Positions 1 to 64,000 of a DNA stretch of 64,000 bases are shown here, one piece after another (positions within the stretch are counted from its first letter, which is position 1; every line of letters starts with the position of its first letter). The translations under genes were made by a program, and so were the position numbers. This DNA is from Favolaschia claudopus (taxonomy: Eukaryota; Basidiomycota; Agaricomycetes; Agaricales; Mycenaceae), in contig JAWWNJ010000004.1 in NCBI GenBank assembly GCA_037176885.1, forward strand, positions 124,001 to 188,000, read 5' to 3'. The notes under the pieces were generated by a model. That model saw only the letters and a list, made by a program, of their open reading frames with translations, was not told the DNA's origin and searched no databases.

Positions 1-1
1 G

Positions 2-890
2 TCTGGCGAAGAGTTCTATTCGAAATATGTTCAGCTCCCCAAGGCAGATGATCCTCCCCCTCCTGCTATTCGACAGAATTCGAAATGGTGGCCGTATTTT
101 CGCAACGTACTCGGTGCTATTGATGGTACGCATATCGCTTGCTCCCCATCCGCCGCCGACCTGCACTCTGCGCGGAATCGGAAGGGTGGCATATCGCAGA
201 ACTGTCTTGCAGTCGTGGGTTTCAGTATGAAATTCCTCTACTTTGTGAGCGGGTGGGATGGTTGTGCAGCTGATGCCTCTATGTATTCGGCGGCTCGTTT
301 GAAGAATTTCTTCATTCCGGAAGGCAAATGCTATCTTGCGGATGCTGGGTTTGGAATCTGCAATAGTCTTTTGGTTCCCTTTCGCCAGACTCGCTATCAC
401 CTCGCTGAATGGGCTCGCGCAAGCCAGCGGTACATTTCCTCTTGACGCAGGGATTACATCTTCTCATACGGATTTTGTAGGCCTGCCAACCCCAAGGAGC
501 TCTACAATCTCCGACATGCCTCTGCTCGTAACGTTGTCGAGCGCATTTTTGGAGTGATCAAACACCGCTGGTCAATTCTTACTCGCCCCCCACACTATGA
601 TATGCACATTCAGGCGCGGATTCCATCCGCTCTGGTTGCGCTGCACAACTTCATCCTCGATCACGATGAAGCTGACCTCGATAGATGGTTGGTAGATGAA
701 GATGCACAATGACTTCGGACGCCTTGCTGCTTCTGCTCGTGTGTCTCCGGCGGAGAAGCGATACGCTGAAGACCTGCGAGAGAGGATTGCGCAGGCAATG
801 TGGGACGACTACGTTGAAATTTTAGCTCAGCGGATGGACGTTGACTCGGGTAGCGGCTACAATGACATTGAGATGCTACCGCTAGATTAA
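2..890 (+). pseudogene. PIF/Harbinger transposase (DDE_Tnp_4), 5' cut by window edge
   Basis: Nuclease that would cut and move a Harbinger element. The frame open from base 2 contains the first Asp in IDGTHI (about 122-139), the second in YLADAGF (about 336), and, after a 51-nt intron (GT at 430, AG at 480), the Glu in NVVERIFGVIKHRW (about 530-570). Splicing joins SQR to PANPKELYNLRHASARN, the usual spacing in this family. The frame then stops at 710-712, while the family C-terminus (ERIAQAMWDDY) continues in another frame to 890. No intron fits there, so I infer a frameshift and an inactive copy. The N-terminus lies outside the window. The Myb-like partner gene follows directly in the opposite direction. 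Confidence 0.8.
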
Positions 891-897
891 ATTGTAA

Positions 898-1981
898 CTA
901 TGTTGCACGAAGAAGTGCTTTTGCGATCCGAATGCGCTTCATGGGATCTACAGCTGTGATGTATGCATCAGCAGCACTCGTATCACGCCCAAAAAGTATA
1001 TGAAGATCAGTCTCCTCATCCACCGAGATCAAAAATGACTCAAGATCCTCCTCCGCCATTTTCCGAGCCTCAGCTACCTTCTTTGTGGGCGACATCGCCG
1101 AAGATTTATGCGGCGCAAGCACCTTCCCCACGTCTTTGACAGAATTACCGAGGGCCATGAGTGACTCTGGACCGGTGACCTTGGTGCGCTTTCCGCTCCA
1201 GGGAGAAGCGACTTCGTCGGGTGAAGCACGCTTGAGGGATGAACTAGGGGCCGGAGCAACTGGCTGCGATGCAGGCTGAGAGGGGGGCGGGGGCTGAGAT
1301 CCAGCGGTGGGAGAAGGAGGGGGCTCGTCATCGTTTGGAGGCTGGGAGTCGCTGTAGTTTGTTTGCGACCAAGACTGCGTGAGCGGCTGCGATGGCTGAG
1401 ACTCGTCGTCATTGTCCTGCGACTGCGACTGTGATTCAGGAGGTTGGGAGACAGACTGGGGAGCGCCAGCAACAAAGACGTAGAGCCCGCGGGCGCGCGA
1501 GGGTACAATCTCGTCCATGGTCTTGAAATGCTCCTAACCGCGATTCGCAAACGGACGGAATTGCGGATGGGCTTTGACGAAATTGCCCCATGCCTCTCGG
1601 TTGTCGTCGTCGACATTGAAGCCCAGCTCATCAGAGTAGTTCCATCCTGACGCTCCCACAAAGGTCTTCTGCTTTATCTGCACAAAGTGCTCATGCAGTT
1701 TGTGTAGCTGCGAAGACGATTATGAGTACGGCGCAAAAACATGGCAGTAAGCCTGCACAACAACGTACATCTTTCCATTTATTGCGAATGGCTGTCCAGA
1801 TCTTAGGTCCCCCTTTCACTGGTTCCCCGAGACCAGCCATATGCACCTCTGCCTCCTTCAAAACCGTCTTGTCCCAATTTCCACCATCCCCAATACGGCT
1901 GCGCACGCTGTGGAAGAAGGCAAGGAGGTTGGTGATGTCCTTTGGGTCGGCTGTCCAGTTTGCTGCACTTTTATCAGGCAT
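898..1981 (-). pseudogene. Myb/SANT-like partner protein of the Harbinger element, with nonsense mutation
   Basis: Harbinger elements usually carry a second gene for a Myb/SANT-like protein that helps the transposase bind DNA; this is it. Exon 1 (from ATG at 1981) encodes a SANT-like start (NWTADPKDITNLLAFF, then GGPKIWTAIRNKWKDV). A 61-nt intron (1768 to 1708 on minus) leads to LHKLHEHFVQIKQKT, GWNYSDELGF and KAHPQFRPFANRG. The next codon is TAG (about 1535) where the family has Trp (GW), so one G-to-A change truncates the protein. Beyond it the same frame runs through EHFKTMDEIVPSRARG into a Ser/Gln/Pro-rich tail ending at 898. Stop codons are 5 bp apart from the convergent transposase gene. 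Confidence 0.72.
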
Positions 1982-2329
1982 TTTGCGGCCAGAAGGGCCT
2001 CACAGACGCGACGCGACGAGGAGAAAGTGAAGAAAAAAGGTGTGGGATTGTTGCTGTAATACATCTCGTAACTACATCAAATCCAGATCCACCATCAAAT
2101 CCAGATCCTGCTCCGCTTTGCCGGAGTAACTCTTAGATTTTCGTTTCCAGGGGGGTTGTACCGTGGGAAAATAAACGCGAAATCTGCTCGAAGGTGAGAA
2201 AAAAAATTGTGCTTGGATGGCCTCACAACCGTTCTGAGTGGTGCATGGCTTTGCGTCAAAGCTTACGCAACCTGTCATTTGGTGCAAAAGTTGAGCTTTT
2301 TGTGCTGAAGGAACCGGAACAGGAAGGTG

Positions 2330-2580
2330 ATTGACACACACAGCCACCGGCTAAAGCCTGGCCCGGGATCAAAAGCGCGAAACCTGTGTGCGAAAAACAT
2401 TTTTTTTTGCGATTTTCAAACCTTTGGTCCAGTGGATGTCTAGAGACATCTCTTCTGATGCTTTCTGCACAGTTTCAGTAAAATCGGGGTAAAATTGGAG
2501 CACTAGTAGCGATTTCCATATCGGGTAAAACGTTTGTCACGAAGTTTGGTCCGGACCCATATATACTTTATAGATCGAGG
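2330..2580. repeat. Dispersed non-coding repeat, copy A
   Basis: This copy shares blocks with 20,832-21,330: CAGCCACCGG, ATCAAAAGCGCGAAA and TTGTCACGAAGTT(T/C)GGTCCG occur in the same order in both. In copy B a TA-target MITE sits between the blocks. No coding potential is seen. It is probably an old transposon fragment. Nothing else is recognised between 2,065 and 2,655. Confidence 0.5.
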
Positions 2581-2655
2581 TCCTCATGCCCTAAGAACAT
2601 AGGCGGGGGCGCTAAAAGTCTCTAGGTCGCGTCGAAACGCGCCAAAACCACTCAG

Positions 2656-3333
2656 TTAACGCGTTGTTCGGCCGTACTCGCCCCTGTTCCGGTATGCCGA
2701 GACAAGCGGCCCGTCATCTAGTGTTGCCGCGAGCCAAGTCGAGTCGAGCTCCACCTCGAGGTAGCTCGCTCCAAAAAGGTAATTTGTGATAATATCAGGC
2801 CGGAAAAGGCAGCCATTACCTTTTTGGAGCGAGCTACCTCGAGGTGGAGCTCGACTCGACTTGGCTCGCGGCAACACTACCGTAATCAGATTCGTGGGAA
2901 ATGCCATCGATCATGCCCGCGATCATCCCATTAAACATTTCGCATGTTGTTTCCAACTCCCAAATGCTCTCAAACGGTTGGCAGCGAAAGGTCGGCGAAC
3001 GATCGACCCCGTCGGCACAAGAAATCGCGTCAAGAAATCGCGTTCGACGAAGCTTGTGCTCGGCAGACGATAATTGATTCCGTTGCTCCAGTTCGTTGGC
3101 CACGTCCTCAAACGAGGGCAAATTGCCAGAGCGTGTGGGGACATCATGCACAACGACCTTGTACCAGGGATCCGACGTATAGCAGTTGGGTATTCCCGGT
3201 GCCTTGAAACCAAGGCGGGGGCGTAGCACCTTCCATATGTCGTCCTGGTGCGCCTCGAGCATATGTGCAGTGCAGGAGGGGAGCGATGGATACAGAATCA
3301 GCCTTCCGGCGCGAGACATTCGCACCGCGCGGA
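2656..3333 (-). pseudogene. Fragment of Tad-like LINE ORF1, interrupted by a MITE
   Basis: Reading on minus from the copia LTR edge, the frame gives VRAVRMSRAGRLILYPS, HQDDIWKVLRPRLGF and DPWYKVVVHDVPT. This pattern is that of the first ORF (gag-like) of fungal Tad/L1-type retrotransposons; the assignment is from memory of the family. The N-terminal part is removed by the copia element abutting at 3334. The frame is split by the MITE at 2719-2879. Deleting that element with one 8-bp target copy rejoins HESDY to GPLVSAYRNRG and the frame then ends at 2656. No reverse transcriptase domain is nearby. Confidence 0.55.
2719..2879. mobile_element. hAT-type hairpin MITE, 161 bp
   Basis: Almost the whole element is a perfect inverted repeat: arms 2720-2783 and 2815-2878 (64 bp each) around a 31-nt loop. 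Ends read TAGTGTTGCC...GGCAACACTA. Flanks carry an 8-bp target duplication with one mismatch, CCGTCATC (2711-2718) and CCGTAATC (2880-2887), as hAT elements make. It lies inside the LINE ORF1 fragment. The same TAGTGTTGCC terminus recurs at 48,800, and at 31,593 with one change. Confidence 0.85.
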
Positions 3334-3399
3334 CTCTCAGAACCGGACGTCCGTCCTAGACAGAATACACGATTAGCTCAGCGTCGTGTTAGTTAACAA
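3334..3399 (-). repeat. Copia terminal repeat, left copy
   Basis: Identical over 66 nt to 8925-8990, starting CTCTCAGAACCGGACG and ending GTTAGTTAACAA. The block then continues into CAACAGCT, a second CTAGACAGAATACACGATTAG and, after the nested MITE, TTAACAACAACAGCTGAGG, so the true left LTR probably extends to about 4175. Confidence 0.65.
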
Positions 3400-3509
3400 C
3401 AACAGCTCTATTATGCACCTAGACAGAATACACGATTAGCTAGGGAATACTGTAAGTAATGTATTCTTGGGTACAGAATAATAGAAGCCTCACCTCAGCG
3501 TCGTGTTAG

Positions 3510-4150
3510 AGGACCACTGACAATCACCTTTGATGCCTGCCCGCGAAATTTTTGATTCGGATAAAACATGCCCAAAAATTGTGCCCACCCTGCCCGGATT
3601 CGGATAAGAAATCGACCATCGGCGACCCCACCCCTGCCCAACAATTCGGATAAATCATGGACGCTGGGAGTCAAGCCTGGTTCAGATTCGGATAAAAAAC
3701 ACCCGAGACTCCTCGGACACGAGTTCCACCACTGATTCACTCCAAATTGGGGCAATTTAGAGGTCAATCAAGTACAATCTGACGAATTCCTCACTGAAGA
3801 CGCATTTTCTCAACATTTTCTACCTATTTCGGGATCTTTCGGGAATCAAGGACCGCGAAATTCGGCAAGCGCACCTCAACAAGCGAAGAACAGCATTCAA
3901 ACTACATGACAAGCTTTCGCATCGCTCAAAAGAGGTTGAGGGGCCACCTAGACGCGTCAAGAGATAAATTAGGAATTTTTGCGATTTTAGCCGATTTTTT
4001 GAGGCCTGGTTCACCGTCCGGATAAAACATCGACCTCTTGGAAGGCCTGGTTCGGTTTCGGATAAGATTTTCCCCATTTGGGGTCCGGATAAGATGTCCC
4101 AATTTCAAGATTTTTCGGGGCAGGCATCAAAGGTGATTGTCAGTGGTCCT
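3510..4150. mobile_element. Non-autonomous hAT-like element with subterminal TCGGATAA repeats, 641 bp
   Basis: Ends are a perfect 33-bp inverted repeat beginning AGGACCACTGACAATC. It is flanked by an exact 8-bp target duplication CGTGTTAG (3502-3509 and 4151-4158), inside the copia LTR region. Near both ends the motif CGGATAA recurs about seven times on a background of AGGCCTGG and CGGGCA words, like the transposase-binding subterminal repeats of hAT elements. No long coding frame. Confidence 0.85.
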
Positions 4151-4289
4151 CGTGTTAGTTAACAACAACAGCTGAGGAAAAGCTTGGCGCGTGATGTGAC
4201 GTGACATGTCACCGCTAGCGATGACGCAGTTGGATTCAGAGTTGCGGAGCCTGAAATCCACTTGCGTCATAGTTGCCTAAAGATAGATT

Positions 4290-7200
4290 TCAGGTTTGGC
4301 TCGCTCGCTTCCCGTTGGTTTCGACACTCCCACTCGAGGTAAACCGTAATCCCAAGGCTCTCGCAAACTTCCAATGCTTTTCCCGGGAAAGAGGCTTAGT
4401 AAGGATGTCGGCCACCATGTCGTGGGTAGACACATAGCGAATGACGGCCTCGCCTTTTGCCACAATGTCGTCGCGAATGAAGTGGTATTTGCGCTTTATG
4501 TGTTTGGTGCGTGCTCGGAAATGTGGGTCTCGACAGAGGATGATAAGTAGCTGCTTGATTATCACAGAAGAGTTCTGTGGGTCCGCGCTGCTCGTGGCCG
4601 ACTTCTGCAAAGAAGGTGCGCAACCAGGCTAGGTGCTGCCCGGCGTTTGACAGTCCAATGTATTCTGACTCAGTTGAGGACAGAGCAACCATGCCTTGCC
4701 GTTTGCTGGACCAGCCCAATGCTCCTCGACCAGATATGAATGCGTATCCAGAGGTGGATCGAGAAGTTTCGTCGTCACCAGACCAGTCGGCGTCAGAGAA
4801 CCCATGGAAGTCAAGATCCCCAGCGATGTCCGAGCCGTCGAAGCACAACTCAAGGTCGCGAGTATACTTCATGTAGCGCAGGCCACGCTTTGCGGCTTCC
4901 CAGTGGCATGCTTTGGGGTTTGCACTGTATCGTCCAAGCACGCCGACAAGGTATGCCAAGTCAGGTCGTGTCCCCTGGACAGCATACTGAATTGAGCCAA
5001 CCACAGTAGCGTATGACACTGTCTCTCCGTTTATGGTCTGTTGGAGCATTGTGGTGTTGTCGACGGGGTCTTCAGCAGTGAGGCGAGGGGTCGTAGCCAT
5101 TGGAGTCTTTGACGGGTTACAGTCTGCCATACCGCAACGCTTAAGGACAGCGTCAATGTACTTCGTTTGGGAAAGAGAGATAGTGCGTCGTTGTCGGTCC
5201 CGTTTGATCTCGATCCCGAGGATGAACGAAGCAGCTCCAAGGTCCCGCATCTTGAATGTGGATGCGAGGAGAGCTTTTACCTTGTCCATGTATGGACGGG
5301 ATGAGGCCGCAAGCAGTAGGTCGTCAACATAGACCACCAGGTAACATATCTCCCCTTTCTTTCCCTTGAAGACGTACAGGCATGTCTCCGCGTCCAGCCG
5401 GTATGCACCAAGCTCCAGCAGTTTTGCATCGAGAGTGACATTCCACACGCGACCGGCGTCTTTCAGACCATAGAGGGAACGTTTGAGTCGCCAACAGAAC
5501 CCATCTGGAATATCCACTCCCTCCGGCGGTGAGACGTAGATGGCGTCCTCGAGGACACCGTTGAGGTATGCGGTGGATACGTCCATTTGGTTCAGCTCCA
5601 GGTCGTACTTGGCAGCCAGCAAGCAGATGATGCGGATGGACTCAAGGTTCGCAACGGGTGCAAAGGTCTCCTTGAGGTTTCCACCCTGCTGTCCAAAATC
5701 CCGGGCGACAATACGGAGCTTGTATCGTTCGATGTTCCCCTTGCTGTCCAGCTTTATGCGCATGACTGGTTTGGTGCTGATTGGTTTGACTCCAGCGGGT
5801 GTGGGGACGATCTCATAGACATCGTTCTCAGCCAAGTTTCCCATCTCCTCAGCAAGGGCAGCCCTCCACTTTTCAGCATCTGGTCCGCTGAATGCCTCAG
5901 TAAGTGTAGCGGGAGTAGGGATTTCACTCGGGCCGCTATTGGCTACGCCAGCAAAGAAGGCATCGTCAATGTCAATGAGCTCGACTTCGGGTTCTTCCTC
6001 AATGATTTGTGGAAGGTCGGCGACTTGGAGGGGAGGGGATTCTGGCTCGGCCGGCTGAGGCAGCGGTTCGGGTTTCCGGAGCTGCTGAGGGCCATCTGAC
6101 TTTTGTAGGAGGTTTCGGTTTCGATCTGCTGGTTTTCTGACACGTTCTCCTCGTCGGAGCATGGGCTCGTCAGGCTTTGTCAGAGCTGGGACCGGTACCG
6201 GTGGCGCGACGACGGTGGGTAGTGGACGTGGTGACGCAATGGGATTTTTCCTGCGGGCAATGTGCTCAGAGATGGAAGTAGGGTTTACTGGGACAGGAAT
6301 GCGAGAGGGTGTTTCGCGTTTTACTGTGCTGATGGTCTCTGTGTCTGTCTCCCCCCCTTGCCGAATGGAAAAAGTCTCTGGTGCTCCCACTGGCTCGACA
6401 TCGTCAATCACGCTCCCACTGTCTGAAGGCTCCCTCTCCTGTTCGGGACGGAACAAGAACTCCCACTGAGTTTGGGGTGCAGGGTCCTGAAGGATAGAGG
6501 TGTCTGTTTCCCCTGTCTCATCGAAGCGGACATGTCGGCTGTGGAAGATAGCCTTGGTCTCTACATCCAGGAGGCGATATGCCTTCTTCCCATCCCCCAC
6601 ATCACCATTACCATAGCCAAGCATGATGCACCGGCGGCCACGGTTGGAGAACTTCCCAACGCGCTTGTCCTTTGGTATCAAAGCGTATCCCGTGCAGCCA
6701 AACGGTCGGAACTGAATGGGATCCACCTTTCGCTTGAACAGGGTCTCGTATGGTGGTACGCCGTTATTGGAGGAGTATGGACGGCGTCCGAGAACGTAGG
6801 AGGCACAGCTCATGGCTTCCTTCCAAAAGTTTTGTGGAAGGCCTGAATCGATGAGCATGGTGAGGGCGGTGGAAACAAGCGTCTGATTTGCTCGTTCAGC
6901 TACACCATTCTGCTCGGGTGTGTCTGCGGCAGTTGTGTGATGGATGATTCCGCTGGCTTTTAATTCTGCCTCCAGTTCGTTAGAGGTGAACTCCCCCCCG
7001 TTGTCAGTGCGCCAGAAATCAATGAAGTTTTCAGAGAATATTATCTCCTCAATCTCCTCCTCAAAGAAGGCTTGCACGTCTGCCTTCCATTGTTTGAAGG
7101 CGGCATGCACGTCACTCTTCTTCTTGAGATAGAGTACCCAATCGAAGCCACTGTGATCGTCAAGGAATGTGATCCAGTAACGATACCCGTCTCGAGACTG

Positions 7201-8793
7201 TGGGCTGACCGGTCCACCGACGTCACTATGTATAATTTGTAGTGGGCGTGTTGCCCGCTGACGTCCCTCAGTTGGGAACGGCTGCTTGCGCATCTTTCCC
7301 TGAGCGCAGGCGTGGCAGAATTTAGGGGTACCAGTGGTGCGCTCCACACCCTTCAGGTGTCCCTTCCTGACCATACGCTCAAGGCTGTCTATTCCCACAT
7401 GCGCCATGCGGCGGTGGAGGACGTTAATGTCGACGGCGGCAAGTGCACATTCCTCCTGGACCACCGGCTCTGCAGTCAAATGGTATAGCCCTTGGTCATG
7501 GTTGACCTCGAGAACGACATCGCCATTGCGGTCGAGAACGTGACCACCCGTCCTACCAAAGATCGAAGTCAGGTTACCCTGTTGGGCTAGCTTCTGTACG
7601 GAAATGAGGGAGATCTGGAATGAGGGGAGGTATAGGACGTTCGAGAGTGTGAGGAGTGTCTGTTTGCCTTTGACAGTGCTGAGGAGCTGAATTTCCCCAA
7701 TCCCAGTGGCGTCAGCGAACGACTCATCCCCAAAGCGTACTTTTCTCGGGAGGTCAAGCTGCTGGAAGGTCTTAGCTATGAACCACTCCAGGACCGGCAC
7801 CATGTGTGTTGACGCGCCGGTGTCAAGGACTGTTGTGTAGACGAGGGCAGGTGTCGTTTCACTCGCAGCATAAGCTCCAATGCGTTTTGCAAGGTCCTTC
7901 GATACAGAGTTTCCGAATGCAGTAACATAATGTCCGCTGTCATCGCCCCCTGCATTTAGCGCCTTTGCCCCGTCCTCCTCCGCCTTCTTCTTGAGATCGC
8001 GGCAGTCCTTGGTGTCATGATAGCAAAGGCCGTGGACTTGGCACTTCTTCGTGGGGCCACCGGTTTTCTTCCCTTTGTAGTTCGTCGACGAAGACGGCTC
8101 TGCAGCTGCGAGCGCGGACTCCTGTGGGCCAGTGATGATGGGGTTCCCCAACTCGGCTCTGATGCGCTGCTCAGCTTCGGAGAACTTGAGCTTTCCGCCC
8201 TGGGGAACACTGTTGACGGTCTGGGAGACGAACAGTCTCCACCCAGTCGTGTCTGGCAGTGATTTGAGCAGGATCCATGCCATGAACTCATCGTCGACCG
8301 GCCGGGACATACTTGTCAGCGTCAGGCTGCCCGATCGAAGTTTGGTGAGGTGGTCGTCGAGCTTGGTGGAAGGGTCCCACTTGGCCTCTAGCATTTGGAC
8401 CAGGGTGAGGAAAGCAGTGGCACCAACGTTGACCTTCTCGTACTCCTTGACAATGGCCTCCCATGTTTCCTTTGCGCCAGTGAGATGAGCGACGGATATG
8501 AGAATGGGGTTGGAGATGAACTTGTGGATGATACCACGAGCTCGGGCATCGCGTACACGGAAAGAGTCACGGATAGCGCTAGTGGAAGTGGTTACGACAC
8601 CATAGATGGCAGAGACAGTGCTGGCAGATGCAGCGGCGGATTCTGCGGCCGCCTGAGTCGCAGCGTTGTCCTCCCCAGAGATGATGAGGCCAACCTTCTC
8701 TCGGGCAAACTCTCCCTCCATTCGAATCTTCCAGATTGGATAGTTTTCTGCCCCGACCAGCACCGGAGTGGTGGGTTCGGATGTAGTCGCCAT
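4290..8793 (-). pseudogene. Copia gag-pol polyprotein, one frameshift in RNase H
   Basis: Single reading frame from ATG at 8793 in copia order. A UBN2-type gag region comes first, then a zinc-knuckle-like CQVHGLCYHDTKDC (about residue 250), protease DTGAS (about 325), and the GAG-pre-integrase HRRMAH and CHACAQGK. The integrase has catalytic HSDVGGP, RTDNGGEF and EQNGVAER. Reverse transcriptase follows with MDVSTAYLNG and YVDDLL, then RNase H with STSGYAFISGRG and STESEY. After FCDNQAA the frame shifts by one base (about 4544-4547); the proper end (CRDPHFRARTKHIKRKYHF, ADILTKPL) lies in the next frame and stops at 4290. Everything upstream is open, so the copy is young but probably dead. Confidence 0.9.
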
Positions 8794-8924
8794 GTCTGGC
8801 GGATGACGTGGCCTGGAGTTGCGAGCGTTTGCAGACTCCTGCGGCTGGTTGGTTTTGCTGTTGAGCTGTGTAGCGTCCGGCTAGCGTTGCGCAGTGAAAC
8901 TGGCGTCCTACGAGGGCCCGTAAC

Positions 8925-8990
8925 CTCTCAGAACCGGACGTCCGTCCTAGACAGAATACACGATTAGCTCAGCGTCGTGTTAGTTAACAA
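8925..8990 (-). repeat. Copia terminal repeat, right copy (5' LTR)
   Basis: Identical over 66 nt to 3334-3399. It lies 131 bp upstream of the polyprotein start codon, the place of the 5' LTR for a minus-strand element. On minus it begins TTGTTAACTAACACG; the sequence directly after it, GTTACGGGCCC, would be the primer-binding area. Confidence 0.6.
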
Positions 8991-9675
8991 TAGTGTTGTC
9001 AGGGTCGGGTCGGGCTCGAAAGCCCGGGCTTGGGTCGGGTCAGCAAGGGTCAGGGTCGATACTCAACGCCCGACCCGACCCAGAAGCCGGGGTCGGGCTC
9101 GGGTCGGGTCGGGTCAGGGTCGCGACCCGGGTCGCATGGTTAAGAAAAGAATTTTGAGTGAATTTGACCTCACATATTGATATTTTTCCATGCCAGATGT
9201 ATAGCTAACACCTCTTGAAGCAGAAAAAAGCTGAATCCCGACAACAGTCGTCAGCAAACTGCATTTGGACGTAATGAATACATAACTAACCACGAAAAAC
9301 AGCTACCACTATCCGAACCAAGGGAGTCGACACTTCAAGACTATGCAGAATTAATCCTAGGTAAGTTTCAGGTTCTTGAAACACAACCATAACTGTCCAC
9401 GCACCCGATTTGCGAATATACGCTGTGTCGCCTGCAAAACTTCCTTTCTAGGGTCGTGGGAACTGATGGGATGCGGGACTTACCGATCAACTCCTCCTAC
9501 TTATGCCCCCGATATGCCTTCTCCATCTCAGGAATGATTTCTTCATCTAAATTTCAATGGTCAGCACTGTGAATGCATCAGATGAGGAGATGAAGACATG
9601 CATTCATGCCCCTAACTGAGCTGAAATTTGTAGGTGCCGACCCGGGTCGGCGACCCGGGTCTAGGGTCATGACAA
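8991..9675. repeat. GGGTCGGGTC-rich repeat element
   Basis: Starts TAGTGTTGTCAGGGTCGGGTC directly at the copia edge and holds many GGGTCGGGTC / GACCCGACCC words at 9000-9140, with a second cluster (GACCCGGGTCGGCGACCCGGG) at 9637-9660. The start resembles the hAT-type TAGTGTTG termini found elsewhere here. I found no matching right end or target duplication. The middle (9180-9620) shows no gene. Confidence 0.45.
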
Positions 9676-9930
9676 GGAGATGCTTGCGGTTGTGCGAGCC
9701 TGTAAAGGCAACCTTTAGGACCCGAGATATCTCGAGGGTCTAGCGAGGGAGAATCCGAAGTTAATTAAGAAGCTACTAAGAATACATCAAGCGCACCGCA
9801 CCTACAAAGTGGCTCGTTTATGGTGTTTGTGGTGATGGCATACACCCGATATGGTGTATGCCGTCCGAAAAGGGTGTATGCTTTTGATCGTGTCCCAAAA
9901 AGGTGTATGCTTTGATGATGCATCCAAAAA

Positions 9931-10687
9931 CACTGTGGTCGCAGAACCCCATGAATTTCCCATAGCCGGACCATGAATTCCACAATTCACGGGTTTATCT
10001 AGTGAATTCAGATTCATGGGGTTGTGACTTCACGTACCCGATTCACATAATTAGAGTCCGCAATATGAAGTGCGTGAATTTCACTCGAAAATCGAATGAA
10101 TGCATATGTGTGAAAACTGCTCAGAAAGTTCATTCCTCGCTTCCTGGCAACTCTTGGAAATTCACCCGTAAACCTCGTGAAGTTCATGGAGTTCAAGTTG
10201 CCTCGAACACGGTACATGGTTCTGGTCACCAGTACTGGTTGTGTTCCTAATACAGTAATATAGTCAATTTACATACTTTGAGTACTGTAACTTAGTAATC
10301 GTTAGTAAAGACTTGTTGTACTTGTTCGGTAAGTACTTCCGTACAAAAGAGATAAGACTAATACTTGTATGTTGACACTGGTCAAAGCGAGGGGTACGTA
10401 GTAGATTTTTCATCCAGTCTCCACTGTGTTTTCACGTATTTTTCAAGGAGTATTGGAAGGGAATCCAACACAGTGAAAGAGTTTTCATTGGAATACGAGG
10501 TGGATATCATTACCAAACCATGTGAATTAACACCATGGAATGTCCCACTCACATAGTTGGACCCAGTGAAAATATCTCCGTGAAATTCACAACTCCATAG
10601 TGGAATTCACAGAGTTTTTCGGTGAATTTCCCATTGAAACCTTGTGAACCAACTATGGGAAAGTCAGGGGGTTATGCGACCACAGTG
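9931..10687. mobile_element. CACTGTG-ended non-autonomous DNA element, 757 bp
   Basis: Imperfect 35-bp terminal inverted repeats at 9931-9965 and 10653-10687, outer part CACTGTGGTCGCA. Flanks share AAAA on both sides, compatible with a short target duplication. The interior is AT-rich and full of GTGAATT(T/C) words. No coding frame. A second element with CACTGTGAA ends is at 18,926. Just left of it, 9838-9915, GGTGTATGC(C/T) occurs three times. Confidence 0.65.
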
Positions 10688-11254
10688 AAAAGGTGTATGG
10701 AGGTGATAACATCACAATATACGCCAAAACGGGCAGTCCGGCAAATGCCGAGGCCCTTGATTTGCTTCTCTGTTCCTTCTTGGTTGAATTCTGCGTCTGA
10801 GCGCAGGATAAGAAACGTGATTTAGTATATCTGAGGCTCGTTGAAGATGGGGGGAATGCTCTGCAGCAGTGTGGCAATTTATCCTGTATCACTGATGCAG
10901 AATTTGGTGCTGAACATTTGACTGATATTCAACGCTCAACCCTCTGCGGTAACTCATGGCAACAGTTTTGAGAATCGAAGACTTAAGGTTTTTGAAAAAT
11001 GTGGTGGTCTGGCGAAAGAATATTCTACTTTACCTAATTTCCTTTGCTGCAGTGAGACAACTGCCATCATTTTTGAATTTGCTCGCTCCTTCCGGGTTGG
11101 ATTTGGTAGTCGAAATCATGTCGGGAGGACAGAATTATTTCGTACCAGGTGTGATTCAATAGCAAGGATTATCTGATTTATCGGGGAAAATTAAGAGACA
11201 CTTAGGATGCAAGGCCGTATTTTTTGATCGGACATTATTGAACATAGAGCTGCA

Positions 11255-11462
11255 GAAAAATTTCTCGTCTGGTGAGCATTCTGTCAAGCTCAACACTGGA
11301 GGTCTAGTAGTCCATTGGCTAGATGAAATGTTTGCAGCCATGAACTGAGCATTTCTTAGCAAAGAAAAATTTCTCGTCTGGTGAGCATTCAACACTGGAG
11401 GTCTAGTAGTCCATTGGCTAGATGAAATGTTTGCAGCCATGAACTGAGCATTTCTTAGCAAA
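11255..11462. repeat. Tandem duplication, units of 109 and 99 bp
   Basis: Unit 1 (11255-11363) and unit 2 (11364-11462) are identical except that unit 2 lacks 10 nt (TGTCAAGCTC). Both end in GAACTGAGCATTTCTTAGCAAA. No recognised gene surrounds them; 10,690-11,250 and 11,463-12,135 contain nothing I can name. Confidence 0.85.
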
Positions 11463-12143
11463 ACCTCACTCAATTGCTGGGAAAGTTATGCAGGGCACTG
11501 GCGGGCCGGCCTTCCTGAGAGTTGCCGCGCAGCGAAGAAAAATCGAGTTCTACGAGGCTAAATAGCTATGAAATCCTTCGAAATTCTCCCTTTTTCCTCC
11601 TTCCTTCTTTCCTTTTTCGGTAATTTTTTTCTTCTCGTTCTGGCCGCCCACAAACATGATTACCGAGCCGTAAAAGTAGTGTAGTAGTTTCTTGAGTTGG
11701 CGCTGTGTAGCGTCGCACAATTTTGAAAATATTCTTACAGTTTTAATCAATATAATGAGCTCGAACTTGCACAAATATTCTCTGCCTCAAAGCACAGACC
11801 CTCCGAGTCGCCGGCTAGACGGCATTGAGTGAGCATTATTGTTCATTACGTACTGTGCGTCAAGAGGGCGCGCGGCGCTGTGCAAATGCCGAAGATTGCC
11901 GTCGGTAGCCGCGTAGTAGGCGACCGACGGAATAGGCGCTCGGCGCCATCAATAGGTGTTCGCGAGCGCCTATGCTACTAAAGTTGTCGTGCCTCCATCG
12001 TGCCTGATTGCGCCCGAGTCCTCCCTATAGGGTAGGGGTGTCAGTAGTGCTGGGTAAAATTGCCCTATGTAAATTACATCACGGGAATTTTACATGTAAT
12101 TTTACAGTGTAAAATACGTTATTTACATCCAGGGTCTCAAGGT

Positions 12144-12482
12144 AGGACCTGGGATCATACAGGTGAAGGCCTGATGCAAATCCTGACCGAATTCGGAAAT
12201 TTTGGCGATTTGGCCTGTACGAAATCCTGACTTTTGACCTCCTTTGGATGCGAAGGCCTGGTCGGAATCCTGACGAAAACCGCGGCAGTGGGAGAAAATT
12301 TTCGAAAACGTCTCCGAAACTGCCCGATTTCGGCCGAAATTTTGGTTTCATGCGAAAATCCTGACGATTTTCGCAAAATTTCGGGTCAAGGCCTGTGTGA
12401 ATCCTGACTTTTTCCGCCCGGATCTGTCCTGACTTTTTGGCTCCCAGAAAATCAGGCCTTTACGGGGATAATCCCAGGTCCT
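12144..12482. mobile_element. Non-autonomous hAT-like element with AATCCTGAC repeats, 339 bp
   Basis: Ends AGGACCTGGGAT...ATCCCAGGTCCT, flanked by an exact 8-bp duplication CTCAAGGT (12136-12143 and 12483-12490). The interior repeats (A)ATCCTGAC about six times and GGCCTG about five times. Same plan as 3510-4150 (AGGACC start, 8-bp duplication, AGGCCTG words plus a second short subterminal motif), so probably a related family. No coding frame. Confidence 0.8.
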
Positions 12483-12499
12483 CTCAAGGTCCGTGTAAA

Positions 12500-13390
12500 A
12501 TTTAAATAGCGTAAAATACTGAATGAGGCAGAAGCTCAAAAGCGCTCAAACGCGGCTGGAATCAGCCTTCAGGATCTCAAAAACAGGTTCAAGAGCAACT
12601 TTGAATCCAATTCCAGTGAATTTGTGACAGATATCGTCCGGCACCGATCGGCACACTTTTGACCATCGAAAACAGCGCAATTTTGGCAATAGCTTGAAAT
12701 TCACCTGTGTCTTTCAACTTCTGCTCATTGTTCAACGGAAATCTTAGCAACTGCCCTTCCAGGCCACTTTCGACTACCTCTAGCTTGCACATGTGATCTA
12801 TTCAGATGTTTTTGCACACTTGCTTTGTCTAGTAAGGTGGTAAACAAGTCTACAATCTGGAAAACTCTTCGGCCCCTAGGCCTTACTTGACCAAACATGG
12901 GGAATTACGGAAGCCATGGAGGCCTACTCTGGGATAAAAGTATATTGAATGTGTAGATAATAGGGCTCAGCACTGTGCTGGATTAGAGATTAACCAAGAC
13001 TGTAGCTAAATTCTTTGCTCTTAGCATCTATGAACGGCCACGCAATATTTGGGTCCGTGCAGGAGGGACGGTTGAAATTGAACCAGTCCAATGTTGACAA
13101 GAAATTGATGCAATCAGAGATTTCGAGCAGTCAGGGACTGAAATGGATCCTCAAGTATGGCCCACCGTCCGAGGGCATGTTCTTGAACTTCAAGAAAATT
13201 GGAAATGCAGTCATTTATTGCAACAAACAGTGCAAAACAGCTGCAAATTAGAATCCGCCGAGAAATCAGTTGTGCTTGATGGATTGGTTCAGGCCTTTGT
13301 CCGATGCCGTTCAAAACATGCAGGAGAACATTCCGATGCATTTTAACCTATTACATACTGCAATATTCGGACCATACGAGTCGATTCACG
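12500..13390. other. No recognisable gene
   Basis: Short frames only. None carries a domain I know and none can be joined by plausible introns. Probably decayed transposon sequence upstream of the retroelement remnant. Confidence 0.4.
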
Positions 13391-13397
13391 GTTACTT

Positions 13398-14039
13398 TTG
13401 TCAATACCGTGTATCCGTGGTACCGACCAGCAAATCGGTGAAGCGCTAATTGCGCTTGGGAAGCGTTTCATGCGTAAGCGTATCCGCTCTAAGATGAAAG
13501 GTCCGTCACGCCTTTCCGGGGACCCTGCCCCTCCCCCTCCTGGCCCGGTGCCGGTTTTGCCGAACGCTTCTAGCGAAGGCGCTCGCCCGCTGAAGAAGCG
13601 CGCACACCCCGTCCATCCGACTCAGCCACTAGCTCCGGTTCCACTCCCTCCAGCAGCCAGTGCTCAGCCGCACCCAGGTGCCGCTACACAGCCAAGGAAG
13701 TCTGGGGTGCGATTTGCACCACAGGAGTCTTCCTACCCCGCCTCTAACTCGCTACCCCATAACCCTGCCGCCATCTCTATTCCTACACAGGTAATGGCGT
13801 CCCCTATTCCTACTCCCCGCCCCAGCTCTACTCCTTATGCCCCCTCGGTGGCCATGCCCACTGCCATCCCGTCCCCCTCTCCACGTTCAGTAGCTCCTTC
13901 GCCTATGGCCATTGGTGCTATTCGACCTGAAAGGGGACGTCGACAACAGACAGCACGGCGAGGCGGTGCAGTGTCTGCGTCTGATTTGCGGATTGACTCC
14001 CAGGGCAACCTACTCTTCCGTGGCGATCCAGGATTTTGA
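13398..14039 (+). CDS. Pro-rich retroelement-associated ORF (remnant)
   Basis: 213 codons with an ordinary first 40 residues (RIRSKMKGPSRLSG), then a long Pro/Ser/Ala-rich tract, a basic stretch (RPERGRRQQTARRGG) and the end DSQGNLLFRGDPGF. I do not recognise a domain. It sits just upstream of a purine tract (AAGAGGGGGTGA) and a TG-starting LTR-like sequence, so I infer it is the 3'-most coding part of a gypsy-type retrotransposon whose gag and pol are missing. Could also be an independent low-complexity ORF. Confidence 0.35.
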   Translation: MSIPCIRGTDQQIGEALIALGKRFMRKRIRSKMKGPSRLSGDPAPPPPGPVPVLPNASSEGARPLKKRAHPVHPTQPLAPVPLPPAASAQPHPGAATQPRKSGVRFAPQESSYPASNSLPHNPAAISIPTQVMASPIPTPRPSSTPYAPSVAMPTAIPSPSPRSVAPSPMAIGAIRPERGRRQQTARRGGAVSASDLRIDSQGNLLFRGDPGF

Positions 14040-14092
14040 ATTCTACTGGGCTTTGGTCTTCGTCGAGGCGACGAATCTTGAAGAGGGGGTGA

Positions 14093-14372
14093 TGTCAGGG
14101 GATTCTACAGCTAGGACGTCTTCTGACTTGGGCAGAAGTTCTCTGTCTCCAAGACATCATGCTGTGTGCTCACTTATGTCATATCTTACGTCACCTCTTG
14201 TATATAAGTAGTTCACTGGGGATCTCTGATCCCCAGGTTTGTTATCGACTTGCCTCCTGGGCCCTTCTCCCCTTACAGGCGCCAACACTTTCCGAGATCC
14301 CGAGTATGTTGTACTCGAGTACTTCAAACCTCAAGGCTGTTCACACATTGTATAACTGAAGTATATATTACA
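14093..14372 (+). repeat. Putative gypsy-type LTR
   Basis: Follows a polypurine tract (GAAGAGGGGGTGA, 14080-14092). Begins TGTCAGGGG, holds a TATA-like TGTATATAAGTAG (about 14200-14212) and ends TATTACA. No partner LTR is in the window, so limits are tentative. It ends about 10 bp from the ESA1 stop codon. Confidence 0.5.
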
Positions 14373-14381
14373 TCCTTGTGC

Positions 14382-16040
<1,659 letters not shown>

Positions 16041-16713
16041 TCAAATATATGTGAATGTCAATACACATCTGACCCTAAATTCCGTGTCTGAATTCTGTTT
16101 GTGTTAAGTTCCTGGAAATACATTGGATGTTTATGAACCAACAGAGCATAACGCTTTGCTAGCTCATTATGAGGCAATCACACCTTCCTAGCGTTAAACA
16201 AGGTATTTTGATTGCTAATTTGGCGCGTCGCGTCGCGTCGGATATATGACGTGTAGTGTGTACGTAAGCTTACATAGCCTATCTTATTTGGGTTAATGTC
16301 CCGATCAACTGGAAATTATCTAATGATGGCCACAACCACAGGTTATCTGGTGGTCTTCACCTCTCCACCCAAGTCTTACCTATCAGAGCCCTCAGAACTA
16401 TTCACACATGCATGTTTAGCATACAAAGCCCTCACTCAGCACTTTTCTGTGTCCATAAATGCTTGAATTTCGACAGAACGGCGAAAAACCAGATAACACG
16501 GTCACACCAGATAACACGGTCACAACATGATAACATTTCGGATCACTACCGCACTAACCGCCTCCTTTGTCTCGTCCGGGTCTCTTCGTATTGTCGTCGT
16601 TCTCGCCCGCTGCTGCAATCTACCTTCTTCAAGCTCTTCTTGGCTCATTTCTGGTACTTCTCAAGAATTCCTACTTGGTTCCGATGCGTCTTGAGCAATT
16701 CCGACGCGTCTAA
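16041..16713. other. Intergenic, divergent promoter region, no gene seen
   Basis: Lies between ESA1 (minus) and the next plus-strand frame. Contains a GCGTCGCGTCGCGTCG run (about 16225-16240), also found near 54,212, and a duplicated AGATAACACGGTCACA (about 16490-16520). No conserved coding frame. Confidence 0.5.
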
Positions 16714-17779
16714 ATGTCGACTTCAAATTCCTCAATGCCAAAACGCGGACGACCGAAAGGTTCGAAAGACGGGCCTCGGGCGGAAGGAGCACCACCGCGG
16801 GGGCGACCTAGAACACGTCCGAGGCCAAAATCAGACTCTGAAGGTGCGTCTTGACAGTTTATAGCTATATTCTCATCAGACTGACCTGGATTGTAGACGA
16901 GAGTGTGGGTCGGCCTTCCAAAAGAGGAAAAGAACTGCAGATACCTCAAGAGCCACCCTTCCCATACCAGCTCGCAAAATCCGTGGATGTTGCCCGCTGA
17001 AACTGCCGCCATCGCCGCTACAACACAACAAGCCGATGAATATGACCAATACTTTGACGATGACCACTTCACACCTGACGCGGAAGAAGAGATAGCGCGG
17101 ATTGAGCGTGAAGCTTTAGGAGGTGCGTGTTTTTGACTTACATATAACAATCTGCTTACCTGTGAATAGATCACTCGCAAATGGTCTCGACATCTGCTCA
17201 GCCAGTCCATACCACCCCCAGTCTGTCTGCTGAGCAATTGAAGGACGCGTCTAAGAGGTCCCGCGCGCGTGAGTCTATTTCTATGAGTCTGTGCCCGTCC
17301 TCAACCCGAGACATGACAAGATGTGTTTTTCTCCAAACGGGAGACCTTTGCATATGAAGCCGAGAGTGATGAAGAAGACATGAATTCAGAGAACGAGGAG
17401 GATGAGAGCGAACCCAGGTCTGCGCGGAATAAAGAGAAGGTGGTGGATAGTGGTAAAGGTTCGTGTGATTCACATTGCGCCAGGTGACTGATAGCTGACC
17501 GTCGCCGACAGCTTGGTTCACACAGCCGAAGGGGATGCCGGCGTGGCTTTATTCGTTTTTCCGTGATACTGTACAACCACTGGTGTTCCAGAAACAGGGC
17601 TCGAAGCTTTCGCGGCCGCGGACTTTTAGCAAGGGCACTTCGAGTACCCCCGGATCGTTCTGGATTCATCCCCCTGAGCCTGTCCTCGCACTGGAGGGTC
17701 AGAAATTTCATCCCCCATCACTCTCAACCCCGGGTTTTTCTTTGGCTCCCACATTTCTTCGTATCGTGCCTCAAGTGCC
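16714..17779 (+). pseudogene. Decayed multicopy fungal gene (DUF6729-like region)
   Basis: ATG at 16714 opens a basic, AT-hook-like N-terminus (KRGRPKGSKDGPRAEG, PPRGRPRTRPRPKS), then an intron at 16852. The acidic region DEYDQYFDDDHFTPDAEEEIARIEREALG lies in a shifted frame. Further exons give GMPAWLYSFFRDTVQPLVF, SFWIHPPEPVLAL and, after another frameshift, QPRVFLWLPHFFVSCLKCPK. This order is familiar from a large basidiomycete family annotated as DUF6729; that label is from memory. At least two frameshifts and the abrupt switch to Helitron helicase sequence near 17,780 show it is dead. Confidence 0.5.
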
Positions 17780-17954
17780 CGAAGTAGTGCTGACACCCTC
17801 ATCACTGAAGAAGGTGTTGACAGTGACTTCCAATATCCAGTGGAATATCTGAATTCAATCAAAGCTTCTGGATTGCCACTGGCTAAACTTGCGTTGAAAG
17901 TTGGATGATCCTTCGAAACCTTGCATCTAATGGGCTTTGTAATGGTTCACGTGG

Positions 17955-18486
17955 GTGGTCGCCCATCGATGGGAACGAACGTGCAGACGCGCTGGCGAAA
18001 ACCGGAACGGAACTCGCGGCGCCACCGGGAGGAACCCGCTCTCACGCACTCAGGAAATTGAAAGAGAAAGTCCACCGGTCCTGGGTCAAGGAATGGAAGT
18101 CCGCACAGAAGATGGGGATGTCGAGAGAAGTCTTTGGGCGGGTTACAAAGTGTCGAATCGGACACTGCTTCTCAGGCGAGTACTACAGCCGCTTTGTGCC
18201 ATCCGAGAACGTTGACTGCCCCTGTGGAGAACCCTTCCAGTTGCGCGAACATCTGCTTCGCGAGTGTCCTCGCTATGAGGACCAACGGCACATCCTCAAG
18301 AAAGTCTCCAGGGACATATCCCTGCCCGAAATACTGGGCACTAAAGACGGAATTTCAGCACTACCTGAGTTCTTAGAGGTATCCGGAGCATTCACAAAAA
18401 CGGGTCTACCCCGTATGCCGCAAGAACTCCCAATTTACGAATCTTCGAAGACGAACCGGAACCTCCAGACGATTTGTCTGATGTAG
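17955..18486 (+). pseudogene. LINE ORF2 C-terminus: RNase H end and zinc-knuckle region
   Basis: Reads WSPIDGNERADALAKTGTEL, the end of the RNase H fold with its conserved GNERAD Asp, then KCRIGHCFSGEYYSRF and CPCGE...REHLLRECPRYE (a CxC-x8-H-x4-C knuckle typical of Tad/jockey-like LINE C-termini), and stops at 18486. Endonuclease, reverse transcriptase and the first RNase H half are missing by 5' truncation. Confidence 0.8.
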
Positions 18487-18812
18487 AGGACATGGGCTGA
18501 GCGCAAGGGTCGTGCGCACACAGACCTGTCCAACAGTGTTTCGGCACACCCGTCCCACCTATACCCTTCCCTTTCATGTACATTTCCTTTCACTCATGCG
18601 CTATGGTCTTATGGTTTATGTTTCCGCTAATACCCTCGAAACCCCAAACTTGACTCCCACCCTCACACGACTATACTACACATTCTTCGGACACCTCCAT
18701 CGCACCAACAACATCTTTATTTATCGCCTTCGGGCACCGCGTCTTAGTAGATCGTGTACTTGTTGCGGTATAAAAATGTGCAGAGACAAAAAGAAAAAAA
18801 AAAAAAAAAAAA
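17955..18812 (+). mobile_element. 5'-truncated Tad-like LINE with poly(A) tail
   Basis: Flanked by an exact 10-bp duplication GTTCACGTGG (17945-17954 and 18813-18822). It ends in a run of 22 bases with one interruption (AAAAAG then 17 or more A). It carries the RNase H end and C-terminal knuckle of a LINE polyprotein. Removal with one target copy rejoins the Helitron frame exactly (LCNGSRG + ILTKASQRV). 5' truncation and an A-tail are the signature of target-primed reverse transcription. Confidence 0.9.
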
Positions 18813-18925
18813 GTTCACGTGGAATTCTCACCAAAGCTTCACAGCGTGTTGTCGAGATACGCCGCATTGGAGGAGAGCACTCTGGAGAAAAGGCCTTCAT
18901 TCCACGTATATCAATCATTCCATCG

Positions 18926-19833
18926 CACTGTGAAAACATCGGCGCCTGATTTTCATGTACCTAGACAATGAATTAGTTATCTCATGGAAATGCCCATGAA
19001 TTTTGTGTTTCATGTATCCCAGAGTAATGAGGCCATTCAACAAAATTCAGTGGATGCGCACCCCCTCGAAAAATTATGGACTTGGAAATGAAAATCACAG
19101 CGCCGTCCAGCGCAAAAAAAAGCACAAAAACGTCCAAGTTCAAAATTCAAATGCCGAGCTTCCGGACAGTGACGTCAGAGCTCCGCATCCGCAGCACATA
19201 TGCTGCGGACGCTCTCACACTCTCTTGTCGCCCTACCACCACCACCACCATCTCGCCAACTCGTCGTCGCCATCGCCATCGCCATCGCTGTCGCCGTCGC
19301 TGTCACCGCCCCCGCTCTATCCTCCCTCTCTTGCTAGAGTCAACACTGACGTAGCAGATCCCGCCAGCAACAACGCCCGCACAAGTTGGTTAGACATGCG
19401 GAGGATACGGGGTAGTCTGCATGCGAGGGGTGGGCTGTATTTGGGAACCGTGGTACGTCAACAAAGTGGATGGTCTTCAAACTTGCACTGACTGCCTGTC
19501 GTGATCTCAGGCACTTGTCGCGACAGCTACAACGATTCCGGCAACGAAGATCAGCACGATGATAGGACAGTATGACGAGACGGATGGCCAGGAGCGGGCG
19601 TCATTGGTGTGTCGATGTAATTTAATTCGCCCTCCCTCGATTTTAATGTACGATGCCCATGATTTGAGACGGTGCTCTGAACTTTTAAATGATTTTCATG
19701 TACTGAGCACATTAAAATGGCACATGGAAACGTCAAAAAAGAATATAATTTTACGACGACTGATTTTAAGAGTGTGGGTACATGAAAATCGGGTACCAAG
19801 GTACATGATATTCATGTGCCCGCATCTTCACAG
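18926..19833. mobile_element. CACTGTG-ended DNA element in the Helitron helicase, 908 bp
   Basis: Terminal inverted repeats of about 36 bp, outer CACTGTGAA / TTCACAGTG, inner ATTTTCATGTACC-like. Flanks ATCG on both sides (18922-18925, 19834-19837). Removing it with one ATCG restores the helicase frame (IIPS + ATDCPF). Several TTCATGTAC words lie near both ends. The middle has a GACGTCA...CATCCGCAGCACATATGCTGCGG block also found, diverged, at 24,957-25,020, and CAC/CGT triplet runs. Confidence 0.75.
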
Positions 19834-20057
19834 TGATCGGCTACAGATTGCCCTTTCGATGAAGCGCAGACAGTTTCCACTGCGGCTTGCATTTTCTATG
19901 ACCATAAACAAGTCACAGGGGCAATCACTTGACTATGTTGGATTAGATCTTCGAACAGATGTCTTCACACAAAGACAATTATATGTGGCACTCTCTCGCT
20001 GCACTTCAAGCCAGCGGATCAAAGCTCTCTTTAAACCTGCGAATGCGGATACTGCTA

Positions 20058-20223
20058 CAGTCAAAGCTGTCATAACCCATAGCTCTCATAACCGATAATC
20101 GCCCATAACCCAGACTTTTTTGGTGGATTTTGACCGACTTTTGAGTGGGATAACCCATAAATCTGCCATAACCCATAGGTTTTAGGCTGCACCGACACCT
20201 ATGGGTTATGACAGCTTTGACTG
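20058..20223. mobile_element. TA-target MITE (Tc1/mariner-like), 166 bp
   Basis: Perfect 25-bp inverted ends starting CAGTCAAAGCTGTCATAACC, flanked by TA on both sides (20056-57, 20224-25). The AACCCATA word repeats inside. Inserted near the last codons of the Helitron remnant; removal restores DTAITLLDKVSPTS and a stop. Confidence 0.85.
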
Positions 20224-20831
20224 TATTACCTTGCTTGACAAGGTCTCTCCAACCTCATAATTAGCTAAGCAGCACATCGGATGTAACCCATTGATGCCCG
20301 GTTCTTCCCGATCACAGCTTTCTACATACTTAGATCGTCCGAATCGGAGCTCGAGCTCCGAAAACTATTATCTCCGCACTGCCACTGCAGTGCAGTGATC
20401 TCTTTATCAACTCTGCAAACACGATTCTCCAAAATCTCAAAGCTCTAGAAAGCCCGCCGCGTGCGTCCCTCTCAAGGCACAGGAAAGCTCCCCTGTCCAG
20501 TATGGTTGCGGCCAAAACTTCATGACCAGTCTCAATTTTGCTCAAAATCCTTCGGGATTCGAGATTTAGCAGGAACTAGGTAGGGTATGGTTTATAGGTG
20601 AAATTTTTATTTCAGAGGAATCGGATGTACTCCTGACTTAGGGTTACAAAACGCGAAATTTAAACAGCGAAAAACCAAAATTGTGTGTACTAAACTCGCG
20701 AGTTTGAGGCAGGTAATCAAGTCTTTCTCTGCCATTCTGCCTCTGCAACCCCGGACTCCTTCTTCCGGACCCCACAGTGAAAGTGAAATATCCTAACCAA
20801 GAAATCGGCAATGGCCAGGCGACATTGATGC

Positions 20832-21330
20832 TGCTGCACAGCCACCGGTCCGAGTGATCCGCAATCAAAAGCGCGAAATTGCAAAACACGGAAAACCGAT
20901 TTTTCGAAGTTTTGCTCCAGTACGTTTGTAGATTACCTTCTTGCAATGCTATTTACAGCTGTTTTACGGTTTTTGTCCGGTTTTTGATGGAGTGGGGCAT
21001 TTCGTTTCTTGTTTACACCTGTATGCCTCCGAGTCGCCGTATGGCTCCACTCTGGCCTCAAATTGGGCTATTTGCGGCATTTTGCGCCACCAGTGAATGC
21101 AGGGGGGCTGCGGTGGAGCGGTCAAGCTGTCGCCGGCTGCTCGGCGATGGCACGCACCAGCAATCACAGGTAAACAACATCCGAAGAGCCCCACTCCATC
21201 AGAAACCGGACAAAAACCGTAAAACAGCTGTACACAATCCCAGGATGTCTCAATGGAAACTGACGTGACAGTATCAACCAAATTGGGACTGCGACTTGTC
21301 ACGAAGTTCGGTCCGCAACCATACTTGGCT
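20832..21330. repeat. Dispersed non-coding repeat, copy B, with MITE inside
   Basis: Shares CAGCCACCGG, AATCAAAAGCGCGAAA and TTGTCACGAAGTTCGGTCCG with copy A at 2330-2580. Its middle is interrupted by the MITE at 20956-21230. 20,266-20,831 shows no gene. Confidence 0.5.
20956..21230. mobile_element. TA-target MITE, 275 bp
   Basis: About 43-bp terminal inverted repeats starting CAGCTGTTTTACGG, flanked by TA on each side (20954-55 and 21231-32). No coding frame. Inserted in dispersed repeat copy B. Confidence 0.85.
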
Positions 21331-21339
21331 GCATCTGCT

Positions 21340-22970
21340 CGGTCTACTGGCATCATTCAATGGGCATCTTGTCAATTAGTACTCAGTAGTTTTCGACCAC
21401 CCTAAACGGGCTCGAACCTTTGTAACGAAACCGCCACACACAGACCCGGACTGTGTCATTACCATGATCAAGAGGAACAAGACTGGTACTGACGCGACAC
21501 CAACGCAGACTGCTTCCAAGTTCCCCTACAACAACTTTACTTTTGGCCTCCGGGTTACCGAACACCTATTCGCCTTTGGCCTACCGCGCTGAGCCAAAAA
21601 ACACCACGCTTTGCAAATGTTAATATGACGATGAGCCGATCATCTTCGCCAGAAAACCTTAGAGGTTCTTATGAACATGTGCGTGTTGCTGCTCCCAGTA
21701 AAAATCATCTCATCGCAGACTTCCAGACCTAGTACAGTCATACCTGACCCTCTGAATCCAAGACCGTCTCCTCTTCGAGTAACAATTAGTGCCCCGCTGG
21801 AAACTGCCGCACAGTTCAAGTCTGGCGCTCTAAGCCTCCATAACGGTTGGTCGGCATCCCCGCCACGAAAGCCCCGAATTCTGAGGTCTGAGGCTGTGTG
21901 TCCGTTGCTCAACACCGCTCTGAACGGAGTACTGACCGTTACCCCAATCCAAGGCGGCAACTTGATACTCCATGCCTCAACGCCTGTTTCGCCGAAGCGC
22001 TCGCAGCGAGGCGGACATTGATATAATTGAATCCACAGAGCCTTCCTTCTACTGGCAGAAGAACTCTTGATGCCAGCCACCGAAGTGCTTGTGCAGGGGA
22101 CGCTTGTGCCGCAACTTCAGACATGAGATCTCGCGACGGAATTAACAAAGTCCTTTTGGAAGCACCGAAATCAAAAGTTTCGGCAACACCGCCGAAACTG
22201 TTGCCGAAACTTATTGTTTCGGTGCGACCAAAATCCTTCCCAAAACGAATCGTTTTGGCAGCCGTTTAGGTGAGTCTGAATCTTCTTGTTTCGGACCTTC
22301 AGAAACTGTTGCCGAAACTCAATGTTTGGGGAACAGTACTAGTTTTTGTTCGTCGTTTACTTAACATTTTTGTAGCAGTTTAGGACCCACTTAATTCAGT
22401 GCCAAAATTTCAAGTTCTTCATTCAATTTAGGACGGTCCTAAACTACGGTTTTTGCCGAGTGTGTAGGTAAGTGTAATCATGGGGCAAAGTGCCCTAAGG
22501 CAAGTCTTCCGTCCGAGCAGATTGCATGGACGAAGCAGATTCCCCTTTCCCGCTGTTTCTTCCGCGACGGGATTTTGTTTGGATCACATTGTCGAGCTTC
22601 TCACTATAAGCCATGAAGGACAAGCAGCGTGCGGCTTCCCGACGCCTCTGGCATTTTCTCAGATCTAGAAGATGCACGGGTCTCGATATGACTTCCTTTT
22701 CATTCATTCTCTATAATTTAGCCTATCTGCTTACTCCCCCCGCGCACCCCTCCTTCCTCGACGTAGATCACTTTAGAATATGATGCCGAATTCACCAGGT
22801 TGATTTCTCTTTTCGTGTACTACTCTGTAGTGTGCCGGCTTTTTAACTACGCCGTGTAACTTGTACCATTGTCTGACTATCTCTCTGTCACACTTTTATT
22901 ATCGCCTCTCATTCCAATTTCATACCACCATCTATTGAGATTACAATAACAACAAGTTACTGCTGCATAT
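21340..22970. other. Non-coding; GTTGCCGAAACT repeats
   Basis: No gene recognised. 22,165-22,320 has the word GTTGCCGAAACT twice, plus several TTTCGG(T/C) and GTTTCGG copies on both strands, probably a decayed MITE. Confidence 0.4.
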
Positions 22971-23348
22971 AGGGGTGCTCAATTCTTAGTTCAGTTCGTT
23001 CAGTTCACTTTTTAAAAGAAAATAATTTGTCAATCAGTCGATGCGAACGATCTTTATCGGTGTCGTAATGCCCGCCCTCCTGCGCGCCAGCTACTGCTGT
23101 TGCCTTTTTTTCTCCACCGATGCGACCCCACCTTGCCCATACCCATGCTTCTAGTTCACCCAGGCATTTCGACAACATTTCGATGCTGCAAATTAATGTT
23201 CTATGAATGCATGAACACGGCGGGCGGAGGGCGGCAGTGCGGGTGGTTGATAACGATTGTTTCGATCAAGTTTCCATCAACTGATTGACAAATTATTTTT
23301 CTTTTAAAAAGTGAACTGAACGAACTGAACTAAGAATTGAGCACCCCT
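22971..23348. mobile_element. MITE with 68-bp terminal inverted repeats, 378 bp
   Basis: Left arm 22971-23038 (AGGGGTGCTCAATTCTTAG...) and right arm 23280-23348 are reverse complements with a single 1-nt indel. The interior (about 240 bp) is GC-rich and unrecognised. Flanks do not give a clear target duplication. Near-identity of the arms suggests recent origin. Confidence 0.8.
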
Positions 23349-23440
23349 GATTTATTTTCAGGGCACTTCTCCGTGCTACACCCCACCGGAAAACGGCCTT
23401 CATAGGTCGAAAGTACTCGCAAATATGACAGATTCATACA

Positions 23441-24132
23441 GTTTTGAGCCCGCAATGGCTGTTTGAAGATGGTCATTTTGGTCATTTTTTTGAATAAATC
23501 TGGCATTTTTAGGCCAAAATGGCCATCTTACAGCAACTACTGTAGCACTTTGTATGGGTGAAACAGACCCTCGAGCGTGACTGGAAACGCTACGCATGGA
23601 AACCAGAAACGGCCTCAGCGTTATGCGTGACATCATAGAATTTTGGAAACGGGCGTGCAAACACCGATAAAATCTATTTCCAAACGTTGAACGGATTCTG
23701 GGCAATTTTTAGCTCTCGTTTATGCTTTCTTTGTATCCATAGCCCTTTGTGATTGCATTTCCCCTGTTACGGGCTCCGTAATACACCTTTTTTTTTTTTT
23801 TTTTTCATGAACGCTGCGCCGTGGCGCACGCTCAGACACCTCAACCAGCGACGGGTCCACCACAAGCCCTCTTCGAGCGACTAGTTAAACATTCTATCTT
23901 GACGAAGATTGTAGAGAGTGGTTGCGTGCAGTGAGGAGGAGGAGGGTTATAGCAGTAGAGTCAGCTAGATTTTACAGCCACAAACATGATAATGCGACAT
24001 CTTTGAATGTCACGCCGTCCTCAGGGAAACCACCCGACCGTTATGCGTTACCGTTGAAACGAAACAGGGCGGGCGTTACGCGTTACGTTTCACCCATACA
24101 AAGTGCTACAGTACTTATTACGGGCTCAAATC
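23441..24132. mobile_element. Probable MITE with internal inverted repeats
   Basis: Outer ends TTTTGAGCCCG / CGGGCTCAAA. A perfect 27-bp inverted repeat lies inside at 23538-23564 and 24087-24113 (core GTAGCACTTTGTATGGG). An extra hairpin, AAGATGGTCATTTTGG / CCAAAATGGCCATCTT, at about 23,466-23,530 separates outer and inner left repeats. A T17-type run is at about 23,790. 24,133-25,038 holds no convincing gene. Confidence 0.5.
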
Positions 24133-25038
24133 GGCAGCAAACTAGGTAAAGTCAGATATGACTGAGATCGTCTTTAGGAGTACTTTCATGATTCATCCTA
24201 TGATGCTTATTTTCCCGTAGGGTTCACCGCTGAAAAGTGCGGTGTAAAAAAAAACAAAAAAAAAAAAACATGAGAAAAAGTGACTGTGGCTCGATTACCA
24301 TATATGGTAATTGGGTCGTTGGCTCAAAAATTTTCATTTCACTCAGATTTCATGTCCTGCACTTTGTGTTTGAGCCCAGAGACCACGTCAATGACTCGAA
24401 ACACCTTGTTGCATTGTTTTCTGCAGCCACTGTATACGGCCTCGACTCTGGCGGCCGGTATATTGACATCAATTCTCCAGGAGTTTGCATTTCCCATCAG
24501 AGGTTCCACACCCGTGGCAGCAGACGAGAGCAGACGAGCCTCGAGTCCCTTCAGCTTCGTCACACAATGCACATGCTGCTCGCCGTCTGCCCCCACAACT
24601 TCACGCTAGCAATGGTATTGTACTTGACCTGAGTCTCTCATGTGTTCAAACTTGAAGGGCATAACACTGTGAGAAGTATTTGTCATGAAATTCAGGATCA
24701 TCGTCTTGAAATTCAAGATTCCTGACGTTTCGTTAGAATACAAGTCAAGAATTTCAAGACTGGTTTCATGATGCTCCAAAACTTCTAAAAGTTATTGTGA
24801 TACCACACTCATATTCAACTGTGGGACCACATTACAGGATAATGCATATAATTCTGTTTCAAAAAGTGACATAAAATCTTGAACTTGCATTCACGACAAA
24901 ATATCACGAATTTCCGAAAAGCCCATTAAAGTCCTGCGGCCGAGCTGCCGAGTTAATGACGTCACTTAGAGCATTGCTCCACATCCGCAGCACACATAAT
25001 GCTGTGGCCGCTCACGACGCCTCTTGTCTCCCCCCACC

Positions 25039-25423
25039 ATGACCTCCCTCCAAGTCACCATCGTAGAGCGCCGCCGCCGCCGCCACTCTCGCCAACACTC
25101 TGCTGTAACGGACTCTCACAACCACCACGCCTCCTTCCCTACGTCACCGCCCTCTAGGATCAATCCACACCGCCATATCGAGCTAGATCTCTCTGCGGTG
25201 CGCAAGACTCTCGATGAAGTGATTGGGCAGGGTATCATTGTGAGTGATACTGCGAGAGTGCATTGCAGCTCATTAATGTGCTCTTTCCCTGACAATTTAG
25301 CTCTTTGATGACGACAGAGCATTCAGTGATCTGTCTAACCCGGTGAGTTGCTTCCCTTTTCTACCCTTTTTTCATTCTCCGTAGTGTGCTTCCGAGCCAC
25401 GCAAGCTGTTAAAGTACGGCTGA
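25039..25423 (+). CDS. Small three-exon gene of unknown function
   Basis: ATG at 25039, exon 1 of 67 codons, introns 25240-25300 and 25343-25384 (both GTGAGT...TAG), exons of 42 and 39 nt, stop at 25423; total 93 residues with all phases matching. Exon 1 is Arg/His-rich (VERRRRRHSRQHS), followed by HIELDLSAVRKTLDEVIGQ and LFDDDRAFSDLSNP. I know no family for it. Its upstream block (GACGTCA, CATCCGCAGCACA, about 24,957-25,020) has a diverged twin inside the CACTGTG element at 19,165-19,230, so the gene may belong to a repeated unit. Confidence 0.5.
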
Positions 25424-25513
25424 TCGTGATGGTGGCGAGATTTTGAAGGTCAGAATATTATTATACTAGTAGTACTGCAACTGAATTGTCCGGTACTTGA
25501 AATATATCCTGTT

Positions 25514-25555
25514 ACGGTTGCCAACGAGTCCACGCTTTGAATCGTTTTCGTAAAC
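25514..25555 (+). repeat. Left copy of 42-bp inverted repeat upstream of the kinase-like gene
   Basis: Reads ACGGTTGCCAACGAGTCCAC and so on; the reverse complement occurs at 30911-30952 with one mismatch. Lies about 840 bp upstream of the alpha-kinase-like start codon. Confidence 0.85.
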
Positions 25556-26392
25556 GTCAAAATCCGTTGACTGCAGGTTGATTGTTGAAGGTATAGGTCA
25601 CTCTCAGGCTCGGTGTACATAGTATAGTAGTTGGTGATGTATACAGTAGAGTAGCTGTTGTTCGTCGACGCTTGAGGATATGAGCGCGTCGTGCAAAGCA
25701 CTTTTACTATGCACGCTTGACGTCATGCAAACTATAGTCTATATATATAGACGGCGACACTGATAGAACAAAGACCCGACCAAGTGTCCGGACGCCATAC
25801 CTCCTTCAACCTTGCGTTCATTTTGTATAAAATTTTCTCAACCTGACTGCGTCCACCACCACCCCAGCTGCATAGTACGGTGTAACCTCCGGCTCGGCTC
25901 GGCCGATCACATCCGATCGGGCTTCGTTGTGCCTCTCAGTATCAACGCAGTATGCGTCAAATTCTGCGCCTCCAACGGTCTGCTCATTCGTCGATCGATG
26001 TACTTCCGCTTCAGTGAATTTCTTGTGTCTTCTGCCGCCCGATCACTATCCGAATTCAATCTGCCCACTGTCCGCCGAAGCATTAGCTCAGGCTCGTCTA
26101 ACAATCAACTTGTTTTTGCTGCCAGTCCCAACTTGAAGGCTGGTTTTGTTTTTTGACATCGTCGTATCCCCGCTCTTCGCAGAAGCTCCTCTCGGAACTA
26201 TAGACTGACTTGGAGCCGAGCCTCTGCCGTCCATTCTCGATCGCCGTCAGTCCTACTGCTCATGGCCCAAATGAGCATTTCGACCTCCAAATATACCTGA
26301 AATTTCGCTTAGCCTTGAAACATTTACGCAAGTCACATTGGCCTGCATTCTTCACGTCCACACTTCTCTTACCACCACCACCACCACCACCC

Positions 26393-28732
26393 ATGCCGGT
26401 GTGGTGCACTGGCTGCGGCCAGGGCTTCAAGTACCTCGACCCTTCGCGAGAGCAATGTTTTAAATGCGAAAAACTGGAAAAGTGTTCTGGTAATGCGACC
26501 GAGATGGCTGCTGTAGAGGTGCTTTCATGTAGTTTCGACCCGCCATTACCTTGACTGAACAACCCTTTCGCGCAGAGACTCAAACAATGCTCACATTGTG
26601 GGCTTGTTATGCAGTTTCTCACTACTCCCCAGTGCAAGCGATGCGAACAGCGAGACGCCGACGGTGAGACCTACCATATCACTGCATCGAGCTGTATGCT
26701 CTAACCCAATGCTCAGCGACAAAGCCTGTGAAGAATAAGGAAAATCTTGCCACAACAAACACTCGCAAGCTCAAGCACTCGTCTTCGATCATTGAAATTC
26801 CGGACAGTGATAGCGGTAAGCTCTCGGACGACGAAGATATTAAAGAAATGAGCACCACGGACATGGAGATAATGAGGCTCAAGTTGGCGCAGAACAAGAA
26901 AGCCTCGTCCAGTCTACGTCTCAATCCCAAAATCAAAGAGGAAGGCTCAAGTCGCACCGCCACCTTTCTCAAGATGCGCGAGACGGCCCGCAAAAAGGGT
27001 GCTGACGCTTCGAAGACGGCGACGATCCTGTTCAAAATCATTCTCAGCTTGCAAAAGCCAACTGGAAAGAAAGAGGGAACTTGTGTCCCACCTCAGTCGC
27101 GAAGTTTTTCTTTGGACGACGTGCGTGTGACCGTTTCCTCAATTTGCCCTGTTTATTCCTTTGGTTCAGTCAATGGAGCATGTCTTCCGGGCAATGGTGA
27201 ACACATTTCAAGAAGCGGAAGGACGTTGGGCTAAGGTTTATCCGGGCAAAAGCTTTACTCGGTAAGATTACAACGTGCTCGCAATTTGTCGCTCGTGTCT
27301 CACTCGGTCTATAGAGAGGATGTGCACTTTACTTTTGCCAATGGGTCAGACATCCCTCCGGCCTTCATGGGCAGCAGGACCGTTGCCGCATTCTGGACCG
27401 AGTTCACTAAACAGGAAGGCCAGTATTTCAAGAAGGGTGGGATCGCAAGCTATGTTGCCGAGATAATGATGCTTGTTCCTATTGCGGTCACGGTGCGTTC
27501 TTGGCCTACAGATGTTCTCCGCACCTTATCAGTCCTCTTCAGTTTGATGTAGTCTCGTCGGACTCGGACACGCCCGATCATGATGCGTTCGATGACATTC
27601 TCGACGGTCGCAAGCGACGCAAGTCACGGAAAAACCCAGTCAAACCGTCCCGCAGTTCTAAACGGCTCAAAATTAAAGCAGAAGCCTCGGACAGCGACCT
27701 TTTTGCTCGCGTCAAGTCTGAACCCAAGGAGCTCAATGTTACAATGCCTGATACATTGAGGAAGAGTCGTACGTTCATTTAAGTATCTATTCTAATGCAC
27801 GTTGACTGTTGTGTTCCCATCCAGTTGCTCCCAAGTTTCGCCTCACCAGTGCGGTCACATTTACCAAGGAATACGTGGGCGACTCTCTAGATCATCCCCA
27901 AACCTCAGGTTCCCAACTCTTTCACGGTGTTCGCGATGTTATATCTAAGTTTACGTCGGCACTCGGAAACCACTTCCAGGTGGGCTTTCCTCTCATTTGC
28001 TATTCATGCCTTTGATGCCTTCGACTGATTCCGAATCTCAACCTATCCTGTGGCAATGAGCACTACCTTGCACGCCGGCTTGAGTCAGACGGGTTTCGCT
28101 TTAACGTACATCTTGAAAGGGAAGCCGCTCTTGCGGAACTCAACCGTGGCCAGCAGCTGAAGGACCTCTTGGACACATTGACGGCAAAATACGGAGCATC
28201 GAATTCAAAAATCTCTGGTGCGTTCTCAACCTTCATTCACTTTCGGTGAGTATTACTGAGAGAAATTCAGTGTATTCAACACCGCAACTGTTTATCGCAA
28301 CCACTCTCGACAATGAAACAGTGCTCGGTCACCTTGTGTGTCAACCAAAGCCTACGATTCCCCTTAAGGAGGTCAAAGAGCTTGAATCTGATTTCTTGGC
28401 TGCGCTTTCGCACTATTCACTGGTGCAAAGTGGCGAGTCGGTCCTTTTTGCAAAATTTAAAGGTGTGTTGCCCTTGACACCTAATTTTATGCCAACTTGA
28501 ACTGAGCGACCATCTTATAGTCGCATCAGACTCTCCCGACGCCACCAGTATCTTTGCTCCTATAACCCATTCGTAAGCATATTAGTCCTGTTTGGATCGC
28601 ATGGCTGATATGAGTCGCAGCCGTGCGGGTGACTCCGGCATGGAGGATGGTGGACCTGAAGCCATTGCGTTGTTCAAGGCTGAACACACCTGCAATGACA
28701 TTTGCCGGGAGTTTGAATTGGCTGCCCTCTAA
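26393..28732 (+). CDS. Alpha-kinase-like protein with N-terminal zinc-finger cysteines
   Basis: Eleven exons (introns at 26519, 26664, 27121, 27262, 27493, 27769, 27980, 28218, 28463, 28573) sum to 1,782 nt, 593 residues, no frame break. The N-terminus has CxxC pairs (CTGCG, CFKC, CSHCG, CKRC), probably zinc-binding. A Lys/Ser-rich acidic linker follows, then KKGGIASYVAEIM and later HYLARRLESDGF and ATTLDNETVLGHLV. The end GDSGMEDGG...ALFKAEHTCNDIC matches the Gly-rich loop and zinc-binding CNxxC that close alpha-kinase (MHCK/eEF2K-type) domains. The kinase N-lobe is poorly conserved to my eye, so activity is uncertain. Such genes are expanded in mushroom fungi. Convergent with the integrase-core gene. 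Confidence 0.6.
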
Positions 28733-28994
28733 ACTACTTCCTTCTTTGCATAGACAATATCAATTCCACCACCTTCATTTATCCTCCTTATCAACATACC
28801 CTCACCGTCATTCACCCTCCTCCTTTACTTACCCTACGAACAACAAGATAGCAACAATAATGTCATCGTCACTGCTTTTCGGCAATGTTTTGAGTTGAAA
28901 TGCATTGTCAATACTCCCTTCGACAATCAATGTGCTTATTATTGTTTCGACAAAGATACATCCGTTCGAATCTATGTAGTATGATTCACAGAGT

Positions 28995-30666
28995 CTACAT
29001 CTGGTCTAATTGTGCTATCATATCGCGAAAAACAACCCATGCGTTCTGTAATGTAATCTCCGGTTCCCCCAATGCTTTGTATGCATCTTGAGCGAGGACG
29101 TCGAAATCATCATCAACGAATCTCATGTGCTCTTGTGCCGTCTCCCGTGCCTCCTCAAGCAATCGGTCTAACACTGGTTTGGGTACCTCAACCAAACAGT
29201 CTTCACCACCGTACGCGGTCGGATTAGCAACGAACTCATTTGGAGTACCGCCACTGGGAAGGAGCTTTGCTGGTTGCTTGCGGATGCGGTGGTTGTTTTG
29301 TTGTTGATGACAGAATTCATCAAGGCTTCGTTGAACGGCAGGGAACCAAATCCAATTTGAAGTTTGTCTAAGGGGCATCAGTTTGATAACGGGCGCAGAA
29401 CGAGATCAACCCACTCATGTATGACATTCCCTGGCTCAAAGAAGCCATCGTTCAAACCGGATTGGTAGAACTCGAGCACATTCACACCCCACGTATAGAA
29501 TAAGGGTCGCCATCCAGACTCAATTGTTATGTTGCGAGTACTCGACAGAAACTCCCACGCAGGGATTAACACGGGATCATAGTCACTGTACTCATTCCTA
29601 TCGCGGTTGAGTGAGGTTACTCACAGTATAATTTCGACCTACCGTAGGGTAACCTGGACTGCATGAGCATCGCACACCTCGGATCCATGATCACTAGATC
29701 CTTGTATTGGGACACCTGTTGCTAATGAATCAGCTGGAGTAAGGTGCAGCGAGGAGTAAGACATATTACCTCCATATTTCTTGGCACATTCAAGATAAAC
29801 CACGCCGACAACGTCTGCATACCTGTTGGACGGGAGAACCCGATAATGTAGATATGTGCCGCCCCATTTATCGCGGATCCCGTAAACACCAAAACCCGCC
29901 ACGTTCAATTTGTCGTGACCATCGACTGACCATTCTTCGTGGGGACCTACGGAGGTAAGGGGAGTGCGAAATATTGTCTTCTTTTTACTTCTTGGATGTC
30001 GCTTCAGGAAACCCTCCTCCTGAAAGTCATGCATGATGTCTGAGATTGTATTCCTTGGCAACGCCAGCGTTACGACGGTAAAGAATACCATGCTGTTGTC
30101 AACATACCGTCCGATCTTATGACCCGCTAAGTTGAGAGCCTCTTTGACGACACGCGGTCCCCGTGTTTGGAGGGGATCTTTCGAAAGTTCATCGAGGACC
30201 AGCTGCGTTTGCTCATCTTTCGGCATCCGATTACCCCGTGATGAGGTGGAGAGTCCAAGCTGACTGATGTATTTTGCAAGTTTTGAACGCCTAGGTCAAA
30301 TGGGTCATTCATTATTCCGCCACTCTGAGCATGAAGTTGCGCAAACCCAATTTTAATGCCGTGGTCCTTCATAAAAGCAGCCATGTAGTCCTGGTACTTG
30401 AATGTCGGGTTCTCGGCGTGATATTTTCGTATCTGATCAGCAATATCCTCCAGCGGCGCTGCAGCGCATCCGGGCTGAATCAGGGATCCAGACTGAAAAC
30501 GAACTAGATACAACTTACGAACACGGGCATGTTGGTTCCTGCCAGTGGGATTTCGAGCATTGCGTTTGCCAGATCGCTGGGTATTGTCATCGTCGGAGCC
30601 ATCGATGTCTTCTTCATCTGAGTCGTTGTCGGGCGTTTTCCTCTTCTTCCTGGGTCTGGACGACAT
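28995..30666 (-). CDS. Integrase-core (rve-like DDE) protein, transposase or domesticated
   Basis: ATG at 30666 starts a basic, acidic-patch N-terminus (SSRPRKKRKTPDNDSDEEDID), then EDIADQIRKYHAENP. Later exons give KDEQTQLVLDELSKDP, HEEWSVDGHDKLNVAGFGVYGIRDKWGG, SSDHGSEVCDAHA and RNITIESGW, holding the presumed catalytic Asp, Asp and Glu of an integrase fold, and QQQNNHRIRKQPAKLLPSGGTPNEF near the end. Introns visible include about 30116-30064, 29770-29717 and 29654-29600; boundaries near 30,280-30,350 are unresolved. This family is multicopy in basidiomycetes. I cannot tell a Ginger-like transposase from a host gene. No terminal repeats were found close to it. Confidence 0.65.
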
Positions 30667-31592
30667 GGCGTATCAACAAAACGAAGGCAAAAAAAAAAGG
30701 ATCACGACCCACGGCCTTTGCCGAGATATAATATACTAAATTATATAGTCCTGCCGCCAGGCCGAGGTTTCCTCAGTCATACTTCTCGTACTCTCCGCCA
30801 ACGACGACAATGGCGACCACATTACTGCTAGATTTACACACACACGGGTGTGGATTACACTAGTCTATGTACGCTCACTCATAAACGGAAGTGGAAATGA
30901 AAAATCTGATGTTTACGAAAACGATCCAAAGCGTGGACTCGTTGGCAACCGTATCCTGTTTTATACCTCTTCCATGGAGTTTCTTTTATAAGGAGTAAGG
31001 CGTCGGGATAGCTGGCTACATAACTTGGTGGTACTTCCGGACGAATCATTGCGAAGATCATGACAAAATGTCATGAAAAAACGTTAGGAACGGGCCCACA
31101 GTCGTTAGGAATTTCAGGACCCCGGATCGTAACGTTTCGTCATGAAATCCGACGAAAGATCATGAAATCTATATAAGAAACCCCGTGGGTGTCCTGGTTA
31201 ACTGCCAGAGTGGAGCGTACTGTTGAGATGGTGAGATTTTGCTGGCCGGAGGTCGCCGCCAAACATCTGGCATCCGAGACACCGCCACCAACTCTTGCTC
31301 CACACTCCACACTCCACCGCCGTCCGCTCAGCTCAACACGTTTGACGCCGTCGCCGCTCCGTAGACTAGAAGATGAATATATCGTTACTTTCTAACCTCT
31401 ACCTTGTGTGAAAATCCGAACCAACTTCGTGCAAAATTTCTACCTCAAGCTTGATGTGCGTCCTTCGCGCTCTGTATTACAGCCGTTTCGGAAAAAGAAT
31501 ACGGGTTTCGGCATTTCTTGCTCCTCGATCCTTTGTTGACACTTACTTGGCCTTGGACCCGCTTGATGGATCTGATTTCTTGCCCGCCCAGC
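30667..31592. other. Intergenic, no gene seen
   Basis: Contains the integrase-core promoter side (AT-rich GATATAATATACTAAATTAT, about 30,724), an (AC) run at about 30,836, and CATGAAATC-type words at 31,140-31,165. Short frames at 31,189-31,395 have no recognisable content. Confidence 0.4.
30911..30952 (-). repeat. Right copy of 42-bp inverted repeat upstream of the integrase-core gene
   Basis: Reverse complement of 25514-25555 with one mismatch. Lies about 245 bp upstream of the integrase-core start codon, so each copy has the same orientation relative to the gene it precedes. Confidence 0.85.
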
Positions 31593-33977
31593 TAGTGCTG
31601 CCGGGAGCTGAGTTGGAGCTGAGCTCGAGGTGATTGCCCATCAGCTCGCTCGAGCTCGGAGTTGGGCCGAGGCAGCTTGGAGCTGACATCCATAAACGGA
31701 AGTTTCCGTCCCACGGTCCCCCGTCTCCTCGTTTCGAGCTACATTGCATTGTTTTGACCTCTTATGCACCTCAAAAATGTGGTACAATTCTCCAAAAAGT
31801 ATAATGAACATATGTACAATAAAAGACTATACAGTTTATGAGTAAATTATGGAAAAATACAAAGCACAATGATTATACAAGTGAATACAACACAAAAATC
31901 AAACGGGCGAAGCCCAGGAAGATTCTATAAGATCCTTGAGCTCTTGAGTACGCCCTGCCGCAATCAACCTTTCTGCTACATCAGGGTCAATATCAACAAC
32001 AGACAGATCTTCCTCGGTTACGACTAACTCGTCGCAAAATTTGATGCGATCCTGTCGATAAATAAATTTGAGAATCTGGAGCATTTCCATCATCTCGGGG
32101 GAGGGACTGTTGCGTAGGGAGGCATCTGTGTCCTTGCTGGAAGAGAAAACACGCTCGCATGGTACCGCTGAAGCCTGAACAGGCAATACATCGACCGCCA
32201 CGCGAAATAGGTGCCGGAACCGATACTGGCGAGCCTGTAACAATTTAGAAACCAACACAATCACAAAGAATACTCGAAACTCACCTCCCAGTAGCGAAGC
32301 AGGTCGAGGTCCTCATATTCTGGATCCGATCCACCCAGAAGGCCCTCCCTCTCATATTCATTCAGCTCCGTGTCGACAATCTGCTCATCTTCGGCAGCCG
32401 CCCGGCGCTCCGCCTCGGCTTGCTCTTCCTCCGAAAGCGGCTGTGAATCTTGACTGCTTGGTGGAGATTCAATGTCGGAAGCAGAGAGCTCTTTTACAAG
32501 AGCACCCAGTTTTGCAAAACCAGATTTCTGTGCACGAGCGGCGTGGGACGAGGACGGCGTGTGAACAGCGCGGCGACTGGCAGTTAAAGGAATCTGGGCA
32601 GTGCTTGCAGAGTTCTGGTTAGTGCGGAACTCTCGGCGATACTCCAGCATCTTCGAGTGATTTGTCAGTAGCGCAATAATGGGAAGATTTGGGACGCACT
32701 GCTGCACGTATCCAAGTTCTGGCTTCCTCCGCATCTGACGGGGACCAGTTATCCCTGAGCCATTGAAGTTTTGTTGTCGGATCTAAAACTGAGAAACAAT
32801 ATGAGTGGTTGAAGCGAATGAGGTGACGAAGGGCGAAGTGTTTACCCATGGCCAGCGCGTAAATTCGAGTGCGCCGAGACATCCCGAGGTATTCAGTGAA
32901 TTTATCGACAGCGGCGTTAATACCGAGACTGATTTTCGGGAGCTCTCGAGCAAGAAGCTTGAGTGCGGCAATGAGCTGCTCATAGAGTGGGAGCACATAG
33001 GACAGGGTAGGCGCTTTCTCCGCAGATACTATCTCCTGGACAAGATGTGGGACCTGTAAAAAGCGCCGAATGTCGACGAGCACAGTCTTGGCGATCGGAT
33101 CGAGTCGGTCATCTGAAATCTCGACTTGCATTGGGTCGTCGAGAAATGCCTCAACAGCCTGAACGAAATTGCAAGTCAAATTCAATCCCTACCAGCAAGA
33201 AAAAAACAATGGAACAAACCAAATCTTGCTCAAGGTACCGGTCTATCATAAAAAACGTGGCCGACCAACGCGTGTCGACATCTTGCAAGAGCTGTATGAC
33301 ACGCAGCTTTAAGGCAGGTTCGCCGAAGCCGCCCTCCTCATTGCCACGTTCGATTGTCTCCTTGAAATTATCCCGTCGTTGACCAGATGCCCGGCACGAT
33401 GTAACGAGTGTTCGTGTTTGTTTGACAGGGTTCTTTCTCAGCGCCTCCCAATACCCGACATCCTGCTTCAGCGCCTCGGGAATCGGCGTGCCGTAGTTGT
33501 CCAAATCGATACCAGCTTGAGGAGAAGGTAATTCGGGAAGTGTTGCGAGAGCGGCTTTGACGGCAATATTAACGACATGTGGAAAACATCTGAATGCCTT
33601 TAGCCGTCGGACTCGGTAATAAATCATCGAAACTCACCGAATTCTGTTCCCTTCCGCATCGAAAGGGATCCCGAGTACGGCGAGCTCTTGCGCAATATAC
33701 ACCATGCATGTGTTATTATTGCTAGCATTGTCGCATGTAATCATACCAACCTGAGTGATCGTTAGTAGGCTATTCAATTCACGACTCGATGCGACTTACT
33801 TTGTGCAAACAACCGATCTCCTTCAAAACCTGTACAAAGATTTTTGCAATATTTTGACCAGTATGTCTCCCATCCAATCGACGAAGAGCGACGAGCCGGG
33901 TTTTCAGGACAAGGTGCCCATTCGCGTCTCGGACGATGTAGTGCGCGGTAATCCCCAGATGCGAGTCAAGATTTTCG
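31593..33977 (-). mobile_element. hAT transposon copy 1, truncated at its 5' side
   Basis: The 3' end (left) starts TAGTGCTGCCGGGAGCTGAG, nearly the same as the left end of the MITE at 48,800, so that MITE is probably mobilised by this family. The gene runs on minus from the truncation at 33977 to 31899. At 33978 sequence switches abruptly to another, inverted, partial terminal sequence. Confidence 0.7.
31899..33977 (-). pseudogene. hAT (Ac-like) transposase, copy 1, N-terminus missing
   Basis: Begins inside ENLDSHLGITAHYIVRDANG (33,970), then ITCDNASNNNTC with a catalytic Asp, CFPHVVNIAVKAAL, KQTRTLVTSCRASGQRR, DVDTRWSATF with a further catalytic-type Asp, LSYVLPLYEQL, and ends with the hAT dimerisation domain YWE-ARQYRFRHLFRVAVDVLPVQASAVPCERVFSS and LRNSPSPEMMEMLQILKF. 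C-terminal tail DPDVAERLIAAGRTQELKDL...SSWASPV is complete. Exons are joined by short introns and no stop is seen in the retained part, but the BED-finger half is gone. It is an inverted, nearly identical partner of copy 2 at 36,370-38,365. Confidence 0.85.
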
Positions 33978-34090
33978 AAGCTGGAGTTAGCTCCGAGCTG
34001 AGTTCAGCTCCAACTCGGCCCGTTACCATAAACGGCACCTCGAGGTGATGCCAGCTCGCCTCGCCTCGGCCCCCAAAACAGGCACTGTGA
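33978..34090. mobile_element. Partial terminal sequence of the 48.8-kb hAT MITE family, inverted
   Basis: GAAGCTGGAGTTAGCTCCGAGC and CACCTCGAGGTGATGCCAGC match the reverse complement of the right end of the MITE at 48,800-49,245, but the outermost TAGTGTTGCCG is missing at the junction with hAT copy 1. Confidence 0.55.
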
Positions 34091-34359
34091 CACTTTTGAC
34101 AGCGTCACTGAGTGACTGGCGCGTCAAGCACAATCCTCGTCCTCCCGCTCACCGGTTAGCGCGTTCCTGCCGCGAACCAATCCTCCTATGATTCACCTCA
34201 ACCTCGCTTGGCGTCGACGTCACCGCCTGGCTGCTACGGAGAATGCGAAACGCCCCACACAGAGCTGGAAATATGACGCAAAGGTGGCGCGTCGGGATAG
34301 TGCGTTGGCGCACTCAGGGTCCAAGGTACGCGCAATAGATACCTCCGAAATGTTATATA

Positions 34360-35044
34360 CAGTGGTGGCAAATAGAAATTGCCGTGGCTTTTTGGTGAAA
34401 ATCTGGCTGTATACTTCACCGAATGACCTCAAATAAAATGTAAAGATGGGTACATGATACTTTTGTACCTCTTAGATCAGTCAGCAATATATTATGCCCT
34501 GAGAATGCATCAATCATAGGATGATTTCCGATTTTTGCCATATTCGGAAAAACACAATGAACCCTCAGCGAAAAGGTGTCATAATAGGATGAAAGTACTT
34601 AAAAAACAGTCCTAGTTTCCACTTTGGTTGAATGGAATTGACCCTCATTTGAGCTCACAGCAGCCGCTCAAAGTTGGCTATTTTCACACAAAATAGCTGA
34701 AAATGCAGAGAAAATAGCTAAAAGGACCAACTTCAAGCAGCCGTTGTGAGCTCAAATGAGGTTCAATTCCAGTCAATCAAAGTAGTAACTAGCATTGTTT
34801 TTCAAGTACTTTCATCCTATTATGACACTTTTTTGCTGAGGATACATTGAGCTTTTCCACATATGGCAATAATCAGAAACTGTAGTGTTATTGATGCATT
34901 GTCAGGGCATCATAGATAGCTGAGTGTTCTAAGTGGTACAGTAGTATCATATATTTATCTCTACATCTTATTTCAGGTCATTCGGTGAAGTATACAGCAA
35001 GATTTTGGCCAAAGAGCCACGGCAATTTCTATTTGCCACCACTG
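34360..35044. mobile_element. TA-target foldback element, 685-bp near-perfect palindrome
   Basis: The left half is the diverged reverse complement of the right half over the full length, meeting in the AAAATAGCTGAAAATGCAGAG region near 34,700. Ends read CAGTGGTGGCAAATAG / CTATTTGCCACCACTG and TA flanks both sides (34358-59, 35045-46). No coding frame. It sits just upstream of the hAT copy 2 start codon (35092). Confidence 0.85.
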
Positions 35045-35091
35045 TATATTGCCCCAATACTCCATTCCAACCCTCCCTCTTGTGAACTCCC

Positions 35092-38000
35092 ATGGCCTCG
35101 CCGTCCTGCCAATGCGGCAACCCGCAGGCATGCACTTGCTACATCCAACCCCCGCGTCAAAACAATTTCACAACGAATTCCTACCCCACGCCCAACGTCT
35201 TTGGCTCCTGGCCTGGCTCTCAGGCTCATGCCATGCCTCTCCCGCCTCAAGCTTTCATCCCCGGATCGCCGTATCCTCCACCACCTCCCGTCACTTTCGG
35301 CCAGACTTACGGCTTTCAAAATACATACCCCGCCTCATTTAACACCGTGATTCCTCCCCCTTCCTCTGCGGCAACCCATGCACCATTTGTCGACGCGACT
35401 AACACGATTAATGCCGGCCTCGCTCCGCCACAGCGCAAGAAGAAACGTAAAGCGAATCCCAACGCTAACTCGGCAGCTACATCGCGCACCCGTCGCCGCA
35501 TCGACCCCAACTCCACCTCCGAACCGGCTGTGTTCGGGGTCGGTCCGTCTGACCCAAATGTTGCAGCGGCAGCAGCTGCCTCTGAATCAGTTTCCCATCC
35601 TTCAATCCCTCACCCCAACTTCGGCTCTTTGGTCAATCAATCTTCGGCATCCGGAGACGATGCAACAGATGTTTGGTATTTTGTTCGAGGCGTTCACGGC
35701 GCTTCTGCGCCAACCGTCGCACCAGAACCAACGGAAATGAAGGAAGATCGACCGGATAAAAAGGTGTTTTCCCATTTGTCGTGCCGCCTCTGTCCGTGAG
35801 TGTTCAAGTGTGTTCTGTTTTTGTTTTCGCTATCTGAACCCTTCCATCGTTAGATTTCCGAAATGGAAGGCATGGAAGAATGGTCCTGGACAAACCAAGA
35901 CCATCCGAAATCATCTTGAGGGAGAACATGGCAAAGTTTGGAAGGATATGGTCATCCTGAAGGGGCTCAAGAATTGGGATATTCTCGCAAAGGCGCCGAA
36001 GACTCCGGGAGAGCGAGAGGAATTTTCTATTCCCGGATTCTACGAACGATTGGTTAAGTGGATCGCTGTTGATGATCAGGTTGGTGCTATCTCATCATTG
36101 TTTCTTGCGATTCTGATATATTTGTTTAGTCTCTGGACGTGGTGGACTGTCCCGAGCTCCGTGATCTGCTCCTCTTTATTGGGACTCAATTAGAGGACAA
36201 GGACATTCCACATCGCACGAAGTTATCAGAATTGATTGTCAAACAGTTCCAGGCCGAATATCAGTTAATGATTCATGAAATACAGGTATGTCATGTCATA
36301 TTCTAACGATTCACCTTCTAATTATATGCGCAGAACTCGCTTGGGCGACAGTCTTACACCCAGGACGTGTGGAGTCGCGAAAATCTTGACTCGCATCTGG
36401 GGATTACCGCGCACTACATCGTCCGAGGCGCGAATGGGCACCTTGTACCTAAAACTCGGCTCGTTGCTTTTCGTCGATTGGACGGGAGACACACCGGTCA
36501 AAATATCGCCAAAATCTTTGTACAAGTTTTGAAGGAGATTGGTTGTTTGCACAAAGTAAGTCACATAGAGTTGTGAATTGAACCGCTTGCTGATGATAAC
36601 TCAGCTCGGAATGATTACATGCGACAATGCTAGCAACAATAACACATGCATGGTGTATATTGCGCAAGAGCTCGCCGTGCTCGGAATTCCTTTCGATGCG
36701 GAAGGGAACAGAATTCGGTGAGTTTTAATGATTTATTCCCGAGTCTGAGGGCTAACCGTGTTCAGCTGTTTTCCGCATGTCGTCAATATTGCTGTCAAAG
36801 CCGCTCTCGCAACACTTCCCGAATTACCTGCTCCTCAAGATGGTGTCGATTCGGACAACTACGGCACGCCGATTCCCGAGGCACTGAAGCAGGATGTCGG
36901 GTATTGGGAGGCGCTAAGAAAAAATCCAGTCAAACAAACTCGTACACTCGTTACATCGTGCCGAGCGTCTGGTCAACGACGGGATAATTTTAAGGAGACG
37001 ATAGAACGTGGCAACGAGGAGGGCGGCTTCGGCGAACCCGCCTTGAAGCTGCGCGTCATACAGCTCTTGCAAGATGTCGACACGCGTTGGTCGGCTACGT
37101 TCTTGATGATAGACCGGTATCTTGAGCAAGATTTGGTTTGTTCTATTGTTTTTTCTTGCCAGTAGTGATTGAATTTGACTTGGAATTTCGTTTAGGCTGT
37201 TGAGGCATTTCTCGATGACCCAATGCAAGTCGAAATTTCGGATGATCGACTCGATCCAGTCACCAAGACTGTTCTCATCGACATTCGGCGGTTTTTACAG
37301 GTTCCGCATCTTGTCCAGGAGATAGTCTCTGCGGAGAAAGCACCTACCCTGTCCTATGTGCTTCCACTCTACGAGCAGCTCATTGCCGCCCTCAAGCTTC
37401 TTGCACGAGAGCTCCCGAAAATCAGTCTCGGTATCAACGCCGCTGTCGACAAATTCACAGAATATCTTGGGATGTCTCGGCGCACTCGAATGTATGCGCT
37501 AGCGATGGGTAATTACTTCCTTGTTTGTCTCTTAATTCGCTTCAATCACTCATATTTAACTTTCAGTTCTAAATCCGACGACAAAACTCCAGTGGCTAAG
37601 GGACAACTGGTCTTCATCAGATGCTGAAGAAGCCAGAACCTGGATTCGTGCAGCGGTGCGTCCCAACTTTCACATTATACTGCGCTACTGACAAACTCCC
37701 AAGATGCTGGAGTACCGCCGGGAGTTCCGCGCTCACCAGAACTCTCCGAGCACTGTGCACATACCTTCGACCGCCAGCCGCCGCGCTGTTCACACGCCGT
37801 CTGCATCCCATGCCGCTCGTGCCCAGAAATCTGGGTTTGCGAAGCTTGGTGCTCTTGTAAAAGAGCTGTCTGCTTCCGACATCGAATCCCCACCGAGTAC
37901 TCGAAGTCCGCAGCCGCTTTCGGAGGAAGAGCAAGTAGAGGCAGAGCGCCGTGCTGCTGCCGAAGATGAACATATTGTCGATGCGGAGCTGAATGACTAT

Positions 38001-38439
38001 GAGAAGGAGGGTTTGCTGGGAGGCTCGGACCCAGAGTATGAGGACCTTGACTTGCTCCGCTACTGGGAGGTGAGTTTAAGTATGTTCTTATACAATGTTG
38101 GTCTGAAAAATGTTGCAGGCTCGTCAATATCGGTTCCGTTACCTATTTCGCGTGGCGCTTGATGTATTGCCTGTTCAGGCTTCTGCGGTACCATGCGAGC
38201 GTGTTTTCTCTTCCAGCAAGGACACAGATGCCTCCCTACGCAACAGTCTCTCCCCCGAGATGATGGAAATGCTCCAGATTCTCAAATTTATTTATCGACA
38301 GGATCGCATCAAATTTTGCGAGGACTTCGTCGTAACTGAGGAAGATCTGTCTGTTGTTGATATTGAAGGCCGCCTTGGCAAGTCTTCATACCATTTACGG
38401 TACGCCTTTACCCCACAACGAGCTACGGAGATTAACTAA
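35092..38439 (+). pseudogene. hAT (Ac-like) transposase, copy 2, C-terminus truncated
   Basis: ATG at 35092. A Pro/Ala-rich N-terminus with KKKRK comes first, then a BED-type finger (CRLC, exon 2 from 35854: KWKAWKNGPGQTKTIRNHLEGEHG). Next are LVKWIAVDDQ, NSLGRQSYTQDVWSRENLDSHLG, ITCDNASNNNTC, CFPHVVNIAV, DVDTRWSATF and the dimerisation domain YWE-ARQYRFRYLFRVALDVLP, AVPCERVFSS. Introns of about 50-65 nt separate the exons and no stop interrupts. At 38,365, after LSVVDIE, it departs from copy 1 and reads unrelated residues to a stop at 38439; about 33 C-terminal residues and the 3' terminal repeat are lost. The BED half, missing from copy 1, is present here. Confidence 0.85.
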
Positions 38440-39049
38440 AGACAGATATCTGTCAACATTATATCCTCCCTATGGCATACGTCATGCTCGTCTCGTTCAA
38501 CAACGGCCACCGCTCTGCGATCAACGTTGGTGCCTTCATTGGTATGCGCCCCAACGAACTTCTCAACCGTCCTCGCTGGCTTTCCCTTTGGAAGCTTCAC
38601 GCAGCTTTGGGGATACATGGCGAATGCAGAGCGTCTTAGTAAGATGGATTTTGCTCTTATTCGGCTGCTCAATCCCGAATGCGAGCATGTTCTCATCGGC
38701 AATTACGATGGTGGCTCGTACATCACCACCTGGCCTGTCGCTCCCATCCGTGTTCCGCTCCTCGAAGCCGCTCCGGTCCCTGCCTCCGCTCACGATGTCC
38801 TTTCCCGCAGAATTCGTCGTCGTCAGTTGAAGTCAGTGCAGGAACTTTTGGCGGAGTTGATGGTTTAAAAGTCGTACATGGCACGACAGTCTTTTCTTGA
38901 TTACTCAAGTCCTCAGCGCTAGTCGCAAACTGTGTTAAGCATATTTTAGCTAGTCTAGTATGCTTGTATCTCTCCCTCCACCTTATATTACTGGGCTGGC
39001 CTATTTCCTCGAGTGATCTTCTCCGCGCACATGAAGTCTGAGGGGGCTA
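38366..39049 (+). other. Retroelement-derived segment with short ORF (38527-38868)
   Basis: Replaces the end of hAT copy 2. The only sizeable frame ends ANAERLSKMDFALIRLLNPE, PVPASAHDVLSRRIRRRQLK and SVQELLAELMV, unrecognised. It precedes a purine tract (CTGAGGGGGCTA, about 39,039) and an LTR-like sequence, so I infer the 3' portion of a gypsy-type element. Confidence 0.35.
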
Positions 39050-39575
39050 TGTGATGGATATCGGCAACTTTCGGCTTTGCCCGCAAGACTTCACGCGCGC
39101 TCGGCGCATTCTCGGCATTCATCGATCATGGGACCGCGTTCATGATGTCAATGCTACTAAGTTCTTCTACTTAGCAGCAGAGCGTCATATCCTCCCTCTC
39201 AGATTGACACCGATAAGCCTCAATATGACTCGGGACGTCCGAACGAGTCATTGAGAAGGTATAGTAGAATATTCTGCTACTTTCCTCAAGGTTCCATTGA
39301 GTTCTTGAATATTCTACAGTTGATCCTTGTAGATTATAAAAGGGAGTCGTTCCCTCATGTAACGACAGCTCTTTCTTACCTCTATTAATCTACGTAGATT
39401 TACCGTAAACCTTGCGTGAACTTAAGTGAAGCCTCGCGCTCTCTTCAAGATCTATCGAGCTAGTCTCAGAGTTGTAAAGCCGCGCGCTTACTCCTCCAAC
39501 TAGAAAACAACTCATAACTGGTTGATATTCCCAGTTCGTCTTAAGAAGAATCAGATCTCTTACGACAGTTGTTCA
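39050..39575 (+). repeat. Putative gypsy-type LTR, 526 bp
   Basis: Starts TGTGATGGATATC right after the purine tract, has a TATA-like ATTATAAAAGGGAG (about 39,334) and ends GTTGTTCA. No second copy in the window, so limits are tentative. Confidence 0.5.
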
Positions 39576-39685
39576 GGTAAAATACTTTGATTTATATAGA
39601 GATTCATTGATACTCAACTTCAAGCCTCCGCCGCGGTCATCCAGTCTCGAGAAAAAAGAGCCACCGGTGGCTCGCCGCAAACTCT

Positions 39686-40583
39686 CTAATCTGCAAGGGG
39701 GGTTTTGCCTTGCGGAGTGCGGGTGAGACGCCGGTAGGCGACCTCCGACACGTTCGGGTCCTTGAACGTGTCCTCTAGTTCCGAGACAAACACATCCCAG
39801 GTCCATCCGGGCTCGATCTCTTGATCGTGAATGTGTGCGCGTCCCCAGTTTCTCTTCCTGCTGAAGTAGTGGCTCGGCTGGCCATATAGCCAGAGTAGCG
39901 ACTCTGTCGCTACTCGTATAGCCTGCCCCCCTAATCTGTACATTCTAATCATTTACTTACTGATTGTGGCTTGATCCTCGCCCGTATTACTTATACTCGT
40001 AGTACCTGGAGACGTACCCCTACATATGCACTGCTGGCCAGAGTCCGAGTCGATGGCCCCACAACGGTTGGGGTCAGACATTTTCAGGGGAGACAGAGAA
40101 AAAAAAGAAGGAGAAAAAAAGAGCGAATGGTAGTCAAGGATAAGAGAGATAAAATTTTCCGGAGCAATCAGGCCGACTCGAGCTCGCAATTTTGCTTCCG
40201 TTGACGGGAAAGACAGTGCACGAAGTAAGAGACCTTGAACTTGCCGCTCAAGAAGGATTCTTCAACAAAAGAAAGGGTTTCAATTAGGCTGTAGAACTTG
40301 TAATTGGACTAAAGACTGTAGCGCAGTGTAGAATGGTGGCCAGAGAGCGAGTTTGCGATGGCCTGAACGACGATGATGGCGGGATGGCGGTTCTAGTCAA
40401 CAGTGGCAAATATTCGGCGAAATTCTCAAGAGCGGCCCTTTGCGCGTCAATGTCGCGCTCAGAGAATTCTTCCGAAAGGTTAGCTGCACCCCAGTTGCGG
40501 GGGTCAGCACCTTTACCTTTCTGGTGGGAGGTTCCAACACCAGAAGGTATGGCCGGACTGACAATAGTTTCAGGCACATTCAC
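39686..40583 (-). pseudogene. Degenerate gypsy gag remnant
   Basis: On minus: KGKGADPRNWGAANLSEEFSE and DIDAQRAALENFAEY (40,440-40,520) resemble the N-terminal part of basidiomycete gypsy gag proteins. After stops, WTWDVFVSELEDTFKDPNVSEVAYRRL and TPQGKTPLAD (39,690-39,830) match the core of retrotransposon gag domains. Frame breaks between them show decay. Orientation is opposite to the LTR at 39,050, so the two are probably different elements. Confidence 0.5.
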
Positions 40584-40686
40584 GGCCGATCTTTCATCAA
40601 TATCTATCTCAAGCTCGTGTTCTCATCAACGAGCGGAAGAGCCAGAGCCTGGTGACGACGAGCAATACTCACCAGCTCACTAACAC

Positions 40687-41103
40687 TCATATTGTGAATC
40701 GCACGGGAGACGGCTCCCAAGCGGCGTCATCGTCTGAGGCTTCAACAGATTTATGGTAGGCCGTACTCAGGCTAGCCTCAATCCCTCCCTGCTGGCCTTC
40801 CTCGGTGAAGAGCGAGATATGACAGCCTGGGTGGGTCGAAGCTATGTGAACGCAGCGCTGTCCCGGGGTGAAATCGCCCTTGCAATTCCCAGTGTTAATC
40901 GCAGTTTCGCCGCAGCTGATCACGGTGCCGGGCACGCAATTGGCGTCTTCGTGCCGCAGTCAGTAAGATTCTATCAACCAAGGTAATTAACATCAAACAA
41001 GCTTACTGGCGTTGGTCGGCGCGACGACGAAGGTAACTTGCGCCATGGCCTGATGACCGAGAGCTAGAGTGACGAGGGCGACCAATTGAAGGAATAGCTG
41101 CAT
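40687..41103 (-). CDS. Small secreted cysteine-containing protein
   Basis: 118 residues in two exons (intron 41006-40947, 60 nt, CTGAC branch-like site). The start MQLFLQLVALVTLALGHQAMA is a typical signal peptide with cleavage after AMA. Splicing joins VAPTNA to NANCVPGTVISCGETAIN. The mature part has five Cys (NCVP, SCGE, NCKG, RCVH, GCHI) within about 50 residues and an acidic tail DDDAAWEP. No known domain; a candidate small secreted protein (effector-like) by features only. A TATA box (TATATAAA on minus, 41166-41159) lies 56 bp before the ATG. Divergent to the P450 gene. Confidence 0.7.
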
Positions 41104-41158
41104 TTCACACGCTGGGGGATATTCGCTATTGAGGAGCCTGAGTGAGTGAATGGAGCTC

Positions 41159-41166
41159 TTTATATA
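41159..41166 (-). promoter_or_regulatory. TATA box of the secreted-protein gene
   Basis: TATATAAA on minus, 56 nt upstream of the start codon at 41103. Confidence 0.6.
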
Positions 41167-41179
41167 GTGATGCAAATGT

Positions 41180-42366
41180 AAATGGTGGACTCCACCATCG
41201 GGGTCACCGTAACGCCACCCTTCACATGAGCTCGTGAATCAGGGTGCCAATCCACAGGAACCCAAGGTAGCACTGCGGCATGGGGCTCGAGAAGTGCGGC
41301 TATGTTCATGCTACGGCGTATAAGCATGCATACCTGCAATTAGCACACCCATCTCTCATCGACGGTCCTTTGCTGCCTGTATCTTATAGCATGAGTTGTC
41401 TGCAGGAGGGTTGATTGAATTCCCATTCACCAGTAGATATCCCCAGAGGATGTTCGACGCTGAGCAAGCTCGCCGCTTTTCGTATGAGGTACGACACGGG
41501 AGGGGAAAGAAGACTCGTTCCGCACGGAGTAGATATGGATCTGTTCTCGAAAAGCGGCGCTGTACAGGTGCAGTGTTTGCCCGTTTGATTCGGGGTCGAA
41601 GTCCGACGGTCTTGATAAGATTTCTTCCTTTTTTATTTAAGGACTCGCTTGAGTCGACTCCGAGTCGGTGATTCAGACGTTAAAACGAACAAAACAGAGT
41701 CGACGGTGAGCGGAGCATGCAGTATCGAAGAACAAAATGTGGCCCAGCGACTCCGAGTGCAACCATCGATTTCGACGCTGTAACTCGAAACAATGACGGG
41801 CATCGGAAGTTGCCGGATCGTTGACGATATCATTGATCAGCTTGATTTGGTGACGGCATCAGCTGCTGCCTCCTCTGCTCTTCCATGAGCGCAGAGTCAG
41901 TCAAGAGTCAGTGACTTGGAGCCTGACAGCACTTCATCCGTACGAATGCTACGATCTTCCAGCACTTATTCCGTATACTGCGACCAAACGGGCACCTGGC
42001 CCTTCTGTTTGCGTTGATTGGGCCTCAGTGGTGTGACACTGGTGTCGTCGCCACCTCAGCCGGCCCGTGAATCGGAGAACTTTGGGGGAACGTGGCAGTC
42101 ATGTCTCGCGATTCAAAAACTTTCTTTCAGGCGCACTACATACAATCAATATATTCAAGCGTAAGCCAATAGTCCGCCAATCTCCCAGGAATGGAAGCTC
42201 TTGCCGTGGGACCCACAAATATGCATCGGCTTGCTGAACTTCGACGAACAGCGGACGCTCGAATTTCTGGTCACCGTGGCTACCACTACCCGACTGGCCT
42301 ATCACTTCGGCCAAATTCAACGGTTCAAAGATATTTCCCGACGTCTCTCTAAATTCTCAGGTTAAC
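41180..42366. other. Intergenic between divergent genes, no gene seen
   Basis: Short frames only. Holds promoter sequence for the secreted-protein gene (minus) and the P450 gene (plus). Confidence 0.5.
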
Positions 42367-42426
42367 ATGTCTTATGACATTCCTCTCCGCGGCTGCCGAA
42401 TCTTCATTCTTTTGTCGCCCACAACC

Positions 42427-44780
42427 ATGCACGACTCGAAGACAGCCCTCACAGTCGCTACAGCAGTTTTCGGTCTACTCTCTCTGCGCAGTATTATTCG
42501 GCGTCGACGGAGCGCCACTGTTCGTGATATTGACGGTCCGGAATCAAAGTCGTGGAAATTCGGTACGATATTTTATCGACTTGCTCGTTCGGTTGCTGAA
42601 GTATCCTCGAAAGGTAACTTGGCGGACCTTCTACTTCCGCCATCCTACGGCCAGTATGAGTTCGCATGGACTAAGTTGTTTGGGGCCGTCTACCGCATCA
42701 AAGGATGTTTTGGGGTACGCCTGGTTCTTCCTTATTTTGCAGCCTACAATTCACTGACGCTGTATCTCAGCAAAACCGTCTTGTCGTTTCCGACCCGTTG
42801 GCGTTACAATACATTACAAATAGCCCGAGCTTTCAACTAGGGCCAGTTCTGGCTGTCATGCGCGGCTGGCTATACGATCGCGGTGCTGTCATCACAATTC
42901 GAGGTGCGCTACGCTCTGATTTTTTCTCTTGTTAAATTTAATGAGTTGAACTCTCCAAAAGGCGAGGAACATCGACGACTTCGTGCTGCCCTAAATGTCA
43001 GATTCACTGCTGCTGCCGTTCGCAAGTATCGCCCTACGTTTGAACACGTCGCTCATTGGGTCAGTACCGCCTTGAGATCGGAGTGAAATACATCCTGACC
43101 ACAAGATACTGTAGATCTCGGAACAAGTCGATAACGCAGTCGACAAGTCGGAAGAGGTAGATCTGTCGCCCATTCTGTCTGGTGGAGCGCTGAGGGCAAT
43201 CACCGATGGTTCGTTCAAATTTTCATCGTATTTTCAAAGTTGTCAGTCAATACTCATTCAAACATGTGCTAGTTGCGCTTGGAAGCCCCATCGACGATCT
43301 TGGCCCAGAATTCGTCGAGGTTAATACTCGTTTGCTGTATGTGAATCTTTCCTTTTCACCCTGTCTTCCTTCCTTCCTTCTGTCTTTCTCTCCCTTTCTT
43401 CTATTTTCTTACTCACCTCTTTCGCAGCGAAATCGCCTCAACCCGTTCCTCTGGCCAAATTGTCTTCGACGCCATTGCGGTGTACATCCCGAAACCGCTT
43501 CTTCGTCTCATGATTAACCTCCCATCTTCGGCCTTCCGTGCGCTCCGTGCTTCGAAGATGCTCTCGCGCAACATTGGATGGCGGCTCGTGCGTGAGAAGT
43601 TGGGAGCTCCAGAGGGGAGCTATGATGCGGATATATATAGCTCGTTGTGTGAGTGCTTTTGATCTAAGAACTCGTTCCCCGGTTTACAAGAGTGTGGTTT
43701 GACTGGTAGTGCACGCGGATAAGAAGGATAGCACAAAGAAGACCTTACATCCCGCTGACCTCGTTGCGCAGGCGAGTCTGATTCTTCTCGCAGGGCAAGA
43801 CACAACGGTAGTTCATTCTTATTTGCATTGTCGTCGTACGATATTGACAAATTGTCATGTAGGCAAACACCCTCGCTTTCGGCATGCTCGAACTGGCACA
43901 ACGCCCCGAACTTCAAGCCAGACTCCGGGAAGAGATTCACACGACCCTCTCGACAGCCGGCAGTTCCGACCAATACGATAACATGCCTCTTCTCAATGCG
44001 TTCATCAAGGTATGTCTTTTTTCTACAATTCCATAACCTTCAAAAGATCGATAGAACCATAGGAAACGCTCCGAATGTACCCCGCAGCCGCTCTCTCCGA
44101 ACGCGTCGCACTGGAAGACTCCGTCATCCCGCTCGCAACCCCCATCACCACCCGCTCCGGAAAAACGATCGATGCGATTCCGGTGGGTAAAGGGCAGGTC
44201 GTAATGTTGGGAGTTGCGGCCTACCAGAGGCGAGTTCTCTTCTCCACATTCTTTAACCATTTGGATTGATAAAGTGATTGATTGAGCAGGTTGGACTCAC
44301 GCTGGGGTGCGAAGAGCGAGGAATTTGATCCCGAAAGGTGGATGGATGGACGGGTGCGCCAGGGAGAGGCAATTGGACCATATGCTAATTTGTACGTCCG
44401 ACGAACGACAAAAGTGGATATTTTGACTGACAAACATGGTCTTCGTTTTTAGACTCAGCTTCTTCGCCGGTCCGCACACCTGTTTGGGGTAAGCTTGCTT
44501 GAAATTTCTCTCGTCTCATGATTAACGGTCGTTGCTCTTTCGAATAGGTGGCGATTTGCGTGAGTAACTTTTCGAGTTCTGACCTTTATCTTTCTGATTT
44601 CGGTTCCACAACAGAATTCTCGAAATGCAGACCATCGTCTGTGACCTGATTGGCAAATTTGCGTTCTCGACTTCTGAGAACGAGGATGGGCCTTTCCGTC
44701 TTCGGCTTGCGACGACGCTACAACCGCTCAACGGGAAAGGGGAGAAAGGTGCGAAGTTGTGTGTGGAGCGTGTGGTATAA
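42427..44780 (+). CDS. Cytochrome P450 monooxygenase, 13 exons
   Basis: Heme-thiolate oxygenase anchored in the ER by an N-terminal helix (TALTVATAVFGLLSL). Thirteen exons sum to 1,626 nt, 541 residues, all phases consistent. Motifs: I-helix AGQDTT (exon 7), K-helix ETLR (exon 9), FDPERW (exon 10), heme loop FFAGPHTCLG (exon 11) continuing WRFA. Exon 12 (44548-44559) is only 12 nt. The intron after exon 9 (44230-44289) needs a GC donor (AG|GCGAGT); no GT alternative keeps the frame. ATG 42427 puts the membrane helix at residue 5; in-frame ATG 42367 adds 20 residues and cannot be excluded. Substrate unknown. General resemblance is to CYP families expanded in basidiomycetes. Confidence 0.92.
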
Positions 44781-44904
44781 GATCCAGGCAGTTTCGTACA
44801 ATAGGTAGTCAATACATTTCGGTCAAGTGCTCTCGAGTCCTTCCCGAGGTTCTGTCCTCTAATTCATTGCTTGACCCCCTCGGATGTCGATAGAAATATC
44901 AGTA

Positions 44905-45358
44905 CAGTCGAACCTCTCGTAACCCATACTCCTATCAAGCCATACCCCCTCTTAACCCATAGAAATCTGGAAAAACCATGGTGGTTTGCAGGGAAATTCC
45001 ATAAATTTCCGGTAACCCATAACCCATAGCCATTTGAGTCGAAAACCCATAGTGAACATGCCCTAAAATGGCAATTTTTGCTCCTCGGACCTCGGTTATT
45101 GACGTATTATGTCAGCGGATCCATCGAATATCATGGTCCGACGACGGTTATGAACCATCGGCTTGGTCGGGAATCTACATCAAGACGCAAAAAGTAGTGC
45201 GCAAGCTGATCATGCGTAGATTTGGTTTAAAATCTGTGTTGACACCTATTTTTTTTAAAGAAAATATTGAATTTAAATATTATGTAATGCCCATACCCTC
45301 TCATAACCCATAACCTTGGCCATCCACCGAGAGGTATGGGTTAAGAGAGGTTCGACTG
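44905..45358. mobile_element. TA-target MITE with AACCCATA repeats, 454 bp
   Basis: 25-bp inverted ends with one mismatch, starting CAGTCGAACCTCTC, flanked by TA on both sides (44903-04, 45359-60). AACCCATA/GCCCATAC words occur about eight times, as in the 166-bp element at 20,058 whose ends start CAGTCAAAGC. Probably sister families. The central part (45,070-45,280) has no full transposase frame. Confidence 0.85.
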
Positions 45359-45468
45359 TATCTCAGTTCGAAGTCGAAGCTAGTAATGCGGCTCAACCCG
45401 CGCGAAGGGTATGACCACAACGATGCATTATGAAATAGTTCTAAATTACTTCTTCTCTCCTTCTCTAT

Positions 45469-46946
45469 TTACATTGCTACCCAAGACTCTCCATGGGCAG
45501 GCTTATTGTCCATTGATCGCTCTGGATCATACACCTTGTCCGAATCTTGCGTGACCTCGACAATGCGGCTCACATTGACACTTGTCAATGGGTATGAGGA
45601 ATTGGGACCGGCAGGTCGTGAGCTGACACCGTAAGTTGAAGTCGAGTTGGATGAGGTGGTAGCCAATCGGTAGATGATCAGACTGAAAGCAATTCCCTGC
45701 GTAAAATAGTAGGCGAAGCAAAGGGAATGAATATGAGAGAAACATACGATGAGGGACGTTGTCTGCGCACATTCAATAGAAGGAAGGGATTAATGGTCAA
45801 AGGAAAAAAAATTGAATGAACAACGAACCCAGTCGAGGATGATATATTGAGTGTTAAGCCCAAGATCGTAGAGCACGAGGAGAACCGTTAACGAGAGTGA
45901 GTAGAGAGCAGCCGACTCGAGGAATACGGTCTGAGATGCGACAGTTAGGGCAAGAGTGGGAGAGTTTGAAGGCCAAAGTCGTACCAGTGCTGTTGCCGCG
46001 TAATTCTTCCCAGACCGCATCGTTCGCACTCGCATATGTGTCCATAAAATGCGTCCCGCAATCAAGACTGTTCCAGAGAATATCAGTCGAGGTGAGGATG
46101 AAGACCTGGCTCAAGAAATTTACTTGTGCAGAGGACGTTCAAGGCCAGAGACATCGAGAAGAACGACAATGCCCATGGCGCGAGTGTCGAGACGAACAAG
46201 TTGCCTTCGCCGGCTAGGAGTAGTAAGTGCGTCACAGTATAACCGCTCACTAGAAGAACTAGTTAGCAAGAAACTCAATTTCGAAGAAGCATGCTACGTG
46301 CCTGCACCGCCCAACCACAGGAGAGTAGGAAGAACGATAATGGCCCAATTGCGGTTCCAAACCACAAAAAGTCTGTAGATCTAGTCCGCATATTCATCTC
46401 TCAAAGGTAGTATACGAAGCAAAAGAACTTACCATGAAGTGATCGGCGACGAGGGTAACAGTGATATACACCCCATCCTTCGCCGCTTCTAGCGGATTTG
46501 ATACGAGCTCATAGTACGCGATGGCTCCCTCAGGCGCATCGATGAATCCTTGAGAGGCACGGACGATGTCGATGATCCAGTGCTAATTGAAGGCGTTGAC
46601 TCTTGAGTAATAAGCTCTGACGACAAATGAAGACATACTGCGATGCAAAGCGTCCAAATAAGGCCGAGGGTAGCGAGCAAGTGTCGATTCAACGCGCTGG
46701 GTGCTTTTTGGAGGAGAAGTTGGGCGGTGGCGGCAGAGAGTGTGGTAGAGATCCCTATGGAATATCCGGGAATTGAAAGGCGGCGGAATGAGTGAGGAAC
46801 GCACCAATATTGAGGGTCTCGACTATGAGAGCAATGAGCTGCGATAATGCAAGAAGGCGGTTCAGCGTCGATAGCGGAAAAACGAAGGGACGCACTGAAG
46901 CTCTGTCAATAGTGATGTCGTGCATCGTTGGGTGGCCAATCTGCAA
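45469..46946 (-). CDS. Seven-helix fungal integral membrane protein
   Basis: Multi-exon gene on minus. Exons encode LIALIVETLNIG, STTLSAATAQLLLQKAPSALNRHLLATLGLIWTLCIA, HWIIDIVRASQGFIDAPEGA, VYITVTLVADHFM, IYRLFVVWNRNWAIIVLPTLLWLG, GYTVTHLLLL, APWALSFFSMSLALNVLCTSLIAGRILW, VFLESAALYSLSLTVLLVLYDLG and a last helix near IGIAFSLIIYRL. That gives about seven membrane segments and a cytosolic Ser/Thr-rich tail ending ESWVAM. The pattern is that of the large basidiomycete family of orphan seven-helix proteins (DUF6534-like). The start is uncertain (MQIGHPTMHD at 46946 or MHDITIDRAS at 46925). Function unknown, possibly sensing. Confidence 0.7.
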
Positions 46947-46989
46947 TGCAGTGGTGAGCTGTTATATTTATGAGTGTCCTCATGTCCAT

Positions 46990-48799
46990 AGCGCCGGAAA
47001 ATCGTGAGCGTCTTCCATTGTCAGATCACATCGTCTTCGCCGTCAGTGCCATGCCACTGCCATGCCGATTGGAAAACTTGAGAAAAAAAAATCTACTCTC
47101 AACCGGCTGCGCATTTAGCTTCACTCCACTTCTCACCCTCTCCGCTACCAGATCGCGGGGTGGTTGCATATAATCGAGTCCCGTTCACGACCCTTATTTT
47201 AGCCTGTACGCATCGTGGCTAAGCAGGCGAGGTCACCGATCACGTTCGAGACCGCCGTCATGTCGTGTGCGCGCAATGTGCGCGGGTAGGCGCCAATTGA
47301 AACGTCGTGCGAGTTCCGGGAGAGTCTCAACCGTCAGGCGTATTCGATTGCGACACCCCTAACAGCTGTGTGTCGCACCCAATTATTCGAGAGGTTCGAG
47401 ATGAGAGTCAAACCGGTGTGCTCACCGTAAGTTGGAGATTGGAAGATAGGTTCTAGTTCTCTGAAGCATCATAAATATAACTGTGAACGTCTCCTCAAAC
47501 CTTGTGTGAGCGCCGTGGATCATAGTTTGGAACTCAATCGAAGCGCAAAAACATACCACGAGATTTTCGGCATGGGACTTCGATTTCGTCAGTCCTGCGA
47601 TTTTGTAAAGCTTCCATTCCATTGGAAACGATATGTGCTAATGAGTCTCCTTCCGTACGGTACGCGCCGAACATCGGGTGAGCCGACGCCCCGTTTCAAC
47701 GACTCGGAACGGCAAGTTGTCGGATTTGGGGAAAAGATTGATTGAAGTTAAATTTAGAAGAGGATAATTTACACCGAGGCCCTAAAGCAGAGACAACCGC
47801 TTGCGTCGCGACGGTCGGGCATGACGTGAGTATGCCACCAATTTCAGGCAGGTTCGTCTTTACTCGAAGGTTTGGGCAGGGTTTGGCAAGTGTTTGCCCA
47901 CGTCGAATTGGTTCCAAGGGGCCCGTAGCTTCTATGCGTATGATCCAATGAGGATTTCCTGAGAAATATAAAGAATTGTGAAGTCTGGGTGTCTGCAGGT
48001 AGGGTCCTGTGTCGGGATGGGCCAAGCAAGAGCCAAGGGTGATGTCACGGTCATACTTGGGGGAGGGGGGCCATTGCCTTCGCATGGCAGGAACTCGCAC
48101 TTTTACTTGTTACTTCTATTTCGATAAATTTATTCTTTGTACTGAATAGTCTCGAATTTCGATAGTAATTCCTTAGGTAACAAAGTTGAAGACATGCCGC
48201 CGGCCCGCAGTCACCAGTTGACTCAGACGGTTAACAGCCTTGGAGTTGCTGAGACCAGCGAAGGATCTCTAAACGAGCATAAAGCCCTTTTTTCCACTGC
48301 TCTAATACTTATCCTGACTAAACGGGCAGAACGGACGAGGTAGTTGGAAGATTCCGATGTAGAGGGAGATTCGGGCGGCGTTGCCAACTTGAGAGGCTGG
48401 GATGGAGCGCTCAATTCTTAGCTCGTCGAAGCTTCACTCCTTTATTTTCTCTCTTCGTTCTCTTTACCCATGTACGGGAATTGCGGCCCCAACCTGTATC
48501 TCCGCAAGAGACTGGGGCCAGCTCGTCCGAGAATGATGCTCTGCTCGATTTTTTCTCCGGCCAGTTCTTTGAAGCGGGTAAGTCGGGTGTCAGCGGCGAC
48601 GTTGCTCCCTTCGGCGGGAATAATGCTGGGCTGACTGCGCATAGCATTGGACGTGGTCCGCCTCCTTCGTAAGTATTGTCTACTCAAGAATCGAGCAAAG
48701 GGGTAGCTTACATACTACGAATCTCAGTGCCAATCACCGAGCTCATACACCCTTGCCCCCTTCCCTTCCGAATCACAACATGCGCGTCGCGTCAATGCC
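46990..48799. other. No convincing gene
   Basis: Short overlapping frames on both strands, none recognisable. 48,481-48,672 (plus) could be one exon of an unknown gene ending at a GTAAGT donor (48,669), but no partners were found. Confidence 0.35.
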
Positions 48800-49245
48800 T
48801 AGTGTTGCCGGGAGCTGAGTTGGAGCTGAACTCGAGTTGATTGCCCATCAGCTCGCTGTCAGCTCGAGTTGACCGGAGCTGGCTCAGAGCTGATACCGGA
48901 TATGGGAATCTAGTGTCCCAGGGTTCATCTTTCCACCCGAAGGGCAAAATTTTAGGGGAGAATGGACCAAATTTTTATGTGGAAGGTTTTCCTGAGCTCT
49001 CTTCAAGCTCAAACTGCTTTTTATACGTCGAAAACGGCCAAGAAACGGCCAATACAGAAACTGGGGAGGGAGTGTGATGTCACTCAGTTACACCACCCGA
49101 AATGTCACGTCGTCCGCTTTGGGTGACGAGGGTGGAGTCGACTCAGTCGAGGCGAGCTGGCATCACCTCGAGGTGCCGCTTTTGGGAAGGGATCGAGTTA
49201 GAGTTGAACTCAGCTCGGAGCTAGCTCCAGCTTCCGGCAACACTA
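48800..49245. mobile_element. Non-autonomous hAT element, 446 bp
   Basis: Ends TAGTGTTGCCGGGAGCTGAG and CAGCTTCCGGCAACACTA. The subterminal region is packed with AGCTCG/GAGCTG words. The left end matches the 3' end of hAT copy 1 (31,593), so it is probably a deletion derivative of that family. No clear 8-bp target duplication (TCAATGCC left, CGCCCAGC right). Confidence 0.75.
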
Positions 49246-49539
49246 CGCCCAGCCTCGGTACTTGTCCGGAAGAGTTCTGTGAGTGCCATAGAACATTAGT
49301 GCAGTAATTAAGTCACATTGAATGCTCATTTGGACGCTAGCAAATGTGCAAGAGTGGTTTGACCCAAATTGTGTTCATTGATGGACTCACGGCATCTGCC
49401 TTTTCGGGCAACAATTTGTGGAGTTTTTGACAGAATCGTCAACAAGTGTAGACAAAAAAACGAAGTGAAAGAAATGCCGAAACCCGTATTCTTTTTCCAA
49501 AACTGTATCTGTGCTCACTGCTAAACTAAAGCTGAGCGC

Positions 49540-50666
49540 CAAGTTTCAAGAGACATACGCATCAACGCAGAAGGGAGCCCGCACCGCCGTCGTGTTCCCA
49601 ATCCAAACACTGGCTGTCTCGGTGGTAACAGTGAAAAATCCACAGCAGCTCCTTCGGCTTCTAGCGCGCGATCCGCTGCTCAACGGCGCCGTAGCGAACG
49701 CGAACGTCAAGAACGAGGAGAAAATGCTCTTCCACGTCCTCCGCCGAATGCTTCCCGCGTTCGAGGTCAGCAAGCGAGACGTCTCAACGAGCGCAGAGCG
49801 AAGGAATATCAGATGGATATTGATAACGGTGCGTTGCTGTTTTTCCAATACTAATCTATGTTTCTGATCTACTGTAGAACCTCCCATACTCAAAACCATT
49901 CGCAATCAAACGCGTCTCGGGTGCTCCAGGTAAAAGAATGCACATGACTTTCTGTTTAATACCCTCTAAGCCGGTTTAGACCCTCAATAATTATGCCCTC
50001 CCCACACCTCCCGCCACTCAACAACCTCGGCAGCGCACGACTCAATCCCGCTCTTCCAGAGGTACTGAAACTAATGCTTGCCCCAATCGACGCCGTTCAA
50101 ACAATGGTATGTGTTTATTTGAATGCGCGCTGCCGTGTCTTACAGTGTTCTAGGTCCTGCAACTCAGTTTCGCGCGCGCGGGGCACGTCGTCCTCGAGCC
50201 CGACCTCTCCCCGTTGGGCGGCGTGTGTTCGAGGACCCCTCCGCTCGACATGACTTGGGACCAATGAATCTGCTGTGTACATCCTTCTCTGGGACAACGA
50301 ATGTGTTGCCCGCTCATCGACTGTCGGCTCACCGTCATTTGGTATTTGCTGTGATCATGACAAGGTTTCTCTTGAGCGCCTCAATGAACCCCCAGAGCCT
50401 CTTCGACGCCTTCTTTGTGGGCTCTGATGCACAGGCTCTAGAGTTTCGAAACCACATCACTCAGTATAATTCCGCTCTTGCCTTCACTTTGCTTGGTGTC
50501 TCGGACGACAAGACAATCAACCGCCATGGTCCGAACGCCTGGGTTTCAACTCTACGTTGCTCTCTCGAGAGCAACATCTCGGCATCGCATTAAGGCGCTT
50601 CTACCACAGCGCCCGCTCTCCAATTGTACTCCAAACATCGTATTTCCTCAGGTTTTTGCGCAGTGA
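49540..50666 (+). pseudogene. Internally deleted Helitron RepHel gene
   Basis: An N-terminal basic region (SERERQERGENALPRPPPNAS, NERRAKEYQMDID, about 49,690-49,830) resembles Helitron proteins. Then the Helitron_like_N block (50,270-50,540) shows ESAVYILLWDNECVARSS, CCDHDKVSLERLNEPPEPLRRLL and FRNHITQYNSALAFTLLGVSDDK, ending GPNAW. Directly after it a shifted frame reads [19 protein letters not shown] and NIVFPQVFAQ, the very end of the Pif1 helicase (motif VI). The rest of the Rep nuclease and helicase (over 1,000 residues in full-length proteins) is deleted, so it is a non-autonomous remnant. Confidence 0.75.
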
Positions 50667-51520
50667 TGTACTTAATTTGAAATAAATTGTATCCTCTCTC
50701 CAACATGGGGCGCTTCGTGAAAATCTCTGATTTTTTTTTTTTTTGCACTGGTAGAGTTTGTTGGCTTCTCTCTGTGAGCGATAGTTTCGCAAACTGGACA
50801 AGTCGAGGTTTTCCGTCGTCGTTTCAAACAGCGGGAATACAAGCACAGCCAAATAATATATATCATTTAATTCATTTTTACATTCTGACCTTGTACCAAC
50901 GCCGGATTTTTCGCTTTCGTTGGCGTCGAGACCTTGGTTGATTTCCATTCGAAGGCTCAAAGATCAAGAAAATATGCCCCAGACCCCGGTGCTGGAAACT
51001 TGATAGTATCTACATAAAAAAATTATGCGCAGCAACAAACGCAAAAGGTATGCATACCATCTCTCTCGGGCCTTCGACTGCCGACTCTATCCCCTCCACA
51101 TCTTCTGGCTTTCTAAATGCCTCAGTTCTGCCTGTGTCTATGTCTCCCTGGCCCAACTTCGTCAGAGAATTTGGAGACTGCCAAACTTCACAATCACCTT
51201 GATACTGGCGCTCATCGCTGTTAATTTTCCGTCTTTGATTATCCTCAAGGTGCTCTGTACGCATCGTTTAAAGGCGGCCAGTGCGCCACCCACCGCCGAT
51301 CCTGCGTCATTTCAAGTTGTGGATCATTCGCCATGGCGCCACTCAACTCCACTCCGCTCCGACTGTGCAGTGCTCGGTTCTGGTTGTTCCACCGTCAATG
51401 ACGCAAAACGATAACATGACTGGCCGGGACGCGCTGGATGGTGAGAACTTTTACCGTCGGTCCTCCTCTGGCCGTTTTTCGTGTCTCCACCAAACTCCAC
51501 TGACGTATTGCTCTTTCTAG
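50667..51520. other. Intergenic, no gene seen
   Basis: Possible Helitron 3' flank. AT-rich with a T-run at 50,732. Frames such as 51,025-51,414 lack recognisable content. Confidence 0.4.
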
Positions 51521-51521
51521 A

Positions 51522-51528
51522 TATAAAA
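51522..51528 (+). promoter_or_regulatory. TATA box of the 51.6-kb gene
   Basis: TATAAAA, 60-66 nt upstream of the ATG at 51588. Confidence 0.6.
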
Positions 51529-51587
51529 ACCTCAGCTACTTCCGTCGAAAAGTTATCCAATTCAACGACTTTCTACTCTCTATCACC

Positions 51588-52585
51588 ATGCCTTCTTCAG
51601 CTACTATCTCGGGTGCCGCCGTCCTCGAAAACCCTCGGGCCATCCCAAACACAAACACCATCTTATTCGACTCTCAGATGTACCTTGCGTCTTCTGAGCC
51701 TGCTACCGTCGGTTCCTTACGATACTTCAACGAAAATAAACTCGAGTTTGCGCCGGTTTCCTGCTGTAGCGTGGTGATTCATGTATGTGTTGATTGCTGA
51801 ATGTTAAAGTTGTACTGATTTAATCTACAGGCCGCCCGTATCTCGCCTGACATCGAAGTTTTCTCCGACAAACTGGCCGCCGTGGACTATCACCTCTTTG
51901 GGGATATCATATCTGTGAGTTTGACTTACCGTTTGGCCTGTGTTTTCAATACACTCCCCCTAACAATCCTTTCCAGTTGATACCCTTTGGGTTGCCTGAA
52001 AGTTTCACCCCCAAATATCACCCATTTGTCAGTGTATGCGGCGCTGCTTCCAATGTCGACAAGCAGAACTCATCTTTCGACATTACTGCCGAGCAATATC
52101 TTTCTGCCAACAAGGCTTACAACAACCAATTCCCGGTTCACCCTGACACCCCACGCTGGCAGAACAAAAAACCCCTTCCAGGGCCAGGCAAGCCGGTCGT
52201 AGTTGATGGTTTCCTAACTGGTGTTGAGCGCAACCCGGATCGTACTGTCAAACATTTCATCATTGACATCGAGAAGGTCACCTTTGTTGGTCAAGGGACG
52301 TCTGCACCAAAAGCGGAGCCAAGTCCTGTTAAATTGAGTATGTGATTTCTACCTTTCTTTCTCCCCAATTCTTCAACAACTTTGTCGCCCTCAGAATCCG
52401 ACTCCGGTGCCTCCGCGCTGATGTTCACTGGTTTCGACGAGGTCACGGAACAACAACCCGCTCCAAAAAAGCGAAAAATCACGTTAGTCACCACCGATGA
52501 TCACCCTACCGAGCAGCCCAACAACAGAGACGACGATAAAGGCGAAGGTAGTTCCCCTGGTGGTCGTCGCCGTCAGCGACAGTAG
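51588..52585 (+). CDS. Conserved basidiomycete protein of unknown function, nuclear-type tail
   Basis: Four exons (introns 51783-51830, 51915-51976, 52338-52394) sum to 831 nt, 276 residues, intact. The layout is familiar from multicopy mushroom hypothetical proteins: a start like ISGAAVLENPRAIPNTNTIL, QMYLASSEPATVGSLRYFN, DYHLFGDI, YHPFVSVCGAASN, DGFLTGVERN and FIIDIEKVTFVGQ. The last part suggests a beta-rich, perhaps OB-like fold; that is a guess. The C-terminus has a basic PAPKKRKI nuclear-localisation-type motif and ends GGRRRQRQ. It lies 0.9 kb downstream of a Helitron remnant, so a transposon link is possible but unproven. Confidence 0.65.
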
Positions 52586-52589
52586 AATA

Positions 52590-54370
52590 TATTTGCACTT
52601 TGTATTCCAAATTTAAATTTTGTCCTTAAACACTCTGCGCATACCCTATATTGAGATAACCCGTGGCGAAGCACGGGCTCACTGCTAGTTCAACACAAAT
52701 GACGACGAAATACCTGACACAAGGTCCTGAGCAACATCATGAATTTCAAAACCTTCCCTCTGCACAGTGTAAAATGCAGCTTGATCCTTGAATTGTACAA
52801 TTCCTTCTCTTGCCGCGCTGAAGCCTGACACCGATGATCTATCCGACTTTTTGGCAGGAAATGATACAGTAGGTGGCTCTTCCCCAGTACTGCCACGTAA
52901 AGAAGCGGTTGGTCACGAGGTTAAATTTACCTCAAGGTTGCCTTGAGCCTGAGCGATCTCTGTCGATTTGAACGAAATTGTACAATATCTCAACACTTTA
53001 ATACATATACGACTCGCACTCAGACATGCATGAAGTACATACCACGAGACAATTCAATGGCAAGTCAATTTACTGCTAACTGCGGAACATAGGGCGGGAT
53101 CCCTTTTTTTTCCAAAAAAGGTCACTTTTTGATGCTTTTTCGTATATCGCCCGTATCTCGCTCAATTCTGCTCCGTTCCCCTTCGGAATAGGCCCAAAAT
53201 TTTTGCATTCTATATCCGCACCCGCCCGGGCACACGAATATATTTTATAGTGGCGGGAATTATGTAATACAGTGTTGCCGGTACTTTTCAGACTGTAATT
53301 TATATAACATTTCTCTTGCTGAATTTAGTAATCAGTGTCTTCACGTCTTTCTTTATCAGTGTCCCATATCACAACTCTTTTTAGATTGGACCAAGGACTT
53401 GAAGAATCCACAGCAAGGCAGCGTAGCTGCTAGGATAATGCTGCAAAATTGAGTCCTCAAATGCAGGAGGAAAATTTGAAAACAGCCTGTTGAGAAGAAG
53501 CAAAAAAAGTCAACACGTTACCCGGCAATAAGAAATGTTTCTAACCAAGTTCAAGAGCAATTATTACTCGCGGAAGCTCCCGCTCCCAAACCACCAGGCT
53601 TTTTACGGGATAAAAGGCGCTGCGCGGGGTCGTACAACTGAGAGCATGGGCTGCACTCAACGGCAAGGCTGGACGGGTAAATGAGCGAGTTCAAAATTCT
53701 GGTACGCACCCCTGGCACGAGGAGGTGAGCCAACGCGGTGGGATATGGAGGCGGAGAGAGACGGCGCAGCATGGTACATAAAGAAACTTTACCGAAAAAA
53801 TAACTGTTTCGTTGATATCAATATTAATGTTGCGAATTCCGCAGCAAAAACAATACTCAAAGTTCTTAGACGCGCATAAGGAACGACGCGCGAACTCGCG
53901 CTCGCCCATTGTGTGCGTCTAAATCATAGCTGTAGTTCGCTTGCTCAATGACGGTCACGCAGTAGTTACTGTATTTCTCGCTCGCGTAGTCACTTGGCGG
54001 ATGCTGCACGGGCGGTAACTTCAACTTGTCCGTGCCGCCGCCGCCACCTGTTCGTCACTTGGTCCCCTCAATTCTCGGCTCACCTCACTTTCGAAAATAA
54101 ATAATTGCTGCGCCTATCAATGAGTTGACAGATCTCGGAGGTAAGGCCGAAAACGGCCAGTATTTATCCCACCACCCATTCTCTCATGAGTGCTTACGGC
54201 TCGCGAGTCCAACGCGTCGCGTCGCGTCGTGCTCGGATGTTCGGCTAACATTCTAAGCTTGGAACTGCGCCGCGCTGCTCAGAAAATAGACACGGGACGT
54301 ACTTGGAGTATCGCTAATCAATAATCACAACATCCTGAACCTTAATACAACCTTAATCGGGTAGCCACAC
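52590..54370. other. Long non-coding stretch
   Basis: No gene recognised on either strand. Features: short hairpin TTTTTTTTCCAAAAAAGG at about 53,105, a GCCGCCGCCGCC run at 54,030, and GCGTCGCGTCGCGTCG at about 54,212. Confidence 0.5.
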
Positions 54371-54373
54371 CTG

Positions 54374-54693
54374 ATGCCTCGAGCCTTCACGAAGGAGCGC
54401 GCGCGCGACGATGCAGAGCAGCAAGCAGACGAGTTACTGGTATTATCTCTGCTGCTTGAAGAAGATGACGATCTGGAAGCTGAACTTATGGGAATAGATC
54501 TCGCTGATGAAGAATTGGATGTCTGGGATAGCAGCCTTCTTGCAGACAACGAGTTGACGGAACTCCTGGAGCTGGTCGCCCTGGATTGGATGGAAATTGC
54601 AGCATACCTTGGCGACACATCTAGAGGGCCATATAATGACATTCCCAAGTCTACAGATTTCTTCTCTGTGCTACTTTCGAAATATGTTTTGGT
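54374..54693 (+). pseudogene. N-terminal fragment of a Harbinger-type transposase
   Basis: ATG at 54374. Acidic, Leu-rich start (TKERARDDAEQQADELLVLSL, LLEEDDDLEAELMGIDLADEE), then LVALDWMEIAAYLGDTSRGPYNDIPKSTDFFSVLLSKY. This is the N-terminal layout of basidiomycete DDE_Tnp_4 proteins. The coding sequence is cut by the MULE-type element at 54,703. Beyond its right end (63,384 on) I do not see the catalytic domain, so the fragment was probably dead before or soon after insertion. Confidence 0.5.
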
Positions 54694-54702
54694 GAGTGCA
54701 AA

Positions 54703-54727
54703 GGATAATTCTATTTGGGAACCCCAA
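54703..54727 (+). repeat. MULE terminal inverted repeat, left
   Basis: GGATAATTCTATTTGGGAAC and 5 more bases; reverse complement of 63350-63374 with one mismatch. Confidence 0.93.
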
Positions 54728-55147
54728 GTTTTCGGCTAAGGGGTTCCCAATTAGAAAGAGTCTATTTGGGAACCCCCACGTGCTGATATTTTCTCTTATC
54801 TTTCTTATCTTTCCGGAACGTCTTTCCCGCAATCTAATCAAGTGCGATTGGATTTTAGACTTTTGCTGAGACTTTGTCTGTGTCCCCTTCTTTTCCGCTT
54901 GTCCTTAATGTCCTTTGTCAAACTGGGCACCTGAGTTCATGATCTAATGAGCCCCAGCATGCCAAGTAGTTCTGACTTCAATTCCTTTGGCCTATGTTCT
55001 TGTCCAACCGCTTCTCAAATGCCCTGTGTTTCATCAAGAGATTGATCCCAATGCAGATCAGCTATACGCAAACGGGCTTACAAAATTTCAGATAAAGCGG
55101 TGACTCAGAGTGGGCATTTGTCTGCTCATTCCTCTCATTTTACTGTC

Positions 55148-58100
55148 ATGTCAGTCGCCTTAAGTTTTGACGCCTATTCTACACCTTCCCCTGAGGAGCG
55201 GTTCTCTGCTGAAAGTGTTGGCAATCTGACCTTCGGCGAGGCAGCCAGTATGCTCCTACAAAATCGGCTTCCCTTAATTCTACCCAGGGACAGCATCATC
55301 TCCTGGGTTTTCCATGATCGTGTCCCCACCGAACCCGAAGCTCTTACCCTTGCCGACAACGAGCCTATCCCGCATCGGGAAGACCTTTTGGCAATCACTG
55401 AGACGTGGGAGACGGCTTATGCGGACAGTGCTCGCTCTGTGTATATCGACCTTCCGAATCTCGAGCGTCCAATGTGGTACCATTTCTCTAAAGTATGTGT
55501 CACTCTCTGCTTGAGATGACTTGAGAGTGATTTTCTCTTGCTCGATATTGCAGATTCGACTCATTCGCAATGCCAATAACCACTTTCCACACCTTCTCGC
55601 CGCTTCTGGTATCTTTAAGCGCATCCAAGCTTCCCCATCGCCTATGCTACCGCCAGAGTGCATTGAGAAGCTCGAAGCTACTCGACTCATGGAGCCTCTC
55701 GCGGGATTTCACGGTACTCACACTCCTCTGCATACTCTGGGTTGCCTCCTTGATGAGCAGTGGGCAAGCGAAGATGTCCTCAATGCTGCTGCAGAGATGA
55801 TGTACTTTTATCGCGGGGTGATGAAGGAGCTTTGCGGTGATCCCTCCTTCCTGTTTCTTCCTACGCTGTTCATCAACGAATGTCGTCGTGTCTGGCTCCT
55901 CGATGAATCTATCCGTGGCTATTCTCAGAATATGATCTGGGTTCGTGAACGGATTCGAGCAGGGAGGGTGCACGGGATTGGCATGCTCGTTTGCACCAGC
56001 AATCATTATTCCGCCATCGTGAAAATTCGCCTTGATGAGTTGGAGCATGGCGATTCTCTCCACCTTCCTGCGCAATCCGACCTGCTGCCGATCCTTCGCT
56101 GGGTTTTTGCCGGCCTGGGCGCCTTTGACCCAGGAAATTCGCAAGCACACATCAAGCCTGGTCTCATTGATCGCCAGAGATCATTGGCGGGAGAAGGGAG
56201 CTGCGGAATAGCGGCATTAAACTTTATTGCATTTCGCACCGGAATGCAGACTCCACGCTGGATGGCGGACGAGTCTCTCAGGTTCCGCGATGAGCTCTTG
56301 CATGCTCTCCTTCGCTATCATCTAATCGCGCGGCAGAAGTCTACGGTACTTTCGATTTTGTTTCTCTCTTGCAGTCATGTCACTCACATTGTCTTCTTAG
56401 ACCTTTAGCGATTGGGTTGTGCTCTGCGCTTTGAAGGGAGAAGATGCCGAAGTCGCCTTCCCCATCGAGGCCCTGGGCGTTGCAGTGGGGTACTCAGATT
56501 TCAATCTCTATGCGTTGGCAGTAAACGTGAGGAGGTCCATGTCTCTTATGATTCGCTCATTTGTCTCACTTTTTTCCCCGATAGATGAGTCATCCGATAT
56601 TTGATTGGGCAATCGCGGTTCAGCAGCAGCACCCACCACACAATGGCGACCCATTCGCTGCTCCCACCGTCTCATCTGGCACGAACGCAGACCTACAGCC
56701 ACCTATTATTCTCAATTCTCTGCCTCAGCCTAAAAAGCTTGTGCCTCCGCTTCATGGCTTGACAGAAATCGTCCTCGAGGCTGGCTATGATTATTCATCT
56801 ATGTTTCCCCTGCCTGAGTTCGGGCCCGGCGAGGCTAAAAGCACAGACATAGTCGAGATCCCTGACTCTCCCCCCAAGACTCCCCCTCGCCGAATCAAGT
56901 CCGAGTCTGAGCTCATCGATCTCTGCAGTCCAGACGTCATTGATCTATGCACCCCACCACGACACATTGCCAGAACCCCACCACCGCGCCTCGCTACACA
57001 GAAAGACATTGTCGATCTTGGCCTGTCGCCACTTCGTCCTGGTGTGAAGCGCAGCAAATCCGCTTCTGCGAAGATTGAGCCGATCGACCTTTCCATTGCA
57101 TCCCCCCCGCGCCATAAAGTCAAACCTGATCCCACAGATCCTGCCCCATCTCGCAACCCACCCCTTCCACGCCCTCCTCCTCGTGATATCCGCGCCTCTT
57201 CTGGGCCGCTTCGCCTCAACGACATTTACGACTCTTACGAGGAGGCAGAGCAGGCTGTTTTCCGACACCACGAATCGCTCGGGTACAAGTATATCCGTAG
57301 CCAGCTCCGGCTTGATGAAAATTCGGGCCAAGCTCGACGCCGCACGCTCCGCTGCAATCGCTATAAAGATGCTGAGGAAACTCACCAGATCACCGTCGAT
57401 CCTGCAGACCACCGCAAAGGAAAATCAGGCCGCACGAACTGTGGTGCCCACGTTAACGTTGCGCTCATGCCGCTCGGGCAATGGCGGATTTCCAAAATCG
57501 TCGATACCCACAACCACGAGTCGCTGCCTCCAGGTGGACCAATCCAGCGGCCGCCTACCAAGCAGCAGCGTGAGACGGTTGAGAAGTTCGCCAACTCGGG
57601 GTTCACGCGAAAGCAGCTGGGATCCATTCTCGAATCGCGGGAGGCGGAGCCGTCGAAGACCCCTCTCGAGCCGCGCCAGCTCACCAACCTGCTGAATCAG
57701 GCAAGACGGGAAGCACGCGACGAAATCGAGCGTCTGGGCGGAGATATGCAGTCGATCCTTGCGTTCCTGGAGGAGGCAAATGCAACGGAGCCAGGATGGG
57801 ATTATTCGGTCCAGATGGATGAAAATAATGTTGTGACAGCTTTGTGGTGGCAGTCCCCTGAGCAGAAACGCCTAAGTCGCCGTCACACAGACATCCTGAT
57901 TAACGACAACTCCTATAACCGGAACGACAAGCAGCTGCCACTGTCGATCGGGGTCGTGATTGACTTGCATGCGCGTTCGCGCAATGCTTGGTATGCGCTT
58001 CAGAAAAAGGAGGACATTGCCTTTCACTCATGGGTGCTGCGCTGCCACCTCCGCGCTTCCGACGATGTCCATCCCGAGCTCTTTGTCTCTGACCGCTCAG

Positions 58101-59837
58101 GAGCACTGATTGCTGCTGTGGGGCAGGTCCTCATCTTCTCGTACCACATCTACTGCTTGTCTCATCTCATGGAGAACATCGACCGCAATTTGGGGCGAGC
58201 TCTCAGCGGAGACTGGAAGCCATTCCTGGGCGACTTCTGGTCTTGTTACCGAGCTGTCTCCCCAGAAGATTCGAGGCACAGTGGACTAGTCTCGTTCGAC
58301 GTTACACTCCAGCACGCCAATACCTGACAGACTTGTATGCGTGCAAGGACCGCTGGGCATGGGCATGGATCAGCTTGCGCTTTACCGCTGGTATTCGCAC
58401 CAATGGGAGAGTAGAAGGAGAGAATCGCATCACCAAGGGACTCGGCGGACCGAAGACCAGCTTGTACCAGCTTTTCATGGCGCTCAATAGCCGGACCCGA
58501 GAGCAACAGCGCAACACCGACATTTTGGTTCGTGAGGTATGCTTCTCTTCCTCTTCCCACGACCTCCCTTCTTCTCGACTAACTGTCCTGACAGGCTTTG
58601 CGCAAGCAGCACCCGGGTCAGGTTGAGCAGCTGTTCAAGCCTCTGCTAGATCTGGCCCGACAATATCTCGGACCTTTTGCCCTTCAAACACTCTTCAAGC
58701 AAATGGGGGAAGCGACTTTCTACAGTGCCTCTGCTTTGCAGCTGCCTGCAGGAACCCGCACTTGGGTAAGTAATTCATTGCTCTTTCTTAACTCGCTGCT
58801 CATCAAGAAGTCATAATAGACCGAATATGCCATCGCTGTCGATACAAGCGAGCCAGGGTATAACTGGGAAGCAGGGGAAGAGGTCTGTCGATCGCCAGCC
58901 ACAATCTTCACAATCTTCGTCTAAAGCCTTGGATTAGGAGTCCCTTCGAAACAACTTTCAAAACGACAATGCATACATCGGCACACGGTTCTTACTGCGT
59001 CTCGTCCAGAATCAGGGATTAGTGCCGACACATGTGCTTAAAATCGCTCATCTGCGGACCGAGGCAGCGCATATCCTTGTGCTGCTGCCCGATGGACGCT
59101 ATATGTGTGACTGCTGTATGGGGACAAACCTCGGGGTTGTATGCCGACACTACCTTGTTGCCTGGTTGAAGATCCCTGGGCTACCTTTCCACGTCTCTTT
59201 GATTCGAGCCAGGTATGTCATCCTCCAACCCTAATGACATGCAATTGCCCCTTCTGATGCTCGTATCCCAGGTGGTTGATTGACTCGAAGTTAGATACAG
59301 CTCGAATCCCCCCCGTTACTTTCACCCCCGGTGTTTCCAGCCTCTCTATCCGCTTTTCAGCCCGGGAGCTTCCTGCTTCCGCTATTTCCAATCCGCTCGA
59401 TACAACGGTTAACAATCCCACACCTCCTCCCCCAACAAGAACAATCTCGCAGCGACATGCCTACTCCGAGCTTCAAGCGGATCTCGGCTTCTTGATGAGA
59501 GGTATTCAAACCCAGGAACAGCTCGATGACCTTCGCGCTCGATTGGACCGGGTTGGGTAGGTGCTTTCTCTCTTGAGTATCTCACTGTACCAAATTCAAT
59601 TTCGTCAGGCGAGAACCCGAAGAGGAAAGAAGAAGAGAAGCGATTCATGACCCACCAACAATATCTCGAACTGGCAGACCACCGACTCAACGTCTGACTG
59701 GGCCGACTGAGGGTCGACCTAGGGGAGGTGGAGCTAATATCCAACCTCCTCCAAGCTCCCAGGTTGCGAACAGAAATAGGTGTGGGCTTTGTCAAGAGAG
59801 AGGACACAATCGTCGCAGTTGCCCTCTGAACAAATGA
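55148..59837 (+). CDS. Ulp1-type cysteine protease fused to MULE transposase (one frameshift in this copy)
   Basis: Nine exons; introns 55493-55553, 56346-56400, 56527-56584 are all phase 0, then 58537, 58766, 58883, 59213, 59557. About 1,412 residues if one base missing near 58,270 (SPED|FEAQW) is allowed. Protease part: His in NHYSAI, Asp in EHGDSL, Cys in GEGSCGIAALNFI (residues about 270-360). The transposase part begins at MSHPIFDW and has Pro-rich IPDSPP motifs. A FAR1-like region follows (YDSYEEAEQAVFRHHESLGY, RTLRC, HNHE), then the DDE core (ILINDNSYNRN, LFVSDRSGAL, TNGRVEGENR), SWIM finger CDC...VCRHY and knuckle CGLCQERGHNRRSC ending at 59837. The two halves could instead be separate genes if 56527-56584 is not spliced. 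Confidence 0.88.
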
Positions 59838-60104
59838 AAAACCTTGCTTATGTTCAGATTCATGTACTCATGTACTCGAAGTACTCATATCCTGTCTTAT
59901 TACTTACGCAGTGGGAAAATGCCAATCTCTGACGGTCTGACCGGAATACTCGCAGAACATTCAATGCAGTCTCAATGCAGTCTTATCTTGATTTGCTTTG
60001 CTGAAAGTTATGTTAGAGAGCTGTGATATGAACCTAAGGAGACTGTATGCTAGAGATATATATGAGGAATCTTGAAGGTTAGCCTTCCTAGGACTAATAA
60101 AGAT

Positions 60105-60605
60105 TTCGCTCCCAGCGGGCTTTTGTTGATCCTTGTTTACCTAGAGATCAAAAGCCACTTGGGCTTGCCCTTGGGGTAGGCTTTAAAATGAAGTTAATCT
60201 GAGGAGACAGAGTTAAAGTAAATGTAAAACAAAGCCTTTTGGCTTCCTAGAATAGTGTGCCATGAGTATCAAGTTTTCGCTCTTGAGACACCCTTTGTTG
60301 ATCCCTGTTTACTTAGAGATCAAAAGAAAGTGGACCTTGCCCTTGGGGTAGGCTTTAAAATGAACTTGTTCTGAGGAGACAGAGTTGAAGTAGATGTAAG
60401 ATAAAGTCTTTTGGCTTCCTAGAATAGTGTGCCATGAGTGTGAAGTTTTCGCTCTGGGGCACCCTTTGTTGACCCTTGTTTACTGAGAGATCAGAAGACA
60501 GTTGGCCTTGCCCTTGAGCTAGGCTCTAAAATGAACTTGTTCTGAGGAGACAGATTTAACGTAAAGGTAAAATAAGGCCTTTTGGCTTCCTAGAATAGTG
60601 TGCCA
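60105..60605 (+). repeat. Tandem array of about three 172-bp units
   Basis: Landmarks repeat at 171-172 nt: GGCTTCCTAGAATAGTGTGCC at 60,241, 60,413 and 60,584; TGAGGAGACAGA and TTGTTGA(T/C)CC(T/C)TGTTTAC likewise. Units differ by a few bases. It fills most of the spacer between the two MULE genes, ending about 25 bp before the second start codon, so it may act as promoter or terminator. 59,838-60,104 is AT-rich with no gene. Confidence 0.9.
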
Positions 60606-60629
60606 TTAGAACCAAAATTTCCATGAGCT

Positions 60630-63227
60630 ATGTCTGCGACTGAATGTGTGACAGGTAACGATCATGTGATGTTACTGTCACCAACTCGAACTTGTTTACA
60701 GCTTCGACTCTGCTCATGCCTGAGTTCTGTGAAGCACTGGTCTCAGCCCTACTGTGCATATACTTTCTCAACTCTTCTCCCCCTGGCTCTCTCCTGGTCA
60801 AAAACCTCTGGGCTGATGCTACAATAGCTGAATCCACTGATCACCCTGAAGGCTCAAGAGCTGCTCTGGGACATGTTTACCCTCTGGAGTCGACCTGCAC
60901 AGCGCTTAGAGGATCTTCTGATGCTCAAACCCCTCTGTACCCACCTCCTTTTGCTACAAAACTTGACGATCCAAAGGATCCACCCATTCCAATCATCAAA
61001 AGAGGCTTGACTCTGGTGGAGGTGGAGACTCACCCTAGGAACGTGATCTTGAGATTCAAAGACAATGTTTCTAAGGACTGCTGGTGTCAGGTATGGTGGG
61101 ACTCTTGAGATAGACTCCAGATCTAATCCCACTTTCCTTCCTCAGGTACAACTCCTAAAGCATACAGTCGCCCAGGCCTTTTCAAAGAAGGACTGGGATG
61201 AGGCTGTATGCAAGGTCAATCGCGCTGATCGCGGCTTCAAAGTCGGCCTGGCGTTCGAATTTGAAGACTATGTCTTAGCTTTTCTAACGCTCGATCTTTT
61301 AATCCAAGTAAGTCTGCTTTCTTTCCTTTGCTCCTCCTTGCTGAAGCTATCTTCCCTTCAGTTCCATTGGTCTGCCGACCGAGCCTCTCTCGCTAGCCAG
61401 CCCGATGTCTACCTGAATTTTCCGCAGTTTCTGGACGATCTTGTCAAGTGGATCACCAAACGTCGCGGCCAGCAGACTGATCGGTCTGGAAATGCGATGA
61501 CAGCTGTCCGCACCAGCACTGAAATCTTCGCTGGTGCGGGGGTTTATACAATACCTGAACTCTGGCACATGGCTGGTAAGTGTTATCGGAATTTGAGATT
61601 GCTCTTTGAGTTAAATGTCTTTCAGGTCTAGCACCGAACCTCACTGAGGCTGAGGTCTTTGACTCGCCCTCCCGCACAGCCCGGCTCTGTGCTGCTTACT
61701 ATCATTTCGGTAAGGAGGCGCACACAACGCTGTGGTAAGTGATTCGACTTTTCGTTTTTTCCTTTTTTGGAAATTTTTCTGCGTTACGATTTCTCCTTTT
61801 TTGGAAATATCTGACTATTGGCATGCAGGCCGCTGGTCAAACGCTTCCTCGTCGGATTCGTGATCTGCGTCAGCGAGGAGGACAGGTTGCTTTATAGCGA
61901 CCGCCTCAATGTCCATGGGAAAGACCGATCTTACGTCTCCGCGCGCTTTCAAGAGCTGCTTTCGGACCTTGAGGTATGAGCTTGCTCCCTTCAATCTTCG
62001 CTTTGCTGATTGTTTGCACAGTTATGCTTCGAGTGGCATGCTGATGACCCATTATGGGTTAGGCAGTGCGACGAGATCGCTGGCCCATTCGACGTTTTCG
62101 AGCCCGAGCTTATCCGCCATGCCCTGGAGATCGAAGACATGAATCTAGGGACTTTGATCTTTGGTGCTGACCACTGGGCATACCTTTGCGCTGACGCTGG
62201 CCTTCCCGCCGCATGTGTGTCCAGCTGGAATCCACTTGCACATTATTATTCCACCCTTTCACGTGAGCGTCTGCTCCCTATCTATTTTCTCATGCTGATT
62301 CTCTTTCGCAGTCCCTTCTGAGATGGCGTCTTCGTGGCTGAACATGGACAAGTATACCTATTTGTTCCATCCGAGCAGCCAGAGGAAGCCTCTCCAAGCA
62401 TTCCACCCTCATACTCAACTTTACCGTCTAGCGAAGGCAGACATCTGGTCAGTAATCCCCGCATTCCCTGACAACTCGGCGCCAATTCCCCGTCGTCGAC
62501 CGCTGCTCAATCCTCGGGAGCCGAAGCCGGAGGTGGAGAGCTCCTCGCCCCCACCAATTCCTGCGAAACCTCCGCCACCAGCAAAACGCGGGAAAACCGC
62601 GCGCACCTCGCCAAACGAAGTCGAAGCCGAAGCCGAAACCGAAACAAACAAAACCGCAACCGAAGCGGTCGCCTCCTAAACCCAAACCGTTAGCACCGCT
62701 GATTCCGAAACCGACGCCTATTGAACTTTCGACTTCGTTCGTTCGCGAGCGCGCCCTCTTGTCTTACATCATCAAGTATACTCAAGAATACACGGTTGGG
62801 CCACTGGATTATTGCGGTATGGCCCGTCGAATCAAGGGTCGTGGCGAAGATGTGTATGTGTTCTCTCGCTTCGCTTTCTTGTGCTTTCTTGTGCATGCTA
62901 AACCTATCTATTAGGATTTTGTACTGTCAATGCGACCCCCGGGTGACGGAGTTTTACCTTCGCCGTCACGCTCTCTCCATCGCAACTGCGAAGCTCAAGG
63001 CGAAGGGGGTGGAGAAACAGGGACTTGGGAGCAAGGTGCTCGGAGCGGTGGAAGGGAAGGTCGCAAAGGTCGCAATGGCTCAGAACTCAAGTGCGGCTGC
63101 AAAGGAGAATTTGCCCGCGCCGAAGATGCCCCCCAAGAACAAGAAGAAGCGGCATTCAGCTGATCGGGACTTAGCGGAGGTGGGATTGGTTTTATCTCCC
63201 CGAAAACGTAGACGAGTTATAGATTGA
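60630..63227 (+). CDS. Second MULE gene, 696 residues, unknown function
   Basis: Ten exons (introns 60655, 61091, 61308, 61576, 61735, 61974, 62263, 62533, 62854, each with GT-AG ends and matching phase) sum to 2,091 nt with no break. Residues about 130-470 look like a compact, mostly helical domain (VQLLKHTVAQAFSKKDWDEA, FEFEDYVLAFLTLDLL, FPQFLDDLVKWITKRRG, WPLVKRFLVGFVICVSEED, FEWHADDPLWVRQCDEIAG, FEPELIRHALEIEDM). Then comes a Pro/Lys-rich linker (KPKPKPKQTKP) and a basic C-terminus with PPKNKKKRHS and SPRKRRRVID, likely nuclear-localisation signals. I recognise no domain. Its place inside the terminal repeats, on the same strand as the transposase, suggests a transposition or regulation partner. 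Confidence 0.8.
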
Positions 63228-63349
63228 ATTTATTTTTTTGCGGCACTACGATCTACTATTGCTACAATATCATCTTATCTTATCTGCTTGACTTTGTCTA
63301 TTTGGGAACCCCAAGTTTTGTTTGGGGTTCCCAAATAAGCCCCACGGGT

Positions 63350-63374
63350 TTGGGGTTCCCGAATAGAATTATCC
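63350..63374 (-). repeat. MULE terminal inverted repeat, right
   Basis: Reverse complement starts GGATAATTCTATTCGGGAAC; followed by the target duplication GAGTGCAAA. Confidence 0.93.
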
Positions 63375-63383
63375 GAGTGCAAA

Positions 63384-64000
63384 CTCTTATCGATGCCAAG
63401 GTACTCAGGGGTTTTTCTATTAGCATGGGACGATCTATGGTGCACATCGCATCAACACCACCAAACAGGAACGAAATTTATTGCACCACATCAGAGCCTT
63501 CCCACGCCTGATCCTCTGGCCAAAACACTCCGATTAGATAGTAGACTAAATCCTCTAGAGGGATTTCTCATCCGCTCAAAACTCACAATAAATATATTTT
63601 TCACGGCATGGATTTGAGACATCACTGATACAATCAATCAATCAATCAATCACGTGTGCTTGGGTCGTTCAACTTTTTGGATTCTCGCGCCATGAACACG
63701 TCCCGCACCATCTAGCAAGCTGAGGAATCACTTTGAACTGATTATCTCTTTGCTTTTGTCTGCAAAATGTACAATGTGAACTGAACTCGAAGCAGTTTGA
63801 AACCTGACAACTTCTCAGATGCTACAGTGGCGGCAAAATCTGATGTCACCCCCAAAAAAGGAAATTTTTATCAAACTACCCCTAATCTGCCCTTGCCATC
63901 GCCGTCTGGTAGCGAAGGGCACAGATCCATTGGAACGGCAAATCCACTGCCTGTGGAGGCAAGATCGAGAAAGATAGGTCCATTCATTGAGGAGAACTGG
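63384..64000. other. Flank of the MULE insertion, no gene seen
   Basis: Should continue the interrupted Harbinger-type fragment, but no transposase motif appears. Contains a short ATCA repeat (about 63,635). Confidence 0.5.

Follow-up and report, generated by a model that had tools for sequence, protein, structure and literature searches.

A mushroom family of Mutator-like elements with a fused predicted protease, linker and transposase, and a second gene of predicted glycosylase fold

Ulp1-type domains are found on plant and animal transposons, where no job has been proven for them (PMC2836005, PMC6117577, PMC2528002, PMC13317346). Mutator-like elements (MULEs) that carry such domains are already known in plants and animals (PMC2836005, PMC2528002). 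The relevant part of PMC2836005 gives hydra, lancelet, melon, rice, maize and Arabidopsis as hosts of Mutator elements that carry an Ulp1 domain, a legend naming the Ulp1 domains of “Mutator TPases”; it also describes Ginger1 transposases with a C-terminal Ulp1 or OTU domain, and it proposes a role in transposition for protease domains of this ubiquitin-like-protein type. In plants, Kaonashi (KI) MULEs with their KIU genes, and other ULP MULEs, combine a MULE with an Ulp1-type domain, which supports the plant precedent named in an earlier, sequence-only reading of the locus described here (PMC6117577, PMC2528002, PMC13317346). KI-MULEs are non-TIR elements with the ULP gene reverse to mudrA (PMC2528002). 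Direct orientation of ULP is known as well (grapevine, melon and rice), and the ULP elements of grapevine and melon include some with TIRs; according to a 2026 review, certain VANC genes contain an Ulp1 domain and belong to elements that can hypomethylate their relatives (PMC6117577, PMC2528002, PMC13317346).

Further systems share features with the present one, as far as the consulted sections of each source go. Oomycete Crypton elements likewise bear an Ulp1-type (C48) peptidase, but they are of the tyrosine recombinase type and the peptidase is an additional protein in some of them (PMC3212892). Fungal DNA transposons with TET/JBP dioxygenases are likewise mushroom elements with a DNA-modification enzyme, thought to be anti-silencing, but the enzyme and the transposase lineages are different: 11 lineages are named, MULE not among them, MuDR is mentioned twice (in the section consulted, for plants and oomycetes), and the words Ulp1, protease, SUMO, Mutator and MULE do not occur (PMC12730594). 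The anti-silencing VANDAL/VANC MULEs of Arabidopsis likewise pair an additional gene with tandem repeats that are non-coding, the repeats being targets of the anti-silencing protein; VANC is not described there as a glycosylase (PMC5735166, PMC10398659), whereas the second gene reported below has a predicted Fpg/Nei fold. Among fungal MULEs, a sub-group that includes Basidiomycota has FAR1 in half of its members, together with CCHC, C2H2 and SWIM fingers; that text mentions no protease, peptidase, SUMO, Ulp1 or Kaonashi (PMC6446971).

How does the mushroom locus compare? The window, a stretch of 64,000 nucleotides from Favolaschia claudopus, contains an 8.67-kb MULE defined by its inverted ends (TIRs) and target duplication (TSD). 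Its features are as follows.

54694..54702, no strand: left TSD GAGTGCAAA, 9 bp, identical to 63375-63383
54703..63374, + strand: complete MULE element, 8672 bp, with TIR and TSD
54703..54727, + strand: left TIR (GGATAATTCTATTTGGGAACCCCAA), 25 nt, 96% complementary to 63350-63374
55148..55492, + strand: protease exon 1, starts MSVALSF; start agrees with relatives
55554..56345, + strand: protease exon 2, contains His266, Asp282, Gln323 and Cys332
56401..56526, + strand: protease exon 3
56527..56584, + strand: junction intron, phase 0, 58 nt, position common to other subfamilies
56585..57190, + strand: linker, ~200 aa, low pLDDT, with SIM-type and psi-K-x-E/D motifs
57191..58327, + strand: FAR1 and MULE (DDE) domains; frame change near 58.27 kb, stop at 58325-58327
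58328..59837, + strand: remaining transposase in other frames/exons, with the region of the third acidic residue (from 58399), SWIM and CCHC knuckle; putative exon limits
60122..60606, + strand: 172-bp tandem repeats, 2.8 copies, between both genes; border of an exchanged 3' module
60716..62596, + strand: gene 2, predicted Fpg/Nei-fold DNA glycosylase, in a 7-exon model made here
60716-61090, 61146-61307, 61362-61575, 61626-61734, 61829-61973, 62022-62262 and 62312-62596, + strand: gene 2 exons
62597..63227, + strand: gene 2 C-terminal part in another frame; frame change near 62596 in the window copy
63350..63374, - strand: right TIR, partner of the left TIR
63375..63383, no strand: right TSD GAGTGCAAA, 9 bp

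The element is thus larger than the extent first assigned to it (55148..59837) and includes a second gene. Its MULE-type DDE domain (Pfam PF10551, E 3.1e-9, above cut-off) and the target duplication of ~9 bp around 25-bp inverted ends are those of a MULE. Other copies of the family have ends similar to the window TIR, and four separate elements show a perfect 9-bp duplication; C18, a fifth one, has one additional base. The architecture and the mobile unit are virtually certain. The element is not of the Kaonashi type, given that TIRs are present and protease and transposase are on the same strand. The protease is upstream and spliced on, whereas the grapevine ULP is downstream of the transposase, and the SIM-type linker and glycosylase-type gene set the element apart from plant ULP MULEs in the consulted parts of PMC6117577, PMC2528002 and PMC13317346. 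The systems in PMC2836005 share a ubiquitin-like-protein protease domain with or on the transposase, but they are from animals and plants, with the Ginger1 domain C-terminal rather than N-terminal, and the part consulted mentions neither a SIM array nor a glycosylase. A SUMO-motif linker or glycosylase partner of Ulp1-carrying MULEs was not found in searches of open-licence literature.

The identities of the protease and of gene 2 were settled by fold comparison. The 421-aa protease part has no Pfam match to C48 (PF02902) at E<=10, either as protease exons or within the whole spliced protein, and 1 of 34 relatives matches weakly (E 0.054). A PDB sequence search returned peroxiredoxin rows only (n=4, E 0.21 or worse), and a single match in a profile search with A1 (E 0.72) was regarded as chance. 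The predicted structure has the catalytic fold of clan CE (Ulp1/SENP-like): SENP/Ulp1 chains rank first in Foldseek and a NEDD8 protease 24th, with the fold scores of SENP and NEDD8 proteases tied, and adenain is much more distant. His, Asp, Gln and Cys occur in clan CE order, each in at least 90% of 34 aligned proteins, and are kept in 17 of the 18 loci examined (L034 was read for these residues only); P0083 (Candolleomyces) has Tyr where the catalytic Cys is expected. The UniRef name of P0087, a deposited protein on the window's contig, starts “Ubiquitin-like protease”. Fold and conserved catalytic residues are the basis for the C48-type identity that the sequence-only reading had given; profile searches of the two halves bear out FAR1/MULE on the transposase but not C48 on the protease. 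The predicted protease is likely to be an active ubiquitin-like-protein protease.

The protease appears to be fused to the transposase. Introns 55493-55553, 56346-56400 and 56527-56584 are all GT..AG and phase 0, so the proposed linkage of protease exons 1-3 to the transposase exon (from 56585) is verified in the sequence. The deposited model P0001 (691 aa), identical (100%) to the window across the 421-aa protease, joins protease and transposase exon in one protein, and several other deposited models of the family are fused; on the other side, the models of 22 of 34 aligned relatives stop short of FAR1, many being short contigs or single-exon calls, and 51 of 88 protease loci have no transposase match. 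Retention of intron 3 would shift the frame because it is 58 nt long; the stop then falls at ~56602-56604, directly 3' of the intron, rather than inside it as had been envisaged. The transposase has the FAR1-DDE-SWIM-knuckle parts first read from it: FAR1 (E 6.2e-10) and MULE by Pfam, then a SWIM-type motif CDCCMGTNLGVVCRH and a knuckle motif CGLCQERGHNRRSC 3' of them, with a zf-CCHC_2 match (E 0.002) under its Pfam cut-off. Its frame is lost near 58.27-58.33 kb and continues in the 58093-58626 frame, and therefore the window copy does not code for the whole protein. The break near 58.27 kb is common to two neighbouring copies, L021 and L022. An unannotated intron was rejected: relatives are collinear there, and between two landmarks near the break all eight further copies in which both could be matched (L009, L011-L014, L019, L020, L023) are 1 base longer. 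Thus, the single-protein reading holds at the family level, while the window copy is broken; one fused protein is very probably the normal product of the family.

The window linker contains the SIM-type motifs IVEI, LIDL, VIDL and IVDL and the psi-K-x-E/D sites IKSE, AKIE and VKPD. SUMO-interacting-type and SUMO-acceptor-type motifs are enriched in 12 pooled, mutually non-independent linkers, and the reversed SIM-type motif is likewise enriched (8 vs 1.8 expected, maximum 6). The pool came from 18 proteins, less P0012 and P0016 (which end inside the linker) and P0029, P0035, P0037 and P0038 (models without protease); the linker of L018 was skipped in the 18-locus survey. Two of 29 SIM-type matches fall within the HPIFDW block, and counts vary between proteins, the strict pattern giving zero in P0096 and P0016. 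CtBP-type PxDLS, a possible alternative reading of these motifs, was considered and set aside.

The gene 2 protein has a predicted Fpg/Nei fold (N-terminal sandwich plus H2TH), matching NEIL1/Fpg (MutM) across 257 residues. Its N-terminus, MPE..E, would supply the Pro nucleophile and the Glu after Met; in an alignment of 35 proteins, counting positions with a letter, P2 is kept in 29/32, E3 in 30/32 and E6 in 30/31. The host canonical Fpg exon contains MPEIAEVER. Gene 2 differs from NEIL1/Fpg in being transposon-encoded, in an extra disordered tail and in its H2TH-like motif, GAGV, with Val for the Asn of GxGN in host canonical Fpg. PF01149 and PF06831 are absent from the 14 families matched by 35 gene 2 relatives (E<=1), the catalytic Lys and zinc finger of the Fpg/Nei type were not located in the protein, and a single match in a profile search with A2 (E 1.5) was regarded as chance. 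Glycosylase-type activity is reasonably probable. Since Pfam is blind to both enzymes in the proteins tried, one weak C48 match in 34 aside, domain surveys would tend to overlook both.

What might these parts do together? With a transposase apparently fused to SUMO-binding-type motifs and to an enzyme resembling SUMO proteases, and a DNA-repair-type enzyme alongside, the mushroom family looks equipped to act on host protein tags and DNA marks. We put at roughly 60% the reading in which the gene 1 product, a predicted Ulp1/SENP-fold cysteine protease followed by a disordered SIM-type/SUMO-acceptor linker and a FAR1-DDE-SWIM-knuckle transposase, works jointly with the Fpg/Nei-fold enzyme. The linker would bind SUMO, or be sumoylated, and draw the transposase towards silenced chromatin rich in SUMO or towards sites of repair; the protease would strip SUMO-like tags off the transposase or its neighbours; and the glycosylase, mobile in the same element, would excise modified or damaged bases. 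Their combined action would ease expression and movement of the element. On this reading it would be a SUMO-directed transposase with a base-excision enzyme, perhaps to escape silencing. The interpretation offered in the sequence-only reading is partly borne out. This combination makes the use of SUMO and base excision by transposons against silencing directly testable with purified parts.

Could the protease be unconnected with the transposase, or have another task? Two adjacent genes, fused by a gene-model artefact, might make two proteins, with the transposase starting at the ATG of 56585. In the window, and at eight more of the loci where the junction can be seen, an ATG directly follows the junction intron, but six loci (L016, L017, L025-L028) and Mycena models have none and keep HPI(F/H/Y)(D/E/G)W in the spliced frame of the protease; intron length modulo 3 differs among copies while the spliced frame is constant, and with fused deposited models as well, two proteins are improbable. 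Also improbable is that the protease was captured passively and plays no part in transposition. Host-gene capture is frequent in MULEs (PMC6446971, PMC2528002), 22 of 59 transposase loci have no protease match within 4 kb, P0083 has lost the Cys, and protease dN/dS in recent copies is 0.23-0.69 over the whole protease with few changes (maximum L009-L011; L016-L018, at 0.05, is the exception), in-frame stops being left out for their possible intron origin. However, older copies are under strong constraint (several distant pairs are saturated), protease and transposase co-descend across species, and the catalytic residues are conserved. Of the 22 protease-less loci, ten have the look of a non-autonomous lineage: where they match the window transposase their identity to it is mostly 84-96%, nine of the ten have the same internal gap (about codons 162-212), and an in-frame TAG is present in nine. 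An adenain-like cut of the polyprotein at a conserved Gly-Gly between FAR1 and DDE is equally hard to credit, given that GG is absent in 4/42, that it may be a plain FAR1/linker feature and that the adenain fold is so distant. NEDD8 or ubiquitin as the target is unlikely, in view of the linker motifs and the Foldseek ranking; SUMO is somewhat favoured.

The purpose of gene 2 is more evenly contested. NEIL1/Fpg enzymes are repair glycosylases, and the fold match would suit routine repair by base excision at transposition intermediates, or protection of element DNA from deaminated or oxidised bases, unrelated to silencing. This is a serious contender at somewhat under even odds; no direct counter-evidence exists, and repair and anti-silencing both fit. 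Escape from silencing as the purpose is tentative to a like degree. A stronger version, in which a transposase bearing a cis-acting deSUMOylase and SUMO-reading array would enter SUMO-marked heterochromatin and clear those marks while a Nei-type glycosylase excised modified cytosines, perhaps in the 172-bp repeats, is rather speculative; if true, it would be a convergence with plant Ulp1-carrying VANC elements and fungal TET-carrying transposons.

Copies were surveyed with 10 kb of sequence around 20 of 44 MULE matches, mostly the higher-scoring. The C136/C264 protease loci were rejected as a second element type: one, L033, has protease and SIM-type linker without transposase (frames >=90 aa), and another has part of a methyltransferase in the same reading frame, which was regarded as chance. 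L009 and L016 have 171-bp repeats, likewise between the genes.

Is the protease part of the same protein as the transposase? The sequence-only reading placed a Ulp1-type (C48) protease domain, spliced in frame onto a MULE transposase, at 55148..59837. This is partly right: the fusion is sound at the family level, but the frame of the window copy is broken. Moreover, the reported fusion is only part of one transposon of 8672 bp, with the following features.

54703-54727 and 63350-63374: 25-nt inverted repeat, the element ends
Both flanks of the element: 9-base target-site duplication (TSD), GAGTGCAAA, the same on each side
55148-55492, 55554-56345 and 56401-56526: protease exons 1-3, with phase-0 introns between
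Between exon 3 and the transposase exon starting at 56585: junction intron, 58 nt, phase 0
60122-60606: 172-bp tandem repeats (171 bp in copies L009 and L016), the module border

There is evidence for fusion from gene models, junction DNA and covarying identities. The depositors' model across the window junction is a single 691-aa protein, and R3P38DRAFT_2598331, deposited from the mushroom Favolaschia claudopus, is identical to the window's protease. The order protease, linker, FAR1 also appears in models of Mycena vitilis, M. polygramma, M. crocata, M. latifolia, M. galericulata, M. alexandri, Tephrocybe, Candolleomyces and Hygrophoropsis. FAR1 is reached in 12/34 aligned relatives' models and not in the other 22, many of which are short contigs or single-exon calls. 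Because gene models are predictions, the junction was checked in DNA. Of 19 loci, 15 show the junction intron; a protease exon precedes it in 14 of these but not in L019. Its length ranges from 52 to 61 nt (60 nt in L025 and L027, 61 nt in L026 and L028) and differs modulo 3, so a single frame is maintained by splicing. An ATG directly follows the intron in nine loci and is absent in six (L016, L017, L025-L028), where HPIFDW or HPIFGW is conserved. Protease and transposase identities covary over 17 sequences (136 pairs, Mantel r 0.90, p<=0.0005). Taken together, these lines support one old fused gene. A Gly-Gly between FAR1 and DDE, found in 38/42 relatives, is a possible cleavage site or a plain structural feature.

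Between matched landmarks, the window is one base shorter than eight other copies, and its transposase frame stops at 58325-58327, short of 58399, where the region of the third acidic residue lies. The break is common to the adjoining copies L021 and L022; in other copies the frame around the MULE domain stays open over a long stretch (e.g., 771 aa on contig C69). The window occupies C4:124001-188000, and three MULE hits on this contig lie at C4:181899 (window 57899), 222790 and 263789, a spacing of ~41 kb. Since L021 and L022 have the same TSD as the window copy, the three look like a tandem segmental triplication, with the third copy decayed.

How common is the pairing in this 264.6-Mb, 460-contig assembly? 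Same-strand upstream protease sequence occurs at 17 of 20 loci fetched, mostly high-scoring, from 44 MULE hits; two of the 17 retain exon 3 only, and L013, L019 and L024 have no protease sequence. Genome-wide counts are lower bounds: a protease match lies <=4 kb upstream at at least 37/59 transposase loci (23 of them at 180-256 nt), and protease lies within 6 kb of at least 20/44 Pfam MULE domain hits. With protease exon 2 as query, 22/59 transposase loci have no match within 4 kb upstream. Ten of these look like one non-autonomous lineage, with an internal gap (about codons 162-212) common to nine and an in-frame TAG in nine. Conversely, 51/88 protease loci have no nearby transposase match.

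A TSD of ~9 bp together with the MULE domain identifies the window element as a MULE. Ends of this type also bound four further, distinct copies, each with its own duplication: CTATGTATC on C98, CTTTTGTGG on C69, CCGTTTTGC on C14 and AAAGACAAG on C18, where one side has one extra base. An open frame at 54365-54739 is split by the element's insertion, the TSD lying inside it at 54694-54702; the deposited models P0002 and P0087 join this frame to the protease. At C18:663896-663944, two family elements stand end to end with 25 bp between them.

The 3' part of the element, comprising the tandem repeats and gene 2, a predicted Fpg/Nei-fold DNA glycosylase, is 93-95% identical to the C98, C69 and C18 copies, whereas long alignable stretches of the 5' part are 67-70% identical (shorter ones 71-78%). 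This contrast suggests that the glycosylase module has recently been exchanged between elements whose transposases are old and differ from one another. Gene-2 introns are 95-97% identical between elements.

The linker contains, for example, ELIDLCSP, DVIDLCTPP and KQEVIDL, and linkers of other fungi VITIESDSDSEDQE and IIVLTSDSEDD, which we take to have the look of SUMO-interacting motifs (SIMs). In 12 fused linkers (2314 aa), whose counts are not independent because the linkers are related, there are 29 matches to [VIL][VIL][DE][VIL] (1.9 expected, max 7 in 1000 shuffles; 2/29 within the HPIFDW block), 8 to the reversed pattern (1.8 expected, max 6), and 22 to psi-K-x-[DE] (3.4 expected, max 12). 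In gene 2's disordered tails (n=20), the counts are 1 against 1.6 for SIM-type motifs and 4 against 5.5 for psi-K-x-[DE]. The P0096 linker has no SIM-type motif by the strict pattern. Each of six linkers from host-genome DNA (window, L009, L012, L016, L025, L026) has 2-4 strict motifs and 2 or 3 psi-K-x-[DE] sites, except that L025 has none of the latter. The L025 linker frame meets a stop, and a perfect 155-bp tandem duplication lies within that linker (5877-6186).

Ulp1 domains accompany MULEs of plants and animals and Ginger1 transposases (PMC2836005), and occur on Cryptons (PMC3212892), in plant MULEs, KI-MULEs among them, in either orientation and with or without terminal inverted repeats, in plant CACTA elements (PMC6117577, PMC2528002), and in some VANC genes (PMC13317346). 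A eukaryote-wide MULE survey includes a sub-group that has Basidiomycota members, FAR1 and SWIM, and term counts in its text gave zero occurrences of protease, SUMO or Ulp1 (PMC6446971). The 11 lineages of TET/JBP-carrying fungal transposons described in PMC12730594 do not include MULE. The element is of a known kind. Our searches of open-licence literature turned up neither a SIM-type linker nor a DNA glycosylase in a MULE, and in those searches the protease-glycosylase pair was likewise unreported.

What might the element be for? The data establish a mobile unit, its architecture and conservation, and the predicted folds of its products; SUMO binding, deSUMOylation, base excision and the purpose are what we infer. 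In the account that fits best, the transposase would read and remove SUMO-like tags and the gene-2 product would act alongside as a base-excision partner, allowing the element to be expressed or repaired within silenced chromatin. Cytosine marks are plausible in this host, whose genome matches the DNA methyltransferase domain at 36 places, many of them fragmentary. One of the 36, at L037 (C136:605740-606915), shares an open frame with a protease remnant, a juxtaposition taken as chance.
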